A DNA stretch of 64,000 bases. Source: Subtercola frigoramans (GTDB lineage Bacteria > Actinomycetota > Actinomycetes > Actinomycetales > Microbacteriaceae). Below are positions 1-64,000 of the stretch, piece after piece. The stretch lies in the NCBI RefSeq assembly GCF_016907385.1, contig NZ_JAFBBU010000001.1, forward strand, positions 3,410,001 to 3,474,000. The letters run 5' to 3'. The notes below the pieces were generated by a model. That model did not search any database, was not told the origin of the DNA, and saw only the letters and a list, made by a program, of their open reading frames with translations. The translations under genes were made by a program, and so were the position numbers. The first letter of the stretch is position 1. Every line of letters begins with the position of its first letter.

Positions 1-547
1 CGAGTCCTTCCGAGGGGCTGACAGCGGCGCCTGTCTGTTGGAAGATGTCGCCGCCGAACTCCACCCGCACCCCGGCGTCGCTCGCGAGGCTCCGCGTCGC
101 GATGACCTCGTTGACCGTGGCATCGGAGATCGACGAGGTGGGCCCGTCGAACTGCACCGTGGCGTAGGCGATCGTCTTGTCAGGGGCGATGGCGTTCGCC
201 GCGTATTCGGAATACGGCGTGATCACCGAGGTGACGTGCGGGATCGTGGCGATCGCATCCGTGACCGCGGTGATCGCCGTCTGGTCTGCCGCGTCGGTGA
301 CACTCTGGCCCTCTGGTACCTGGAAGACGACCTGAGCGCTTGCACCCGCAGCTGCGGGAAAGACTGCCGCGAGCTTGTCGATCGTCTGCTGGGACTCGGT
401 GCCGGGAATCGTGAACGTCTCCGAGGTGGAACCGCCGAGCGCGATGCCACCGCCGAGCACGGCCGCGAGGATGAGGAACCACCCGACGACGATCTGCCAC
501 GAGTGCCTGTACGAAAAACGCCCGATGGCGTAGAGAAGCGTTGCCAT
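1..547 (-). CDS. MMPL/RND-family membrane transporter, N-terminal part (runs off window)
   Basis: The visible part is the first 182 residues; the rest lies before base 1. It begins MATLLYAIGRFSYRHSW, then one transmembrane helix (about residues 17-38), then an extracytoplasmic region with the GTESQQTIDKL stretch seen at the start of the first porter domain of actinobacterial MMPL proteins. The family exports lipids, peptides or drugs using the proton gradient. The start ATG is 11 bp after the stop of the upstream TetR gene on the same strand, so the two are probably one operon with the repressor controlling its transporter. Substrate cannot be told from this fragment. Confidence 0.85.
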   Translation of the reverse strand, partial: MATLLYAIGRFSYRHSWQIVVGWFLILAAVLGGGIALGGSTSETFTIPGTESQQTIDKLAAVFPAAAGASAQVVFQVPEGQSVTDAADQTAITAVTDAIATIPHVTSVITPYSEYAANAIAPDKTIAYATVQFDGPTSSISDATVNEVIATRSLASDAGVRVEFGGDIFQQTGAAVSPSEGL

Positions 548-558
548 TGCTGTGGCTC

Positions 559-1155
559 CTAGGTGAGGGAAAGGTCGCTTGCGAGAGGGACAAGCAATTC
601 AGAGACCACGGCGATGAGGGCTTCTCTGACCTCGTCGAGCGGTTCGAGCGAGACAGCGTCGCGCTCGGATGCGGAAGTAGCGAGAACGTAGGCGGCACCC
701 GCCAGGGCGACGCCGAGCCTCACTCGCTGGGCAGTGGTGGGGAGTTCCGACATGAACGCGTCGCTGAGGCGCGTGATGTAACGACGAGCATCATCCACGA
801 CAGGGATGCCCGCGAGCGACTGGCCCTGGTTGATGATGATGTGCGCCTCGAACCGGTACTCGAGGAGATAGTCGATGAATTCTTCGACGAAGGCCTGGCG
901 TTGCTGCTCATCGGCGATTCTGCCCAGTGAGCTCTCGAGCAGAATACCAATCTTCTCGACCGCCGGTTTCAGTACGGCTTCGAGCAGAGCTTCCTTGGAG
1001 GCGAAGTGATACAGCACGCTCGACTTCGCGTAGCCTGCCGCATCGGCGATCTGCTGGAGCGACGCTCCGGAGTAACTCGTCTCCACAAACAGACGGAGCG
1101 CGACCGCGCGCAACTCCTCGGCAGGATCGCCTCGGTGGGTCGGGGAATTGGTCAC
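559..1155 (-). CDS. TetR/AcrR-family transcriptional regulator
   Basis: A 198-residue one-component regulator. The N-terminal helix-turn-helix is visible at about residues 12-58 (ALRLFVETSYSGASLQQIA ... YAKSSVLYHFASKEALLEAVL), which is the TetR signature including the Y-H-F-xx-K-xx-L block. The C-terminal ligand/dimer domain is unassignable. It starts with GTG and has no Shine-Dalgarno; a TAGCGT hexamer ends 6 nt before the GTG, so the mRNA may be leaderless. A near-perfect dyad sits directly upstream, as expected for autoregulation. It leads straight into the MMPL transporter gene, so it is likely that transporter's local repressor. Confidence 0.92.
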   Translation of the reverse strand: MTNSPTHRGDPAEELRAVALRLFVETSYSGASLQQIADAAGYAKSSVLYHFASKEALLEAVLKPAVEKIGILLESSLGRIADEQQRQAFVEEFIDYLLEYRFEAHIIINQGQSLAGIPVVDDARRYITRLSDAFMSELPTTAQRVRLGVALAGAAYVLATSASERDAVSLEPLDEVREALIAVVSELLVPLASDLSLT

Positions 1156-1166
1156 CCGACAACGCT

Positions 1167-1186
1167 AGCTGACCGCTCGGTCAGCT
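1167..1186. promoter_or_regulatory. Probable TetR operator
   Basis: Dyad with 9-bp arms AGCTGACCG / CGGTCAGCT around a 2-bp centre, 11 bp upstream of the tetR start codon. A further half-site GATCGGTCAG follows at 1194-1203. Position and shape fit autoregulation of the tetR-MMPL operon. Operator identity is inferred. Confidence 0.7.
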
Positions 1187-1237
1187 TCTGCACGATCGGT
1201 CAGAAAGACGGCTTCTTCCCAGCATTCTCGGGGCTCG

Positions 1238-3637
1238 CTAGCCTGTCGGCGGTGGAGAGACCGGCGCTGGAGACGCCGGTGTCGGCGGCGGGCTCGGCTT
1301 CGGGGTGACGATCAGCCGGCCATTGCTGGTGAAGATGCTCACGTTCGACCCACGAGTGACCCCGGAACCGGAGGGTGGGTCGGATCTCACCACCTGGCCC
1401 ACCGGCTTGTCGGAATCGACCTGGCCTCCGTCGACCGTTTCGAAGCCAGCGTCACTGAGCCTGCGGCTCGCATCGTCGGGCGACAGCCCAGAGACCTCCG
1501 GCACGATCGAGGTGGCACCGTAGGTGAGATTCCGCGACGGGGCTGGGAAGGGATCCCCTCCGTAACTGTCGGCCAGGTCTCCGTAGAACTGCCTCCACAT
1601 CAACAACCGCGAGATTCCGCTGCCGACAGGCCCGCTCCCCGGGCCGTCGATCGTCGAGCGCCTGATCGAGACGTGGCCATCGATGTTGCCGGTCCAGGCC
1701 GACGTCACCAGGTTCGATGTGCCGCCCACGAGCCAGACGTGCTCCTCATTCGTGGCCGTTCCGGTCTTGCCGAAGTGCGGAGTGCCGTCACCCGGGTCGG
1801 CGCGGGTCGCCGTGCCATTGTCGATGACACCCTTCATTGCGTACGTCGCAGCGACGGCGACGTTGGCGTCGATGACCTGGGAACAGATGGACTGCGGAAC
1901 CTCGACCGGTGCACCCGCCGAATCGGTGATGCTCGCTATGGCGACGGGATTGCAGTAGACCCCCTTGTTGACGACGCCGGCGTAGGCCGCAGCCATGGTG
2001 AGCGGAGCGATCTCATTGGAGCCCAGAACGTCGGCGATGTTCATGCCGAGTTCGGCCCCGTCTGCCCGGTGCACACCAAGCGCTTTGGCGATCTTCTGCG
2101 TCTCGCACTGGTCGAGTTGCTGGGCCATCGCGATGAAGGCGTTGTTCACCGATTCTTCGAACTGGGTCAAGACGCTCGCACGCCCGCCGGCCTCGCCCGC
2201 GTCGTTCCCGACTTTGTAGGTGCCGCCTCCGTACCCTCCCGTGCACGAGTTCGTGAACTTCGACAACGGAAAGTTCTGGTTGTTCGCCCCATTGACGATG
2301 TCACCGAGCGAATGGCCCGACTGCAGCCAGTTGATCAGGGTGAACAGCTTGTAGGTCGAACCCACGGGGAAGCCTGTGGAACCGCCGAAATCGACGTCGG
2401 TTGCGAAGTTGATCGACGTCGAATCGGGGCCGGCATCGGGTACCTCGCTGAAGTTCTTGTTCTGCGCCATCGACGTGATCCGCCCGGTTCCGGGCTCGAC
2501 GGTGACGAGAGAACTGCCGAGATCGAGGCTGTTGCCGCTGTAGGGAATGAAGTACTTGGTCGTCGCATCAGCCTGTCTCTGCAGGGCCAGGTCGAGTGTC
2601 GTGTAGATCTTGTACCCGCCGGTCTTCAGCTTGTGTGCCCTCGCTTCGGGTGAATCTCCGAAGACCTTGTCTTGTTCGATGATCTTCTTCACGTAGTCGC
2701 AGAAGAAGCCGGCGCCGTCTGCCGCGGTCTGGCATCCGGTCGAGGGAGGGGTGATGTGCGTCTCGATCGGCGTTGCGGCGGCATCATCGAACTGCTGCTG
2801 GGTGATGGTGTGCGCCTTCAGCATCGACGGCAGCACATCTCTGTCTCGCCTCAGCCTGTTGTTCTCGGTGTGCTCTGCGTCGACGTCGAGCCGGAGGTCT
2901 TCGGGTTCGTTGACGATTGCGACCAGGCTGGCAGCCTGCGCCACGCTCAGGGCTCCCGCACCAACACCGAAGTAGTACATCGAAGCCGCCTGGATCCCGT
3001 AGATACGACCACCGAACAGCGCAATGTTCAGGTAACCGAGCAGAATGTCGTCTTTCGAGTACGTCTTCTCCAGGCCGATGGCGAGCTTCGCCTCCCTCAG
3101 CTTGCGGTTCGGAGTCTGGGCGGTCGCCTCGTCATAGGCCTTCTGCCGCTCGACGGGGTCTGTGATCGCCTCTGCACGCTGGGTCAGGATGTTCTTGACG
3201 TACTGCTGAGAGATGGTGGATGCCCCGCTCGAGATGCCCTTCTTGAAGAAGTTGCCCAGCAGCGCCCGTGTCGTCGACTGCAGGTCGAGCGCACCGTGCT
3301 CGTAGAACCGTGGGTCTTCTGTGGAGACGACGGCGTCTTTGACGTTCTGCGAGATGTCGTTCCAGCCCACCACCTGGCGGTTCTGCTCGAAGAACGAGGC
3401 GAGCAGTACGTCGGAGCCGTCGCTGTTCTTGGCGTAGATGCTCGACGTCTGCGAGAGCGCATCGGGCTTGATGTAGTCGGGCAGGTTCTCGAAGACCGAG
3501 ATCGTCGCGTTGGCCCCCTGGCCTGCCACGGCGATCACGGGTGCCACCATCGAGGTCACCAACACGCCCGCCACCACGCTGAAGAACACGACGCCGAGCA
3601 TCGCGCGGATGCCCGCAGCGACTCTGTGAGAATTCAT
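1238..3637 (-). CDS. Class A penicillin-binding protein (transglycosylase/transpeptidase) with PASTA domain
   Basis: A 799-residue bifunctional peptidoglycan synthase. An N-terminal membrane anchor (about residues 10-35) is followed by a GT51 transglycosylase domain with EDPRFYEHG (catalytic Glu, about 107-115), GASTISQQ and RKLREAKLA. The transpeptidase domain has all three motifs: STYK with the acylated Ser near residue 425, SVN near 490, and KTGT near 622. A single PASTA domain (about 712-775) and a Pro-rich tail follow; PASTA domains bind muropeptides or beta-lactams. It polymerises and cross-links the cell wall outside the membrane. The ATG lies 6 nt after a TAGAAT -10 box, with no Shine-Dalgarno, so it is probably leaderless. 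It resembles PonA of mycobacteria, though orthology is not proved. Confidence 0.95.
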   Translation of the reverse strand: MNSHRVAAGIRAMLGVVFFSVVAGVLVTSMVAPVIAVAGQGANATISVFENLPDYIKPDALSQTSSIYAKNSDGSDVLLASFFEQNRQVVGWNDISQNVKDAVVSTEDPRFYEHGALDLQSTTRALLGNFFKKGISSGASTISQQYVKNILTQRAEAITDPVERQKAYDEATAQTPNRKLREAKLAIGLEKTYSKDDILLGYLNIALFGGRIYGIQAASMYYFGVGAGALSVAQAASLVAIVNEPEDLRLDVDAEHTENNRLRRDRDVLPSMLKAHTITQQQFDDAAATPIETHITPPSTGCQTAADGAGFFCDYVKKIIEQDKVFGDSPEARAHKLKTGGYKIYTTLDLALQRQADATTKYFIPYSGNSLDLGSSLVTVEPGTGRITSMAQNKNFSEVPDAGPDSTSINFATDVDFGGSTGFPVGSTYKLFTLINWLQSGHSLGDIVNGANNQNFPLSKFTNSCTGGYGGGTYKVGNDAGEAGGRASVLTQFEESVNNAFIAMAQQLDQCETQKIAKALGVHRADGAELGMNIADVLGSNEIAPLTMAAAYAGVVNKGVYCNPVAIASITDSAGAPVEVPQSICSQVIDANVAVAATYAMKGVIDNGTATRADPGDGTPHFGKTGTATNEEHVWLVGGTSNLVTSAWTGNIDGHVSIRRSTIDGPGSGPVGSGISRLLMWRQFYGDLADSYGGDPFPAPSRNLTYGATSIVPEVSGLSPDDASRRLSDAGFETVDGGQVDSDKPVGQVVRSDPPSGSGVTRGSNVSIFTSNGRLIVTPKPSPPPTPASPAPVSPPPTG

Positions 3638-3643
3638 CAGGTA

Positions 3644-3649
3644 ATTCTA
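3644..3649 (-). promoter_or_regulatory. -10 box of the PBP gene (leaderless start)
   Basis: TAGAAT on the minus strand, 6 nt before the ATG of the penicillin-binding protein. An upstream GTGAAA at 18 bp spacing could be the -35. No ribosome binding site lies between, so transcription and translation probably begin at the same base. Confidence 0.6.
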
Positions 3650-3672
3650 ACTCAATAGATGATGTTTTTTCA

Positions 3673-4392
3673 CTACTGGAGTTGTTCGAAATGATATTGC
3701 CGGGTCAGCAGAACGAGTAGAAAGAAGGTTGCTCCCGACGCAGCGACCTTCTGTTCAGACGCCGCGGAAAGGTCGCCCACGTCGCTGATTGTCACAGTGG
3801 TTGTCACTTTCGACGTCATGGGTATGTTCTCGATGACTACTGGATCTGTGAAGTGAGTCACATCGCCCAGAATGGCGAGATTGACGTTTGGCGACATCCG
3901 ATCGCCGATGCCAATCGGCTTGCCGCCGATCAGATCAGGGATATCTGTCTGGTCTTCGAACAATTCGTCCGTGGCAAGGTGCCTCTCGGCCATGAACGCA
4001 TCGCCCACCAATGCAGCAGCGCCAGAATCGGATCTACCCTGAAGCACATAGAGCCGGGCCATTGTGAACTGGCAAAATGTCTGCACGGTCGGTCCGCGCA
4101 CAAAACTCAGCTGATTCTGCTGCCCTGACGTGTCGCAGCGATCGATCGCTCGAGAATCGACCGGAATCAATGGTGATGCATCCGAAACAGCGAGCAGACC
4201 AGTCACTTGCGTAGTCACAGCCAGGCGCTGACTCTCGAATTCGTTCGAATGATAGTCGGGAGTCAGATTCCCCTGCTGCGCCTGGCAGGCGGTCAGTGCA
4301 AGCAGTATGACGACGGTTGTGCCGATGAGTCGTCGAGGCCTGGCGACACGTCCTCGCCCAGGTCTCGCATTTCCACGTCGCTGGCGTGGCAT
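3673..4392 (-). CDS. Putative lipoprotein of unknown function
   Basis: 239 residues. An Arg-rich N-terminus (residues 1-22), a hydrophobic stretch and a lipobox LLALTAC ending at about residue 36 predict export and lipid attachment to the outer face of the membrane. I do not recognise the mature domain; it carries two further cysteines. A hydrophobic segment (FFLLVLL) sits close to the C-terminus. The ATG follows the TAG stop of the giant SGNH-hydrolase gene with no gap, which strongly suggests translational coupling and a shared role at the cell surface, perhaps anchoring or chaperoning that protein. That role is inference only. Confidence 0.75.
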   Translation of the reverse strand: MPRQRRGNARPGRGRVARPRRLIGTTVVILLALTACQAQQGNLTPDYHSNEFESQRLAVTTQVTGLLAVSDASPLIPVDSRAIDRCDTSGQQNQLSFVRGPTVQTFCQFTMARLYVLQGRSDSGAAALVGDAFMAERHLATDELFEDQTDIPDLIGGKPIGIGDRMSPNVNLAILGDVTHFTDPVVIENIPMTSKVTTTVTISDVGDLSAASEQKVAASGATFFLLVLLTRQYHFEQLQ

Positions 4393-7300
4393 CTAATCCG
4401 GATACTTTCCTGAGAGCGCTGCGTTCATCGAGTCCGCGTAATACCCCTGTCCCCGCACGTTCGGGTGCACAGCCTGTTGCGACGGCAACACCAAGGAGCC
4501 ATCCGGGCCGGGGAAGGGAATCGTGAACAGGGAGTTGTCACCGGGTGTCGCCTCGTTGAGCAGGGCATTGATCGCGCTCGGTTCTGGCGTGGAATTCAGT
4601 TCGCTGCACAGCTCGTGGTTCGAGAAGGTCGCAACGGGGTTTCCGTAGATGACAACCTCTCGCCCGGCCGTTGAGTTGAAATGGTCCTTGGCGGCGATGA
4701 TCGTACTGTTGAGACGATCAGACATGGCGTTGAGCCAGGCTCGCTGCGTTGACGCCACGGTCAGGCAGGCGGACTGGGTTTCGAACAGCTTGGGATAGCC
4801 CTGCAGCAGGATCTGGGCGTTGGGGGCCTTCAGCGAGATCTGCTTGAGGACCATCGAGATCGAGTCGGCGACCGGCCCAACGATGAGTTGATTCTCCCGC
4901 TCGGGCAACTTGACCGTGTCTCCCAGTCCCGTGAGCACACTGAGCGAACAGTTCGCATAGACCACACAGGCCTTGATCACCTCTGCGAATCGGGTGTCGT
5001 TGCCTCCGATCGTGAGCGTCACGAGCGTGGTGTTCTCATCGAGGAAGCCGCGATCGATCTGTGAATCCTCGCGAAACTTTCCGAAGCGGCCGTCGTGCAT
5101 GAAGCCGTTCTTCGGGCGATCCGCCTTCGGAACACTGAAATAGGGCAGGATGTTTTCTGTCTGGGCGCCCGAGCAGGCCAGGAACTGGAAGTCCAGCGAG
5201 CTGGCGTACGCGTCCGCCCTGGCCCCGATCGACTGCGGGCTGGTCGACACGATTGCCTTTCGCACCCAGGCCTCCGACGAACGGTGGCAGGCGTTCCGGT
5301 CCCGGTTGAACCTCAGGTCGTCATTGTCATAGGCGTTGTTGTAGTGGTCGGTGCCGTAGTCGGCGACCGTGGCACCGTCGTGGTCGGTCTCTCGGTAGTA
5401 CTTCGAGCCGTGATTGTCTGAGGCGCCCTCGCCCGAGGAATACGAATCGCCCATCGCCACGATGAAGTCCGCGGGCTTCGCGGCCAGCGGCTGGAACGCC
5501 ACCGCGTCCCACGCGACGTCGTCGTAACCGTCGCCGTCGTGGGTGATGTTCGACAGACTCACGCGCGGAGTGCCCTCGATGTCGAAGACACCGAGGCTGA
5601 TCCACGAATTGTGGAAGGTTCGCTGCGATATCGATCGCGTCTTGACGGTGCCGTCACCGAGATCGATCGTGTACTGGGCCTGCTGCGTCCACGCGCCATG
5701 GTCGGGCAGGTGTACGAGAATGCGGGTCCATTGGTGAAGTGCTTTGCCGAGCATCCAGGTGCCCGTCACGGCAAGCGACCCGCCGCCGTCTGAACCGTTG
5801 TCGTGGTTGCGGGTGTGGGCGAAGGAGAAGTGCCCGTTGAACCCCGCGCCGAGTTGGTGGAAGTCAACCTTCGACGGGTAGGTCGAGCCGCGTGAACCGA
5901 AGTCCAGGGCAAAGCTGCCACTCGATGTCTTCGGTGTGCATGCGGCCCGAAGCGGGGAGGTACCGCTCGGCACCGGGTCAGCGGCAGGCTGCGTTCCGTC
6001 GGCTACATCGTCGACGATCAGAATGCCGCCGCCCGGTGGCAGACCACGGGAGAAGGGGTCGCTGGGATCGGTCGCAGCCGTCGAGCAGTTCGGAGGGAAG
6101 CTCGTCGCATCGGCCTGGTAGGCCCACCCGGGGTCGAAACGCAGAGTCTCATTGCCGCAGTCCAGGTCACAATCCGTCTTCCACGTGACGGCCGCGTGGA
6201 ACCAGCACTGGAGGTCATACTGCCCTGCACCGTTCTTGTGCAGGCACGGGCCAGGCTTGTCTCCCGAAACCCCCGGCGCAGTGGGCGTGACCGACTTGGT
6301 CTTGTCACAGTTGTTCGAGGCGGTGCAGAAGAGGTCCAGCGGCGGCCTGACCGCGGTGCGGTTGCCCGTCGTCGTCCACCAGGCGGGGCGGAACGCCGAA
6401 ACGTATTTGGCCGTGCCACCCTCGACGCTCTCGAGCAGATCGTACGAATTCGCCGCGAACCCCATCACCTTCTCGGGATACGGCCAGTCCTGTGGATGTG
6501 CGGCATCAGCCGCATGACCGTCGAGGAACGAGGCCCTGTTGGTCTTGAAGTCGGGGTTGATCGGGTTGTTGCTCCAGCCGACACCCCACGGTGCACCGGC
6601 AACTCCCTTGTCGTGGAGGCCGGTGTTGTAGGCCCACACGGCGAAGAACCAGTTCTCGAGATACTGCGGGTCACCATCATTGACCGTAAGCCCCGCAGCA
6701 CGAGTCTGGTTCCACTTCGCTTCGAGTATCTGCAGGCCCGCAGCGACGTTGGCCGCGAAGTCGAGCGCGACCGCCCTCTGCTTGAGCACCGACATCTGCC
6801 CCACCCGCATGTTGTCAGTCACCTGCGCGACCCCGTACCCGCAGTCGGCCTTGCCGAAGTCGACTGCCCAGCCGGTGTCGGCACTCGACGTGTTGATGCC
6901 ATAGAAATTGCCGACCAACGGGTTCCCGGTCACGCCGGGGGTGGTGTACCGCGAGGCCTGGCTGAGGTTCGACTCCTGCGCGAGGATGCCCAGCATCACC
7001 TGCGTCGGAACACGCCCACCCCCGGCGAGCGCCACCGGCGGGAAGAGCCCCTGCGGCGTGTATGCCGTACCCACATTCAGATAGTTGGCCGGCCGGGCAA
7101 CGTCGAGCTTGCCCACGACGGCCTGGTTCACGGCCCACTCCACCTGCCGCGGCTTCGGCTGCAGTGCCTGGCTGCCGGGATCGTTCCTGGCGACAGCGCA
7201 CGTTCGCTCGGATTCCACCGGGTCTGTCGCCGACCCGAGCGCCTCCGTATCGACCGTGGGCTTCGCCCACACCGCCGGGTCAGCACCAGCCGGACCCGTC

Positions 7301-8460
7301 ACGAAATCGAGCTTCGCCCCGGTCACGAGCTGCTGGGCGTGAATCGACACCGCCGAAGCGGGCATCGTCGGGTCGGCCCCATCGATGGACTGCGCGAACG
7401 GCAGCGTCTCGGTGACGGCCAGCTCAGCTGAACTCGAGATGCGCGAATCCACAGGCACCTGAGCCTGCTTGACCCCGGCCGGGAGCTTCGTGGACACCTT
7501 CGGCGACAACCCGGTGATGAACACCCCACCCGAACCGGCGGTCGAGATGCCCAGGTCGGTTAGCGTACCACTCGCCAGCGGACGCTTCGCCGCGTGACTG
7601 GCCGAGACATCGCTGACGGCCCACGCCGAAGCGGTCTCGCCACCGTGGTCGAGGTATGCCACGCCGCCGCTCGGCGTCGCGACGATGTCGTACGGCACCC
7701 CGTCTGTCGCCGCCAGCGTCTCGACATTCCCGTCGCGGGCGATCGAGACGAGCTCGCCGGCCACGCCCGCGACGATGGAGTCGCCCACGGGGATGGCAGT
7801 CGTCACGTGGGTCGCGACATCCACCATCGCCTCTGGAGCGCCCGCGGCTGTGTCGATGACGCGCAACTTCGAGGAGCCATCGCTCTCGAACTGCGACAGG
7901 ATGACCGAGCTGCCGTCACCGCAGCCCGGGTTGAAGTACGCGAGGGAGTAGCCCTGCCCTAGATTGGCTACCTGCCCGGTGGTCATGTCGACGATCGCCC
8001 CGAATGCACCGCGCGAGAACAACTGCTCGTCGTTGGTGGCGCTGCGCGGCGCGTACACGACCGCCGCGTGGCTGTGGTCGGCCGTCAGGCACATGTTGCC
8101 GACCCACCGATCGGTCTCGATGCCCGGCACAGCAAGCGTGACGACCGGATGCCACGCATAGCCTTCGTTCGCAGCGGCGGCGTAGACCGTGAACCCCGTG
8201 ACATCGCCGACCGCGGCGGTCGCCACGTCGTCGCTCGTCGCCCACCCGTCGCCAAGCGTCTCAGCCCGCAGCCCTTGCGGCACGTCGAACGACGTGTTCG
8301 GGTCGGGCGAAGGAGCAGCATCGTCGGACACCCCTGAGGCAGGATCGCCAACTGCTGGTGCCTCGCCCTGAGGCACTGCACCAGCAGCCTGCGCAATCGA
8401 GGCGCCCGAGAGCACAAGGGACACAACGCATAGCCCGACAAGCCCTCGCAGTAGTTTCAC
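4393..8460 (-). CDS. Giant secreted protein: beta-repeat region, lysozyme-like domain and C-terminal SGNH/GDSL hydrolase
   Basis: 1355 residues, exported (signal peptide residues 1-25, cleavage near AQAAGA). Residues about 60-380 form a beta-propeller-like region of short repeats. Residues about 470-620 look like a lysozyme/SLT-type fold: VMLGILAQESNLSQ with a candidate catalytic Glu near 495, then GYGVAQVTD. Residues about 830-990 resemble a carbohydrate-binding beta sandwich. The last 360 residues are an SGNH hydrolase: GDSYSSGEG (nucleophile Ser near 1006), GGNDTR (near 1152) and a terminal VHPNVRG (His near 1332). Cysteines are frequent, as in extracellular proteins. A likely role is remodelling of wall polymers or secreted glycans. 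It starts with GTG after a good GGGGAGG ribosome site and is coupled to the downstream lipoprotein. Confidence 0.85.
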   Translation of the reverse strand: MKLLRGLVGLCVVSLVLSGASIAQAAGAVPQGEAPAVGDPASGVSDDAAPSPDPNTSFDVPQGLRAETLGDGWATSDDVATAAVGDVTGFTVYAAAANEGYAWHPVVTLAVPGIETDRWVGNMCLTADHSHAAVVYAPRSATNDEQLFSRGAFGAIVDMTTGQVANLGQGYSLAYFNPGCGDGSSVILSQFESDGSSKLRVIDTAAGAPEAMVDVATHVTTAIPVGDSIVAGVAGELVSIARDGNVETLAATDGVPYDIVATPSGGVAYLDHGGETASAWAVSDVSASHAAKRPLASGTLTDLGISTAGSGGVFITGLSPKVSTKLPAGVKQAQVPVDSRISSSAELAVTETLPFAQSIDGADPTMPASAVSIHAQQLVTGAKLDFVTGPAGADPAVWAKPTVDTEALGSATDPVESERTCAVARNDPGSQALQPKPRQVEWAVNQAVVGKLDVARPANYLNVGTAYTPQGLFPPVALAGGGRVPTQVMLGILAQESNLSQASRYTTPGVTGNPLVGNFYGINTSSADTGWAVDFGKADCGYGVAQVTDNMRVGQMSVLKQRAVALDFAANVAAGLQILEAKWNQTRAAGLTVNDGDPQYLENWFFAVWAYNTGLHDKGVAGAPWGVGWSNNPINPDFKTNRASFLDGHAADAAHPQDWPYPEKVMGFAANSYDLLESVEGGTAKYVSAFRPAWWTTTGNRTAVRPPLDLFCTASNNCDKTKSVTPTAPGVSGDKPGPCLHKNGAGQYDLQCWFHAAVTWKTDCDLDCGNETLRFDPGWAYQADATSFPPNCSTAATDPSDPFSRGLPPGGGILIVDDVADGTQPAADPVPSGTSPLRAACTPKTSSGSFALDFGSRGSTYPSKVDFHQLGAGFNGHFSFAHTRNHDNGSDGGGSLAVTGTWMLGKALHQWTRILVHLPDHGAWTQQAQYTIDLGDGTVKTRSISQRTFHNSWISLGVFDIEGTPRVSLSNITHDGDGYDDVAWDAVAFQPLAAKPADFIVAMGDSYSSGEGASDNHGSKYYRETDHDGATVADYGTDHYNNAYDNDDLRFNRDRNACHRSSEAWVRKAIVSTSPQSIGARADAYASSLDFQFLACSGAQTENILPYFSVPKADRPKNGFMHDGRFGKFREDSQIDRGFLDENTTLVTLTIGGNDTRFAEVIKACVVYANCSLSVLTGLGDTVKLPERENQLIVGPVADSISMVLKQISLKAPNAQILLQGYPKLFETQSACLTVASTQRAWLNAMSDRLNSTIIAAKDHFNSTAGREVVIYGNPVATFSNHELCSELNSTPEPSAINALLNEATPGDNSLFTIPFPGPDGSLVLPSQQAVHPNVRGQGYYADSMNAALSGKYPD

Positions 8461-8560
8461 GACACCTCCCCGGCACCGTCGCCGTGCTTCGGCCAGGTGC
8501 TTCCACCACCTTATACTGAGTCATGCTCATTAATTGCGGTCTCGACGAAAGGCAAGAGAA

Positions 8561-8974
8561 ATGAAGATCACGTCAACGGCGGCATCCACGGTCTGCGCGG
8601 GAGTTCTGCTGGGAGTGTTGGTCGTCGGGCTGACAGCAGCGTCAGCCCAGGCGGCCCAGACAGGAATCGGTGGCACCCAGTATTCGAACGTGCTCGTCTA
8701 TGGCGACATCCAGCGCTATCACCCGGCCGGCACATCCACGTTCAGGCTTGACGGTTACCCGCTGTGCCTTGGCGGCGAGATCAGGCTGGGGCTCTTTCAC
8801 TCTGTCGCACAGGGTCAGGTCACCAGCACACTAGCGAGTCGGCTGGGCGTCACCAAGAATTTCACAAACCTCAACGGGAGTACCTCAATCGCATCCGGTT
8901 ACTACGGGGTTGACTCGCGAATGGTAGGCGGGTGCGCGGGCAAGAACTCCTGGTCCGGCCTGTTCTCGTACTAG
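8561..8974 (+). CDS. Small exported protein of unknown function
   Basis: 137 residues starting MKITSTAAS, with a clear signal peptide (hydrophobic core about 9-27, cleavage after AQA near residue 31). The mature part is rich in Gly, Ser and Tyr, with two Cys that could form one disulfide, and ends WSGLFSY. An upstream in-frame TTG at 8534 would add nine residues but would spoil the signal peptide, so the ATG with AAAGG 8 nt before it is preferred. It is the first of three closely spaced genes for exported proteins ending in one terminator. I do not recognise the family. It could be a bacteriocin-like or adhesive peptide, but no motif proves that. Confidence 0.75.
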   Translation: MKITSTAASTVCAGVLLGVLVVGLTAASAQAAQTGIGGTQYSNVLVYGDIQRYHPAGTSTFRLDGYPLCLGGEIRLGLFHSVAQGQVTSTLASRLGVTKNFTNLNGSTSIASGYYGVDSRMVGGCAGKNSWSGLFSY

Positions 8975-9005
8975 TTCCACACAATTCACTGAGGGAGATC
9001 GAACA

Positions 9006-9503
9006 ATGAAGAACAGAACCCAGGTCGGTGCCGTTACGGGTGGAGTCATTGCATTGGCTATGGCCTCCGCGTGGCTCTCAACTGCCGCACAAGCCGGCCA
9101 AGTGGGAACGCAACCCGATCTGGTCACAAGCCAGAGCGAGTTCGACGCCGAATACGCTGCCGCTCTTGACCGCTTGCCATTCGCGTTTCCATCGTCAGAA
9201 ACAGGTTCCGACCCGTCGAAGGCCCCCGACTTGGGCGAAGCGTTCGCCGAGCCCGGCGTTGCGGAGAACGAGGCGAATCTGAGTTGGCTCTGCTCATGGG
9301 AAGGCGAGTACCTGATGGCCCAACAGTCCGGCGAGAAAGCCCGATCAGAAGTTGCGCTCTCTATGATCGGTCAGTGGCCCACACTCCCCTGGGTCGCAGA
9401 TCACTTCCTCGATCCGGATCACGGCTGGAACCACGATGTTCTCGATCCAGCACGTGCGGGCGACTCGGCGGGTATCGCGCGAGATTTTCACAATTGCCGG
9501 TGA
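9006..9503 (+). CDS. Small exported protein of unknown function
   Basis: 165 residues with a signal peptide (MKNRTQ, hydrophobic core about 9-27, cleavage after AQA near 30). The mature region is acidic and Trp-rich, with a Cys at WLCSWEGEY and one more near the C-terminal end (FHNCR), allowing one disulfide. The ribosome site GAGGGAG at 8991-8997 is strong. Its stop codon overlaps the GTG start of the next gene by 4 bp. No known family is recognised. Partnership with the next gene, a lipoprotein, is inferred from the coupling. Confidence 0.75.
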   Translation: MKNRTQVGAVTGGVIALAMASAWLSTAAQAGQVGTQPDLVTSQSEFDAEYAAALDRLPFAFPSSETGSDPSKAPDLGEAFAEPGVAENEANLSWLCSWEGEYLMAQQSGEKARSEVALSMIGQWPTLPWVADHFLDPDHGWNHDVLDPARAGDSAGIARDFHNCR

Positions 9504-10216
9504 ATATTGTCGGCCGTCGTTTCTCTCGATCAGCTGCGATCCTGGTCGTGGCCAGTGGCCTGCTGTTCCTAGCCAGCTGCACCTTCGAAAGCGCTTCGAG
9601 CCCGGCACTAAATCAGCGTTCATCAGGCGCTGCGTCGACTTCGATGGCGTCAGCCACGTCGTATCCCATGCCTGATTTTGGGCCGTCTCCCGCCCCAGCC
9701 GCCCTCTCAAGCAATGAAATAGAGGCCATTCGGAAGGCGGAACAGGACGCGGCATGGCAAAGGGTTGCCGAAACTTATCCCAGCGTGGTGCGTCCACCGG
9801 ACTCATTCGACAGTTATCTGACGGACCAGGCTGCCTCGGATGAACGCGAGCGGTGCTACCGCGCGAATGATGTCCCCGTCGAGACCGCGACAAACAAGGC
9901 AGGCGATCAAGTCGCACTTGGCGCTAGCCCTATCACCCCTGCCCAAGCAGTCTCAGCATTCTCTTGTGAGAGTCGTTTTCGCACGCAACCCAGTGCTCCG
10001 CCAACCAGAGACCAGCTGGGTTACCTCTACGACTACCTGACGAGATTCCTTGCTCCGTGCTACACGGCGAACGGGTTCGACAATCCTCCTCCACCGTCAC
10101 GCGAAGACTTCGTCAAGAGGTGGCCGGACCAGGACTGGTACCCGAGTTTCGGCGACGCCCCGATGGGAACAGATCACGAAGAGGCAGTCATGACCGCCTG
10201 CCCGGGACCGCCGTGA
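9500..10216 (+). CDS. Putative lipoprotein of unknown function
   Basis: 238 residues beginning VNIVGRRFSRSA. A hydrophobic segment and lipobox LLFLASC (Cys at about residue 27) predict a membrane-anchored exported lipoprotein. After a Ser/Ala/Pro-rich linker the domain carries conserved-looking Trp, Tyr and Cys pairs (RCYRAND, FSCESR, APCYTANG). GTG is chosen as the start because it overlaps the previous stop as GTGA, and because upstream codons in the same frame would ruin the export signal. A perfect Rho-independent terminator begins 30 bp after its stop. Function is unknown. Confidence 0.75.
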   Translation: MNIVGRRFSRSAAILVVASGLLFLASCTFESASSPALNQRSSGAASTSMASATSYPMPDFGPSPAPAALSSNEIEAIRKAEQDAAWQRVAETYPSVVRPPDSFDSYLTDQAASDERERCYRANDVPVETATNKAGDQVALGASPITPAQAVSAFSCESRFRTQPSAPPTRDQLGYLYDYLTRFLAPCYTANGFDNPPPPSREDFVKRWPDQDWYPSFGDAPMGTDHEEAVMTACPGPP

Positions 10217-10245
10217 AGCATACGTCGACCGGGATCTGGAATTGA

Positions 10246-10281
10246 AAAGAGGCGGGCACCCGGATGGATGCCCGCCTCTTT
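10246..10281 (+). terminator. Rho-independent terminator of the three-gene exported-protein operon
   Basis: Perfect 13-bp stem (AAAGAGGCGGGCA with TGCCCGCCTCTTT) and a 10-nt loop, A-rich before and T-rich after, so it may work in both directions. Confidence 0.9.
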
Positions 10282-10308
10282 GTCTGCACTCTGATTACTC
10301 CGGTGTGC

Positions 10309-10464
10309 CGAATTCATTCGGTGTCGGCACCTGAGCCGCCTCGGCGGCTCACTATCAGCACAGCCCCACGGGGTTGGCGCTGATGGCGAATTTATTCGAT
10401 GTCGGCACCTGAGCCGCCTCCGCGGCTCACTATCAGCACAGCCCCACGGGGTTGGCGCTGATGG
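10309..10464. repeat. 78-bp tandem duplication at the 3' end of glpK
   Basis: Two copies, 10309-10386 and 10387-10464, identical at 75 of 78 positions, followed by a partial third copy (about 10465-10484) that is the real end of glpK. Each copy contains the last codons and stop of glpK plus two hairpins: TGAGCCGCC / GGCGGCTCA and ATCAGC...GCTGAT enclosing CCCC/GGGG. Because 78 is a multiple of 3, each copy also repeats an in-frame xADxE-stop. It probably works as a reiterated glpK transcription end. Confidence 0.85.
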
Positions 10465-10469
10465 CGAAC

Positions 10470-11987
10470 TTATTCGGTGTCGGCGTCAACCCAGTCGAGG
10501 GTCTTCGTGACGGCCTTCTTCCAGTTGCGCATCTGGCGGTCGCGCTCGGCAGAATCCATGTTCGGAGTCCAGCGGCTGTCTTCCTGCCAGTTGGCGCGTA
10601 GGTCGTCGAGGTTGGCCCAGTAGCCGACCGCAAGGCCGGCAGCGTAGGCAGCACCCAGAGCGGTAGTCTCTGCGACAACCGGGCGAACGACCGGCACACC
10701 GAGAATGTCGGCCTGGAACTGCATGAGCAGGTTGTTGGCGATCATGCCGCCGTCAACCTTGAGCTCGGTCAGGTCCACGCCAGAATCGGCGTTGACCGCG
10801 TCGAGAACTTCGCGGGTCTGGAATGCGGTCGCCTCGAGTGCGGCACGCGCGATGTGACCCTTGTTGACGTACCGGGTCAGGCCCACGAGCGCGCCACGGG
10901 CATCCGATCGCCAGTACGGCGCGAACAGGCCCGAGAACGCGGGCACGAAGTACGCGCCACCGTTGTCGTCGACCGTCTTGGCCAGGTCTTCGACCTCGGC
11001 GGCAGAGGAGATGATGCCCAGGTTGTCGCGCAGCCACTGGATGAGCGAACCGGTGACGGCGATCGAACCTTCGAGCGCGTAGTGCGCCGGTGCGTCTCCG
11101 AGCTTGTAGCCGAGCGTGGTGAGCAGACCGTTCTTGGAGTGCACGATCTCAGTGTCGGTGTTGAAGATGAGGAAGTTACCGGTGCCGTAGGTGTTCTTCG
11201 ACTCGCCGGCGTCGAACGCCGCCTGGCCGAAGGTCGCCGCCTGCTGGTCGCCGAGGATGCCCGAGACAGGCACCTCGCGAAGCAGGCTGTTGTCGCTGGC
11301 CACCCCGTAGACCTCGGAAGACGACTTGATCTCGGGCAGCATCGACTTCGGCACTTTGAACGCTTCGAGGATGTCGTCGCGCCACTGCAGCGTCTCGAGG
11401 TCCATGAAGAGCGTGCGCGAGGCGTTGGTGACGTCGGTCGCGTGTACGCCACCGTCGACTCCGCCGGTCAGGTTCCAGAGCACCCAGGTGTCAGTGGTGC
11501 CGAAGAGGAGGTCGCCGGCGTCTGCGGCTTCGCGTGCTCCGTCGACGTTCTCGAGGATCCAGACGATCTTGGTTCCCGAGAAGTAGGTCGCCAGCGGAAG
11601 GCCGACCGTCTTCTTGAAACGTTCAACGCCACCGTCGGCCGCGAGGCGGTCGACGATCGGCTGCGTGCGGGTGTCCTGCCAGACGATCGCGTTGTAGACC
11701 GGCAGGCCGGTCTTCTTGTTCCAGACGACAGCGGTCTCGCGCTGGTTGGTGATACCGATGGCCGCGATGTCGTGGCGGGTCAGGTTGGCCTTGGAGAGTG
11801 CCTGGCCGATGACCTCACGGACGTTGTCCCAGATCTCGATCGGGTTGTGCTCGACCCAGCCCGCCTTCGGGAAGATCTGCTCATGCTCTTTCTGGCCTGT
11901 GCTGACGATCGTGCCTTCGTGGGTGAAGATGATGGCCCTGGAACTCGTGGTTCCCTGGTCGATCGCGATGACGTATTGCTCGCTCAT
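10470..11987 (-). CDS. glpK: Glycerol kinase
   Basis: 505 residues, full length for the family. It phosphorylates glycerol to sn-glycerol 3-phosphate with ATP in the cytosol. FGGY-kinase hallmarks: phosphate-binding [12 protein letters not shown] at residues 9-20, the substrate region with WQDTRT and the [10 protein letters not shown] block near 250, and the second ATP-domain motif DGGMIANN near 410. A good AAGGAG ribosome site precedes the ATG. It is last in the glpD-glpF-glpK cluster, 67 bp after glpF. The stop codon lies in a tandemly repeated sequence. Confidence 0.97.
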
Positions 11988-12054
11988 TGTTTCGAAACTC
12001 CTTTGTCAGTTCGTGAAGCGTTGTAGTGCGTTGGCCGGCGAGTACTGAAGCCGG

Positions 12055-12825
12055 CTATTTCGGGAAGCCGGGAAGCAACGGCAGCAACGGGCTCGAGACG
12101 AGACCGGCGATCACACCACCGATGATCGGGCCTACGACGGGCACCCAGGAGTACGACCAGTCGGAACCACCCTTGCCCTTGATGGGCAGCAGGGCGTGAG
12201 CGATACGCGGGCCGAGGTCACGCGCAGGGTTGATGGCATACCCGGTCGGGCCACCGAGGGAGGCGCCGATACCGATGACCAGCAGGGCGACGGGAAGAGC
12301 TCCGAGTGCGGCGAGTCCGCCACCGGCGGGCTGGCGACCGAAGCCGATCACGACAAAGACCAGCACGAAGGTGCCGATGATCTCCGTGATGACGTTCCAC
12401 CCGTAGGAGCGGATCGCGGGGCCTGTCGAGAACACGCCGAGCTTGTTGGCCGGTTCTGGCTCCTCGTCGAAGTGCTGCTTGTACGCAAGCCAGGTGAAGA
12501 CGGCACCGATGATGGCACCGAGCAGCTGGGCCCCGATGTACGTGATGATCGACAGGAAGTCGACTGCGACTCCCTGGCCGAACTCCTTGGCACCGGATGC
12601 CCAGAGTCCAAGCGTCACGGCCGGGTTCAGGTGCGCACCTGAGGCGTACGAGACGATGACACCAGCAAAGACCGCGAGGCCCCAGCCGATGTTCACCATG
12701 AGGAAGCCGCCGTTGAAGCCCTTGTTCTTCGTCAGGGCTACGTTCGCCACGACTCCAGTACCAAGGAGCACAAGCAGGGCTGTGCCCACCAGCTCCGAAA
12801 CGAAATCAATACCTAAACCGTCCAC
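12055..12825 (-). CDS. glpF: Glycerol uptake facilitator (aquaglyceroporin)
   Basis: 256 residues, six predicted membrane helices and both aquaporin NPA boxes: NPAVTLG at residues 67-73 and NPARD near 200. The Asp after the second NPA is typical of glycerol facilitators rather than water channels. It lets glycerol diffuse in, where GlpK traps it. The start is GTG with AAGGAAGG upstream. It lies between glpD and glpK on the same strand. Two TGCAC...GTGCA dyads are just upstream, so it probably has its own regulated promoter. Confidence 0.95.
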   Translation of the reverse strand: MDGLGIDFVSELVGTALLVLLGTGVVANVALTKNKGFNGGFLMVNIGWGLAVFAGVIVSYASGAHLNPAVTLGLWASGAKEFGQGVAVDFLSIITYIGAQLLGAIIGAVFTWLAYKQHFDEEPEPANKLGVFSTGPAIRSYGWNVITEIIGTFVLVFVVIGFGRQPAGGGLAALGALPVALLVIGIGASLGGPTGYAINPARDLGPRIAHALLPIKGKGGSDWSYSWVPVVGPIIGGVIAGLVSSPLLPLLPGFPK

Positions 12826-12876
12826 GTTGACCTTCCTTTTGCAGCAGCGATGCCGCGGTTATTGATGAACCTCGTT

Positions 12877-12893
12877 TGCACGTTTCACGTGCG
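12877..12893. promoter_or_regulatory. Putative glp operator 1 (upstream of glpF)
   Basis: GCACGTTTCACGTGC dyad with flanking T, 52 bp upstream of the glpF start. One of four TGCAC...GTGCA-type dyads found in the intergenic regions of the glp cluster. Confidence 0.55.
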
Positions 12894-12945
12894 GAACCAG
12901 AATGAAACCTAGTCCTGCTCGCGCCCCGTCAACAAGGCGTTCTGG

Positions 12946-12959
12946 TGCACATCCGTGCA
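12946..12959. promoter_or_regulatory. Putative glp operator 2 (between glpD and glpF)
   Basis: TGCAC-ATCC-GTGCA, a perfect 5-bp-arm dyad with the same 4-bp spacer length as operator 4 near the regulator gene. Confidence 0.6.
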
Positions 12960-12984
12960 GGTTTCTTTCAGGTTGCGGAACCCC

Positions 12985-14766
12985 TTACGAGTGGGCAGGC
13001 GCGACGGCCGGGGCCGTCAGGCTGAGCCCGTGGAAGAACACGAGGTTCTCCACTGCGAGCGAGCGCTCCGAGGTCAACTGGTTTGCCGACCATCCGAGCT
13101 GCTTGCCGATCAATGCGCTCAGCTCGTCGAACACGGGCTGAGTCAGACCACCGACGAACGCCACGATGGTTCTGCGCAGCACCACATCGGTGAGGTGAAC
13201 GACATACTCCGATTTCACGAGGTAGTCGATCTCTGCCGTGCTGTACTCCGGCAGGGAGGTCAACGGAGTGTCGTCGGGCTGCTCCGCGATGTGCGCGATC
13301 ACTGCCGTGGCCTTGGTTCCGTAGCGTTTGAGCAGTTGTGCCGTGCGTTCGGGGCTGAGACCAGCGGAGTGCTCTGCGACCCAGGCCTTCGTGGCCGCGG
13401 GCGTCGCCGGGAAGCCGACCCCTCCGCCGATCTGTAGGTCTTCGGTGCTCACGGTGCGTGACTTCTTCAGCAATGCGAGGGCCTCGTTGGTGAGGTGTTC
13501 GCTGAGTGCCCGCCAGGTCGTCCATTTTCCGCCGACAAGACTGAGCACCGGGGTCTTCTTGTCGCCGGCGAACACAGTCTGCTCAATACGGTAGTCGCGA
13601 GAGACGAAACCGGGCGCGGTGTCGTCGTGCTTCGGCAGCGGGCGGATGCCCGAGTACCGGAAGACGATCTGCGAACGGTCGACCGGAATCGTTGGGAAAA
13701 CGTGCGAGACCAGTTCGAAGAAGTAGTCGACCTCCTCTTCGGTGCACACGCTCGGCTCGCTCGGGTCCGCGTCGATGTCGGTGGTGCCGACCAGAACACG
13801 GCCGTTGAGAGGGTAGATCAGCACGATACGGCCGTCGTTGTTCTCGAAGAAGATCTCGCCGCCGGCGCATGCCGTGTAGAGCTCAGGGTTGTCGAGCACG
13901 ATGTGCGATCCCTTGGTTCCTCCCATATAGGAGGTCGCCTTGCCCAGGGCCTTGTTCGTCAGGTCGGTCCACGGGCCGGAAGTGTTCACGATGACGTCAG
14001 CTTTGACGCTGAATTCACGGCCGCTGACGGTGTCACGAAGAAGCACGCCGCCCTCAGAGTCACCGATCGCCTCGACGTAGTTCACGCTTCGGGCGTGAGC
14101 GGTGCCACCCGTTGCCGCGGCACGACCATCGCCGATGATGTCGAGCGCGAGCCGCTCGGGGTTCTCCACGGCAGCGTCGAAGTATCGGGCCGTGTACTTC
14201 ACCGAGTCGCGCAGCTTCGGGAACTTCTGCATGGACTTCTTGTGGCCCTTGAACTCGTGGCGCGGCACGGAGCCTCCGTCGCGCGAAAACGAGTCGTAGC
14301 CGGTCAGGCCGACCTTGATCAGAAGCGCGCCGCGCTCCTTCGCCTTGCCACCCTGCTTGTGCGTGAGCAACCGCAGCGGCGCCGACAGAATCCCCGAGAA
14401 CGTCGAGAAGATCGGGATGGTCGTGGGAAGAGGCTTCACGTAGTGGGGCGCGAGGCGCATGAGCCGGTTGCGCTCCTGCACTGATTCGCGCACGAGGCGG
14501 AATTCACCGTTCTCGAGGTAGCGCACGCCGCCGTGGATCATGTGGCTCGAGGCCGCTGACGCACCAGAGACGAAGTCGCTCCGTTCGATGAGGATGACGT
14601 CGACGCCCTGCAGGGCCAGGTCACGGAACGTGCCCACCCCGTTGATGCCGCCGCCGATGATGAGCACCTGCGCCGAGGGGCGATCGATGATCGCCTGGAC
14701 GTCACTGCGTAGAGCAGTGGCCGGGGAATGTGCCGATGAGGTGTCACTCGCGTTGTTGTCAGTCAC
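12985..14766 (-). CDS. glpD: Aerobic glycerol-3-phosphate dehydrogenase (FAD)
   Basis: 593 residues. It oxidises glycerol 3-phosphate to dihydroxyacetone phosphate and feeds electrons to the quinone pool at the inner face of the membrane. The FAD-binding Rossmann motif is seen at VLIIGGGINGVGTFRDLALQG (about residues 34-54), followed by SHMIHGGVRYLENGEF, typical of GlpD. The C-terminal DAO-C domain carries WTTWRALSEH. It is first in the glpD-glpF-glpK direction and divergent from a SorC regulator; two dyads in the shared promoter region suggest control by that regulator. Confidence 0.95.
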   Translation of the reverse strand: MTDNNASDTSSAHSPATALRSDVQAIIDRPSAQVLIIGGGINGVGTFRDLALQGVDVILIERSDFVSGASAASSHMIHGGVRYLENGEFRLVRESVQERNRLMRLAPHYVKPLPTTIPIFSTFSGILSAPLRLLTHKQGGKAKERGALLIKVGLTGYDSFSRDGGSVPRHEFKGHKKSMQKFPKLRDSVKYTARYFDAAVENPERLALDIIGDGRAAATGGTAHARSVNYVEAIGDSEGGVLLRDTVSGREFSVKADVIVNTSGPWTDLTNKALGKATSYMGGTKGSHIVLDNPELYTACAGGEIFFENNDGRIVLIYPLNGRVLVGTTDIDADPSEPSVCTEEEVDYFFELVSHVFPTIPVDRSQIVFRYSGIRPLPKHDDTAPGFVSRDYRIEQTVFAGDKKTPVLSLVGGKWTTWRALSEHLTNEALALLKKSRTVSTEDLQIGGGVGFPATPAATKAWVAEHSAGLSPERTAQLLKRYGTKATAVIAHIAEQPDDTPLTSLPEYSTAEIDYLVKSEYVVHLTDVVLRRTIVAFVGGLTQPVFDELSALIGKQLGWSANQLTSERSLAVENLVFFHGLSLTAPAVAPAHS

Positions 14767-14795
14767 TGTGTACTCGCCTTCGTGTAAGTCCCAGG

Positions 14796-14809
14796 TTGCA
14801 CCCGTGCAA
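14796..14809. promoter_or_regulatory. Putative glp operator 3
   Basis: TTGCAC-CC-GTGCAA, a perfect 6-bp-arm dyad 29 bp upstream of glpD, where it would block transcription. Confidence 0.65.
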
Positions 14810-14861
14810 TCCGTGTGACTGAATCCATACTGGGAACTTCGACACGTTTGGTCAAGTTACT

Positions 14862-14875
14862 TGCACATACGTGCA
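14862..14875. promoter_or_regulatory. Putative glp operator 4
   Basis: TGCAC-ATAC-GTGCA in the glpD/regulator divergent region, 66 bp from operator 3 and with the same spacing as operator 2. Confidence 0.6.
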
Positions 14876-14997
14876 GAGTGTGTGTTCAATAGCCGAGGCG
14901 CACCGTTGCGTCGCAGAATGCGCCCACGACCGAAGTCTCCCGAGGCCCGTGGGCCGGGCACCACCAAACTGATTCATGAAGAAGGGCTGGCCGTGTT

Positions 14998-15975
14998 ATG
15001 AAGGCACCCGTAGCCGAGCATCCGGTCGCCAATGAGCGCATGCGAGACGCGCTTCGCGCGGCGCACCTCTACTACATGCAGGATCTGACGATGGAGGCGA
15101 TCGCCAGCGAGCTGCACACCTCACGATCATCCGTTTCGCGTCTGATCAGTTATGCCCGAGAAGCGGGCCTGGTCGAGATCCAGGTGAAGACCCCGGCCGA
15201 GCGCGTCTCGACGGCCCTGCAGCGCGTGCAGGAGAAACACCACGTGACCGTTCATGTGGTCCCGGTGCCCGACTCTGCGAACGAAGTCGACCGCCTCGAA
15301 CGCGTCGCTATGTCGGCCGCACGTATTCTCAACCAGTTCTTCGACTCGAACATGACGATGGGCATCGCCTGGGGCAGCACGATGAGCGCCGTCAGCCGGC
15401 ACCTTCAGCCCAAGGTGACCCACAACTCGCAGATCGTGCAGCTGAACGGTGCGGCCAACACCCGCACGACGGGCATCGTGTACGCCAGCGAGATCATGAG
15501 CCGGTTCGGTACGGCCTACGGCGCCTATGTGCAGCAGTTCCCCGTGCCGGCGTTCTTCGACGACCCCGCGACCAAGCAGGTGCTGTGGCGTGAGCGCAGC
15601 ATCCGTCGCGTACTCGACATTCAGAAGCGCATGGATGTTGCACTCTTCGGCCTCGGAACCCCGAACTCCGAGGTGCCGGGCCATGTCTACACGAGCGGGT
15701 ACCTCGACGAGAGCGACTTTCAGAGCCTGCGCGCCTCGCACGTGATCGGCGACGTGGCGACAGTGTTCTACCGGGCAGACGGTTCGTCGTCTGATGTGCC
15801 GATGAACGCGCGCTCGAGCGGGCCACCCCTCGACCAGCTGGCCAAGGTGTCGAGGCGTGTCTGTGTGGTGTCGGGCAAGTCGCGGATGCCCGCCCTGCGT
15901 GGCGCGCTGGCGGCCCACCTCATTACCGACCTGATCGTCGACGAGGCTACGGTGCACACACTCCTAGAGGAGTGA
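14998..15975 (+). CDS. SorC-family (sugar-binding) transcriptional regulator, probable glycerol regulon control
   Basis: 325 residues. An N-terminal helix-turn-helix at about 24-58 (AAHLYYMQDLTMEAIASELHTSRSSVSRLI) is followed by the large SorC/DeoR-C effector domain with GIAWGSTMSAV and LFGLGTP blocks, which in the family bind phosphorylated sugars or polyols. It is divergent from glpD. SorC proteins commonly bind dyads near their targets, and four related dyads occur around glpD and glpF, so glycerol 3-phosphate or dihydroxyacetone phosphate is the likely effector (inference). An AAGGG ribosome site lies 12 nt before the ATG. Confidence 0.88.
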   Translation: MKAPVAEHPVANERMRDALRAAHLYYMQDLTMEAIASELHTSRSSVSRLISYAREAGLVEIQVKTPAERVSTALQRVQEKHHVTVHVVPVPDSANEVDRLERVAMSAARILNQFFDSNMTMGIAWGSTMSAVSRHLQPKVTHNSQIVQLNGAANTRTTGIVYASEIMSRFGTAYGAYVQQFPVPAFFDDPATKQVLWRERSIRRVLDIQKRMDVALFGLGTPNSEVPGHVYTSGYLDESDFQSLRASHVIGDVATVFYRADGSSSDVPMNARSSGPPLDQLAKVSRRVCVVSGKSRMPALRGALAAHLITDLIVDEATVHTLLEE

Positions 15976-16001
15976 CCGCGGTCGCCGCGCGGGGGCTCGT
16001 G

Positions 16002-16068
16002 ACTTCGGGCGGAGTTCAGAGGACATGTCGACGTAGGGGCCGCATGTCGCCGGAGTTCCGCCCGAAGT
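16002..16068. terminator. Hairpin between convergent genes
   Basis: Perfect 12-bp stem ACTTCGGGCGGA / TCCGCCCGAAGT with a 43-nt loop, located between the regulator stop (15975) and the aldo/keto reductase stop (16095), so probably a two-way terminator. Confidence 0.55.
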
Positions 16069-16094
16069 ACCTCGAGTCCGGGGGAAGGGGCGGG

Positions 16095-17045
16095 TCAGGG
16101 CTTCCAGGCCGAGACGGCGTCCAGGGAGGCGACCTCGTCGGGGGTCAGGGTGACGGATGCCACGGCCAGAAGGTCGGGCACCTGGCTGGGCTTGCTCGCA
16201 CTGGCGATCGGGGCGACGATGGTCGGCTTCGCGACGAGCCACGCCAGGGCCGTCGTGGTGATACTGGCACCGTGAGCCTTGCCGATCTTCTCGAGTTCGT
16301 CGATGATCGCGAGCCCCGCAGGCACGGCGAATTCGGCGGCGCCGCTGGCCCGGGGGCTCGAACCGGAGCTCGTGTCCGCGGCTGAACGGTACTTTCCCGT
16401 CAGGAACCCACTCGCCAGGGAGTAATAAGGAACGACTCCGAGGCTCTCCCTTTCTGCCAGCGGCGCGAGCGTGTCTTCGAAGGTGTTGCGGTGCACGAGG
16501 TTGTAGTGCGGCTGCAGGGCGACCGGCCGGGCGAAACCATTCGCGTCTGCGATGTCGAGCCATTCCTGCACGCGCTCGGCGGTGTAGTTCGACAAGGCGA
16601 TGTAGCGCACGACGCCCTCCTTCACCAGTGCGTCGAATGCCTCAGCCGACTCCTCGAGGGGGGTGTCGGCGTCGTCGAAGTGCGCGAAGTAGAGATCGAT
16701 CGTGTCGACACCGAGACGCCCGAGCGAGGCGTGGGCAGCGGCACGGATGTTCGCGGCCTTCAATCCCGAGAAGTCGGGGTGCTGGCTCACCTTGGTTGCG
16801 ACGACGATCTGGTCGCGGTTGCCTCTGGCGGTCATCCACTCGCCGATGATCGTCTCGGATTCGCCACCCGTATTGCCGGGGACCCAGGCCGAGTAGGAAT
16901 CAGCGGTGTCGAGGAAGTTGCCGCCTCCGGCAGCGAAGGCGTCGAGGATCTCGAATGAAGTGGCCGTGTCGGCCGTCCACCCGAAGACGTTGCCGCCGAG
17001 GGCGAGCGGGAAGACTTCGAGATCACTGGTGCCGATGACAGTCAT
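16095..17045 (-). CDS. Aldo/keto reductase
   Basis: 316 residues, usual length for the superfamily. It reduces aldehydes or ketones with NADPH in the cytosol. Visible family features: N-terminal LGGNVFGW, catalytic-Asp/Tyr region FLDTADSYSAWVPG near residues 44-57, Lys in VVATKV near 83, and DLYFAHFDD near 118, where the active-site His lies. The C-terminal cofactor loop AWLVAKPTIVAPIASASKPSQV also fits. This subgroup resembles the YajO/Tas-like oxidoreductases. A clear AAAGGA ribosome site precedes the ATG. It is monocistronic; the substrate is unknown. Confidence 0.9.
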   Translation of the reverse strand: MTVIGTSDLEVFPLALGGNVFGWTADTATSFEILDAFAAGGGNFLDTADSYSAWVPGNTGGESETIIGEWMTARGNRDQIVVATKVSQHPDFSGLKAANIRAAAHASLGRLGVDTIDLYFAHFDDADTPLEESAEAFDALVKEGVVRYIALSNYTAERVQEWLDIADANGFARPVALQPHYNLVHRNTFEDTLAPLAERESLGVVPYYSLASGFLTGKYRSAADTSSGSSPRASGAAEFAVPAGLAIIDELEKIGKAHGASITTTALAWLVAKPTIVAPIASASKPSQVPDLLAVASVTLTPDEVASLDAVSAWKP

Positions 17046-17241
17046 GGGCGTCCTTTCACAGAATGGGGAATGGCGTGTGGGCCGGGGAGGGTGGAGCTGC
17101 TTTCAACGCTACGCCTGCTGGAGCACCATCAGCCCCCTGTCAGCGGGTGGCACCGCGAAGGTGAGACACTTTTCGTAAACAGCTTTTCCCAGCACCGAAG
17201 CAAGCCCTTCAGCATTCCCCCCGCGGCTCTCACATCCAGCA

Positions 17242-17264
17242 GGCCACCGGTCGCCCCGGTGGCC
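17242..17264. promoter_or_regulatory. Perfect hairpin upstream of the RND permease
   Basis: 9-bp perfect stem GGCCACCGG / CCGGTGGCC with a 5-nt loop, ending 29 bp before the GTG start. It could be an operator or a leader hairpin affecting translation. No other gene is seen in 17046-17293. Confidence 0.45.
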
Positions 17265-17293
17265 GTGAACGCTGCTCGTCACGAAAGAGCATC

Positions 17294-20200
17294 GTGCATT
17301 TTCTCGCCGTCTTGAGCATGAAGAACAGGGCGCTCATCGCCCTCATCACCATCGTCGTGGCGGTGTTCGGCGGCCTTGCACTCACCAGCCTCAAGCAGGA
17401 ACTCATCCCCTCGATCGAGTTCCCCCAGCTGGTCGTCATCACCAACTATCCCGGCGCCTCGCCCGAAGTCGTCAACGACGACGTCAGCACACCCATCGAG
17501 AAAGCGGTACAGGGCGTCGAGGGGATCGACACCACCTCGGCCACGTCGAGCACGAACCTCTCCATCATCAATGCGACCTTCGTGTACGGCACCAACTTGG
17601 CCAGCGCCGAGCAGAAGATGAACCAGGCGATCAGCCGCATCAAGTCGACGCTGCCCGACGGCCTCGACCCGCAGGTTCTGAGCGGGAGCATCGGAGATCT
17701 GCCGGTCATCCAGATTGCGGTCACCGGCGGCGACACCGAGACGCTCGCCGCACAGGTCAACGCCAGCACCCTCACCGACATCGAGCAGGTGGCGGGTGTG
17801 CGTGCGGCACAGCTGGTCGGCGATGTCGGCAAACGAGTCACGATCACCCCGGATGCGGCCAAGCTAGCCGCCAACGGGCTCACCACGGCGTCGATCAAGA
17901 CGGCCATCGGTACCAACGGCCAGCTCATCCCCGCTGGTTCGCTCACCGAAGACGGAAAGACGCTGTCTGTTCAGGCGGGCTCGAAGCTCGCGACCGTCGC
18001 CGACATCCAGGCCCTGCCCGTTCCGGCGACGACCGTCGGGTCGGCTGGGTCGGCGAGCGCTGCAGCCGCCGCGGCCGGTGCACCCGTCGTCACCATCGGA
18101 GACGTCGCGACCGTCGAACTCGTGTCGAACCCTGTCACCTCGATCTCGCGTGTGAACGGCGAGCCAGCGCTCACCATCGCCGTCACGAAGCTCCCGGCCG
18201 CCAACACCGTCGATGTCTCCAAGGGCGTGCGGAACCTGCTGCCCACGTTGCAGTCGGCCATCCCCGGGGCCACCTTCACTGTGGTGTTCGACCAGGCACC
18301 ATTCATCCAGCAGTCCATCGAATCCCTGGCCACTGAAGGCCTGCTCGGGCTGTTCTTCGCCGTCGTGATCATTCTGATCTTCCTCATGTCGGTACGGTCG
18401 ACCATCGTCACGGCGATCTCGATTCCCACCTCGGTGCTCATCACATTCATCGGCCTGCAGGCGGCCAACTACTCGCTGAACATCCTGACCCTCGGCGCTC
18501 TCACCATCGCCATCGGGCGTGTGGTCGACGACTCGATCGTGGTCATCGAGAACATCAAGAGGCACCTGACATCGGCCGAATCGGCCGGGCCGATCAACGG
18601 CGCCAGACGCAGCGACGTCATCATCGAGGCTGTTCGCGAGGTCGCCACAGCGATCACTGCGTCGACCATCACGACGGTTGCGGTGTTCCTGCCCATATCG
18701 TTCGTGCAAGGCACGACCGGTGAGCTGTTCCGCCCGTTCGCCCTCACCGTGACGATCGCGCTGCTCGCCTCCCTGTTCGTCGCCCTCACGATCGTGCCCG
18801 TGCTCGCGTACTGGTTCCTCGGCAGCTCCCGCAAACCGAAGAAGGCCAAGGCGAAGAAGGCCCTCCCGGAGGCCGCCGGCTCGGTGGCAACGCAGGCCGA
18901 ACTCAGTGCTGCGGCTACGCTCGGGACCCCTGCCGACTCCGGGGTCTCCGTCGACACGGTGGCTGGTCGCCCGGTTCGCGAGACGCTCGCCGTTGCTGGT
19001 GCCGCCCTGCCGGGCCGTCGCTCGCGCCGCGCGTCGAACGTCATCGAAGACGAAGTGCCCACGGCGCTGCAACGCCGGTACCTGCCGATCATCGCGTGGA
19101 CCCTCAAGCACTCTGTTGCAACCCTTGTCGTCGCCGTGCTCATCCTGGGCGGCACCATCGCCCTCCTGCCGTTCATGAAGACCAACTTCCTCGGCTCCAG
19201 TGGCCAGAACACCCTGACCATCACGCAGACCGTACCCGTGGGGTCGAGCCTTGCGACCCAGGACGCGTCGGCCCAGAAGGTCGAGGCTGCGCTCAAAGAT
19301 GTCGCGGGCATCCAGACCATCCAGGTCTCGATCGGCTCGAGCGGCAGCACGCTGCGCGACGCCTTCGCTGGCGGTGGAGCGAACTCGATCACCTACTCGA
19401 TCACCACCGACCCCAACGCCAACCAGGACGAACTCCAGGCCACCGTGCGTGAGAACGTCACAGCCATCCCCGACGTCGGCCAGATCTCTGTGGCGGCGTC
19501 GAGCGGCTTCGGAGCCTCCTCGGACATCACCGTCGACGTCACCGCAACGAACCAGGCTGACCTGCAGACTGCTTCGGATGCCCTGCTCGCTTCGGTCTCG
19601 AAGCTCGGCGCCATCACCCAGAGTTCGAGCAACCTCGCCGCAACCAGGCCCTACATCGCCATCGCCATCGACCGGACCAAGGCGACCGAGGCCGGGCTCA
19701 GCGAGGTCGCCCTCGGAACGCTGGTCTCGAATGCCATGCAGCCGCAGACGGTGGGCACGATCGTGATCGAGAACCACCAATACACGATCTACATCGCGAG
19801 CGACTCCACGCCGACGACGCAGGCAGAGCTCGCCGCCTTGCAGATCACGACCACGGCAGGCCCGGTGCGCCTGGACTCCCTTGCCACGGTTGCCCAGACC
19901 AACGGGCCAGACACCATCACCACCAGCAAGGGACTGCGAACCGCCACCATAACGGCGACTCCGGCGAGCGACAACCTGGGTTCGGCGAGCGCCGAGGTGT
20001 CGAAGGCTGTCGCAGACACCGCACTTCCCGCCGGAGCCGCAGCCAGCCTCGGCGGCGCGACTTCCAGCCAGAGCGACGCGTTCAGCCAGTTGGGAATCGC
20101 ACTGCTGGTGGCCATCCTGATCGTCTACGTCGTGATGGTCGCGACCTTCAAGAGCCTTCTGCAGCCGCTGTTGCTGCTCGTCTCTGTGCCGTTCGCCGCC

Positions 20201-20722
20201 ACCGGCGCGATCGCCCTCCAGGTGATCTCAGGCATTCCCCTCGGCGTGCCGTCGATCATCGGTGTGCTGATGCTCATCGGTATCGTCGTGACGAACGCCA
20301 TCGTGCTCGTCGACCTCGTCAACCAGTACCGAACGCGAGGGCTGCCCGTACGTGAAGCGCTCGTGCAGGGTGCCTCGCGCAGGCTCCGACCGATTCTGAT
20401 GACGGCGCTGGCCACGATCTTCGCGCTCATACCCATGGCCATCGGCCTCACCGGGCACGGCGGGTTCATCTCGCAGCCGCTGGCGATCGTGGTGATCGGG
20501 GGACTGATCTCCTCGACGATCCTCACGCTGATCGTTCTGCCAGTTCTCTACAACATCGTCGAGGGCGGCCGAGAGCGCCGGGGCATCAGGCGCGAGAAGC
20601 GGTTCGCAGATGCCCAGGCCGACGCGGCCGCACCCGCACGCCGGCTCGGCCCTGTGCTCGCCCTTCCCGCCGGCCCGACCGCCGGCCCGGATGCAGAGGC
20701 GCCCGCTCCCACCACGGAGTGA
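17294..20722 (+). CDS. RND-family efflux permease (AcrB/MdtB-like)
   Basis: 1142 residues in two homologous halves, each with a first helix (about 9-30 and 600-620), a large periplasm-type porter domain and six further helices. The family motif GRVVDDSIVVIENIKRHL near 405-423 carries the Asp pair of the proton relay; the second half has VTNAIVLVDLVNQYR near 1005. It exports small molecules using the proton gradient. An unusual Ala/Lys-rich cytosolic linker (about 510-590) joins the halves. No membrane-fusion or outer-membrane partner is adjacent, as expected for a monoderm. The GTG start has AAAGAG upstream. Confidence 0.93.
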   Translation: MHFLAVLSMKNRALIALITIVVAVFGGLALTSLKQELIPSIEFPQLVVITNYPGASPEVVNDDVSTPIEKAVQGVEGIDTTSATSSTNLSIINATFVYGTNLASAEQKMNQAISRIKSTLPDGLDPQVLSGSIGDLPVIQIAVTGGDTETLAAQVNASTLTDIEQVAGVRAAQLVGDVGKRVTITPDAAKLAANGLTTASIKTAIGTNGQLIPAGSLTEDGKTLSVQAGSKLATVADIQALPVPATTVGSAGSASAAAAAAGAPVVTIGDVATVELVSNPVTSISRVNGEPALTIAVTKLPAANTVDVSKGVRNLLPTLQSAIPGATFTVVFDQAPFIQQSIESLATEGLLGLFFAVVIILIFLMSVRSTIVTAISIPTSVLITFIGLQAANYSLNILTLGALTIAIGRVVDDSIVVIENIKRHLTSAESAGPINGARRSDVIIEAVREVATAITASTITTVAVFLPISFVQGTTGELFRPFALTVTIALLASLFVALTIVPVLAYWFLGSSRKPKKAKAKKALPEAAGSVATQAELSAAATLGTPADSGVSVDTVAGRPVRETLAVAGAALPGRRSRRASNVIEDEVPTALQRRYLPIIAWTLKHSVATLVVAVLILGGTIALLPFMKTNFLGSSGQNTLTITQTVPVGSSLATQDASAQKVEAALKDVAGIQTIQVSIGSSGSTLRDAFAGGGANSITYSITTDPNANQDELQATVRENVTAIPDVGQISVAASSGFGASSDITVDVTATNQADLQTASDALLASVSKLGAITQSSSNLAATRPYIAIAIDRTKATEAGLSEVALGTLVSNAMQPQTVGTIVIENHQYTIYIASDSTPTTQAELAALQITTTAGPVRLDSLATVAQTNGPDTITTSKGLRTATITATPASDNLGSASAEVSKAVADTALPAGAAASLGGATSSQSDAFSQLGIALLVAILIVYVVMVATFKSLLQPLLLLVSVPFAATGAIALQVISGIPLGVPSIIGVLMLIGIVVTNAIVLVDLVNQYRTRGLPVREALVQGASRRLRPILMTALATIFALIPMAIGLTGHGGFISQPLAIVVIGGLISSTILTLIVLPVLYNIVEGGRERRGIRREKRFADAQADAAAPARRLGPVLALPAGPTAGPDAEAPAPTTE

Positions 20723-20810
20723 GATCGTTCCGCGTTTCTCCGGGCCGCTGACCGTAGCGTGACAGCGTTTCGGCTGACAATGGCTGGTTGCTCGATGACA
20801 TGTAGATATT

Positions 20811-20828
20811 GTCACTAAACTGAGTAAC
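20811..20828. promoter_or_regulatory. Dyad just before a membrane-protein gene
   Basis: GTCACT-AAACTG-AGTAAC, an interrupted dyad with one mismatch in 6-bp arms, 4 bp before the ATG. It could be a repressor site. No regulator gene is adjacent. Confidence 0.3.
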
Positions 20829-20832
20829 TATC

Positions 20833-22038
20833 ATGTTAGTCGATGCGCGCAGTCACTCACCGCACACGACAGAGATCTGGCTGAGACACAACGGCCTTCC
20901 GTACTTCGTTTCGGGTCGGCGCCGGGGCTCGCTCCTGGTGCCGCGGATCATCCCGTTTGTCTCCCTTCTGATCTGCTGGGACGCGAGTGCAGCGCTGCTG
21001 AACACCAGCGCGACCACGGTGAGCGAGGACACACCTCTGCCGGGCATCCTCGTGGTGTTGTGCACTGCCGTCGCCCTGTTCGTCACAGCCGCAGCACCGG
21101 TGACGGTGTGGCTCCTGGGCTCCGCTCTGATGCGACGCTTTCCACGCAGCACCTGGCACGCAGGCTGGCTGCTGATCGCGGGTTATGTCGCGGGCGCTCC
21201 GTGGTCACCGCATCAGAGCGGTGACGACCTCTACTCCGCCGCGAGCACGGCGGAGCGTGTTCTCGTGGTCTCGTCTGCCGCACTGCTCACCTGGGCGGGC
21301 GTCGGGTCGGTGTTGAGCTGGGTGATCCGTAGTTCGTTCCAGCAACTCGGGGCACTCGGGCAGATCGTGACGAAGGCGGTACCCCTGCTGATGCTGGTGG
21401 TCGTCTTCGCGTTCTTCGCCAAGGCGCTCTGGGAGATCACCGGCGCCCTCACGTTTCTCCGGGTTGCCGGCATCGTCGCCTTCTTCTGCGTTCTGGGCCT
21501 GATCTTCATCACGCCGATCATCCGCTCGGAGATGATCGGTCTCGACGAGCGGATCGACGCGGATGAGCGCTCCGCGCTGCTCAGCCGGGCGAACGTGGGT
21601 CGCATCGAAGACCGAGACACGGCACCGGGCCCACCGCTCGGCCACCTCGAACGATTCAACGTCGTCGCCATCATGGTGTTGGCACAGGGCATCCAGATGA
21701 TCGTCGTCGCCGTACTCGTGGGCGTCTTTCTCGTCATCCTCGGCGAACTGACGCTGCCGGCGGCGACCCTCTCTTCGTGGCTCGGCCGACCGCCGGAGGA
21801 GGTTGTTCTTCTCGGGATTCCGCTCGGACTCGATGTTGCGATGGTGAAGACCGCGATCATCCTGAGCTCGATATCGGCGCTGAACTTCGTGGTCTCTGCA
21901 ACGAGCGGGGCTGCCTACCGGTCGGCCTTCTACGACCCGCTCATCGCCCAGGCCCGTGCTGCACTTGCCGTGCGTTCAGGCTACGCAGACGCTCGCCGCC
22001 CAGAGGAGGGTTCAGCAGGCACACAGCGGGGGCGTTAA
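20833..22038 (+). CDS. Hypothetical multi-pass membrane protein
   Basis: 401 residues with about seven hydrophobic segments (near 36-55, 70-100, 112-125, 145-165, 185-245, 275-305 and 325-365). A cytosolic charged stretch (LDERIDADERSALLSR) lies between the two halves. I recognise no catalytic motif. It sits 110 bp after the RND permease and 42 bp before the KimA-like permease, whose own promoter begins just after this stop. There is no Shine-Dalgarno before the ATG, and a dyad directly precedes it. Function unknown. Confidence 0.75.
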   Translation: MLVDARSHSPHTTEIWLRHNGLPYFVSGRRRGSLLVPRIIPFVSLLICWDASAALLNTSATTVSEDTPLPGILVVLCTAVALFVTAAAPVTVWLLGSALMRRFPRSTWHAGWLLIAGYVAGAPWSPHQSGDDLYSAASTAERVLVVSSAALLTWAGVGSVLSWVIRSSFQQLGALGQIVTKAVPLLMLVVVFAFFAKALWEITGALTFLRVAGIVAFFCVLGLIFITPIIRSEMIGLDERIDADERSALLSRANVGRIEDRDTAPGPPLGHLERFNVVAIMVLAQGIQMIVVAVLVGVFLVILGELTLPAATLSSWLGRPPEEVVLLGIPLGLDVAMVKTAIILSSISALNFVVSATSGAAYRSAFYDPLIAQARAALAVRSGYADARRPEEGSAGTQRGR

Positions 22039-22044
22039 GCGGAT

Positions 22045-22072
22045 TTGACGAACAATTATTCCGGTGTAGTGT
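22045..22072 (+). promoter_or_regulatory. Promoter of the KimA-like permease
   Basis: TTGACG (-35, 22045-22050), a 16-bp spacer and TAGTGT (-10, 22067-22072). The GTG start lies 8 nt beyond the -10, so the mRNA should be leaderless. Confidence 0.6.
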
Positions 22073-22080
22073 CATCACAC

Positions 22081-24114
22081 GTGACTAACGAACCCAAGTC
22101 GGCGAAACGCTGGATCATCGGCGACCCGCTGCCTAGCCACAAACTCGAGGGCCAGCTGCTGCCGAAACGCCTGGCACTGCCCATCTTCGCCAGCGACCCG
22201 CTCTCAAGCGTCGCCTATGCGCCGCAAGAACTGCTGATGATCCTGCTCATCGGCGGGCTCGCGTTCTTCTCATTCGCTCCGTGGGTCGCGGCGGCGGTCA
22301 TCCTGCTGCTCGTCGTCGTTGTGGCGTCGTACCGCCAACTCGTGAAGGCCTACCCCTCCGGCGGCGGCGACTATGAAGTCGCCCACAAGAACCTCGGCGA
22401 GAAGGCCGGGCTGGTCGTCGCGTCTGCACTGCTCGTCGACTACGTGTTGACGGTCGCTGTTTCGGTCGCCAGTGGTGTCGACAACATCATCTCGGCGATC
22501 CCGCAGCTCAACGGGTTCCGGGTCGAGATGGCGATCTTCTTCGTGATCGTTCTCGCAGCGGTCAACCTGCGCGGGGTTCGCGAATCGAGCAAGGCCTTCG
22601 CGATTCCCACCTACGTATTCGTCGGTAGTGTTCTGCTGATGATCGTCGTGGGCCTCAGCCGCACCGCCCTCGGCGCACCCCCGGTCGCAGAGTCGGCCGA
22701 CTACGGGGTGCGGGCGGAGAGTCTCGGCCAGGTGGCCGTCATTCTGCTGCTGCTGCGCGCATTCTCGAGTGGATGCTCGGCGCTCACCGGCGTCGAAGCA
22801 ATCGCCAATGGCGTTCCCGCCTTCCGCCGGCCCAAGATCCAGAACGCCCAGCGCACGCTCGTACTCATGGGCGGCATCGCCATCACCCTGTTCGCCGGCC
22901 TCACCGCGCTGGCGCTGATCTCGGGCGTGCACTACGCCGAGAACGGATGCGAGCTGATCGGGTTCGCAAACTGCGACACGACGCCGCAGCGTTCACTGAT
23001 GGCGCAGGTGGCCTCCTCGGTCTTCGGCAACAACTCGATCATGTTCTTCGTGATCCAAGCCGCCACCGCTGCTGTGCTGCTGCTTGCGGCCAACACGGCG
23101 TTCAACGGTTTCCCCCTGCTCGGCTCCGTGCTCGCAAGCGACTCGTATGCGCCGAAGGCCATGCTCACCCGAGGCGACCGCCTCGTGTTCTCCAACGGCA
23201 TGATCCTGCTGGCTCTCGCGGCCACGGCAATCCTGCTGGTGTACCAGGCGAGCCTCACCAACCTGATCCAGCTGTACATCATCGGGGTGTTCGTCTCGTT
23301 CACCCTCGGCCAGAGCGGCATGATCGTGCACTGGGTGAAGCTGCTGCGAAGCGGTACGCCCGATCGTGGGGCGGTCATCCGGAGCCTGACCATCAACTCA
23401 TTCGGGGCGCTGTTCACCGGCGTGGTGCTGATCGTTGTGACGATCACGAAATTCACCCATGGTGCGTGGCTGGTCTTCGTGATCATGCCCGTGCTCTACA
23501 TGTTCATGCTCGGCATCAACCGGTACTACCGCGACGTCGACAAAGAGATCGAAGTCGACCCGATCACGACCTTCGGCGCCAAGGGCGACCACGCGATCGT
23601 GCTGGTCGGCCGCATGCAGAAACCGGTGCTGAAGGCCCTCGACTACGCGATCGCCGCTCGGCACGACTCGCTCGAGGCGGTGCACATCTCGATCGACGAC
23701 GAACAGACACTGAGTCTCGAGAAGGCGTGGGTCGACCAGAACATCGCCATTCCGCTTCGGGTCATCGAATCTCCGTATCGCGATGTCGCCGAACCGTTGA
23801 CGGCGTACATCAAGAAGCGTCGCGAGAAGCACGGCTCAGAGGTCGTGACGGTCTACACGCCGGTGTACATCGTCGGGCACTGGTGGGAGGCGCTGCTGCA
23901 CAACCACAAGTCGCGGCGCCTGCGCAACCGCCTCATGCTGGTGCACGGAGTGACCATCGCCCTCGTGCCCTGGCTGCTCGACTCGACAGAGCTGATCTAC
24001 GGGCGGCGATCTCGGCCGCTTCCCGGCCAGGAGCGCCGCGGCGACCCGATGCGGCCGGTGTTTCGCGCGCACACGCCCAGCGACCTACCAGACTCGAGGC
24101 AACCCAACCCGTGA
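22081..24114 (+). CDS. APC-superfamily permease with C-terminal USP-like domain, KimA-type potassium importer candidate
   Basis: 677 residues. About twelve membrane helices (to about residue 480) precede a 180-residue cytosolic domain beginning HAIVLVGRMQKPVLKAL, similar to a universal-stress-protein fold. The first helix has ASDPLSSVAY, which matches the (S)SDxLSSVAYG signature of the KimA/YdaO K+:H+ symporters and contains the Asp and Tyr known there to bind potassium. The general annotation is an amino-acid-type permease; potassium import is inferred. An upstream in-frame TTG exists, but it lies inside the promoter -35 box, so the GTG at 22081 is preferred. Confidence 0.8.
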   Translation: MTNEPKSAKRWIIGDPLPSHKLEGQLLPKRLALPIFASDPLSSVAYAPQELLMILLIGGLAFFSFAPWVAAAVILLLVVVVASYRQLVKAYPSGGGDYEVAHKNLGEKAGLVVASALLVDYVLTVAVSVASGVDNIISAIPQLNGFRVEMAIFFVIVLAAVNLRGVRESSKAFAIPTYVFVGSVLLMIVVGLSRTALGAPPVAESADYGVRAESLGQVAVILLLLRAFSSGCSALTGVEAIANGVPAFRRPKIQNAQRTLVLMGGIAITLFAGLTALALISGVHYAENGCELIGFANCDTTPQRSLMAQVASSVFGNNSIMFFVIQAATAAVLLLAANTAFNGFPLLGSVLASDSYAPKAMLTRGDRLVFSNGMILLALAATAILLVYQASLTNLIQLYIIGVFVSFTLGQSGMIVHWVKLLRSGTPDRGAVIRSLTINSFGALFTGVVLIVVTITKFTHGAWLVFVIMPVLYMFMLGINRYYRDVDKEIEVDPITTFGAKGDHAIVLVGRMQKPVLKALDYAIAARHDSLEAVHISIDDEQTLSLEKAWVDQNIAIPLRVIESPYRDVAEPLTAYIKKRREKHGSEVVTVYTPVYIVGHWWEALLHNHKSRRLRNRLMLVHGVTIALVPWLLDSTELIYGRRSRPLPGQERRGDPMRPVFRAHTPSDLPDSRQPNP

Positions 24115-24225
24115 CAAGAAGTTCGTCACAGGCCGCGTGCTAAACTCGCAGATAGATTTCAACGTATTCAACTCATCCGGGTGGCTGCACATCTTCCCCC
24201 GGCCCGAAAGGTGAGGGGGTCTCGC

Positions 24226-24534
24226 ATGGGGCGCGGCCGTCAAAAAGCAAAGCACACCAAAGTTGCGCGCGAGCTGAAGTATTTCAGCCCTGACACCAAC
24301 TACAGTGCACTCGAGCGCGAGTTGGGCACTCACTCCGAACCCGACTTCGCGGCACTGGCTGCAAAGTACGACACCGACGATTCCGACGACGAGTTGGATG
24401 ACGACGACCTTGAAGACGACGATTCCGACGATGTCGCGGGCGGGTACGACCAGCTCGGCAATCGGCTGGGCAGCAGCCTGAGCGACCCATACCAGAGCCG
24501 TTACCTGCCGAACGACGAGCAGCGCCGCGCGTAG
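24226..24534 (+). CDS. DUF3073-like small acidic protein
   Basis: 102 residues. The conserved start MGRGRQKAKHTKVARELKYFSP and the tail of mixed acidic repeats (DDSDDELDDDDLEDDD) followed by RYLPNDEQRRA match the small actinobacterial DUF3073 family. Function is unknown. The GGTGAGGGGG ribosome site at 24211-24219 supports the ATG rather than an upstream in-frame GTG. It is monocistronic, and its stop codon is the first base triplet of a large hairpin element. Confidence 0.88.
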   Translation: MGRGRQKAKHTKVARELKYFSPDTNYSALERELGTHSEPDFAALAAKYDTDDSDDELDDDDLEDDDSDDVAGGYDQLGNRLGSSLSDPYQSRYLPNDEQRRA

Positions 24535-24694
24535 GGCGTGTCTCCCAACTCCGGGCCGAAGCGAGCAGCACGTCTCGAGGTGGCCTGCAAGGCCGAAGAG
24601 GTGTTCGCACTGGAAGTGCGGGCGACGATGAGTACGCCGCAGGGCGCCTCGAGACGCGCAGCGCAGCTGGCGCGGAGTTGGGAGACGCGCCCTA
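24532..24694. repeat. 163-bp nested inverted-repeat element
   Basis: Outer arms of 22 bp (24532-24553 and 24673-24694, one mismatch), inner arms of 18 bp (24571-24588 and 24639-24656, starting CGTCTCGAGG) and a central CGCACT-GGA-AGTGCG hairpin (24606-24620). The three tiers fold into one long hairpin between two convergent genes. It could be a two-way terminator or a miniature mobile element. Confidence 0.75.
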
Positions 24695-24699
24695 GCTCG

Positions 24700-25014
24700 T
24701 TACTCCTCGTCGCCGCCTTCGAGCCGCTCGACGGTGATGGTGCGGGCCGACCTTCGTGCCGACCGCTCGATGAGCAGCGCCACCACTGCTCCCACGCCGA
24801 TTCCGACGACGACGAACACGAGCGCCAGAAAACCGAATACCTGGGCCAGGTTGAAACCCTGGGAGCCTGAGAAGGCAAGCGTCAGGATGATCGCGACGAC
24901 GACCCCGGCGATCGCACCGACAGCGAAGAACCTGAAGTACCGCGGGGCGCGGTGAATGGTGACGATGTCGTCGCCGGCAACCGTTTCGACGGGGAACTCG
25001 GGAATGTCACTCAC
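24700..25014 (-). CDS. Small two-helix membrane protein
   Basis: 104 residues. An N-terminal cytosolic part with TVAGDDIVTIHRAPRYFRF is followed by two hydrophobic helices (about 31-50 and 58-82) and a basic then acidic tail (RSARRSARTITVERLEGGDEE). Conserved small actinobacterial membrane proteins of this type are uncharacterised. The GTG start comes directly after GGTGAGG. It is 56 bp after the SCP-like gene on the same strand, so the two are probably cotranscribed. Confidence 0.7.
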   Translation of the reverse strand: MSDIPEFPVETVAGDDIVTIHRAPRYFRFFAVGAIAGVVVAIILTLAFSGSQGFNLAQVFGFLALVFVVVGIGVGAVVALLIERSARRSARTITVERLEGGDEE

Positions 25015-25070
25015 CTCACCATTGTGGCGTACGAGTCTGGGTGTCTGTGCTGTGGGGCGGTCTGCCCCGG

Positions 25071-25547
25071 TCAGCGGAGCCCGGTGATGGGCACGTAACC
25101 CGTGAGGTCCGCTCGCTGCCCCGAGGCGTGAACCCGCCCCGACTGCACCCCCGCTGCCCAGTCGAGCCGGCCCGTGACGAGCGACAGCCAGGTCTCCGCA
25201 TCGGTCTCGACGACGTTGGGCGGGGTTCCGCGTGTGTGCCCCGGGCCCTCGATGCACTGGATCGCACCGAAGGGAGGCACCCTCACCTCGACGGTATTGC
25301 CCTTCGCCTGTTCGGCGAGAACCTGCAGCGAGTACCTGACAGCGGTGGCGAGTGTGTCGCGGCTGACCCCTGCCAAGCGGGCTGCTGATGCTGCTGCTGA
25401 TGCTGATGCTGATGCTGATGCTGATGCGGGCATCGAATCCGGCCCAGCGGGATCGTTCGACCTCGAGGGGAGGTCGGAGATCGCACGAACGGCGGCCAAT
25501 GCGCTCAATCCTGTTTCCTCTGGAATCTTCGCCCGTGCCACGGTCAC
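25071..25547 (-). CDS. Sterol-carrier-family-like conserved actinobacterial protein
   Basis: 158 residues. The C-terminal 100 residues (AVRYSLQVLAEQAKGNTVEVRVPPFGAIQC ... HTRGTPPNVVETDAETWL) match a conserved actinobacterial family annotated as sterol-carrier-like, found often near purine genes; its biochemical role is not known. An internal Ala-Ser repeat (about residues 41-56) comes from a GCATCA hexamer tract and is probably a disordered linker. The start GTG is the first in frame with the conserved N-terminal VARAKIPEETGLSAL block; no ribosome site is evident. Confidence 0.75.
   Translation of the reverse strand: MTVARAKIPEETGLSALAAVRAISDLPSRSNDPAGPDSMPASASASASASAAASAARLAGVSRDTLATAVRYSLQVLAEQAKGNTVEVRVPPFGAIQCIEGPGHTRGTPPNVVETDAETWLSLVTGRLDWAAGVQSGRVHASGQRADLTGYVPITGLR
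25384..25425. repeat. GCTGAT hexanucleotide tract
   Basis: Seven tandem GCTGAT units (the second is GCTGCT) inside the SCP-like gene, coding for alternating Ala-Ser on the minus strand. Copy-number change would lengthen or shorten the linker without a frameshift. Confidence 0.8.
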
Positions 25548-25590
25548 CAGACTAGGCGGCGAACGGGCGACGCGGTACGCACCGGCCGAA

Positions 25591-25830
25591 GGGTTTTCGC
25601 GAGGCCGGGAGCTGGGGGGTACTCCTCGGCCCCGCGAAAGGTGTTCGTGCAGAAGCCGGCTGGGGGGTTACCGGCTACTGCACGAAGGGGTTCGTGTGAC
25701 GGACGGGGTCTTGGGGGGTGTCACGCCCGCCACACGAGATTGTGGGGTAACTCGTGCAGCAGGTGGCCGGGTTAGGGGGAAACTCGACCACCCGCCGCAC
25801 TGAGTCCGTGAGGTCAGAATCGGCCTCACA
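25591..25830 (-). ncRNA. Expanded 6C-type RNA: tandem hairpins with C-run loops
   Basis: Read on the minus strand there are six successive hairpins: H0 25808-25829 (GTGAGG/CCTCAC), H5 25762-25792 (loop TCCCCCT), H4 25733-25756 (loop with CCCC), H3 25691-25738, H2 25644-25686 and H1 25596-25638. H3, H2 and H1 each expose exactly CCCCCC. Rfam 6C RNAs of actinobacteria are defined by hairpins with at least six C in the loops, usually two of them. The H3 stem has two G-U pairs and H1 one G-U pair on the minus strand that would be mismatches on the plus strand, which supports this orientation. H4 shares bases with H3, so these two may be alternatives. Ends are approximate, and the only -10 candidate (TTATCT near 25832) is weak. 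Confidence 0.65.
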
Positions 25831-25978
25831 CAGATAAGAGAGTGGTGCACCCGGCTTTCATTACGCGGTTACGCAAACTTCTTCGAATTTCTTTTCCGAC
25901 GATTCGCGCCCCCCACGATGCCCGACCCCGACCGCCTTCGCCCACGCCCTCCAGCCCGCGCCTGGGACGCCTCGGCCC

Positions 25979-25984
25979 TAGAAT
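25979..25984 (+). promoter_or_regulatory. -10 box of purD-purC (leaderless start)
   Basis: TAGAAT, 6 nt before the GTG start codon. No ribosome site can fit, so the fusion gene is probably translated from a leaderless mRNA. Confidence 0.6.
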
Positions 25985-25990
25985 CATCGA

Positions 25991-28354
25991 GTGAAGATTC
26001 TCGTTCTTGGTTCCGGTGCCCGCGAGCACGCCATCGTCAGTGCGCTGCTCGGCGAAGACGAGATTCACGAGATCATGGTTGCGCCGGGCAACGCCGGGAT
26101 CGCCAGCGCCAGCACGAACGTCACGGTTGCCCCTCTCGACGCCAATGACCCCGGTGCGGTGACGAACTTCGCCAATCAGCACAGCATCCAACTCGTCGTC
26201 ATCGGCCCGGAGGCCCCCCTTGTCGCCGGCGTCGCCGACGCCCTGCGAACCCGTGGCATCGCTGTCTTCGGGCCGAGCCAGGCCGCCGCCGCTCTCGAAG
26301 GCAGCAAGACCTTCGCCAAACGCATCATGGATGCGGCGGGTGTACCGACGGGCCGCGCCCTGCGCGCGGTGACCTCTGCCGATGTCGAATCGGCCCTCGA
26401 CAGCTTCGGTGCACCCTACGTCGTCAAGGCCGACGGGCTCGCCGCAGGCAAGGGAGTGCTCGTCACGTCAGACCGCGCGGCAGCCCAGCAGCACGCCTCG
26501 ACCTGGCTCGCCCACGGCGACGTGCTCTTCGAGGAGTTCCTCGACGGCCAGGAGGTCTCACTGTTCTTCGTGAGCGATGGCCACACGGTTGTGCCGCTCT
26601 CGCCCGCCCAGGACTACAAGCGCCTGCTCAACGGCGACCAGGGCCCGAACACCGGCGGAATGGGCGCCTACTCGCCGCTGCCCTGGCTAGACGACGAGTT
26701 CGAGAGCGAAGAGGACTTCGTGCAGGAGGTCCTGGTCTCGATAGCGCTGCCGACCATCCGGCAGCTTGCGCACGAAGGCACCCCCTTCGTCGGGCTTCTC
26801 TACTGCGGGCTGATCCTGACCAGCTCGGGCATCCGGGTGATCGAGTTCAACGCCCGCTTCGGCGACCCCGAGACCCAGGTCGTGCTGCCGCGGCTGACCA
26901 GCTCGCTGAGTGGGCTGCTGCTCGCGGCGGCGACCGGAACCCTCGGCGCAGTTCCCCAGCCGACCTTCTCCACCGACCGCGCCGTCACCGTCGTGCTCGC
27001 GAGCGAGAACTACCCGGAACCGCCTGTCGTCGGCCGCGAGATCACCGGGCTCGCCGCCGCAGCCGAGGTTGAGGGCGTGCACGTCACGCACGCAGCAACG
27101 GCCTTCGGCGCGAGTGCCGAAGGCCAGGTGGATGACCGGCTGCTCTCCACCGGCGGCCGGGTGTTGAGCGTGGTGGCCCTCGGCTCCACCTTCACCGAGG
27201 CACGCCGCCGGGCGTATGCGGCCATCGGACTGATCGGGCTCGAAGGATCGCACTACCGCACCGACATCGCGGCACGCGTCGAGGAGCAGGCCGCAGGCGG
27301 CAGCACATCCGATGGCACGTCGGCTGTCGGCTCGGGGCTGGCCCTCGACTCGGAGTCACCAACTTCTGGGATCGCGACGTCTGGACCGGCCGCTGCTGCG
27401 GCAGGCGGAACGGTCGCGGGGGCCGACCCGGGCATCCCGAGCAGCGCGGAACAGATCGACGGCTGGCGGCACGTGTACTCCGGCAAGGTGCGCGACCTGT
27501 ACGTGCCTGCCGCGTCGACATCGCTCGCCGACGCGACTGCGGTACTCGTGGTCGCGAGCGACCGGGTGAGCGCGTTCGACTTCGTGCTGGAGCCGGGCAT
27601 CCCACAGAAGGGCGAGCTGCTCACAACGCTCAGTCGTTGGTGGTTCGGGCAGCTCGATGGGTTCGCGAACCACGTGCTCGAGGGTTCGTCCGTCGCACAG
27701 TCGACTCCCGCCGGCGGAGCCGCCCCCGCTGTTCCCGCCCGCTTCGCCGCGCGATCGATGGTGGTGAAGCCCCTCGACATGTTCCCGATCGAGTGCGTGG
27801 TGCGCGGGTACCTCGCCGGCAGCGGCTGGGCCGAGTACCAGAAGACCCAGAGCGTGTGCGGGGTCGCCCTGCCTGCCGGGCTTCGCGACGGAGACAGGCT
27901 GCCGAGCCCGATCTACACCCCGGCGTTCAAAGCCGAACTGGGCGACCACGACGAGAACATCACGTTCGAGCGCACGGTTGAGCTGGTCGGAGGCGATGTC
28001 GCCGCCGAGCTGCGGCGACTCTCGCTCGAGGTCTATGCCCGGGCATCCGGTATCGCCGAAGCGCGCGGCATCATTCTCGCCGACACCAAGTTCGAGTTCG
28101 GCGCCGACCGCGACACCGGCGAGATCACCCTGGCCGACGAGGTGCTCACCAGCGACTCGAGCAGGTTCTGGGATGCTGCGGCCTACGGCTCAGGCGAGCG
28201 CACGGCCAGCTTCGACAAGCAGATCGTGCGCAACTGGCTCGCCGCGAACTGGGACAAGACGGGTACCCCGCCCGCTCTGCCCGCCGCGATCGTCGAGCAG
28301 ACCGCTGCGCGCTACCGCGAACTCATCGCGCGGCTGACCGGCCCCGTCGCGTAG
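25991..28354 (+). CDS. purD-purC: Fused phosphoribosylamine-glycine ligase / SAICAR synthetase
   Basis: 787 residues. Residues 1 to about 430 are GAR synthetase (PurD): KILVLGSGAREHAI at the start, ATP-grasp segment KADGLAAGKGV near 140 and the metal/ATP site EFNARFGDPETQ near 285. A Gly/Ala/Ser-rich linker (about 430-485) leads to SAICAR synthetase (PurC): SGKVRDLY near 494, VASDRVSAFD near 517 and EIVRGYLAGS-like VVRGYLAGSGW near 602. The protein would make GAR from phosphoribosylamine (step 2) and SAICAR from CAIR and Asp (step 7), steps that are not consecutive. The fusion is continuous with no stop or frameshift. GTG start 6 nt after a TAGAAT box. Confidence 0.93.
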   Translation: MKILVLGSGAREHAIVSALLGEDEIHEIMVAPGNAGIASASTNVTVAPLDANDPGAVTNFANQHSIQLVVIGPEAPLVAGVADALRTRGIAVFGPSQAAAALEGSKTFAKRIMDAAGVPTGRALRAVTSADVESALDSFGAPYVVKADGLAAGKGVLVTSDRAAAQQHASTWLAHGDVLFEEFLDGQEVSLFFVSDGHTVVPLSPAQDYKRLLNGDQGPNTGGMGAYSPLPWLDDEFESEEDFVQEVLVSIALPTIRQLAHEGTPFVGLLYCGLILTSSGIRVIEFNARFGDPETQVVLPRLTSSLSGLLLAAATGTLGAVPQPTFSTDRAVTVVLASENYPEPPVVGREITGLAAAAEVEGVHVTHAATAFGASAEGQVDDRLLSTGGRVLSVVALGSTFTEARRRAYAAIGLIGLEGSHYRTDIAARVEEQAAGGSTSDGTSAVGSGLALDSESPTSGIATSGPAAAAAGGTVAGADPGIPSSAEQIDGWRHVYSGKVRDLYVPAASTSLADATAVLVVASDRVSAFDFVLEPGIPQKGELLTTLSRWWFGQLDGFANHVLEGSSVAQSTPAGGAAPAVPARFAARSMVVKPLDMFPIECVVRGYLAGSGWAEYQKTQSVCGVALPAGLRDGDRLPSPIYTPAFKAELGDHDENITFERTVELVGGDVAAELRRLSLEVYARASGIAEARGIILADTKFEFGADRDTGEITLADEVLTSDSSRFWDAAAYGSGERTASFDKQIVRNWLAANWDKTGTPPALPAAIVEQTAARYRELIARLTGPVA

Positions 28355-28358
28355 CCAA

Positions 28359-28437
28359 CGCTCGCGGGCCCGTCGGGTGCGCGAAAACGTCCCCACGTCC
28401 GGCAGTTTCGGGCCGTTTGACCGCACCCAGGCGAGCG
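28359..28437. terminator. Two-tier hairpin between purD-purC and purM
   Basis: Outer stem CGCTCGC / GCGAGCG and inner stem GGGTGCG / CGCACCC (28375-28381 with 28422-28428) between convergent stops; probable bidirectional terminator. Confidence 0.6.
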
Positions 28438-28440
28438 CGA

Positions 28441-29589
28441 TCAGTCGGCGTAGGCGCCCACGAGTCGCACAGCACCGCCGTCGACACCCTTCGCACCCTG
28501 CTCGAAGCCGGTGAAGTCGCGGGCTGCGGTCGACACGACTCCGACCTGCCAGGTGTGGATGCCGTCGCACTCGAGGGCGGCGGTTATCGCGGCGGCCGCA
28601 CCCGGGTCGACCACCAGGATCATGCCGATGCCCAGGTTCCACGTGCCCTCTGCGCTCTCGAGCGTGGAGCCTGCGAGATCGCCCAGAACGCGGAAGACGG
28701 GCAGCGGCGACCACGTCGACCGGTCCACCTCCACCCAGGAGCCGAGCGGCAGCACGCGCGCGAGGTTCGCGGCGATTCCGCCACCGGTGACATGGCTGAT
28801 CGAGTGGATGGCTGCCGCTGCGGCTGCACCCCGGTCGGCGGGGCCCGGCGCGCCATCGAAGCCCTGGGGCCCGGCGCTGCCGAGCAACCGCAGCAGCGGA
28901 AGCGTGTAGAGCCGGGTCGGCTCGAGCAGGGCCTCACCGACGATGCCGCCGAGTTCGGCCGAGACGGAGGTGTACGACACCGAGGCTCCGGCGAGAATGT
29001 GCCGCACCAGCGAGAATCCGTTGGAGTGCAGCCCCGACGACTCGAGCGCGAGAACCACGTCGCCGTCGGCGACGCGCTCGGGGCCGAGCAGGGCATCCGC
29101 TTCGACGACGCCTGTTGCAGCGCCCGCGACGTCGTAGTCGTCGGGCCCCAGGAGCCCTGGATGCTCGGCCGTCTCTCCGCCGATGAGTGCTGTGCCGGTG
29201 TCGGCGCAGGCCCGGGCGATACCCGCGACGATGTCGGCGATGCGCGAGGGCACAACCTTGCCGCACGCGATGTAGTCGGTCATGAAGAGCGGTTTCGCGC
29301 CGACCACGACGATGTCGTCGACGACCATGCCCACCAGGTCCTGCCCGATCGTGTCGTGCTTGTCGAGGGCCTGGGCAATGGCGACCTTCGTGCCGACGCC
29401 GTCGGTCGAGGTCGCGAGCAGCGGGCGGGTGTACGCCTTGAGCGGCGAGACGTCGAACATGCCCGCGAAGCCACCGAAGCCACCGAAGACGTTGGGCCCG
29501 TGCGTGCGCGAGACGGCCGCCTTCATCAGTTCGACCGCGAGGTCACCGGCTGCCGTGTCAACGCCGGCCGCGGCGTAGCTGTTCGTCAT
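28441..29589 (-). CDS. purM: Phosphoribosylformylglycinamidine cyclo-ligase (AIR synthase)
   Basis: 382 residues. It closes FGAM to AIR with ATP (purine step 5). The N-terminal SYAAAGVDTAAGDLAVELMK and GGFGGFAGMFDV segments, the DGVGTKV substrate loop near 64-70, and VVDDIVVVGAKPLFMTDYI with GETAEHPG match PurM throughout. It runs toward purD-purC, away from purF. The ATG is only 6 nt after a GAGAAT hexamer (29596-29601), so leaderless translation is likely. Some extra Ala/Gly insertions (GAPGPADRGAAAAAAI) occur in a surface loop. Confidence 0.96.
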   Translation of the reverse strand: MTNSYAAAGVDTAAGDLAVELMKAAVSRTHGPNVFGGFGGFAGMFDVSPLKAYTRPLLATSTDGVGTKVAIAQALDKHDTIGQDLVGMVVDDIVVVGAKPLFMTDYIACGKVVPSRIADIVAGIARACADTGTALIGGETAEHPGLLGPDDYDVAGAATGVVEADALLGPERVADGDVVLALESSGLHSNGFSLVRHILAGASVSYTSVSAELGGIVGEALLEPTRLYTLPLLRLLGSAGPQGFDGAPGPADRGAAAAAAIHSISHVTGGGIAANLARVLPLGSWVEVDRSTWSPLPVFRVLGDLAGSTLESAEGTWNLGIGMILVVDPGAAAAITAALECDGIHTWQVGVVSTAARDFTGFEQGAKGVDGGAVRLVGAYAD

Positions 29590-29617
29590 GCGCCCATTCT
29601 CCCAGACTCTCGCCGAC

Positions 29618-29716
29618 CGCTGGTTGAGTAGCGGCGAAGCCGCGTATCGAAACCCGGAAACAAGGGTTCGCCAGAGGGGGGTTTCGATACGGCACTGAGC
29701 GCCTACTCAACCAGCG
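29618..29716. repeat. GGTTGAGTAG palindromic repeat, copy 1
   Basis: Perfect 14-bp terminal inverted repeats CGCTGGTTGAGTAG / CTACTCAACCAGCG and an inner pair TATCGAAACC / GGTTTCGATA, filling the gap between purM and the purF promoter. Same family as 33482-33523 and 57696-57797. Confidence 0.85.
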
Positions 29717-29744
29717 AAGGGGCCGCCGCAGAAGCGAGCGCCGA

Positions 29745-29750
29745 TAGAAT
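29745..29750 (+). promoter_or_regulatory. -10 box of purF
   Basis: TAGAAT about 44 bp before the ATG, predicting a leader of about 38 nt. It begins just after the palindromic repeat. Confidence 0.5.
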
Positions 29751-29794
29751 GGGGAACGGCCCGTTTTCTCTACCGTCTGGAGCCCAGCCTCAGC

Positions 29795-31252
29795 ATGTGC
29801 GGCATCGTTGGCATCGTCTCGTCTGAACCCGTCAATCAACTCGTCTACGACTCACTGTTGCTTCTGCAGCACCGCGGGCAGGATTCGACCGGGATCGCCA
29901 CGGCCGAGCGCGACATCTTTCACATCATCAAGGCCAAGGGCCAGGTGCGTGAAGCCTTCCGTACCCGCGACATGCGCTCGCTGCTCGGCACGATGGGCCT
30001 CGGGCACGTGCGCTACGCCACCAAGGGCAATGCGTCGAGCGAGCAGGAGGCGCAACCGTTCTACGTGAACGCCCCTTACGGCATCATCCTCGTGCACAAC
30101 GGCAACCTCACCAACACCCGTGAGCTGACGCAAGAGCTGTTCCACATCGACCGCCGGCACCTCAACACCGATTCAGACACCGAACTGCTGCTGAACATCC
30201 TCGCCCACGAACTGCAGAGCCAGGTCTCCGGGCTCGACCTCGAGCCCGACGATGTGTTCTCGGCCGTCGAGCGCGTGCACGAGCGTGTCGAGGGGTCGTA
30301 CGCCACCATCGCCATGATCGCCGGCCACGGGCTGCTCGCCTTTCGCGACCCTTTCGGCATCCGCCCGCTCACCCTCGGCAAGCGCGTGCTCGAATCGGGC
30401 CGCGACGAATGGGTCGTGGCATCCGAATCCCTCGTCATGGAGTCCCTGGGCTACGAGATCGTGCGCGATGTACGGCCAGGCGAAGCCGTCTTCATCACGA
30501 TGAACGGCGAGATGTACTCGAAGCAGTGCGCACCGGATGCCCGGCTCATCCCCTGCTCGTTCGAGTTCGTCTATCTGGCCCGCCCCGACTCGGTGCTCTC
30601 GGGTATCTCGGTGTACGAGGCTCGGCTGCGCCTCGGCAACCGCCTCGCCGACACTGTCGCACAGTGGACCCCGTCGGGCGACATCGACGTGGTCATGCCC
30701 ATCCCCGACTCCTCCCGGCCCGCGGCAATGCAGGTCGCCCAGAAACTCGGCATCGAGTATCGAGAGGGGTTCTACAAGAACCGCTACGTCGGTCGAACGT
30801 TCATCATGCCCGGGCAGGCTGTTCGCAAGAAGTCGGTGCGCCAGAAGCTCAACGCAATGTCGACCGAGTTCAAGGGCAAGAACGTGCTCATCGTCGACGA
30901 CTCGATCGTGCGCGGAACGACCTCGAAGGAGATCGTCGACATGGCGCGGCAGGCGGGTGCGAACAAGGTGACGTTCGCGTCGGCGGCACCGCCCGTACGG
31001 TTTCCGCACGTCTACGGCATCAACATGCCGTCACGGGATGAGCTGGTCGCCCACAATCGTAAGATTCCCGAGATCGCCGCCTACATGGGAGCCGACCACT
31101 TGATCTACCAGGAGGTCGCCGACATGGAGGCCGCGATCATCGAGGGCTCTGCCGTCACCGGCCTCGAGATGAGCTGCTTCACCGGCAACTACGTCACCGG
31201 AACCGTCAGCCCCGAGTACCTCTCGTGGGTGGAGCGCACGCAGAACTCCTGA
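29795..31252 (+). CDS. purF: Amidophosphoribosyltransferase
   Basis: 485 residues. It converts PRPP and glutamine to phosphoribosylamine, the committed step of purine synthesis. The mature N-terminus CGIVGIV supplies the Cys nucleophile of the glutaminase after Met removal. HRGQDSTGIA and GHVRYATKG follow, and VLIVDDSIVRGTT near 369 is the PRPP-binding loop. No long propeptide precedes the Cys. Cysteines in the C-terminal region (SCFTGNYVTG and CSFEF) fit the clade that carries an Fe-S cluster in some bacteria. Divergent from purM, with its own promoter. Confidence 0.97.
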   Translation: MCGIVGIVSSEPVNQLVYDSLLLLQHRGQDSTGIATAERDIFHIIKAKGQVREAFRTRDMRSLLGTMGLGHVRYATKGNASSEQEAQPFYVNAPYGIILVHNGNLTNTRELTQELFHIDRRHLNTDSDTELLLNILAHELQSQVSGLDLEPDDVFSAVERVHERVEGSYATIAMIAGHGLLAFRDPFGIRPLTLGKRVLESGRDEWVVASESLVMESLGYEIVRDVRPGEAVFITMNGEMYSKQCAPDARLIPCSFEFVYLARPDSVLSGISVYEARLRLGNRLADTVAQWTPSGDIDVVMPIPDSSRPAAMQVAQKLGIEYREGFYKNRYVGRTFIMPGQAVRKKSVRQKLNAMSTEFKGKNVLIVDDSIVRGTTSKEIVDMARQAGANKVTFASAAPPVRFPHVYGINMPSRDELVAHNRKIPEIAAYMGADHLIYQEVADMEAAIIEGSAVTGLEMSCFTGNYVTGTVSPEYLSWVERTQNS

Positions 31253-31301
31253 GCCCGTCCCCCGGGCCTCTGCCGTGCGGCCAATGCGTGCGGGCCAATG
31301 C

Positions 31302-31355
31302 GTGCGGGCAAAAAAGCACCCAAGGATCGAGGTTTGGGTGCATTTCTGCCCGCAC
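31302..31355. repeat. TGCGGGCA hairpin repeat, copy 1 (after purF)
   Basis: Outer stem GTGCGGGCA / TGCCCGCAC, inner CACCCAA / TTTGGGTG, centre TCGAG. A- and T-rich bulges give a terminator-like fold. Related copies follow purQ and the nuclease gene. Confidence 0.85.
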
Positions 31356-31412
31356 CCAGGCCTGTGCGGGTCAGGTTCGCGGGGTGAAGTTCGCGGAGTG
31401 AAGTTCGCGGTG

Positions 31413-32456
31413 TCAGGCTCGGGCGGGGACGGGGGCGTTCGATTCCCAACCCCAGGCGGGGGCGACGTGCAGGGCGATCTGCTCGAGCAGGTGCGCGTTG
31501 TACGCCACGCCCAGCTGGTTCGGGATGGTCAGCAGCACGGTGTCGGCCGACTGCACTGCAGCATCCGCAGCCAGCTGCGCCGCGATCACGTCGGGCTCGC
31601 CGGTGTAGCTCTTGCCGAATCGGGCCAGGCCGCCGTCGAGGTAGCCGACCTGGTCTTCGGAGTCACGCTCGCCACCGAAGTACCGACGGTCGAGGTCAGT
31701 GGTGATCGGGATCACACTGCGCGACACCGAGACGCGGGGTTCACGCTTCCAGCCCGCGGCCGCCCAGGCGTCGCGATACACCTGGATCTGCTCGGCCTGC
31801 AGCTCGTCGAACGGCACGCCGGTGTCTTCGGTGAGGAGGGTCGAACTCTGCAGGTTCATGCCCTGCTCGGCGGCCCAGACGGCGGTCGCGCGGGTGCCGG
31901 AGCCCCACCAGATGCGGTCCGCGAGGGTCGGCGACTGGGGTTCGATCGACAGAGGGGCAGTCGAACGCGACATCTGCGGGTTCGGGCGGGCGACGCCGGC
32001 ACCCGCGATGGCGGCGCGAAAGATCTCGGTGTGCGTGCGCGCGAGGTCAGCATCCGTCTCGCCGTCTGACGGTACGTAGCCGAACGATTCGGAGCCGCGC
32101 AGCGCCGTCTCGGGTGACCCGCGGCTCATGCCGAGCTGCAGGCGCTCCCCGCTGATGAGGTCGGCGGCGGCTGCATCTTCGGCCATGTAGAGGGGGTTCT
32201 CATAGCGCATGTCTATGACGGCGGTGCCGAGTTCGATGCGTGAGGTGCGGGCTCCCATCGCGGCGAGCAGCGGGAAGGGCGACGCGAGCTGTCGGGCGAA
32301 GTGGTGCACGCGAACGTACGCGCCATCGATACCGAGCTCTTCGGCGGCCTCGGCCAGTTCGATGCTCTGGATGAGGGCGTCTTTCGCGGTGCGGGCCAGC
32401 GAGCCCTGCACGGGTTGGTAGTGACCGAACGACAGGAAACCGATGCGCTTCTTCAT
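31413..32456 (-). CDS. LLM-class flavin-dependent oxidoreductase
   Basis: 347 residues from the chosen ATG (MKKRIGFLSFGHYQP), the normal start for this bacterial-luciferase-like family; an in-frame ATG 54 bp upstream would add a non-conserved tail. TIM-barrel features include LAEAAEELGIDGAYVRVHHF near 34 and LISGERLQLGMSRGSP near 105. It probably uses reduced flavin supplied by another enzyme to oxidise an unknown substrate. It is divergent from a ring-cleavage dioxygenase, which hints at shared aromatic-compound metabolism or detoxification (inference). Confidence 0.9.
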   Translation of the reverse strand: MKKRIGFLSFGHYQPVQGSLARTAKDALIQSIELAEAAEELGIDGAYVRVHHFARQLASPFPLLAAMGARTSRIELGTAVIDMRYENPLYMAEDAAAADLISGERLQLGMSRGSPETALRGSESFGYVPSDGETDADLARTHTEIFRAAIAGAGVARPNPQMSRSTAPLSIEPQSPTLADRIWWGSGTRATAVWAAEQGMNLQSSTLLTEDTGVPFDELQAEQIQVYRDAWAAAGWKREPRVSVSRSVIPITTDLDRRYFGGERDSEDQVGYLDGGLARFGKSYTGEPDVIAAQLAADAAVQSADTVLLTIPNQLGVAYNAHLLEQIALHVAPAWGWESNAPVPARA

Positions 32457-32498
32457 GGCAGTGTCAGCGTTGGAGCGGCCCCAGAAATTCCCAGGTAG

Positions 32499-32510
32499 AT
32501 GCATATGCAT
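32499..32510. promoter_or_regulatory. ATGCATATGCAT palindrome
   Basis: Perfect 12-bp palindrome 43 bp upstream of the LLM oxidoreductase start in the divergent region; possible operator. Confidence 0.4.
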
Positions 32511-32566
32511 ACAAATGGCGGATGATCTGCGATCGTGCGCTCTAGACGGAATACCGCAGCTCGCAA

Positions 32567-32583
32567 TATAGTTGTAGCTACAA
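32567..32583 (+). promoter_or_regulatory. -10 box and overlapping TTGTAGCTACAA operator
   Basis: TATAGT at 32567-32572, then the perfect palindrome TTGTAGCTACAA (32572-32583), whose last base is the A of the ATG. A protein bound here would cover the start site. MarR-type repressors often use such TTGTA...TACAA sites. Confidence 0.6.
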
Positions 32584-33491
32584 TGAACAACTTCGATGGT
32601 GGGCGCACTGCGGCCCCGACCTCAGCAGAGCTCCTCGCCCCCGACACCGGCATGGGTGCCGTGACTCTGCGCGTGGGTGACCTCGATGCGATGATCGCCT
32701 ACTATCGCGACGCCGTCACGCTCGACCTGCTCAGCCAGGACGGGCACTTCGCCGTGCTCGGCCGAGGCACGACGCCCGTCGTCATCCTCGAGTACTCCCC
32801 CGAGTTGAAGAGCCCCGAACCGCGGTCGGCTGGGCTGTACCACACGGCCATCCTGTTCGAGAGTCGCGAAGCGCTGGCCGCCGCGATCTACTCGCTCGCG
32901 ACGAAGTTCCCCAACACGTTCACCGGCAGCGCCGACCACAAGGTCAGCATCGCCTTCTACTTCACCGACCCCGAGGGCAATGGGGTCGAGATGTACTGGG
33001 ACCGCGACCGCACCGCGTGGAGCTGGATTCACGGCCAGATCGAGATGGCCACGCTCTACGTCGACCCCAACGCGTTCCTCCAGGAGTACCTCACGCCAGA
33101 GACGGTGGAGAACCCGCGCGTCGGCGGGGCATCCGTCGGCCACGTGCACCTCTCGGTGGGCGACGTCGCCTCGGCCAAGGAGTTCTACGTGAAGCGCCTC
33201 GGGTTCGAGACCACGTTCGAGGTGCCGGGTAGCGCCCTGTTCATCTCGGCCGGCGGCTACCACCACCACATGGCGATGAACACCTGGGAGAGCAAGGGTG
33301 CCGGGAGACGCACGCTGGCGCTCGGCCTCGGCGAGGTCGACATCGTCGTCCCCGGCATGGATGATCTGGGTTCACTCGAGGAACGGCTCACGCACTACGG
33401 CACTCCTTTTGGCAATGACGGCCAGAGTGTGACGATCGCCGACCCGTGGGGTTCGCAGATTCGCGTCACTCCGGCCACTCTCGCTGGTTGA
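32583..33491 (+). CDS. VOC-family ring-cleaving dioxygenase (catechol 2,3-dioxygenase-like)
   Basis: 302 residues with two glyoxalase/VOC modules (about 20-145 and 170-300). Likely metal ligands: His in GLYHTAILFE (about 96), Glu in GNGVEMYWDRD (about 137) and His in SVGHVHLSV (about 185), as in CatE-type extradiol dioxygenases. It would open dihydroxylated aromatics or act on quinone-like compounds. The start is nearly leaderless, controlled by the overlapping palindrome. Its TGA stop is formed by the TTGAG of an intergenic palindromic repeat. Confidence 0.88.
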   Translation: MNNFDGGRTAAPTSAELLAPDTGMGAVTLRVGDLDAMIAYYRDAVTLDLLSQDGHFAVLGRGTTPVVILEYSPELKSPEPRSAGLYHTAILFESREALAAAIYSLATKFPNTFTGSADHKVSIAFYFTDPEGNGVEMYWDRDRTAWSWIHGQIEMATLYVDPNAFLQEYLTPETVENPRVGGASVGHVHLSVGDVASAKEFYVKRLGFETTFEVPGSALFISAGGYHHHMAMNTWESKGAGRRTLALGLGEVDIVVPGMDDLGSLEERLTHYGTPFGNDGQSVTIADPWGSQIRVTPATLAG

Positions 33492-33523
33492 GTAGCGGAG
33501 CGTAGCGCCGCGTACTCAACCGA
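33482..33523. repeat. GGTTGAGTAG palindromic repeat, copy 2 (short)
   Basis: CGCTGGTTGAGTAGCG ... CGCGTACTCAACCG, a shortened version of the repeat at 29618-29716. It contains the stop codon of the dioxygenase gene. Confidence 0.75.
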
Positions 33524-33541
33524 CGGCCGCTGCACCTTGAG

Positions 33542-33610
33542 CGCGCGCTGGAGCTTTGAGCGAGCATCCAGTGGATGCTCGCCGCGACGCCAGCGCCGAC
33601 AAGGCTATGC
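33542..33610. repeat. 69-bp long-range inverted repeat, left copy
   Basis: Matches the reverse complement of 42803-42871 at 65 of 69 positions. Contains GCGAGCATCCA-G-TGGATGCTCGC (perfect 11-bp arms); a second hairpin GCGCCGACAAGGC-TAT-GCCTTGTCGGCGC begins inside it and ends at 33622. It covers the last codons and stop of the MscS gene. Confidence 0.85.
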
Positions 33611-34879
33611 CTTGTCGGCGCTGGCGTCGGGCCGCACGGTCGGGGGTCGGCCACCATTGTCGGGCCGCACGACCGGCAGGGGCGCGGTCGGCGTAGCCGG
33701 CCGCTGCACCTCGAGCGGTCCGGTGAACTGGCTGCCCCGCAACTCGGCACTCGCGTCGCCGCTGAACAGGGCGTCGGGCGGCGTCGCAGAGGGCACGGCC
33801 TTCTTTCGCGGCGCGTCCGACTCGAGGGGTGTCTCCGAGATCTCCACCCGGCTGCGGGGAACGGTCAGCGGGCTCACCTGCTGCACCCACTTCACCAGCT
33901 GCTCGCGTACGTAACACCGGAGGTCGAACAGCGTTGGCGCATCGACGGCCGTGACGAGGATGCGGATGCGCACATAGCCCTGCAGGGCATCCGTGACCTG
34001 CAGGATGGCGACGCGGCCGTCCCAGAGGTCGGTCTTCGGCATGATGCGGTGAAGCTCGTCGCGCATGTCGTCGGGCTTGACACGCCAGTCGAGGTCGAAC
34101 TCGACGGAGCCCATGAGCTCGGAGTTCTTGCGGGTCCAGTTCTGGAACGGGGTCGTTGTGAAATAGGTCGAGGGCAGCACCATGCGGCGGTCGTCCCACA
34201 GGTGCACGACGACATAGGTGAGGGTGATCTCCTCGATGCGCCCCCACTCGGTTTCGACGATCACCACGTCGTCGACGCGGATGGCATCGCTGAAGGCGAG
34301 CTGCACGCCGGCGAACACGTTGGCGAGGGTCGACTGGGCAGCGAGACCGGCCACGATCGAGATGAGCCCAGCCGAGGCGAGCAGGCTGGCCCCCGCCGCC
34401 GAGACCCCGGGGAACGTGAGCAGGATCGCCCCGAGGCCCACCAGCACCGTGGCGACGACCGTGATGCGCCGGATGATCAGCACCTGTGTGCGCAGGCGAC
34501 GGGCGTGCCGGTTGTCGGGCACGTCGGTGCGGTACCGCGCCAACCCCAGGTCTTCGAGGAAGATCGCCAGTGCGCAGACCAGCCACGAGCCGGCCGCGAT
34601 GGTCGCTACGAGGGCAGTGTGGGCCAGGAACTCCTGCCACCACGGGTCGAACACGCTCACTTGCACCGCGATCCACAGCGCGATCACGAGCAGGAAGACG
34701 CGGAACGGGATGCGCACGCGCCGGATGAGCCGGGAGGCCCACTCCTTGCGGCGGCTGATGCGGCGCACGATGAAAGCGGTCAGGGCGGTCAGGACGACGG
34801 CGGCGATCACGGCGATTGCGAACGCGCCGAGGGTCTGCAGCCAGGGCTGGGAGGTCAGAGCGGAGAGGATCTCGGGCAT
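33605..34879 (-). CDS. MscS-family mechanosensitive ion channel
   Basis: 424 residues. Three to four N-terminal helices, then the pore helix region SLLASAGLISIVAGLAAQSTLANVFAGVQLAFSDAIRVDD (about 180-220), which is the MscS signature, and a beta domain with GRIEEITLTYVVVHLWDDRRMVLPS. It opens under membrane tension to release solutes on hypo-osmotic shock. The C-terminal tail (about 340-424) is Pro/Ser/Asp-rich and disordered, and ends within a repeat that supplies SADKA and the stop. The ATG is 7 nt after a TAAAAT box (34887-34892), so it is probably leaderless. Confidence 0.93.
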   Translation of the reverse strand: MPEILSALTSQPWLQTLGAFAIAVIAAVVLTALTAFIVRRISRRKEWASRLIRRVRIPFRVFLLVIALWIAVQVSVFDPWWQEFLAHTALVATIAAGSWLVCALAIFLEDLGLARYRTDVPDNRHARRLRTQVLIIRRITVVATVLVGLGAILLTFPGVSAAGASLLASAGLISIVAGLAAQSTLANVFAGVQLAFSDAIRVDDVVIVETEWGRIEEITLTYVVVHLWDDRRMVLPSTYFTTTPFQNWTRKNSELMGSVEFDLDWRVKPDDMRDELHRIMPKTDLWDGRVAILQVTDALQGYVRIRILVTAVDAPTLFDLRCYVREQLVKWVQQVSPLTVPRSRVEISETPLESDAPRKKAVPSATPPDALFSGDASAELRGSQFTGPLEVQRPATPTAPLPVVRPDNGGRPPTVRPDASADKA

Positions 34880-35104
34880 CCAGTCGATTTTACCGGCCGT
34901 CGACGCCCCTCACCGGGGTCCATTGCCGCATTCTGCGCGAATACTCACCGTGCGGGGTTGCCGTCACACAGCTCGACCACGCGAAGTCAGCGAGTCGACT
35001 CGCTGCATCGAAGCGACGCGGAACGCCGCCCTGCGCCCGCGATCAGGGGCGTTTCGCGTCACTTCGAGGGATGTCGTGCAGACACGGACCATGCCGTCGG
35101 GAAA

Positions 35105-35143
35105 GCTCCCGAGGTCTGAGCGAAGGAATCAGAACTCGGGAGC
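35105..35143. terminator. Terminator of katA
   Basis: 14 pairs with one mismatch (GCTCCCGAG.TCTGA / TCAGA.CTCGGGAGC), 9-nt loop, then TTT on the minus strand; 21 bp past the katA stop. The stretch 34893-35104 upstream of it holds no gene I can support. Confidence 0.8.
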
Positions 35144-35163
35144 CAGACCCGGCGAGAAGGAGG

Positions 35164-36738
35164 TCAGACCTTCAGTGCGACGTCGGCCGCATCTTCGGCG
35201 TTCAGGGCGGCCGCGTTCGGCGGGGCGACCTCTGGGCTGATCTCATCGGCGCCGTCTGCAGCAGCGAGAGCCGCTTCGACCCGTTCACCCAGGGTCTGGT
35301 CGACGTTCTTCCAGTACTGGATGGCGCGGGCCTTGATGTCGGGAACGGTCACCTGGCCGACGTGGCCGGCGATGTTGTTCACCAGACGCTCGCGTGCGGC
35401 GTCGTCGAGCACCTCGCGGACGAGGGTTCCGGCCTGGCCGAAGTCGTCATCCTCCGCGTGGAGTGTCGCCGCGGTGCGCTGGAGCTCACCGTCGTTCTGC
35501 CAGCCGGCGGAGTCGCCAGCGGCATCCGGAGACGCCGCAGGGCCGCCGACGGAGTTCGGCGCGTAAACGGGAACGGCCGGCGCGTTGTAGGCATAGCGGG
35601 CCGCACCGTCTTTGCTGTACGAGTGGACCTCGGCCGCGTGCGGGGCGTTGACCGGCAGCTGGGCGTGGTTCGTTCCGACACGGTAGCGGTGAGCATCCGC
35701 GTAGCTGAAGATGCGGGCGAGCAGCATCTTGTCGGGGCTCGCCGCGATGCCGGGAACGAAGTTCGAGGGGGCGAAGGTGGCCTGCTCGATTTCGGCGAAG
35801 TAGTTCTGCGGGTTGCGGTTCAGCGTGAGCTGGCCGACTTCGTGCAGGGGGTAGTCTGCGTGCGACCAGACCTTCGTGAGGTCGAAGGGGTTGAAGCGAT
35901 ACGTCGCGGCATCGGCGTAGGGCATGATCTGCACCGAGAGGGTCCAGCTTGGGAACTCTTCGCGGTCGATTGCCTCGCCGAGGTCACGGATGTGGAAGTC
36001 GGCGTCTTCACCGGCGATCTGGTTCGCCTGCTCCTGGCTCAGGATCTCGATGCCCTGGTTGGTCTTGAAGTGGTACTTCACCCAGAAACGTTCGCCTGCA
36101 GCGTTGATCCACTGGTAGGTGTGCGAGCCGAAGCCGTCCATGTGGCGCCAGGACGAGGGCAGGCCGCGGTCGCCCATCAGCCAGGTGACCTGATGCGCGC
36201 TCTCGGGGCTCAACGACCAGAAGTCCCACTGCATGTCGTTGTTCCGCAGGTGCGTTCCTGGGAGGCGCTTCTGCGAGTGGATGAAGTCGGGGAACTTGAT
36301 GCCGTCGCGAATGAAGAAGACGGGCGTGTTGTTGCCGACGAGGTCGTAGTTGCCCTCTGTGGTGTAGAACTTCAGCGCGAAACCGCGCGGGTCTCGCCAC
36401 GTGTCGGGGCTGCCCTGCTCGCCGGCGACGGTCGAGAAGCGGGCGAGCGCCTCGGTGGTGATGCCGGGCTGGAAGAGAGCGGCACGGGTGTAGGCCGAAA
36501 CGTCGTGCGTGACCTCGAGAACGCCGAACGCGCCGCCGCCCTTCGCGTGCACGATGCGCTCCGGCACCTTCTCGCGATTGAACTGGGCGAGCTTCTCGAG
36601 CAGGTAGTGGTCGTGCAGGGGGATGACGCCGTCTGCACCGACGCTCTGCGAGTGCTCGTCGCTCGCGACGGGGGCGCCCGAATTCGTCGTGGTGTAGTTC
36701 GCTCCGCTGTTCGCGGCTGCGGTCGTCGTATCAGTCAT
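35164..36738 (-). CDS. katA: Monofunctional haem catalase
   Basis: 524 residues. It splits hydrogen peroxide to water and oxygen. Family blocks: HAKGGGAFG (distal His), [12 protein letters not shown] (about 119), [28 protein letters not shown] and the proximal haem-Tyr region [15 protein letters not shown] (near 347). The length fits a small- to medium-subunit catalase. The start at [12 protein letters not shown] has GAGGTG close upstream, while a longer in-frame extension has no support. It follows fur by 90 bp on the same strand, giving a peroxide-responsive pair. Confidence 0.96.
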
Positions 36739-36828
36739 GATGCACCTCATTGGTTTCGTATGCGGTTTCGGTTGGTTCGTGGTGGGTCGGCGTGAGGTGT
36801 CGGGCATGGATGATCGGCACACGTCGAT

Positions 36829-37281
36829 TCAGGGCGAAACGGCGGTCACAGCATCCGTCGCCGCATTCGCCCGCTGGCACGCTGGGCAGAGACCCCAGAA
36901 CGTGACGTCGGCTGAGGCGACGGCGAAACCGCCTGCATCGGCCGGGGTGAGGCAGGGGGCGTGGCCGACGACGCAGTCGATGTCCTGAACCGCACCGCAC
37001 GCGCTGCAGATGGCGTGGTGATGGTTGTCGCCGATGCGGCGTTCGTAGAGCGCAGGAGAGCCTGCGGGCTCGATGCGGCGGAGGAGCCCGGCGCCGGTGA
37101 GAGCGGCAAGCACGACGTAGACCGACTGCAGCGTGATCTCGGGGTGCGTCTCACGGATGAGCCGGTGAACTGCCTCTGTATCGGCGTGGGGCACACGCTC
37201 GAGCACCTCGAGGGCGGCCAGGCGCTGGGTCGTGACACGCAGACCTGCGGCGCGGATGCTGTCTTCGAGTGCCGTGGTCAC
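36829..37281 (-). CDS. Fur/PerR-family metal-dependent repressor
   Basis: 150 residues from GTG. An N-terminal winged helix (LRVTTQRLAALEVLERVPH, then TLQSVYVVLAALTGAGLLRRI) is followed by a metal domain with HHHAICSACG and a C-terminal CPACQ, giving the two Zn-binding CxxC pairs. It heads the operon with katA, like FurA/CatR or PerR regulators of catalase, so it is probably a peroxide or iron sensor repressing both genes. A TTG 12 bp earlier is in frame, but the GTG gives the usual N-terminus. An AT-rich dyad directly upstream is the likely operator. Confidence 0.92.
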   Translation of the reverse strand: MTTALEDSIRAAGLRVTTQRLAALEVLERVPHADTEAVHRLIRETHPEITLQSVYVVLAALTGAGLLRRIEPAGSPALYERRIGDNHHHAICSACGAVQDIDCVVGHAPCLTPADAGGFAVASADVTFWGLCPACQRANAATDAVTAVSP

Positions 37282-37297
37282 GCATCCAGTCAAGCAC

Positions 37298-37320
37298 TTA
37301 TTACGAGCAATTCATAATAA
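37298..37320. promoter_or_regulatory. Probable Fur/CatR operator
   Basis: TTATTACGAGC...CATAATAA dyad (TTATTA / TAATAA arms, 23 bp), unusually AT-rich for this genome, 17 bp upstream of the fur start and 30 bp from the purS -10 box. Confidence 0.65.
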
Positions 37321-37349
37321 GGAACACTCACGTCACGCACCCTTGCGCG

Positions 37350-37355
37350 TAGAAT
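37350..37355 (+). promoter_or_regulatory. -10 box of purS-purQ
   Basis: TAGAAT 36 bp before the purS GTG; leader of about 30 nt with GGAG as the ribosome site. Confidence 0.5.
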
Positions 37356-37391
37356 GTGACCATTCGCCCCGTCTGAGTTCTGGAGTCCCTG

Positions 37392-37760
37392 GTGCCCACA
37401 ATCGTCGTTGAAGTAATGCCCAAGGCCGAGTTGCTCGACCCCCAGGGCAAGGCTGTGGCTGGCGCACTGGCCCGCCAGGGTCGCTCGCAGATCACCGGCG
37501 TGCGCGTCGGCAAGCGCTTCGAGATCGAGGTCACCGGCCCGGCCGATGACGCGATCCTGGCCGAGGTCGCCACCCTGGCCGACGAGATTCTGGCCAACCT
37601 CGTGATCGAAGACGTGATCAGCGTGCACTTCGCCGGCGCGGACGGGTTCGGCTTTGATGCCGAGCACGATTTCGAGACGGGCAATGTGACCACCGACACC
37701 TCGTTCGACGAGGCATCGACCCCCGAAGGCCGAGCCGAGATCAGCGAAGGACTCGCGTGA
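37392..37760 (+). CDS. purS: FGAM synthase subunit PurS
   Basis: 122 residues. The small dimeric subunit that links PurQ and PurL in the three-part formylglycinamidine synthase. Core [23 protein letters not shown] and GKRFEIEV match PurS (usual length about 80-85). The extra C-terminal 35 residues ([20 protein letters not shown]...) are an acidic extension, common in some actinobacteria. Starts GTG with GGAG upstream. Its TGA overlaps the purQ ATG by one base, so translation is coupled. Confidence 0.93.
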
Positions 37761-38527
37761 TGGCCGGAGCCCACGCGGGGCCCGTCGTCGACGGCGAGCT
37801 CATCGGCGCGCCTGGCGCAGAATCGGGCGTACGCGTCGGGGTCGTCACCTTTCCAGGGTCGCTCGACGATCGGGATGCTGCCCGCGCGGTGCGCATGGTC
37901 GGGGCCGAGGCCGTGCCGCTGTGGCATGGCAGCCACGACCTCGAAGGCGTTGATGCGATCATCCTGCCCGGTGGCTTCAGCTACGGCGACTACCTGAGGG
38001 CCGGCGCGATCGCCAGCCTTTCGCCGATCATGTCGGAGATCATCGACGCAGCCCGGCGAGGAACACCTGTGCTCGGAATCTGCAACGGCTTCCAGATGCT
38101 CACTGAGGCGCACCTGCTGCCCGGCGGGCTCATTCGCAACGACCACGGCACCTTCATCTGCCGCGACCAGCGCCTGCGCGTCGAGAATACGTCGACGGCG
38201 TGGACCAACCAGTTCGCCGCGGGTGCCGAGATCACCATCCCTCTGAAGAACGGCGAAGGCGGTTACATCGCCTCGGCCGACTCGATCGATGAGATCGAGG
38301 GCGAGGGCCTGGTCGCATTCCGGTACCTCGACGTCAACCCGAACGGGTCGATGAACGACATCGCGGGCATCACCAACGTGCGTGGCAATGTGGTCGGCCT
38401 CATGCCGCACCCAGAGCACGCGGTCGAGGAGGGGTTCGGCCCTGACACCGCCGACGCCATGCGCAGCGGCACCGACGGCCTGCTGCTCTTCGCGAGCGCC
38501 CTCACAAGCCTGCTCTCCCGCGCCTGA
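37760..38527 (+). CDS. purQ: FGAM synthase glutaminase subunit PurQ
   Basis: 255 residues. A class I glutamine amidotransferase supplying ammonia to PurL for FGAR to FGAM (step 4). The nucleophile elbow [11 protein letters not shown] (Cys near 111) and the His/Glu pair in [12 protein letters not shown] (near 215) are present, as is [21 protein letters not shown] one codon earlier is an alternative start. It is coupled to purS; purL lies 1.8 kb downstream, separated by a nuclease gene and a membrane-protein gene. Confidence 0.96.
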
Positions 38528-38565
38528 CCCCGTCCCGCTCCCTCCACCCCCCTCTCATCTTCGGG

Positions 38566-38617
38566 TGCGGGCAAAAAAACACCCAAAATCCGAGTTTTGC
38601 GTGCTTTTTCGCCCGCA
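38566..38617. repeat. TGCGGGCA hairpin repeat, copy 2 (after purQ)
   Basis: TGCGGGC with GCCCGCA ends and CACCCAAAA / TTTTGCGTG inner arms around CCGAG; 38 bp past the purQ stop. Confidence 0.85.
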
Positions 38618-38696
38618 GGATGATCGGGGCGGCCTGACGGCAGAGGGGCTGTGGATAACTCCGCGGCGCAGGCAATCGACTCAGCGATAGTTGGGC

Positions 38697-39290
38697 ATGC
38701 CCAAACGTGTCCCATTGCCGCCCGAGTATTCGCGCCGGTACTTTTCGGTGACGGATGCCCGGCAGTCGGGCGTCGGAAGGCAGAGGCTGAACGGCCCCGA
38801 TCTGGCTCGGCCGTTTCACGGGGTGCGCGCGGTCGAGACGATCGCCGATGCCGAAGCCGATGCCGAAGAGAAGTGCCGTTCATACAGCCCGCGCCTGCGC
38901 CCGTGTTCGCGCATACCGGGGGGGGCGGGGCGGCGAAGGCTGCTCGACGCACTGCAACTCATCCGCTTGGGGTGCGCCTCGCCGATGGAGACTCGCCTGA
39001 GGCTGCTCATCGTGCGCGCCGGCTTGCCCGAACCGCAACTGAACGTCGACATCCTCGACGGCAGGGGCGACTTCGTTGCCTGCGGCGACCTGTATTTCCC
39101 CGAGCAACGCGTCCTCGTCGAATACGACGGCGACCAGCACCGCACCGACACCAAGATGTACGAGAGAGACCAGACGCGCCTCGCGAACCTCCGGGCGATC
39201 GGCGTCGAGTGCATCCGCGTGCGGCAGTCTGGCTACGTCACCCACCCCGAGCGCACGGTCGCCGAAATCACGCACGCGCTCAAGGTCTGA
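38697..39290 (+). pseudogene. DUF559/Vsr-like endonuclease-domain protein, apparently with internal deletion
   Basis: 197 residues. The N-terminal 60 residues (SVTDARQSGVGRQRLNGPDLARPFHGVR) and C-terminal 110 residues (ETRLRLLIVRAGLPEPQLNVDI, then YFPEQRVLVEYDGDQH with the nuclease D-D-x-H core) match a common actinobacterial family that is usually about 300 residues long. The roughly 100 residues normally between them are missing: CRSYSPRLRP passes directly into CSRIPGGAGRRRLL. The frame is still open and the join is next to an 8-base G tract (38918-38925). I infer an in-frame deletion; the nuclease core might still work. No ribosome site is seen before the ATG. Confidence 0.65.
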
Positions 39291-39293
39291 TGT

Positions 39294-39345
39294 TGCGGGC
39301 AGAAATACACCGAAAATTCGAGTTTTGGGTGTTTTTTTGCCCGCA
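39294..39345. repeat. TGCGGGCA hairpin repeat, copy 3
   Basis: TGCGGGCAGAAATACAC and its complement around TTCGAG, between the nuclease gene and a convergent membrane-protein gene. Like copy 2 it is followed by GGATG. Confidence 0.85.
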
Positions 39346-39358
39346 GGATGCCCGAACG

Positions 39359-39979
39359 TCAGGGCGCGAGCGTGGCGGGCGCATCGGCGTGCACACAGCC
39401 CGGCGGTTCGGAGTTGCCGCTGACGATGAAGTCCTCGCACGTCATGAAGCTCGACTCGTTCGCCCCGAGCGCGAACGATCCCGCGGCGATGAGCAGAACG
39501 GTGAACAGCACAAGCATCTTGCCCCGCGTCGGCACCGTCTCGCCCAAATCGGGCCAGACCACGCGCGCGAGTACCCACATGGTGAAAGGGATGCCCAGCA
39601 GGATCACGCCGATGCCCAGCAGGGCCACCAGCGCGAGCGCGAGATTGCCTCCGTCTGCCGGCACGGCGATATTGATCACCAACCAGAGCGAGGGCAGGAG
39701 AAGCGTGAACAGCCGCCAGCCGATGCGCTTGCGAGCCCCCGGCACCAGAACCACCACGATGAAGGCTGCGGTGGTGGCGGCCCACACCGTGAGCAGGTTG
39801 TCGAAGAAGATCTCGCCCCACGCCCCCAGCGTGAACGCCGGCCACCAGACGGCGAGACTCACACCCACGACGATCACGCCCAGCTGCTGGTAAGGCAACG
39901 GCACCCGCGGCGACCTACCCGGAGTCTTGCCCCGTGCGTCCGCCCCACCACGCGGTTGCTCGCCAGCTGACTCGCTCAC
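39359..39979 (-). CDS. Hypothetical four-helix membrane protein
   Basis: 206 residues. A hydrophilic N-terminus (1-25) is followed by four hydrophobic segments (about 30-50, 58-80, 85-130 and 150-172) and an extracytoplasmic-type tail with two Cys ([10 protein letters not shown] and PPGCVHAD). I do not recognise the family. The start is taken as the GTG that gives MSESAGEQ; another GTG nine bases earlier is possible. Longer upstream extensions run into tandem repeats and are not credible. Confidence 0.65.
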
Positions 39980-40090
39980 GCCGCTCACGCTACCACCGCG
40001 ACGAATGGATGCCCGGCCATCGTCGACGCCCGGCCCCCCTGGATGCCCCGCCCACTCGAAACCCGGGCCCCTCGCTCGCCAGCCCCGACC

Positions 40091-40277
40091 CGGCCCACTC
40101 GTCCACCCGCGCCAGGTGCGCGGAGACGTCCCCAAACGGCCAACCTTGGGGACGCTTGCGCGCACACGCGGGTGTGGTGCGCCCGGCCCGCTCGTTCCAC
40201 CCGCGCCGGGTGCGCGGAGACGTCCCCAAACGGCCACCCTTGGGGACGCTTGCGCGCACGCGCGCGTGTGGTGCACC
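40091..40277. repeat. 93/94-bp tandem repeat upstream of purL
   Basis: Two near-identical copies (40091-40183 and 40184-40277). Each has a CGTCCCCAA / TTGGGGACG hairpin (9-bp arms) and a GCGCGCAC-rich second hairpin; a truncated third start follows. They occupy most of the 390-bp gap between the membrane-protein gene and purL. The stretch 39980-40090 shows no gene. Confidence 0.8.
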
Positions 40278-40322
40278 CGGCCCGATGGTTCCGATGCCGC
40301 GCGGCGCGAGGAGGAGCCCCGG

Positions 40323-40328
40323 TAGAAT
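40323..40328 (+). promoter_or_regulatory. -10 box of purL
   Basis: TAGAAT 41 bp before the GTG start, after the tandem repeats; AAGGAG ribosome site at 40354-40359. Confidence 0.5.
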
Positions 40329-40369
40329 TGGTGCCGCCCGTACTGCCGCCCCTGAAGGAGCACACCCGC

Positions 40370-42733
<2,364 letters not shown>

Positions 42734-42802
42734 AGCCCTTCGCTAGCGCTGGCGCTGGCGTCGCGGAGAAGGCGCGGTCCGCAATCGTGTGGTCCCGAAA
42801 GG

Positions 42803-42871
42803 GCATAGCCCTTTCGGCGCTGGCGTCGCGGCGAGCATCCACTGGATGCTCGCTTATAGCTCCAGCGCGCG
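42803..42871. repeat. 69-bp long-range inverted repeat, right copy
   Basis: Inverted copy of 33542-33610 (65/69). Contains GCGAGCATCCA-C-TGGATGCTCGC and overlaps a CCGAAAGGGC / GCCCTTTCGG hairpin (42795-42817). Its right end codes for the last residues (RALEL) and the stop of the chorismate mutase gene. Confidence 0.85.
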
Positions 42872-43192
42872 GATCGACTCGTGGTGGTGGATGACCTCCG
42901 CAACGATGAAGTTGAGGAACTTCTCGGCGAACTCGGGGTCGAGGTGCGCTTCTTCAGCGAGTCCGCGCAATCGCTTGATCTGGCGCGCCTCGCGTTCGAG
43001 ATCGGCTGGCGGCAAGCCGTGCGCCGCCTTCAGCCTGCCCACGTCCTGAGTGAACTTGAACCGCTCGGCCAGCAGGTGGATCAGCGCCGCGTCGACGTTG
43101 TCGATGCTCTCCCGGATGCTCTGCAGCCGTTCGAGCGCATCGACAGTGCCCGCAGTCGTTTCGTCGTGTGGCGCGTGGCCGTGCTCATCCAT
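42854..43192 (-). CDS. Chorismate mutase (AroQ class)
   Basis: 112 residues. All-helical AroQ fold converting chorismate to prephenate for Phe/Tyr synthesis. Typical residues: RLQSIRESIDNVDAALIHLLAERFKFTQDVGRLKA (helix 1 with Arg and Lys of the active site) and LEREARQIKRLRGLAEE. A short acidic leader precedes the domain. The ATG follows a TACAGT box (43200-43205) by 7 nt, a leaderless arrangement. The C-terminal residues and stop come from an intergenic repeat sequence. Confidence 0.92.
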   Translation of the reverse strand: MDEHGHAPHDETTAGTVDALERLQSIRESIDNVDAALIHLLAERFKFTQDVGRLKAAHGLPPADLEREARQIKRLRGLAEEAHLDPEFAEKFLNFIVAEVIHHHESIRALEL

Positions 43193-43294
43193 AGTCAAAA
43201 CTGTATTGCGTTTCGGCACCCAGCGGTTGCGCGCCAGGAGGTGGCGGCAGTGCTCCACCGGCGTGTGGAGTGGACGTCAGCGATGCCCGGCCTC

Positions 43295-44263
43295 TCAACC
43301 CAGGCGTGCATTGGGGCCAGCCCAGAGTCTGATGCGCTTCTGGGTGAGCAGGATGCCCAGCAGCACCAGAGCCGCCCCGATCGGTTCGTTCACGGTGAAC
43401 GTCTCACTCAGAACCAGAATGCCGAGGATCACACCGACAACGGGCGTGATGTACGTGACGGTCGACGCCGAGGTCGGGCCCCAGGCGCGGAGCACATTGA
43501 TGTTCCAGACGTAGACCAGGCCGGTGCCGAGCGCACCGAGAGCCACCAGCGACAGCACGATCGGTACCGAGAGGATCACCGGCGACAGAGCCACAACGGG
43601 CGTGAGGGCAAGCAGCACCAGCGCGCCCATTCCCACCTGCATGAACGCGAACGGTACCCCCGCTATCGACCGGCCACTCAGGAATCGCCGGGTGTAGCTC
43701 AGCGAGAATCCGTAACAGAGCGCGGCTCCGAGGCAGGCGAGCTGCCCGACGAGGTCGCCCGAGAGCGTGGCGTACCCCCACGGCCCGATGATCACCACAG
43801 TGCCGATGATTCCGATGATCACTCCCAGAACCTGACCCCGGTTCAAGCGTTCGACCCGGAAGGCGAGGGTTGCCATCAGCGCCGTGGTGATCGGTGTCAC
43901 GGCGTTGTAGATACTCGCAAGGCTCGACGACACGTACTGCTCGGCCCAGGCGAAGAGCAGGAACGGGATGGCCGACCCCACCGTGCCGATCACGAAGAAA
44001 TGCAGCCACACGACGGGCTCGCGGGGCAACCGGTATCGGCCGATGAGCACGATGAGCCCCAGTGTCACCGCGCCGAAGACCAGGCGCGCCCAGGCGACCT
44101 GCCCGAAACCCACCCCGGTGAGGGCGACCTTCATGAAGAGAAAGCTGCCACCCCACACCAGGCCCATTGCGATGAACTGAACCAGTACTGAGGCCCCGCG
44201 CCGGGGTTTCCCTGCTGCGAGTTGCGGAGATGGGCCAGGCGCGGGTGGAGCAGTTTCAGTCAC
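43295..44263 (-). CDS. EamA/DMT-family exporter
   Basis: 322 residues with ten predicted membrane helices in two EamA halves (about 28-165 and 175-310). The first has GLVWGGSFLFMKVAL and the second GTGLVYVWNINVL, a family pattern. Such proteins export amino acids or metabolites; the substrate is unknown. A TAGTGT box lies 6 nt before the GTG start, so it may be leaderless. It faces away from ohr and is monocistronic. Confidence 0.9.
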   Translation of the reverse strand: MTETAPPAPGPSPQLAAGKPRRGASVLVQFIAMGLVWGGSFLFMKVALTGVGFGQVAWARLVFGAVTLGLIVLIGRYRLPREPVVWLHFFVIGTVGSAIPFLLFAWAEQYVSSSLASIYNAVTPITTALMATLAFRVERLNRGQVLGVIIGIIGTVVIIGPWGYATLSGDLVGQLACLGAALCYGFSLSYTRRFLSGRSIAGVPFAFMQVGMGALVLLALTPVVALSPVILSVPIVLSLVALGALGTGLVYVWNINVLRAWGPTSASTVTYITPVVGVILGILVLSETFTVNEPIGAALVLLGILLTQKRIRLWAGPNARLG

Positions 44264-44285
44264 TCCAAGACACTACCCGCCACCG

Positions 44286-44705
44286 CTACTCGACGATGGT
44301 GATCACCACGTCGATGTTGCCCCGCGTGGCGTTGGAGTACGGGCAGACGTCGTGTGCAGCATCCGCCACCGCCTTCGCCTCTTCTGGCGTCGCGCCGGGA
44401 ATGTAGACGTCGAGCTCGACGGCCAGCCCGAAGCCGCCGTTGCCGTCACTACCGATGCTCACGCTCGCCGAGACGCCGGAGTCGGTCGTGTCGACGCCGA
44501 GGCGCTTGCCGACCACGTGCAGGGCGCTCAGGAAGCAAGCAGCGTAGCCCGCAGCGAAGAGCTGTTCGGGGTTCGTGCCCTCCCCGCTGCCACCCATCTC
44601 GACCGGCGGGCGGGTGTCGAAATCGAGACGGTCGTCTTCGCTTCGAACGTGGCCGTCGCGGCCTCCGCCTGAAGCGTGGGCAATTGCTGTGTAGAGGGCT
44701 TCCAT
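44286..44705 (-). CDS. ohr: Organic hydroperoxide resistance protein (OsmC/Ohr family)
   Basis: 139 residues, normal Ohr length. A thiol peroxidase that reduces organic hydroperoxides. The two redox cysteines are visible in AAGYAACFLSALH (about 51) and VCPYSNATRGN (about 119), and the family start MEALYTAIAHASGGGRDG is intact. An in-frame TTG 12 bp upstream is less likely. The divergent neighbour is a mycothiol-dependent-type protein, and the spacing leaves room for one shared control region. No OhrR regulator is adjacent. Confidence 0.93.
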   Translation of the reverse strand: MEALYTAIAHASGGGRDGHVRSEDDRLDFDTRPPVEMGGSGEGTNPEQLFAAGYAACFLSALHVVGKRLGVDTTDSGVSASVSIGSDGNGGFGLAVELDVYIPGATPEEAKAVADAAHDVCPYSNATRGNIDVVITIVE

Positions 44706-44781
44706 GAATTCAGCCAATCACAGATTTTCGAGCGCGGGAGCCACCAATCGGCGGTGTCCAGTGCTGCCCGTTTGTGCCACG

Positions 44782-45399
44782 ATGGTTGCCATGGTCAATG
44801 TCGCGAGGTTCCATCAGTCTGCGGCCGCGTTCGTCGACCTCGTCTCGCGTATCGACGACTCGCAATGGGAACTGCCCGGCCTCGGGTCGTGGTCGGTGCG
44901 CTCACTCGTCGGGCACACGACCAGGGCCATCCTCACTGTCGAGACGTATCTCGGGCACGATGATCCGGGCCGCATCGGCCTCGCCACGGCCGAGGAGTAC
45001 TTCAGCGTGATCTACACAGACTTCACCGAGCCCGCAGCGGTCGAAGCACGGGGCGTCGAGGCGGGGCTGTGGCTGGGCGAGCATCCGGTGCAGAAGATCT
45101 CGGATGCCCTGGCCAGGGCAGAATCGAGCATCGCCGAGGCGCCGACCGGCCGGGTCGTGGCCATCGCAGGCCACGGAATCACGCTCAGTGAATACCTTCG
45201 CACGCGGGTCTTCGAACTCGTCGTGCACTCGATCGACATCGGACGGGCGGTGGGGCAGCCACACGGGCAGCCGCTCAGCTGTGTGGTCGAGGCGGCCTCC
45301 CTGGCCGCACGCATCGGCGCCCGGGCCGGCTCCGGCGACGAGATCCTGCTCGCGCTTACGGGCCGAGCACCGCTCCCGCCGGGCTTCTCGGTGTTGTGA
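44782..45399 (+). CDS. Maleylpyruvate isomerase-like, DinB-fold protein
   Basis: 205 residues. VARFHQSAAAFVDLVSRIDDSQWELPGLGSWSVRSLVGHTTRAIL matches the N-terminal mycothiol-dependent maleylpyruvate isomerase / DinB four-helix domain, with the metal-type His in GHT and later VFELVVHSIDIGRAVG. Such actinobacterial proteins often use mycothiol as cofactor. Real substrate unknown. Start ATG at 44782 or 44791; neither has a clear ribosome site. Its proximity to ohr suggests a thiol-redox role, but that is only context. Confidence 0.82.
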   Translation: MVAMVNVARFHQSAAAFVDLVSRIDDSQWELPGLGSWSVRSLVGHTTRAILTVETYLGHDDPGRIGLATAEEYFSVIYTDFTEPAAVEARGVEAGLWLGEHPVQKISDALARAESSIAEAPTGRVVAIAGHGITLSEYLRTRVFELVVHSIDIGRAVGQPHGQPLSCVVEAASLAARIGARAGSGDEILLALTGRAPLPPGFSVL

Positions 45400-45429
45400 G
45401 TCCAGGGTCACTGAGAGGCCTGGTTGACT

Positions 45430-46026
45430 GTGGATTCTGGGAATGAACACCTGTCGCGCGTCGCCGAAGTGGTCGAACTCCGTTTTCTCACCGGCGACGG
45501 CGCAGAGGTCTTCGGGCAATCCGGCGGGGCGCTCCGAGAGGGGACCCGGGGAGTCGGCGTCGGTTCACTCACCGCCGTCGCGCTGGCCGATGCGACGGCG
45601 TTCCGCTTGCGTATCAGCATCGCCGTACCGATCACGGTGCGGGTCGGCCTGCGTGCGCTGGGGGGTGAGTTCTCGCTGAGTGAGCCATCCGATACACCTC
45701 GTGACGAAGCTCTCGGCGACCCCCGCGCCCACGGCCGCGCCGAGGCGGCACCAACCGGAAGACCGCACCAGGTGGCCGTGGTCGCTCGCTGGCCAGCTGA
45801 CACCAGCCGCGGCTTCGTTCGTGTTGCCGTGTCGGGAGTGAACCCAGCGACCGTCTCTCTTGCGAGAGAAGCGGAGGCTGAGTTCACTCTCGGTGCGGGT
45901 GAGTATTTTGCTGAGCTCAGGGCAACGAACTCCGAATCAGAGGCCGAGCGCAGCATTCACCTGAACCGGCGAACCCACTTTCTAGCCAGCGCTACACCTC
46001 GTGCTGCGCACGGCGACGGCGGATGA
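45430..46026 (+). CDS. Hypothetical soluble protein
   Basis: 198 residues from GTG. The composition (alternating beta-like segments, such as [34 protein letters not shown] and [10 protein letters not shown]) is protein-like, whereas the reading on the other strand is low-complexity Ser/Thr/Arg. No domain recognised, no signal or membrane segment. It overlaps the 3' end of the convergent phosphatase remnant by 35 bp. Existence is moderately supported only. Confidence 0.45.
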
Positions 46027-47536
46027 TCAGCACCGCGCCCACCGACAGGAGCGCGCCTCCCACCAGCAGAACCGGCACCACGACGGCTCCGGTGGAGGCC
46101 AGGTTGATGCCCGTGAAGCCACCGGTCGAGCCGGGACCTGAGCCGGAACCGGATGCTGCGGCGGTGCTCGGAGAGCTGCTTGGCGACGCACTGGGCGAAG
46201 CACTCGGAGTACTCGTCGGGGTGGCAGCATTCGGGTCGACCGTGAAGGTGACCTGGGCGGAGACGCCGCTCTGGCTCCCGGTGACGGTGACCGTGTGCGT
46301 ACCGACTTCGTCTGGCGCGGTGATCGCGAAGCGTGCCGAGCTGTCAATCACATCGGTCTCGTCGAGTGCGACAGGCTCCGAAGCAACCGTTCCGCTGACC
46401 TGGCGGTCACCGGCGAATCCTGAAGCTGACACTGTCAGAGCCGCGCCCGGTTTCACTGTCGAGTTCGACACGGCGACAGTTGCCCCCTCGCTCAGGCTCG
46501 CGGTGTCGAGGTTCAGCTCGAGCGCGCGAGACATGGTGAAGAAGTTGTCGGTCTGGTCGGTGAGCCCGACGACGTTCGCTGCCCCGGGGCCGTAGGCCGC
46601 GATACGGAGCTGTGAGCCGGTGTGCTGTTGCGAGCCTCCGAGGCCTGCGGTGCCGTACGACACCTTCATCGTGGTGCCGTCGTGCGTCAGCAGCGCCGTG
46701 CTGAGTGACGTGGGCGGAGTGGTGTCCACGATCTGGCTGCTGTGCGCGTGGTCCGCAGTCACGATGACGAGGGTGTTGCCGTCTGCCTTCGCGAAGGCTA
46801 GGGCAGACTGCACAGCCTCATCGAGGTCGATGGTTTCACCGATCTGGCCGCAGGCGTTGGCAGCGTGATCCTGCTTGTCGATGCTCGCGCCTTCGACCTG
46901 AAGGAAGAATCCCGACTCGTTGTCCTTGTTCAGAAGCGAGATTCCCTTGTCTGTCAACGACTTCAACGAGAGATCGGAGGGAAGCCGCTCGGGGTTGGCA
47001 GTGCACGTCGCGGGGGCGAGATCTGCGCCACCCACCGTCGCTGCAGTGGCCGCATACCGCGTCGGAAAGTTTCCCTCGCTGAACAGGCCGAGCACGGGCT
47101 CGGTCTGGTTCGCAGTGGAGATCGCGGCGAGCTCTGGCCCCGTCGCAGCAAGCTGATAGCCGCGATCGCTCGCCTGCTCGAACAGCGTCGAGCCGTCGAA
47201 CTGCCCCGCGTTCGCTGTCTCAGCGAAGCTCCGTGAGCCCCCACCGAGAGTCAGGTCAGCGCGAGTGTCGATGATCTGTTCGGCGATCGAGCCGAGGCCA
47301 CCCTCAGCGATGGCATCCGTGCCACACTTCGCAAGGTCATCGGGGCCGAAGCAACTGCGGGCAGCGACGTGAGCCGCCTGCACAGCGGGAGTCGCATCTT
47401 CGATCTCGGCTGTGCTGATGTTGCCCGTCTTCAGACCGTTCGCCTTGGCGATCTCGATCAGAGTGTCATGAGGCGCTCCATCGATGTCGACAGAGATGGC
47501 GTTGTCGTACGTCTTCGTGCCGCCCACACGTGACAC
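45992..47536 (-). pseudogene. Alkaline phosphatase, 5'-truncated, with LPXTG-like cell-wall anchor
   Basis: 514 residues remain. [13 protein letters not shown], then [45 protein letters not shown] and QQHTGSQL are alkaline-phosphatase metal-site blocks. The usual first 100 or so residues are missing: no signal peptide, no first metal Asp (GDGMG) and no nucleophile Ser (DSAAS). An in-frame TGA lies upstream. The C-terminal end has a Ser/Pro spacer, LASTG, a hydrophobic helix and RRRR, a sortase-type anchor. A cytosolic start makes the anchor pointless, so I call it a remnant of a wall-anchored phosphatase. Confidence 0.75.
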
Positions 47537-47634
47537 CTGAACGGGGGGTAAACGGCTGTCGACGGGCGAGAGGCTACGCGACGACTTTCACGCGGGTGCG
47601 CTGATGGAGATAGCCCGATCGCCCTCGCGAAACC

Positions 47635-48198
47635 CTATTTCGCCAGGGAGTTGCGCGCCTCTTGGTCGACGTAGAGGTGCCGAACGGTGAGCGCTACGAA
47701 CACCATCGCGAAGAGCGCGAAATAAGCGAAGACGTAGTAGCCGAACAACCCGGCCTGCTCGAACGCCTGGTCTGCCGAGGCAAGGCGCAGCACCGTCACG
47801 AAGAGGCTTGCTGCGGTGAGGGCCGGCAACAGCCCGCGCAGCAGCACGATTTCGATCTCCTTCAGCACCGTGACGGCCACGGAGGAGAATTCGAATCGTG
47901 GCCCGCGATAACTGGCCACAGTGCGATAGCGTCGCAACTCGAGAAGCTCCCGGGCGAAGAGGAGCAACGAGAGGGCCACAAGCGACCACAGTGCCACGAA
48001 GACCCCATCACCGAAGTACTCGGTGACCTCACGATGGGCGAAGGTGGCAGCGAGGGCGATCGGCATGGTCGCGATGAGCAGCAGGCAGAGCGTGGCTGAC
48101 ACTGCGCCCACGAGACTGCGGGCCCGGTACTCGCGCAGCACGTCGTCGGTGAGATGAGTTGTTCCCCGGTGGCCGAAGGTCGGCGGTCGTTTGGCCAC
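47635..48198 (-). CDS. Hypothetical four-helix membrane protein
   Basis: 187 residues. Four hydrophobic helices (about 30-55, 64-85, 110-135 and 145-170) separated by basic and acidic loops; ends DQEARNSLAK. No catalytic residues or family recognised. It sits upstream of the truncated phosphatase on the same strand, 98 bp away; whatever removed the phosphatase 5' end left this gene intact. Confidence 0.65.
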   Translation of the reverse strand: MAKRPPTFGHRGTTHLTDDVLREYRARSLVGAVSATLCLLLIATMPIALAATFAHREVTEYFGDGVFVALWSLVALSLLLFARELLELRRYRTVASYRGPRFEFSSVAVTVLKEIEIVLLRGLLPALTAASLFVTVLRLASADQAFEQAGLFGYYVFAYFALFAMVFVALTVRHLYVDQEARNSLAK

Positions 48199-48261
48199 TA
48201 TGGAGTGTCCCCTCGATGTCTGCGTGCTCCAGTGGGTCGGGCGACTTTCGAACGCCTCACA

Positions 48262-49203
48262 CTAGTAGACGAGTTCGGCCGGGGCGAAGCGCGAGGCCGC
48301 GTCACCGACGAGCGACTCATCACGAGGGTTCAGCGACAACACCTCGCGGCCGTCTTTCAGTGCGGTCATCGATACCCAGAACAGGCTCGGGCTCATGGTC
48401 GACATGAAGTAGTAGTCGCCGTTCGTCAGGTCTGCGCCGGCCTCCCACCACGTGGGGTAGACCCCGCCGTCCTGGTACGGCGCACCGGGCGGCACGGCCA
48501 CGTTCTGAATCAGGTGGAACACTCCGGCGACCGCCTGGCTCACCGTCTGTGGCTCGGGCAGGTAGTGCAGGAAGTAGCTCGCACGCACGAAGCGGTCGGG
48601 CGAGGAGATGTCGCCGGGCGGAGGCAACTCGCCCCCGAATGGCGCGTACCTGGCGCGGTTGGCGAGCTGGGCATCCATCGTCGGTGAGTTCGACATCACG
48701 GTGTACTCGGCACCATGGTGCACCACGAGCCTGCCGTCGATCGGCTCGATGATGGCCGAATCGCCCGAAGCGTCTTCGAGAGCGATGTGCACGCCCATCT
48801 CCTGCCCGCGGATGAGCTTCGACGAGATGCGCACCTCGTCGACCGCAGCGATGGCCTCGGCAACCGTGGCGAAGGTGTCGAGCAGGTACTGCACCCAGAG
48901 CGTGTTGGCCACGGATGCTCGGCCGTCGACCGCGGCGAACATCGTGGGCTCGGGGTCGAGGTACAGCGCGTGCGCGCCGAGACCACGCTCGTTGATGCCG
49001 TCGACGGTGCCCTGTCGCCACATGCTCACCACGACACTGGAGTAGGTGGAGACCCAGCTGTGCGTGCTACCGGTGCCGCCGCCGTCGCGGGGGGTGCCGC
49101 GCGGAATGAACCAGAGGTCGGGCTCGTCGCTGACGGCCCAGTCCATGCAGCGGCTGACCGTCTTTGCGACGTCGTTCGTGTTCCAGAAGATTCGAGTGCA
49201 CAT
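48262..49203 (-). CDS. Linear amide C-N hydrolase (choloylglycine hydrolase / penicillin V acylase family)
   Basis: 313 residues. An Ntn hydrolase whose catalytic Cys is residue 2 (MCTRIFWN), exposed after Met removal, with Arg in SRCMDWAVS and the family GINERGLGAHALYLD near 93 and NSPTMDAQLAN near 167. It would cleave a linear amide such as an acyl-homoserine lactone, bile-salt conjugate or penicillin V. No signal peptide. It follows the AAA ATPase by 18 bp on the same strand, so the two may be cotranscribed. Confidence 0.88.
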   Translation of the reverse strand: MCTRIFWNTNDVAKTVSRCMDWAVSDEPDLWFIPRGTPRDGGGTGSTHSWVSTYSSVVVSMWRQGTVDGINERGLGAHALYLDPEPTMFAAVDGRASVANTLWVQYLLDTFATVAEAIAAVDEVRISSKLIRGQEMGVHIALEDASGDSAIIEPIDGRLVVHHGAEYTVMSNSPTMDAQLANRARYAPFGGELPPPGDISSPDRFVRASYFLHYLPEPQTVSQAVAGVFHLIQNVAVPPGAPYQDGGVYPTWWEAGADLTNGDYYFMSTMSPSLFWVSMTALKDGREVLSLNPRDESLVGDAASRFAPAELVY

Positions 49204-49221
49204 GGTGGCAACGCTAGCGCG

Positions 49222-50412
49222 TTACTCCAGCCCGTCGGTATCGGCGTGCTGTCGCCTGATGAACGCGGCCATTCCAGGAACGGTGAAAGCGATACGACCC
49301 CGCTCTGGTGAATAGACCACACCCTTTTCGAGCAAGCTCTGGCGAGCTGTACTGAGCGCCGAAGTGGGAACCCGCAGTCTCTCAGCGATGACCGCTGTGC
49401 GGGAACCGCTCTCTTCATCTGCCGACATTGCGCGAAGATAGTTTCGCTCGGTCGGGGTCGCCCTGTCCCACCTCGCCGGGAAGAAGCCCATGTCGAGAGC
49501 CGCATTTCCTTCAGCAATGGCCGATCGCGCATCACTCAGGTGGATGATCTTCTCGTCAGCGATGTCCCATGCCGCCTGCCCATACGTCTGCAAGAAATAC
49601 GGGTATCCGCCCGATGCATCTAATATCTCGGACATGGCATCGACGTCGTATTCGACCCCCAGACGCCCAGCTGGAATGAGCAAGGCCTCTCGAGAGGCAG
49701 AGAAATCCAGTGCACCGATCTGCCTGTAGGTGAAGAGTCGTTCAGCGTATGAACGAGAAGCGCTCAGCACAGAGGGCAACGATGGTAGACCAGCCCCAAA
49801 GATGTAGAACGGCCAACCCTTCTGGCCAGCTTTGTGTTGGGCTGTCAGAAGAGCAGAGAGCAGTTCATCGTCGATGTCCTGCATCTCGTCGATGAAGAGG
49901 CCGAATGCGCTGGAAGCCTTCTGAAGTGCAGGCGCCAGGTCTTCGATGACTTCCTCGAAGTCGATCTCGATCTTCCCGGAATCCGCACGCCCCTTGGTCT
50001 GGTCGAACCCGAAGTCGACCGACGCGACCCCAAGCGAGAGACTGAAGGACTTGACCGTGCCGAGTGCAGATTTCAGCTCTTCGGTGAAGTGCTTACTCCG
50101 CTGAAGTCGGCGCACGGCAAGGAGAAGTGCTCGCCCGAGCTTGTGGCGAGCAACCTCACGCCCACTGTCGGTCGCACTTCCTTCGATCTCCACCGTGAAC
50201 CAATCCGCATTCTCCGCCTGAAGAAGGAACCGATTCAGAAGCACGGTCTTACCGACGCCACGGAGACCGTGAAGGACGATGCCCCGGCTGGCGCGTCGTC
50301 CGCGCGATCGTGCAACCACGAGATCGAAGGCGTCGATTTCAGCTTGTCTGCCAACGAGATCAGGTGGGTTCAGCCCAGATCCGGGTGAGTACGGATTGAT
50401 CTCAGGACGCAT
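49222..50412 (-). CDS. Stand-alone AAA ATPase with C-terminal winged helix (archaeal-ATPase/ORC-like)
   Basis: 396 residues. Walker A HGLRGVGKT (49-56) and Walker B FGLFIDEMQDID (about 168-178) lie in an ATPase_2-like domain, followed by a winged-helix region near the end (RLRVPTSALSTARQSLLEKGVVYSPERGRIAF). Such proteins are widespread, poorly known and often mobile. Codon use and GC are lower than in neighbouring genes, and the promoter is strikingly AT-rich, both pointing to transfer. The ATG lies 7 nt after TATAAT (leaderless). Longer starts with MFLYLIIW do not look native. Confidence 0.82.
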   Translation of the reverse strand: MRPEINPYSPGSGLNPPDLVGRQAEIDAFDLVVARSRGRRASRGIVLHGLRGVGKTVLLNRFLLQAENADWFTVEIEGSATDSGREVARHKLGRALLLAVRRLQRSKHFTEELKSALGTVKSFSLSLGVASVDFGFDQTKGRADSGKIEIDFEEVIEDLAPALQKASSAFGLFIDEMQDIDDELLSALLTAQHKAGQKGWPFYIFGAGLPSLPSVLSASRSYAERLFTYRQIGALDFSASREALLIPAGRLGVEYDVDAMSEILDASGGYPYFLQTYGQAAWDIADEKIIHLSDARSAIAEGNAALDMGFFPARWDRATPTERNYLRAMSADEESGSRTAVIAERLRVPTSALSTARQSLLEKGVVYSPERGRIAFTVPGMAAFIRRQHADTDGLE

Positions 50413-50419
50413 ATAGAAA

Positions 50420-50425
50420 ATTATA
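50420..50425 (-). promoter_or_regulatory. -10 box of the AAA ATPase gene
   Basis: TATAAT on the minus strand within an AT-rich block (about 50410-50465), 7 nt before the ATG. Confidence 0.65.
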
Positions 50426-50531
50426 TGCAAATATACCGATTTCCATATAATCAAGTATAAGAACACATAGATCGGCCTTCGACCCTCATGCGCGCGGACT
50501 CAGCAGGTGGGTGTGCCCTGGATGTTGCGGG

Positions 50532-51821
50532 TCAGCCCTCGAGCAGGTCGTGGCGTACGACGATCGCGTCGCGGCCGGGGCCGACGCCGATCGCCGAGAT
50601 GCGCGAGCCGCTGATCGCCTCGACGGCGAGCACGTAGGCCTGGGCGTTCGCCGGCAGGTCGTCGAAGGTGCGGCAGCCCGTGATGTCCTCAGTCCAGCCG
50701 GGAAATTCCTCGTAGATCGGAACGGCGTGGTGGAAGTCGCTCTGCGACACCGGTACCTCATCGACTCGTACGCCGTCGACGTCGTACGCCACGCACACCG
50801 GGATCGTCGCAAGGCCCGTCAGCACGTCGAGCTTGGTGAGCACGAAGTCGGTCACGCCGTTGATGCGGGCGGAATAGCGCGCGATGGGCGCGTCATACCA
50901 GCCGCAGCGGCGGGGGCGACCCGTGGTCGTGCCGAACTCGAAGCCGTTGGCCCGCAGGAACTCGCCCGACTCGTCGAAGAGTTCGGTCGGGAACGGCCCT
51001 GAACCGACGCGCGTCGTGTACGCCTTCACGATGCCGATGACCCGGTCGATGCGGTTCGGTGCAACACCAGAACCAGTGGATGCTCCACCCGACGTTGCGT
51101 TCGACGAGGTCACGAACGGGTACGTGCCGTGGTCGACATCGAGCATCGTGGCCTGGCCACCCTCGAACAACACCGTCTTGCCCGCGTCGAGCGCCTGGTT
51201 CAGGACGAGCGAGGTGTCGGCCACCATCGGGCGCAGGCGCTCGGCGTACGACAGCAGGTCATTGACGATCTCGTCGATCACAATCGCCCGGCGGTTGTAG
51301 ACCTTCACCAGGAGGTGGTTCTTCTGTTCGAGCGCGCCTTCGACCTTCTGTCGGAGGATGTTCTCGTCGAAGATGTCCTGGATGCGGATGCCGAGGCGGT
51401 TGATCTTGTCGGCGTAGGCCGGGCCGATGCCGCGGCCGGTCGTACCGATCTGCCGTTTGCCCAGGAACCGCTCAGTGACCTTGTCGAGCGTGCGGTGGTA
51501 GGCCGTGATGACGTGTGCGTTGGCGCTGATCAGCAGTCGCGACACGTCGACACCGCGGGAGCTGAGCGCCTCGAGCTCGTGGAAGAGCACTTCGATGTCG
51601 ACGACGACACCGTTCGAGATCACCGGCGTGACGTTCGGCGTCAGGATGCCGGAGGGCAGCAGGTGCAGCGCGTACTTCTGGTCGCCGATCACCACCGTGT
51701 GCCCGGCGTTGTTGCCGCCGTTGAACTTCACGACGTAGTCGACCCGGCTGCCGAGCAGGTCGGTCGCCTTGCCTTTACCTTCGTCGCCCCACTGGGCACC
51801 GATCAAGACGATTGCGGGCAT
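50532..51821 (-). CDS. purA: Adenylosuccinate synthetase
   Basis: 429 residues, normal length. It joins IMP and aspartate with GTP to form adenylosuccinate on the way to AMP. The P-loop [16 protein letters not shown] is at residues 7-22, NAGHT at about 37-42, GTTGRGIGP near 130 and GPFPTELFD near 278. It begins 2 bp after the DUF3151-like gene stop on the same strand and should be cotranscribed with it. Confidence 0.97.
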
Positions 51822-51823
51822 AC

Positions 51824-52369
51824 TCAGAGTCCTTCTGTACTGGTTTCAGGCGTACTGGCTGTGCTGGATTCAGGCGCGTCTACTTCAGGCGACGCCGATT
51901 CGGCCGCGGCGGCGCGCTGCGAGGCGTGGAACTGAGCCGTTTCGATGGCCTCGATCGCTGTGGGGTCGGAGTTCGTCAGAAAGTCTGTGAGGCGCGTCAC
52001 CTCGTCGATTTCGTCGATCGCCTCTGCCGCCCGGCGAAGCGCGTACAACGAACGCAGCACACCCCGGTTCGGTTCATGCGACCACGGAATCGGCCCCTGC
52101 CCGCGCCAGCCACCCTTGCGAAGAGCATCGAGGCCCCGGTGATAACCCACCCGCGCAAAGGCGTACGACGGAATGACCTGCCCCTCATCGAACGCGCGCT
52201 CCGCCAGAAGCGCCCAGAGCAACGACGACGTCGGGAAACGCCTCACGTGCGCTTCGAGCTCCTCCCGGCTGGGAAGCATCTTGTCAGGATCGACCGAAAG
52301 CGCTTCGGCCACTCCGTCTTCGGGGTTCAACAGGGTCGGGGGCACGCCAAGAAGATTTTCGCCGGTCAC
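51824..52369 (-). CDS. DUF3151-like conserved actinobacterial protein
   Basis: 181 residues. The pattern [45 protein letters not shown] and [39 protein letters not shown] matches the actinobacterial DUF3151 family, whose function is unknown; the helical central part is TPR-like. The C-terminal tail is Glu/Ser/Thr-rich and disordered. GTG start 5 nt after a TAGGAT box, probably leaderless. Coupled position before purA suggests a link to nucleotide metabolism, but only by context. Confidence 0.85.
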
Positions 52370-52374
52370 ACTCA

Positions 52375-52380
52375 ATCCTA
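52375..52380 (-). promoter_or_regulatory. -10 box of the DUF3151-purA operon
   Basis: TAGGAT on the minus strand, 5 nt before the GTG; leaderless start likely. Confidence 0.5.
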
Positions 52381-52498
52381 TCGTGGGCCCTGCGCCCGAT
52401 GGCCAAGGCCGACTCTGAGCACGGCCGGCTGCTCCGCGCTGGCGGGCGAGTTCCCGTACGGTGCCGAACCAATGGACGACCGGCGCGTCCGCGGTCAG

Positions 52499-52530
52499 TA
52501 ATAACTTGCACAGGCTTGTGCAAGTTATTA
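52499..52530. promoter_or_regulatory. TetR operator of the Pip operon
   Basis: 32-bp dyad with perfect 14-bp arms (TAATAACTTGCACA / TGTGCAAGTTATTA) and GGCT centre, 10 bp before the tetR ATG. Confidence 0.85.
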
Positions 52531-52540
52531 CAATCGAACC

Positions 52541-53191
52541 ATGACCACCTTCTCGCCCGTGACTCGGGCCCGCGCTCCCCGGCGTGACGCGGCCGAGAAC
52601 CGTGCCGCACTCCTCGACTCCGCGCGGGCGCTGCTCAACACTGACCTCGACACCTCGCTCGAAGCGATCGCAGCCGGTGCCGGGCTCTCCAGGCGCGCCG
52701 TCTACGGCCACTTCGCCACCCGAGACGAGCTCATCGCCGAACTGCAGGCCCGCGGCAGCCAGCGCGTGACTGACGCCCTCGCCCACATCTCTCACCCCGA
52801 TTCCCGGGTCGCCATCGCCCTCATCGGTGCGAGGCTGTGGTCAGAGGTCGAGAGCGTGCGCGTGCTGGCCCAGCTCGCGGTTCGCGGCCCGCAGCGCATG
52901 GCATTCGCCGCCACCCTCGAACCCGTGCGCCAGCGTCTTCGCGAGATCGTCGAGCGAGGCATCGCGTCTGGTGAACTGCGGGCAGACATCGAGCCCGACA
53001 CCCTCGCCCGCCTGATCGAAGGTGCAGCCCTCTCGGTGCTCGACGAAGCGGTTCGCAGCGACCTGTCCACGAGCGAGGGCCACCGACTGGTCATGCTCAC
53101 CGGCCTCGGCGTCGCCGGGCTCTCAGCGCACGAGGCAGCAGCGGTGATCGCTGGCAACCCCGAACTACTACTTCTGGAGCACACGTCATGA
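52541..53191 (+). CDS. TetR/AcrR-family transcriptional regulator of the Pip operon
   Basis: 216 residues. N-terminal helix-turn-helix with AAENRAALLDSARALL, then LEAIAAGAGLSRRAVYGHFATRDELIAEL, typical TetR. The long perfect dyad just upstream is the likely operator. The stop overlaps the next ATG (ATGA), so the three genes regulator, ABC-like protein and Pip protein are translated as a coupled set, which suggests the regulator senses the cargo or envelope state handled by the other two. Confidence 0.92.
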   Translation: MTTFSPVTRARAPRRDAAENRAALLDSARALLNTDLDTSLEAIAAGAGLSRRAVYGHFATRDELIAELQARGSQRVTDALAHISHPDSRVAIALIGARLWSEVESVRVLAQLAVRGPQRMAFAATLEPVRQRLREIVERGIASGELRADIEPDTLARLIEGAALSVLDEAVRSDLSTSEGHRLVMLTGLGVAGLSAHEAAAVIAGNPELLLLEHTS

Positions 53192-53928
53192 AGGTCATCC
53201 TGAACGACGTCTCGATGGGCGAGGGCCAGAATCTCGGCACAACATCGCTCAGTTACGAGTCGGGGGGCATCACGCTCGCCGTCGTCGAGACCTACCAGCG
53301 ACCGACCGTGTTGTCGCTGCTGGCTGCCGGCCGCATGGCACCGGATGCTGGCACTGTCGACCTCGATGGCAAGCCACACCCTGCCACCCTGCGTGCGATC
53401 ACTGCGGTCGTGGACGCCCCCGACGTGAGCGAGCACGTGCACGACCTGAGCTTGGCGAGCGTTGTGGAGGAGGAGTTGATGTTCGCCTCGCTCCCCACGG
53501 GGCGCCGAGCCGCTCTCGACGCGCTGGCTGCCCTCGACGCAAAGGAGTATGCGGGCTGGCAGCTGCAGAACGTGCCGGTCGTCGTGCGGCTGCGCGTACT
53601 CGCGGAACTCGCCGCCTCGCGCCCGGGCATTCGCGGCCTGGTGCTCACCTCGCCCGACCGCCACGGCGGCGACCCGTTCGACTGGTGGGCGGTCGCCGTC
53701 GACCTCGCCCAGCGCGACCTTGCCATTCTCGTGATCGTGAACCAGGCTTCAGCCGACGTGCTGGGCGAGGTGAGCGCCCGATTCGAGGTCGACAGGCAAG
53801 CCGAGATCGCTCGACGGGAGGCGGCTGAGCTCGAAGCGGCCGAACTCGAAGCGGTCACAGAGTCCACCCGCGACACCGCCACACAGCCGCCGCTTGCACC
53901 CCTGGCAGACCCGAAAGAACGCGCATGA
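53188..53928 (+). CDS. Degenerate ABC-type ATPase-like protein lacking a P-loop
   Basis: 246 residues shaped like an ABC nucleotide-binding domain: MKVILNDVSMGEGQ resembles the first strand, TVLSLLAAGRMAPDAGTVDLDG (about 48-70) matches the usual L(x)G-xx-P-xx-G-x-v-x-xdG after Walker A, and LVLTSPDRHGG (near 150) takes the Walker B place. The GxxGxGKS P-loop is replaced by ETYQRPTVL, so no ATP binding is expected; the signature LSGGQ is also absent. Acidic Glu/Ala C-terminus. It is coupled by 4-bp overlaps to both neighbours, so it is probably an adaptor or regulatory subunit for the Pip membrane protein. Confidence 0.75.
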   Translation: MKVILNDVSMGEGQNLGTTSLSYESGGITLAVVETYQRPTVLSLLAAGRMAPDAGTVDLDGKPHPATLRAITAVVDAPDVSEHVHDLSLASVVEEELMFASLPTGRRAALDALAALDAKEYAGWQLQNVPVVVRLRVLAELAASRPGIRGLVLTSPDRHGGDPFDWWAVAVDLAQRDLAILVIVNQASADVLGEVSARFEVDRQAEIARREAAELEAAELEAVTESTRDTATQPPLAPLADPKERA

Positions 53929-56066
53929 AGATCCTCACCCTCGCGAAGACCGAGTTCCGAAGACTCACTGCATCCGGGCTCGCCCGCCTGGCGCTGGTCG
54001 CCCTCATGCTCGTTCCGGTCATCTACGCCGGCCTCTACCTCTGGGCCAACAGCGACCCCTACGGCAGCATCAAGAACATTCCCGTCGCACTGGTGATCGA
54101 AGACACGGGCGCCACGTTGAACGACAAGTCGGTCAATTACGGCCAACAGGTGCACGACCAGCTCATCAGGGACGGCGGCGTCGACTGGATCGATGCGAGT
54201 GCAGAGCAGGCAGCATCCGGTGTCAAAGACGGCACCTACGACTTCGTTCTGACCCTCGGGCCGGACTTCTCCACCATGCTGGTCTCCGCGGGCACGGCTA
54301 CTCCCCAACAGGCTGTCGTACAACTCACCACGAATGACACCAACAGCTTCTTGGCCAGCTCGATCGCGGCCACCGTCGCCGAGAAGGTGCGGCTCAGTAT
54401 CTCCGAGCAGGTCGGTGAGGCCGCCGCGCTGCAGTTCCTCGACGGGTTCGCCACGATCCACGACAACCTCGCCACGGCCGTCGACGGCTCGGCGAAACTG
54501 GTCGATGGAACCGCACAGACGCAGGCCGGAGCATCCACTCTCGCCAGCGGCGCGGCGCAGGTGAACTCGGGGGCGGCCGACCTCGCCTCTGGTGCGGCAA
54601 CGGCTGCGTCTGGCGCCTCGACCCTGTCGGACGGTGCAGCCCAGACCAACGCCGGCGCCCAGAATCTGGCAGCGGGCGCGGCGAAGACAAACGTCGGCGC
54701 CCAGGCTCTCGCGAGCGGGCTCGACACCCTGAACAGCCAGGCTTCGTCTCTGCCTGCCCAGACCGCAGCCCTGAACGACGGCGCCCAGAAGGTGGCCGCA
54801 GGCAACGCGCAACTCGCAACCCTCGCCGGTCAGGCGTCGACCGCATCGCAAGGCGCGGCGGACCAGGTGCCCGTGGTGCGTGCACAGGTCGTCGAACTCA
54901 CGAACGGTCTCCCGGCCGAGCAGCAGGCTGCCATTCTCGCCCGGCTCGACGCGCTCGGTAGCGTCGTGGCCGACGGGAATTCCTCGGTGCAGGCGGCCGC
55001 GGGCCAGGTCTCCCAACTGTCGGGGGCTGCGTCGCAGGTCGCCGCGGGAACGAAGAAACTGGCAGATGCAGCGCCGGCACTCGCAGCAGGCATCTCCTCC
55101 GCGTCGAACGGTGCCACGCAGGTCGCAGGCGGCACGCAACAACTCGCCGACGGCAGCGCAACCCTGGCCTCGGGCACCCAGCAGGTCGCAGACGGCGCCT
55201 CGTCACTCGCCGACGGCACGCAGCAACTCGCTGACGGAGCCGCGACGCTGAAGGACGGCACGCAACAACTCGCCGACGGCAGCGCCACCCTTGCCACCGG
55301 GACGGCATCCCTCAACTCCGGAGCAACCCAGCTTCACGACGGGCTCGTCAGTGGCCTGGCGCAGATTCCGAACTACAGCGCCGACGAACGCCAGCAGGCC
55401 GCTGCAACCATCGCGACCCCCGCGCGGGTCGACACCGACACCGTGACCAAGGCGACAACCTACGGCGCCGGAATGGCACCGTTCTTCATCAGCCTCGCGG
55501 CCTGGATCGGCATCTACGCGCTGTTCCTCATCATCAAGCCGCTCTCCAAACGTGCCCTCACCGCGATCAAGGCTCCTCTTCGGGTCACCCTGGCCGGTTG
55601 GCTTGCCCCGGCCGCCCTCGGCGCACTCCAGATGGCCGCCGTGTTCTTCGTCGTCACCGTGCTGCTCGGGTTCACCGTGGTCAACCCGGCACTGATGCTG
55701 TTGTTCATGGTGCTTGCTTCGGTGACGTTCGTGGCGATCATCCTGGCCCTGAATGTGTGGCTCGGCAGCGTGGGGCAGTTCATCGGGCTCGTGCTGATGG
55801 TGCTGCAGCTCGTCACGGCGGGCGGCACGTTCCCCTGGCAGACCCTGCCCGGCCCGCTTGCGGCGCTGCACCACGCGCTGCCGATGAGCTACGCGGTCGA
55901 CGGCATCAGGCAACTCATGTACGGCGGCGACCTGATGCTCGCGTTGAACGACGCCGGCGTGCTGCTGGCATGGATGCTCGGGGCACTGGCCTTCACGTAC
56001 TACCTCGCCGGCAAGGCCACGCGGTCGCGCACGCTTCGAGATCTGCGGCCCTCGCTGATCGGCTGA
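53925..56066 (+). CDS. YhgE/Pip-family membrane protein
   Basis: 713 residues. One N-terminal helix (about 20-40), a long extracellular region of Ala/Gly-Asp-Gly repeats (LADGTQQLADGAATLKDG type, about residues 180-475) that forms a coiled or stalk-like structure, and five to six C-terminal helices (about 510-700). Known relatives include Lactococcus Pip (phage receptor) and YhgE; several belong to ABC-2-like exporters. The last 238 bp of the gene are repeated 1.4 kb downstream beyond an inserted gene. Start ATG overlaps the previous stop. Confidence 0.9.
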   Translation: MKILTLAKTEFRRLTASGLARLALVALMLVPVIYAGLYLWANSDPYGSIKNIPVALVIEDTGATLNDKSVNYGQQVHDQLIRDGGVDWIDASAEQAASGVKDGTYDFVLTLGPDFSTMLVSAGTATPQQAVVQLTTNDTNSFLASSIAATVAEKVRLSISEQVGEAAALQFLDGFATIHDNLATAVDGSAKLVDGTAQTQAGASTLASGAAQVNSGAADLASGAATAASGASTLSDGAAQTNAGAQNLAAGAAKTNVGAQALASGLDTLNSQASSLPAQTAALNDGAQKVAAGNAQLATLAGQASTASQGAADQVPVVRAQVVELTNGLPAEQQAAILARLDALGSVVADGNSSVQAAAGQVSQLSGAASQVAAGTKKLADAAPALAAGISSASNGATQVAGGTQQLADGSATLASGTQQVADGASSLADGTQQLADGAATLKDGTQQLADGSATLATGTASLNSGATQLHDGLVSGLAQIPNYSADERQQAAATIATPARVDTDTVTKATTYGAGMAPFFISLAAWIGIYALFLIIKPLSKRALTAIKAPLRVTLAGWLAPAALGALQMAAVFFVVTVLLGFTVVNPALMLLFMVLASVTFVAIILALNVWLGSVGQFIGLVLMVLQLVTAGGTFPWQTLPGPLAALHHALPMSYAVDGIRQLMYGGDLMLALNDAGVLLAWMLGALAFTYYLAGKATRSRTLRDLRPSLIG

Positions 56067-56067
56067 G
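55830..56067 (+). repeat. 238-bp direct repeat, left copy (3' end of pip)
   Basis: Identical to 57454-57691 except at 4 positions (98.3%). It covers the last 79 codons of the Pip gene, the stop and one base beyond. Flanks differ on both sides. Confidence 0.95.
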
Positions 56068-56116
56068 TCGGTCTCGTTGTGGCGGTTCTGCGCCACCGAA
56101 ACCGTACTGAGCTGAA

Positions 56117-57367
56117 CTAGTGCCGCAAGTGGATAACGCCTGTCTCGGGATCGGGCTCGCCGTAATGTCCGGTGTCGAGATCCTCCATCAGGTACACGGT
56201 CAGGTATCGGGGCACTCGAGGTCGGCCCGCGTTGTCGAAGACAGGAACGCGCCACCGAAATCGTTGAGTTCCTCGTGGCGCATAGGTGAATTCAGCGACG
56301 ACCTCGGTCAAGGGCCACTCTTCGCGAACCTTGACGACCAGATCGCGATAGTCGCTGCGTATCCTGTGCCATCGGTCATCTCCGTTAGACCACATGAGGT
56401 TCGGTGTGTCTAGGTTCGCGAGATGCTCGAGCACCGTGTCCACGTGGATTCTCACCTCTGCCGAGTCTTCGGCGGGTAGTGTCCAAGAACAGTCGTCATA
56501 GGCTGACAGGTCGATTGCAGCGACCATCTCGTCCGTGTCTACGTCCAAATCTTGTTCGGGGATAGAGGTGTTCAGCCATTCCTCAGGAAAGCCCCGGGCG
56601 CCAGGGGTCGAGTCATAGTCGGCAACAAACACTTCTGACATCCGCGCATCCGACAGATCCAGGTCGATCACCTCGATCGGATAGCTGAAGCTGATGCTCG
56701 TTCCCCCGGGATCCAACCTCTGTACAGGGCCGGTCGGATGATAGGTCAATCGCAATTTGCCTCGAACAACGTCGACACCCGAAACAAGTCGGTCAACAGT
56801 GAGGAAGTCGATGTTCCCGCCCGGCCGATACCGACTCAACGTGACTGGTGAGGTAGCAACCGCGGGAGGAGGTGTTGGCAGACGGTGGATCTCAGTGGGC
56901 GAGTTGTCTACCCGGCTCCACGCACCTGAGCTCCGAACCAAATCTTCGCGGTCTTCAACAGGAGCATCCTCTTCGATCTGGACGAGGGCCGGGTCAAAGG
57001 CCCGCGAGCCACCGCTCCGCTCGACGACTGGGTACGGCTCGGCGGTGCACCAAAGGCCCGTGCTGTCAGCACCGATTGGCGTCAGCATGCCCACATCGAT
57101 TGTCGAGACAGTCAAGTCTTGGCTGATGTGTACTGCCGTCGAACGCGGCTCACTGGATGACCATAGTGTATCCATCTCGGTATAGATCACCCACAGGCCA
57201 GTCGGCTCGCAAAGAATGCGTGCCGTCGCTGCGAGTGGCGGAAGCGGCGCATCTGGCCAGGTGACCAGCTTGATGCTCATTCGTTCATCCCGGATGACTG
57301 CCACCGGTCTCATCGAATCAACGAAAACGGTTCGATCCCCCAGCATCACTGGCCGCAGCGCATCCAT
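56117..57367 (-). CDS. Orphan gene of unknown function inside the Pip duplication
   Basis: 416 residues from the ATG at 57367, which has GGGAGG 9 nt upstream; a further ATG at 57454 touches the repeat but has a poorer context. No signal peptide or membrane segment. The protein is beta-rich and acidic (such as DLDVDTDEMVAAIDLSAYDDCSW) and ends RYLTVYLMEDLDTGHYGEPDPETGVIHLRH. I recognise no domain. It points against the Pip operon, its base composition is lower in GC than its neighbours, and it is bounded by the 238-bp direct repeats, all signs of acquisition. Confidence 0.75.
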   Translation of the reverse strand: MDALRPVMLGDRTVFVDSMRPVAVIRDERMSIKLVTWPDAPLPPLAATARILCEPTGLWVIYTEMDTLWSSSEPRSTAVHISQDLTVSTIDVGMLTPIGADSTGLWCTAEPYPVVERSGGSRAFDPALVQIEEDAPVEDREDLVRSSGAWSRVDNSPTEIHRLPTPPPAVATSPVTLSRYRPGGNIDFLTVDRLVSGVDVVRGKLRLTYHPTGPVQRLDPGGTSISFSYPIEVIDLDLSDARMSEVFVADYDSTPGARGFPEEWLNTSIPEQDLDVDTDEMVAAIDLSAYDDCSWTLPAEDSAEVRIHVDTVLEHLANLDTPNLMWSNGDDRWHRIRSDYRDLVVKVREEWPLTEVVAEFTYAPRGTQRFRWRVPVFDNAGRPRVPRYLTVYLMEDLDTGHYGEPDPETGVIHLRH

Positions 57368-57453
57368 CTCAATCAACCTCCCATGCAGGACCGTCGGACG
57401 GCAGTCTGGCACACTTCGATCCGATCTCAGAGCCACACCAGGCGCGCCATACA

Positions 57454-57690
57454 TTCCCCTGGCAGACCCTGCCCGGCCCGCTTGCGGCGCTGCACCACGC
57501 GCTGCCGATGAGCTATGCGGTCGACGGCATCAGGCAACTCATGTACGGCGGCGACCTGATGCTCGCGTTGAACGACGCCGGCGTGCTGCTGGCATGGATG
57601 CTCGGGGCACTGGCCTTCACGTACTACCTCGCCGGCAAGGCCACGCGGTCGCGCACGCTGCGAGACCTGCGTCCCTCGCTGATCGGCTGA
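57454..57690 (+). pseudogene. Second copy of the Pip C-terminus (gene fragment)
   Basis: Direct repeat of the last 79 codons and stop of the YhgE/Pip gene (repeat spans 57454-57691). An ATG at 57508 could open a 60-residue peptide with two helices (MSYAVDGIRQLMYGG...), but no ribosome site is seen. It marks either a duplication or the old 3' end left after insertion. Confidence 0.9.
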
Positions 57691-57695
57691 GACCC

Positions 57696-57797
57696 CGCTG
57701 GTTGAGTAGACGCGCGCAGCAGGTCGTATCGAAACCCACCATGAGCAAACGAGGTTTCGATTCGCCTGCGCCTCCGGCGCGGGCTACTCAACCAGCG
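57696..57797. repeat. GGTTGAGTAG palindromic repeat, copy 3
   Basis: CGCTGGTTGAGTAG / CTACTCAACCAGCG ends and inner GTATCGAAACCC / GGTTTCGAT, between the Pip fragment and the molybdoenzyme gene; same family as 29618-29716. Confidence 0.85.
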
Positions 57798-57802
57798 ACC
57801 AG

Positions 57803-59470
57803 CTACTGGATCGTCACGCGGATGGTGTGGTAACCCGAGGAGCCGTCTGGCGCGGGCGGGGCCTGGTCGGAGGTCTGGGTGTACCCGGAGGAGTCTGTGG
57901 CCCGCACCGAGATCACGTGGTCGCCTGCCGTTGCATTCCACTGCAGCACCCACTGGCGCCAGGTGTCGGCCGAGATCGCATCAGCGAGGGTCGCCTCCTG
58001 CCACGAGCCGTTGTCGATCTGCACCTCGACCTTTGCGACGCCGGTGTGCTGAGCCCAGGCGACACCCGCAATCGGGATCGTTCCGGCGGCCAATCCGGCG
58101 TTCGACCGTGGAGTGTCGATTCGTGAAGCGGTCTTGATCGGGCCGAGCGCCGACCAGCCCCGCGGAGTCCAGTAGCCCATGTCTTGCGCGAAAGTCGTCA
58201 CCTTCAGCTCGACGACCCACTTGGTCGCAGAGACGTACCCGTAGAGCCCGGGCACGACCATGCGCACGGGAAAACCGTGTTCGACGGGCAAGGGTGAGCC
58301 GTTCATCCCGACAGCCAGCAGCGATTGCCGGCTCGCATCCTGAAGCACCTCGAGCGGGGTGCCGGCGGTGAACCCGTCTGAGCTGCGGGAGAGCACCATG
58401 TCGGCCCCGGCCGTCGGCTTCGCCCTCGCAAGCAGGTCGCGGATCGGGTAGCCGAGCCACATCGCGGTGCCGATCAGGTCGCCGCCGACCTCGTTCGACA
58501 CGCAGGTGAGGGTCGTGGCGTTCTCGACGAGGGGAAGAGCGAGAAGATCGGCGAAGGAGATCTCGACCTCGTTCTCGACCATGCCGACCACCCGCAGTCG
58601 CCACGCGTCGGGGTCGAGCTGGGGAATCTGCAGGGCCGTGTCGATGCGATAGAAGTTCGCGGCGGGAGTGATCACCGGGCTGAGGCCGGTGATGCCGAGT
58701 TCGGCCCCCGTGGGCACAGCCGGCGCAGCGACTGCCGCGGCGGGGAGCACCAGGGCGCTGCGGGCAGCAGTCACGGCCGCGGCCCCCGCGTTCATCATGC
58801 GGGCACCGAACCCCACGACCGCAGAAGCAACGGCGGTCACTCCCAGGAACATCAGGAACTGTCGTCGCTCGAGCGCCGCAACGGGAACAACGCGTGCGGC
58901 GCCGAGTGCCGTCGAGGGCGCGATGCTCGACCCGGAGGCGTCTGGCCCAGCTGTACCGGAGGATTCGGATGCGCCGCTCGTGCCGGCGACGACGGTGTTG
59001 GCTGCACCGCGAACTCGAGCAGCACTGGCGAGCCGGGACGCCCAGCGGGCGAGCCGCTGCTGGAGCGTTCGGAGGATGACGACGCCCACGATCATCCCGA
59101 TCACCGTGGGGATGGCGTAGAAGGCCGACGCACCGGAGCGGGTCGTGATCGCCACAACGGCGATCGCCGAGAACACTGCGAGAACGACGATGCCCCACGG
59201 GGGTCGCCGGTCTTCGAGCAGGCCGGCGAGGATCGCGCCGGCGAGAATGACGAGAGCGAGGATGACGAGCAGCGCAGCTTTGTCGCCGGTGCCGAAGAGC
59301 GAGATCATCAGCTCCTTGACTCCCGGGGGCGCAAAGTCGATGACGAGCGAGCCCACGGCAAACAGTGGGCTGCCACCTGGACCCACGACCACGGCGACCG
59401 CTTCGGCCGTTGCGAGCACGGCAGCGGCCGCGGCGACACCGGTCAGGGCCGCCCAGAGTCTTCGTCGCAT
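57803..59470 (-). CDS. Membrane-anchored sulfite-oxidase-like molybdopterin enzyme
   Basis: 555 residues. About five N-terminal helices (1-150), a Ser/Ala linker, a basic RRQFLMFLGVTAVASAVVG helix (about 203-222), then a molybdopterin-binding domain with LTCVSNEVGGDLIGTAMWLGYPIRDLL (Mo-ligand Cys near 323) and HGFPVRMVVPGLYGYVSATKWV, followed by a Mo-co dimerisation Ig-like domain. Such proteins oxidise or reduce small sulfur or nitrogen compounds outside the membrane. No cytochrome partner is adjacent. The gene starts ATG at 59470 and runs away from hipBA. Confidence 0.92.
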   Translation of the reverse strand: MRRRLWAALTGVAAAAAVLATAEAVAVVVGPGGSPLFAVGSLVIDFAPPGVKELMISLFGTGDKAALLVILALVILAGAILAGLLEDRRPPWGIVVLAVFSAIAVVAITTRSGASAFYAIPTVIGMIVGVVILRTLQQRLARWASRLASAARVRGAANTVVAGTSGASESSGTAGPDASGSSIAPSTALGAARVVPVAALERRQFLMFLGVTAVASAVVGFGARMMNAGAAAVTAARSALVLPAAAVAAPAVPTGAELGITGLSPVITPAANFYRIDTALQIPQLDPDAWRLRVVGMVENEVEISFADLLALPLVENATTLTCVSNEVGGDLIGTAMWLGYPIRDLLARAKPTAGADMVLSRSSDGFTAGTPLEVLQDASRQSLLAVGMNGSPLPVEHGFPVRMVVPGLYGYVSATKWVVELKVTTFAQDMGYWTPRGWSALGPIKTASRIDTPRSNAGLAAGTIPIAGVAWAQHTGVAKVEVQIDNGSWQEATLADAISADTWRQWVLQWNATAGDHVISVRATDSSGYTQTSDQAPPAPDGSSGYHTIRVTIQ

Positions 59471-59524
59471 GTTCTCACCCTAAGCGCGCGGGGCTTGGCT
59501 CCCGCTGTGTGCTGGCGAATCGTT

Positions 59525-60640
59525 CTACGGCGCGGGCCAGATCAGATTTGTACCGGTGTAGATCGCCGCGAGGAACGACGGGTCGGTTGCCGCCGAGAGG
59601 TCGGGCGCCGAGGTGAGCACCCCGCCCTTCACGAGGAACGCGCTCTCCGCAGCCAGAAGGTCGGCGTTCAGCGAACCGAGCGGCGTGCCACTGGGCTGCG
59701 CGCCCGAAACGAGCGCCGTCTCGGTGTTCCAGACCTGCACATTGTGGTCGGTGTCGTACCCGGCGCCCGAGAGCGCCGCCGCGAAGCCGACGCACTCCGC
59801 CGCGTTCGTCAGGCAGTAGTCGTAGGCATGGAACGACGCCCGCAGGAAGTCCTCCGTCGTGCCCGCGTTGGCCTTGATGAATGCCGGGTTGGCCGCCACC
59901 GTGCCGAAGGTTCCCGGAATCCCGTAGTCCTCGGGGTTCCACGTCTTCACCTCGGTGCCCTGGGCCTTCAAGGTGAGCGGTTCGTTCGACTTGTACCCGG
60001 TCAGCGACTGCACATGGCCCCGGGGCAGGATGCTCGGGTCATAGCCCACGACCACCTGCGTGATGCTCGCGAGGTCGGCGCCAGCATCCACCAGCATCGT
60101 CTGGATCTCGGGCGGCAACTGCCCCTTCTGCCCGAGGGTCGTGCCGTTGAGTTGCTTCAGGTCGGTCACAGTCGGCATCGTCATCAGCGTCGCGATGGGT
60201 ACCTGCCCGTAGGTCGCGATGCCCGTCACGTCGACGCCGTTCTCGCGGGCGCGAAGGAGGTCAGCGTCGCCGCCCAGGTCGGTGAACGTCGCGGTTCCGG
60301 CCGCGACCAGCTGGGCATTGCCGGCCGTGTCGCCGGTGCCGGGCTGGATCGTGACGTCGAGGCACAGTGCGTCGTAGTACCCGAGCTGCTTCGCAGCGAG
60401 AACGTCGAGGATGCTCGCCGAAGCTTGGTACTGGTACCCGGTGATGTACGTGATGGGGCCGGCGGCCTTGTTCGCTGCACACCGTTCGGCCGAGATGGCA
60501 CTGCCGGCGGACGCGGCGGGGGTTGCTGGCGCCGAGGCCGACCCCGAGCATCCACTCAGTGCCAGCGCAGCCGAGGCCACGAGTGCAGAGACGGCGAGCA
60601 TGCGGGTGCGCAGTCGGGGGGAAGAGAGTCGGTGATTCAT
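59525..60640 (-). CDS. ABC importer substrate-binding lipoprotein (NMT1/SsuA-like)
   Basis: 371 residues. Signal peptide with lipobox LALSGCSG (Cys near 31), then an NMT1/THI5-like periplasmic-type fold (YITGYQYQASASILDVLAAKQLGYY near 66). The family binds sulfonates, taurine, nitrate or thiamine precursors; the exact ligand is not clear here. Last gene of the ATPase-permease-binding protein operon, 133 bp after the permease. Confidence 0.9.
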   Translation of the reverse strand: MNHRLSSPRLRTRMLAVSALVASAALALSGCSGSASAPATPAASAGSAISAERCAANKAAGPITYITGYQYQASASILDVLAAKQLGYYDALCLDVTIQPGTGDTAGNAQLVAAGTATFTDLGGDADLLRARENGVDVTGIATYGQVPIATLMTMPTVTDLKQLNGTTLGQKGQLPPEIQTMLVDAGADLASITQVVVGYDPSILPRGHVQSLTGYKSNEPLTLKAQGTEVKTWNPEDYGIPGTFGTVAANPAFIKANAGTTEDFLRASFHAYDYCLTNAAECVGFAAALSGAGYDTDHNVQVWNTETALVSGAQPSGTPLGSLNADLLAAESAFLVKGGVLTSAPDLSAATDPSFLAAIYTGTNLIWPAP

Positions 60641-60773
60641 CGGGTCCTCGGGCTCGGGTAGCGCGGGTGGGGAAGACAGAATGCGGGAGTGAAGAGCGCG
60701 TTCAGTCGTGATGCGTGGGGTCTGGCTGTGAGAGAGTGCTGACGCTGCTCGCTGATGCCGGGTGTGGCGCGGG

Positions 60774-61562
60774 TCAGTTCGGTCGCGGTTGCTGGGACTC
60801 GTGCCACCGCAGCACGCGCTTCTCGAGAAGGGTGACCCCGAGAAGCAGCAGGGCTCCCATTATCGCAAGACAGACGATGGCCGCGTAGACGACGGCGAGT
60901 TTCGAATTGGCTGAAGCGACACTGATCACGGTTCCGAGGCCCTTCGAAGCGCCAGGGGCAATGAATTCGGCGACGACCGCACCAACGAGTGAGAGGGGAA
61001 ACACGACCCTGAGCCCAGCAAAGACGTAGGGAAGACTGCCGGGCAACCGCAGGCGCCCGAGCACCTCGAGCCGCGAGGCATGCAGGGTGGAGAAGACCTG
61101 GAGAATCGGGGGTGATACCGAATTGAGACCGGTGATGAGGTTCATCAGCATCGGAAAGAACGTGATCAACGCGGTGACGATGAGCTTCGGCGCGGGGCCG
61201 AATCCGAAAGCCACGACCAGCGCCGGTGCGATCGCGACCACGGGGGTGACGTTGAGGATCACGGCGAGCGGCATGATCGCCCGGCGCAGGATGCCCGACT
61301 CGGTCACCAGCACCGCCACGAGCAGGGCGGCAGCGAACCCGATGGCGAGACCGACGAGGGCTTCGGAGAGCGTCACCCAGGCATTGTCGAGGTAGTACCC
61401 GGTGTTGGTGATGAGCTGCTGGCCGACGAGGCCCAGCCGAGGCAGTAGGTACGGGTTGCCGATTGCGATCAGCTCCCAGAGCACTCCCGCGATACCGACG
61501 GCAACGACTGTCGGCAGCCAGAAGCCGGGCGACCACCGCGAGCGCGCGCGGCGGCGGCTCAC
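60774..61562 (-). CDS. ABC importer permease (SsuC/ThiX-like)
   Basis: 262 residues with six helices and the EAA-like loop (EVLGRLRLPGSLPYVFAGLRVVFPLSLVGAVVAEF). It forms the membrane channel for the adjacent ATPase and binding lipoprotein. The start GTG overlaps the upstream ATPase stop by 4 bp (GTGA), so they are coupled. Confidence 0.92.
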   Translation of the reverse strand: MSRRRARSRWSPGFWLPTVVAVGIAGVLWELIAIGNPYLLPRLGLVGQQLITNTGYYLDNAWVTLSEALVGLAIGFAAALLVAVLVTESGILRRAIMPLAVILNVTPVVAIAPALVVAFGFGPAPKLIVTALITFFPMLMNLITGLNSVSPPILQVFSTLHASRLEVLGRLRLPGSLPYVFAGLRVVFPLSLVGAVVAEFIAPGASKGLGTVISVASANSKLAVVYAAIVCLAIMGALLLLGVTLLEKRVLRWHESQQPRPN

Positions 61563-62551
61563 TCGGCGCTCCCGGGCGGGCGCCGAGCCGTCTGCAGCTC
61601 CGCACGGATGCGGTCTTCGTACTCGTGCACGGCCGCCGCTTCGAGCAACCCACGGCGGCGAGGGCGAGGCAGCTCGATCGGCACGATCGCCGCGATCCGC
61701 CCGGGTTCGCCCCGCCCGCCAGCCATCACGACGACCTCATCCGAGAGCACCACGGCCTCGGTCACCGAGTGCGTCACGAACACGACCGTGGTGCGCCACT
61801 CCTCCCACAGCTTCAGCAGCTGGTCCTGGGTGGATTCGCGAGTGAACTCGTCGAGCGCCGAGAACGGCTCGTCCATCAGCAGCACGTCACCCTGCGTCGC
61901 GAAGGCCCGCGCGATCGCCACCCGCTGCTGCATGCCACCCGAGAGCTCACCCGGCAGGAGTTTCAGCGAATCGCCGAGGCCGAGTTCCGTGAGCAGCGCG
62001 ACCGGGTCCGCTTCGGGGGCGAGCGCAAGACCGGTTCGCGCGCCGGATGCGGCACCCGCGCCAGCCGCAAAACCCGCAGATTCGGGGCCGCGCCGCAGGG
62101 CATCCCTTCGCCTGTTCGCCCGCCGGTTGACCCGGTCGACGATCTTCACATTGTCGAGCACCGACAGCCAGGGCAGCAGCGCCGGCACCTGCGGCATGAA
62201 CGCGATTCTCTTCGCCTCAGATGCTTCGGCCGGCGTGCTGCCGAAGATGCTCACCGAGCCGGCGTCCGGATGCTCGAGGCCGGCGATCATGCGCAGCAAC
62301 GTCGATTTTCCGCACCCACTCGGGCCGATCACGCTCACGAACCGACCGCGTTGCACCCGCAGATCGACGGCGCCCAGTGCGACCCGGCGCTCGGATGCCC
62401 CGCGCCGGCTCGACTCTGCGCGCCCGTAACTCTTCGAGGCACCCTCGACGACCAACTCGGCGGTTTCAGCCGCACCGAGGTCGCCAGAAGCAGATTCGCG
62501 CACCATTCGACTATAAGAGTTCGCGGGAGTGTCGAGCTGCGCGTGGTTCAT
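61559..62551 (-). CDS. ABC importer ATP-binding protein
   Basis: 330 residues, longer than the usual 250-270 because of a linker insertion (about 157-190, RRANRRRDALRRGPESAGFAAGAG) and tail. Walker A GPSGCGKST (near 76), signature LSGGMQQRVAIA and Walker B VLLMDEPFSALD are all intact. Supplies energy to the SsuC-like permease. It is divergent from hipBA; one of three phased dyads lies 12 bp upstream of its start, which could bring it under HipB control. A closer ATG at 62506 is an alternative start. Confidence 0.93.
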   Translation of the reverse strand: MNHAQLDTPANSYSRMVRESASGDLGAAETAELVVEGASKSYGRAESSRRGASERRVALGAVDLRVQRGRFVSVIGPSGCGKSTLLRMIAGLEHPDAGSVSIFGSTPAEASEAKRIAFMPQVPALLPWLSVLDNVKIVDRVNRRANRRRDALRRGPESAGFAAGAGAASGARTGLALAPEADPVALLTELGLGDSLKLLPGELSGGMQQRVAIARAFATQGDVLLMDEPFSALDEFTRESTQDQLLKLWEEWRTTVVFVTHSVTEAVVLSDEVVVMAGGRGEPGRIAAIVPIELPRPRRRGLLEAAAVHEYEDRIRAELQTARRPPGSAE

Positions 62552-62562
62552 GCGTCCTGTTC

Positions 62563-62634
62563 ATTACGAACGGGTAATAAGGAGAATGTCATTCCCGATC
62601 GGTAATCTGAATATACTTATTACCCCAGGGGAAT
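62563..62634. promoter_or_regulatory. Three phased dyads in the hipBA/ABC divergent region
   Basis: 16-bp sites of form ATTNCC-N4-GGNAAT at 62563-62578, 62591-62606 and 62619-62634, spaced exactly 28 bp apart. Site 2 is best (7 of 8 pairs), site 3 next (6 of 8), site 1 weakest (5 of 8). HipB proteins autoregulate through several operators of this kind. Confidence 0.65.
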
Positions 62635-62649
62635 AGGAAGGGAACGACG

Positions 62650-62922
62650 ATGCACGCCTCGATTCGGTCGGCCGCAGACCTCGGAGCCTTCGTGCGCCGC
62701 ATTCGCCTGCAGAACAATCTCACCCAGGGGGAGCTCGCCCGCGCCTTGGGCAGCTCGCAACGGTATGTCTCCGAGTTGGAGGCGGGCAAACCCAAGCGCG
62801 CCGATGACAATTACTTCGACTTTCTCGCGAAGCTGGGCATCGGGCTTACCGCAGAGGCCGCGGAAGCGAACCCGGCCCCCGAGAGGCCCTCCAAGGCCGG
62901 TGATGTATCCAGTGCCCGCTGA
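62650..62922 (+). CDS. hipB: HipB-like antitoxin (Xre-family HTH)
   Basis: 90 residues. Helix-turn-helix at about 11-65: LGAFVRRIRLQNNLTQGELARALGSSQRYVSELEAGKPKRADDNYFDFLAKLGIGL, typical of HipB. It represses its own operon and holds the HipA kinase inactive by forming a complex. A short acidic, Pro-rich C-terminal tail follows. The AGGAAGGG ribosome site at 62634-62641 fits the ATG. It overlaps hipA by 20 bp. Confidence 0.92.
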   Translation: MHASIRSAADLGAFVRRIRLQNNLTQGELARALGSSQRYVSELEAGKPKRADDNYFDFLAKLGIGLTAEAAEANPAPERPSKAGDVSSAR

Positions 62923-64000
62923 TCTGACCCTCGACGTAACCCTGTACGGCACCCCCATCGGCGAACTGACCCGGGGTCCGTCGGGCAAAGCCTCCTTCGA
63001 ATGGAGCCGCGAAGGGGAAGCACGGTGGAAGCTGCGCGCCACACCCCTTTCCCATTCACTTCCGGTCGGTACGACAAGCTCTCACGCAACAGAGTCATTC
63101 TTCGGAGCACTGTTGCCAGAGGGGCGGTGGCTCGACCAGCTGTCGAATGCACTCCACGTAGCGAGCAACGACATCGTCGGTCTACTGAGTGAAGTCGGCG
63201 CCGATCTCGCCGGTGCCCTGGTTGTCGGGAGTGCACGGGAAACGCTCGAGCCGATGCGGGTAGGCACAGACGAGATGCAGCAACTCCTCGCTCGGGCCGC
63301 TGGCTTCATGCTGGGCGGCGGCGGTTCTGCGCTCGCTGGTTTCCAGCGCAAACTGACGCTGACCCGCTTGGACGGCCACTGGGTCAATGGGAATGGTGCG
63401 ATCGCATCCAGCCACATCATCAAGCCCGTCGCCGAGGACAACCGTGACCTGATCGAGGGCGAGAACTATGTTCTGACTCTGGCACGGTCGTTGGGCCTCC
63501 TGAACTTCGAATCGTGGACCGAGATGATCGGTTCGACACCGGTGCTCGTCATCGAGCGTTACGACCGGAAGCGAACTTCGGCCGGTATTGAGCGCATCCA
63601 TCAGGAGGATCTCTCCCAGGCACTGGGATTGCCGTGGGGTGGCGACGACAAGTTCGAGCGGAACAATGCTGGAGCCAACCTGAGAGCAATCGCTGCTGTT
63701 CTCGACCGGGACCGGACGATCTTCGATGAGGGTGAGCCCGACCGCGAAAAGCTGCTGAAATACACCGTTCTGAACGTCGCAGCAGGCAATACCGACGCCC
63801 ACGCCAAGAACTTCTCGATGCTGAGGCCCGCACATGGAGCAGCCACACTCGCGCCCTTCTACGACGCTTCACCTCTTGCCCTCGGCTTCGAAGCACCGCT
63901 CGACCTCGCTATGACGATCGGGGGAGAGAGGTTCGTCACGAAGATCACCGTCGACCACCTGACCGACGAAGCACAGAGTTGGGGACTCGAACCCCGCCGG
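62903..64000 (+). CDS. hipA: HipA-family serine/threonine kinase toxin (runs off window)
   Basis: At least 366 residues; the 3' end lies beyond base 64000 and the frame is open to the last codon. N-terminal HipA_N-like part with ATESFFGALLPEGRW, then the kinase: GFQRKL near 147, SSHIIKP (about 170) that binds ATP, ERYDRKR, catalytic NTDAHAKNFS (about 296-305) and metal-binding FYDASP (about 319). All key residues are present, so it should be active. HipA in E. coli stops translation by phosphorylating GltX; target here is unknown. The ATG lies within hipB, allowing coupled translation. Confidence 0.92.
   Translation, partial: MYPVPADLTLDVTLYGTPIGELTRGPSGKASFEWSREGEARWKLRATPLSHSLPVGTTSSHATESFFGALLPEGRWLDQLSNALHVASNDIVGLLSEVGADLAGALVVGSARETLEPMRVGTDEMQQLLARAAGFMLGGGGSALAGFQRKLTLTRLDGHWVNGNGAIASSHIIKPVAEDNRDLIEGENYVLTLARSLGLLNFESWTEMIGSTPVLVIERYDRKRTSAGIERIHQEDLSQALGLPWGGDDKFERNNAGANLRAIAAVLDRDRTIFDEGEPDREKLLKYTVLNVAAGNTDAHAKNFSMLRPAHGAATLAPFYDASPLALGFEAPLDLAMTIGGERFVTKITVDHLTDEAQSWGLEPRR

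What the first reader, a model, noticed from the sequence alone, without database searches (positions are those of the whole stretch)
25591..25830. Expanded multi-hairpin 6C-like RNA upstream of the purine fusion gene
Five consecutive hairpins expose C runs on the minus strand, three of them exactly CCCCCC, plus a sixth hairpin at the front. Typical 6C RNAs have two such hairpins. Stem pairs with G-U on the minus strand but mismatches on the plus strand (two in H3, one in H1) fix the orientation. H4 and H3 share bases, so a switch is possible. This could be an expanded sponge for a G-rich target, or a multi-site RNA.
Basis: partly seen in the sequence, partly recalled or inferred. Interest (0 to 1): 0.8.

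Follow-up and report, generated by a model that had tools for sequence, protein, structure and literature searches.

The report
Multi-hairpin C-loop RNA in Subtercola
A conserved small-RNA gene that holds out a row of C-rich loops, probably to grip G-rich messages, and that shares its on-switch with genes for secreted proteins.

Summary
The feature is real. The minus strand at 25830-25595 folds into a front hairpin and four very stable hairpins whose loops expose C5, C6, C6 and C6. All 12 Subtercola genomes held carry such an array between the purD-purC fusion and an SCP gene; so do 3 of 6 Agreia loci. No other array was seen in the family sample. Stems covary, loops stay C-rich, hairpin number varies from 2 to 6.

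It is not the Rfam 6C gene: the 6C model gives no hit here, and a two-hairpin 6C lies elsewhere in the 8 Subtercola genomes where I read it. The array has its own strictly spaced promoter-like box, GTAAT-N17-CTCTCTT. In Subtercola the box recurs (75 sites against 10 for a reversed control), mostly before genes with signal peptides in the sites I read.

Best reading: a multivalent 6C/B11-like regulator that pairs with G-tracts and belongs to a surface/secretion regulon. Structure and shared box are shown by sequence. Transcription, the regulator and targets are inferred, and target statistics are weak.

The parts
25836..25866 (-). Promoter-like box GCGTAATGAAAG...CTCTCTT (GTAAT, 17 bases, CTCTCTT)
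   Evidence: Same box with the same spacing before all 12 Subtercola arrays and L096 and L110; recurs before secreted-protein genes. Position. Start of transcription near 25830 is inferred.
25808..25829 (-). H0, front hairpin without a C loop
   Evidence: Pair probabilities 0.98-1.0
25754..25800 (-). H1, hairpin with loop C5 (25779-25775)
   Evidence: Pair probabilities at least 0.998, C5 unpaired 1.0
25692..25737 (-). H3, hairpin with loop C6 (25718-25713)
   Evidence: Pair probabilities 0.90-1.0, C6 unpaired 0.97
25644..25686 (-). H4, hairpin with loop C6 (25667-25662)
   Evidence: Pair probabilities 0.67-1.0, C6 unpaired 1.0; covariation in 13 sequences
25595..25639 (-). H5, hairpin with loop C6 (25619-25614); last hairpin, no U tract after it
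   Evidence: Pair probabilities 0.77-1.0, C6 unpaired 1.0; covariation in 13 sequences; no terminator-like site after it
25733..25756 (-).
   Evidence: Helix probability 0.0; C4 unpaired 0.78
25071..25541 (-). SCP_3 gene downstream with its own -10-like hexamer TAGTCT at 25554-25549, probably leaderless
   Evidence: Pfam SCP_3; TANNNT 12-13 bases before the start codon in 18 of 18 loci, three of them without an array. Start by homology.
25991..28354 (+). purD-purC fusion, divergent neighbour
   Evidence: Pfam GARS and SAICAR_synt domains

Best explanation
A stand-alone regulatory RNA of about 236 nt, transcribed from its own minus-strand promoter and built of repeated stiff stems, each presenting one C5-C7 loop (four here, 2-6 in relatives). 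It probably acts like the mycobacterial 6C/B11 sRNA: loops base-pair with G-tracts in mRNA leaders near ribosome binding sites and block translation, several loops giving multivalency or dose. Its promoter-like box is shared with secreted-protein genes, so it is probably the RNA arm of a cell-surface or secretion regulon run by an unidentified alternative sigma factor or activator. Shown by sequence: structure, conservation, separateness from 6C, shared box, signal-peptide enrichment. Inferred: transcription, regulator, base-pairing mode, targets.
For: Fold z -9.56; sense strand folds better than antisense in 15 of 15 arrays and 62 of 63 runs of C5 or more are mostly unpaired; covariation, no shuffle of 500 reaching any of five measures; array in 12 of 12 Subtercola; shared box 30 exact sites against 0 reversed, 75 against 10 with up to 3 mismatches; 27 of 32 non-array sites with at most 2 mismatches precede a signal-peptide-like start against 67 of 289 background genes; SCP has its own -10-like hexamer in 18 of 18 loci. 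Precedents: either C loop of B11 suffices to repress a leader with a G6 tract (PMC10470900, passages); F6 depends on SigF (PMC8557902, passages).
Against: No expression data. No excess of G-tracts before genes: G5 in 8 and C5 in 10 of 289 genes within 45 nt; no G6 within 40 nt in 289. Regulon leaders have G4 in 10 of 31 against 69 of 620 draws, p 0.06, with orthologues counted separately. No sigma factor found, but only seven neighbours at one locus were tested. No terminator after H5. The signal-peptide test is crude and regulon sites include orthologues.
Confidence: 0.5

Rival explanations
1. Protein sponge: like CsrB/RsmZ elsewhere, the repeated loops bind and titrate a C-rich-RNA-binding protein (for example a cold-shock, KH-domain or Rho-like protein) instead of pairing with mRNAs.
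For: Many near-identical loops with varying number (2-6) and kept C runs; G-tract targets are not enriched.
Against: No candidate protein identified; the best studied C-loop RNAs pair with mRNAs (PMC10470900, passages). CsrB likeness is recalled, not tested.
Confidence: 0.22
2. RNA sponge for a G-rich small RNA or mRNA.
For: Multiple accessible C loops.
Against: No G-rich partner RNA was looked for or found here.
Confidence: 0.1
3. A cis-acting leader of the SCP mRNA.
For: Lies upstream of SCP on the same strand in every carrier; no terminator after H5.
Against: SCP has a TANNNT hexamer 12-13 bases before its start codon in 18 of 18 loci, including three Agreia without an array, and the array ends 578 nt before SCP in G003.
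Confidence: 0.08
4. A DNA-level element: palindromic repeats that bind a protein or insulate the divergent genes, with no RNA function.
For: Repeated palindromic arms TTCGTGCGG/CCGCACGAA between two genes.
Against: G-U pairs and one-sided G-C to G-U changes appear in the RNA sense; sense folds better in 15 of 15; the two-hairpin model hits this locus alone in the 299 genomes searched (strict filters).
Confidence: 0.05

Closest known systems
6C RNA / B11 (Rfam RF01066)
   Same: Stem-loops that expose C runs; loop context similar (T before in 45 of 63, A or T after in 47 of 63 runs; 6C loops TTCCCCCCAA).
   Different: No 6C model hit; four C loops here and 2-6 in relatives against two; other locus, other upstream sequence, no U tract; a 6C-like gene coexists in Subtercola.
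Scr3202 (Rfam RF02833)
   Same: Best weak hit; two hairpins with CCCCCC loops align to H4-H5.
   Different: 26.2 bits against a cut-off of 52, E 0.34.
F6 / SfdS (Rfam RF01791)
   Same: C-rich loop; dependent on an alternative sigma factor, SigF (PMC8557902, passages).
   Different: 20.3 bits against a cut-off of 46, E 1.3; one hairpin against an array; other promoter.
CsrB/RsmZ, and RybB/MicA of the sigma-E response (recalled)
   Same: Analogies only: many repeated loops in one RNA; a small RNA as arm of an envelope regulon.
   Different: GGA loops with CsrA, or Hfq-dependent proteobacterial RNAs; no relation by sequence is claimed or was tested.

Membership tests
6C RNA (RF01066) | Match to the Rfam covariance model at its gathering score | tested here: not met
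   No hit in the window, none among weak hits up to E 10 in 25000-26500
6C RNA (RF01066) | Two stem-loops each with about six C in the loop | tested here: not met
   C-rich loops are met, but four C-loop hairpins plus a front hairpin; 2-6 in relatives
6C RNA (RF01066) | It is the genome's 6C gene (orthology) | tested here: not met
   6C-like locus elsewhere in 11 of 12 genomes at 34.5-37.9 bits, below the cut-off of 47; 8 of 9 printed loci read as 6C
6C RNA (RF01066) | Base-pairs with mRNA G-tracts through its C loops | not testable with these tools
   Needs experiment; sequence statistics inconclusive
Scr3202 (RF02833) | Gathering score 52 | tested here: not met
   26.2 bits
F6 (RF01791) | Gathering score 46 | tested here: not met
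   20.3 bits
Regulon of an alternative sigma factor | Shared, strictly spaced promoter box before several genes | tested here: met
   30 exact sites in 12 genomes against 0 reversed; 75 against 10 with up to 3 mismatches
Regulon of an alternative sigma factor | Recognised by a named sigma factor rather than an activator | not tested
   No sigma genes were surveyed; none among seven neighbours at one regulon locus

The most novel reading that the evidence does not exclude
Subtercola (and some Agreia) have an unrecognised regulon, read from a GTAAT-N17-CTCTCTT promoter, that makes adhesin-like and other secreted proteins together with one multivalent C-loop RNA. The RNA adjusts the regulon and other G-tract mRNAs after transcription: an actinobacterial counterpart of sigma-E with its small RNAs, using an evolvable array of 6C-type loops whose number sets its strength.
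Probability: 0.3. Interest if true: 0.82.

Novelty: new variant of a known kind. Interest (0 to 1): 0.68.

Why it matters
C-loop RNAs such as 6C/B11 are among the actinobacterial small RNAs with a studied mechanism (PMC10470900, passages). Here the number of loops varies from 2 to 6 among close relatives while the loops stay C-rich, so multivalency could be tested directly. The shared box links the RNA to secreted proteins and offers a way to find both the regulator and the targets. In the open-access library, 'Subtercola' with 'small RNA' gave 0 papers; 'Subtercola' with 'sigma factor' gave 2, seen as listings on other subjects, whose lists are partly capped, showed no title on such an array. 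Most subscription papers are not held.

Tried and rejected
Rejected: membership of 6C, Scr3202 or F6; the switch and the extra small hairpin; a close phage or plasmid relative (no match in either collection); a family-wide feature (array in 1 of 80 upstream regions outside Subtercola; model R1 in 9 of 299 genomes, all Subtercola or Agreia, with stricter filters that can lose weak matches).

Led nowhere or weak: an exact two-loop 6C pattern found 0 of 12 because the second Subtercola 6C loop reads TTTTCCCCCAAA; the model search corrected this. G-tract statistics show no clear signal. The crude hairpin scanner also gave 0-3 C-loop hits and 0-5 G-loop hits per region elsewhere, mostly in coding sequence. 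A first covariation count on A3 used a wrong structure and showed nothing; one search used the right one. MAFFT misaligned L007 (the window's own array) and L011 in A1, so these two rows were dropped for A3. Automatic hairpin extraction was untidy and not used. Pfam on seven neighbours at one regulon locus found no sigma factor; no neighbours were tested at the other own locus. The sigma-70 scan found no promoter; its one terminator-like hit (25852-25840) lies in the promoter region.

Full report
What is there. The window is G000:C1:3410001-3474000. Between the purD-purC fusion (25991-28354, plus strand) and an SCP_3 gene on the minus strand (Pfam), the minus strand carries a chain of hairpins. 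It folds with z -9.56 against 200 shuffles; the plus strand gives -2.91. A base-pair model gives four near-certain C-loop hairpins (C5, C6, C6, C6) and a front hairpin.

Conservation. The SCP gene is found in 156 of 160 sampled family genomes and in 12 of 12 Subtercola genomes. I examined the region upstream of it in the 12 Subtercola and in 80 other family genomes, mostly one per genus (one region, L084, is only 460 bases). All 12 Subtercola carry an array of at least four C-loop hairpins (six in G003); of the other 80 only L096 does. Among the 80 named loci kept from 148, 8 Subtercola loci carry it, and so do Agreia sp. Leaf283 (L107), Agreia sp. PsM10 (L110) and A. bicolorata (L109, two hairpins); Agreia L111, L116 and L171 do not. 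A model of the last two hairpins (R1) searched in 299 family genomes hits 9, seven Subtercola and two Agreia, at this locus alone (strict filters, 14 candidates scored in each genome listed).

Structure under selection. For the last two hairpins of 13 arrays 92.8% of cells pair, 12 of 29 pairs show changes on both sides, no shuffle of 500 reaches any of the five measures, and slid versions fall to 35.5-51.0%. For the first C hairpin of 10 arrays (two rows dropped, see Tried and rejected) 98.6% pair against 28.0-53.0% slid, but two of the five measures are reached by 15 and 39 of 500 shuffles. In 15 arrays the sense strand has the lower z every time (-6.5 to -14.3 against -1.3 to -10.0, 40 shuffles each), and 62 of 63 runs of five or more C have mean unpaired probability of at least 0.73; the exception is in L009. 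The 63 include a few runs in linkers. A T precedes the run in 45 of 63 and A or T follows in 47 of 63.

Not the 6C gene. No Rfam family reaches its gathering score in the window. Permissive scanning of 25000-26500 gives Scr3202 at 26.2 and F6 at 20.3 bits, far below their cut-offs, and no 6C hit. In the genus the 6C model finds another locus at 34.5-37.9 bits in 11 of 12 genomes, below the gathering score of 47; in the twelfth (G001) the best hit is 29.7 bits. In that loose search one of the two controls that ring is Caulobacter, so E-values there are weak evidence alone. But 8 of the 9 loci I printed read plainly as two C-loop hairpins; the ninth, from G001, does not. In 100 family genomes 27 have a 6C match at E 0.001 and 3 exceed the cut-off; the ten I read all have two C-run loops. 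The array is therefore an additional RNA.

Its own promoter-like box. All 12 Subtercola arrays and L096, and L110, are preceded by GTAAT, exactly 17 bases, CTCTCTT, then the array; A. bicolorata has a degraded form. The exact box occurs 30 times in 12 Subtercola genomes, and 0 times read backwards. A longer form with up to 3 mismatches occurs 75 times against 10 backwards. In the loci I fetched, which do not cover all 75, there are 50 distinct sites: 11 before arrays (two genomes share one sequence) and 39 elsewhere. Of the 32 non-array sites with at most 2 mismatches, 27 precede a gene with a signal-peptide-like start by a crude script, and 33 of all 39 do; the background is 67 of 289 genes called in 492 kb of the window's genome (Fisher p 1e-11 for 27 of 32). 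Orthologues from different genomes are counted separately, so the p value is too small. The five exceptions look secreted to my eye (late or mispicked starts); that is judgement. In the window's genome the sites are at C1:157005, 158755, 3035588 and 3435836, the last being the array. The three proteins carry bacterial Ig or cadherin-like domains, one also PD40 repeats. In 80 family genomes the box with up to 2 mismatches appears in 3: two Subtercola and one single hit in another genus. In six Agreia genomes there are 13 sites with up to 3 mismatches against 1 backwards; they include the arrays of Leaf283 and PsM10 and, in both, a related gene with a signal-like start. The other nine, some in array-less genomes, look like chance.

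A separate transcript. A TANNNT hexamer sits 12-13 bases before the SCP start codon in 18 of 18 loci, three of them Agreia without an array, as for a leaderless mRNA with its own promoter; the array ends 23-234 nt before SCP in 14 loci and 578 nt before it in G003. No terminator-like site follows H5, so read-through or Rho-dependent ending remains open. Transcription itself is not shown.

How it most likely works. In M. abscessus either C-rich loop of B11 (6C) suffices to repress a reporter whose eccB4 leader holds a G6 tract, and B11 loops are reported to pair with ribosome binding sites (PMC10470900, passages). F6 shows that a small C-loop RNA can depend on an alternative sigma factor (PMC8557902, passages). 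By analogy the array presents four or more such loops at once. Direct evidence for targets is weak: G5 within 45 nt before starts in 8 of 289 genes and C5 in 10 of 289, and no G6 within 40 nt. G4 occurs in 10 of 31 regulon leaders against 69 of 620 length-matched draws, p 0.06, and the pairing-energy comparison gives p 0.05. One lead: the leaders of the secreted Ig-domain protein at C1:157005 and of its relative in G004 both hold GATGGGGGCC. A protein sponge is the main rival.

Verdict. A real, conserved RNA gene with a new architecture of a known kind, tied by a shared box to a set of secreted proteins.

Noticed in passing
L203, L215, L223 (G001 near 1.72 Mb); L207, L218, L225 (G009 near 1.78 Mb): Tandem runs of small secreted-protein genes, each with its own copy of the GTAAT-N17-CTCTCTT box.
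   Followed up: partly
G000:C1:3221729-3221806 minus strand (L293), outside the window: A two-hairpin 6C-like RNA with loops TTCCCCCCAA and TTTTCCCCCAAA scores only 34.5 bits; the Rfam 6C cut-off seems to miss Subtercola and many Microbacteriaceae (3 of 100 over the cut-off, 27 at E 0.001).
   Followed up: partly
L111, L116, L171 compared with L107, L109, L110: Within Agreia the array is full, reduced to two hairpins, or absent at the same purD-SCP junction: a natural series of gain or loss.
   Followed up: partly
25385-25430, and L015: The N-terminal part of the SCP gene holds a run of CATCAG-like repeats coding for alternating Ala-Ser; in L015 the same region holds other repeats, so the extension looks fast-evolving.
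   Followed up: no
L014, between array and SCP: About a dozen near-copies of a 15-base unit like CCCGGAGGCACGCCG lie between the array and the SCP gene in G006 only, among the loci read.
   Followed up: no
L276, L278: Leaders of two regulon mRNAs themselves hold C6 or C5 runs near short inverted repeats, so C-run leaders may occur inside the regulon.
   Followed up: no
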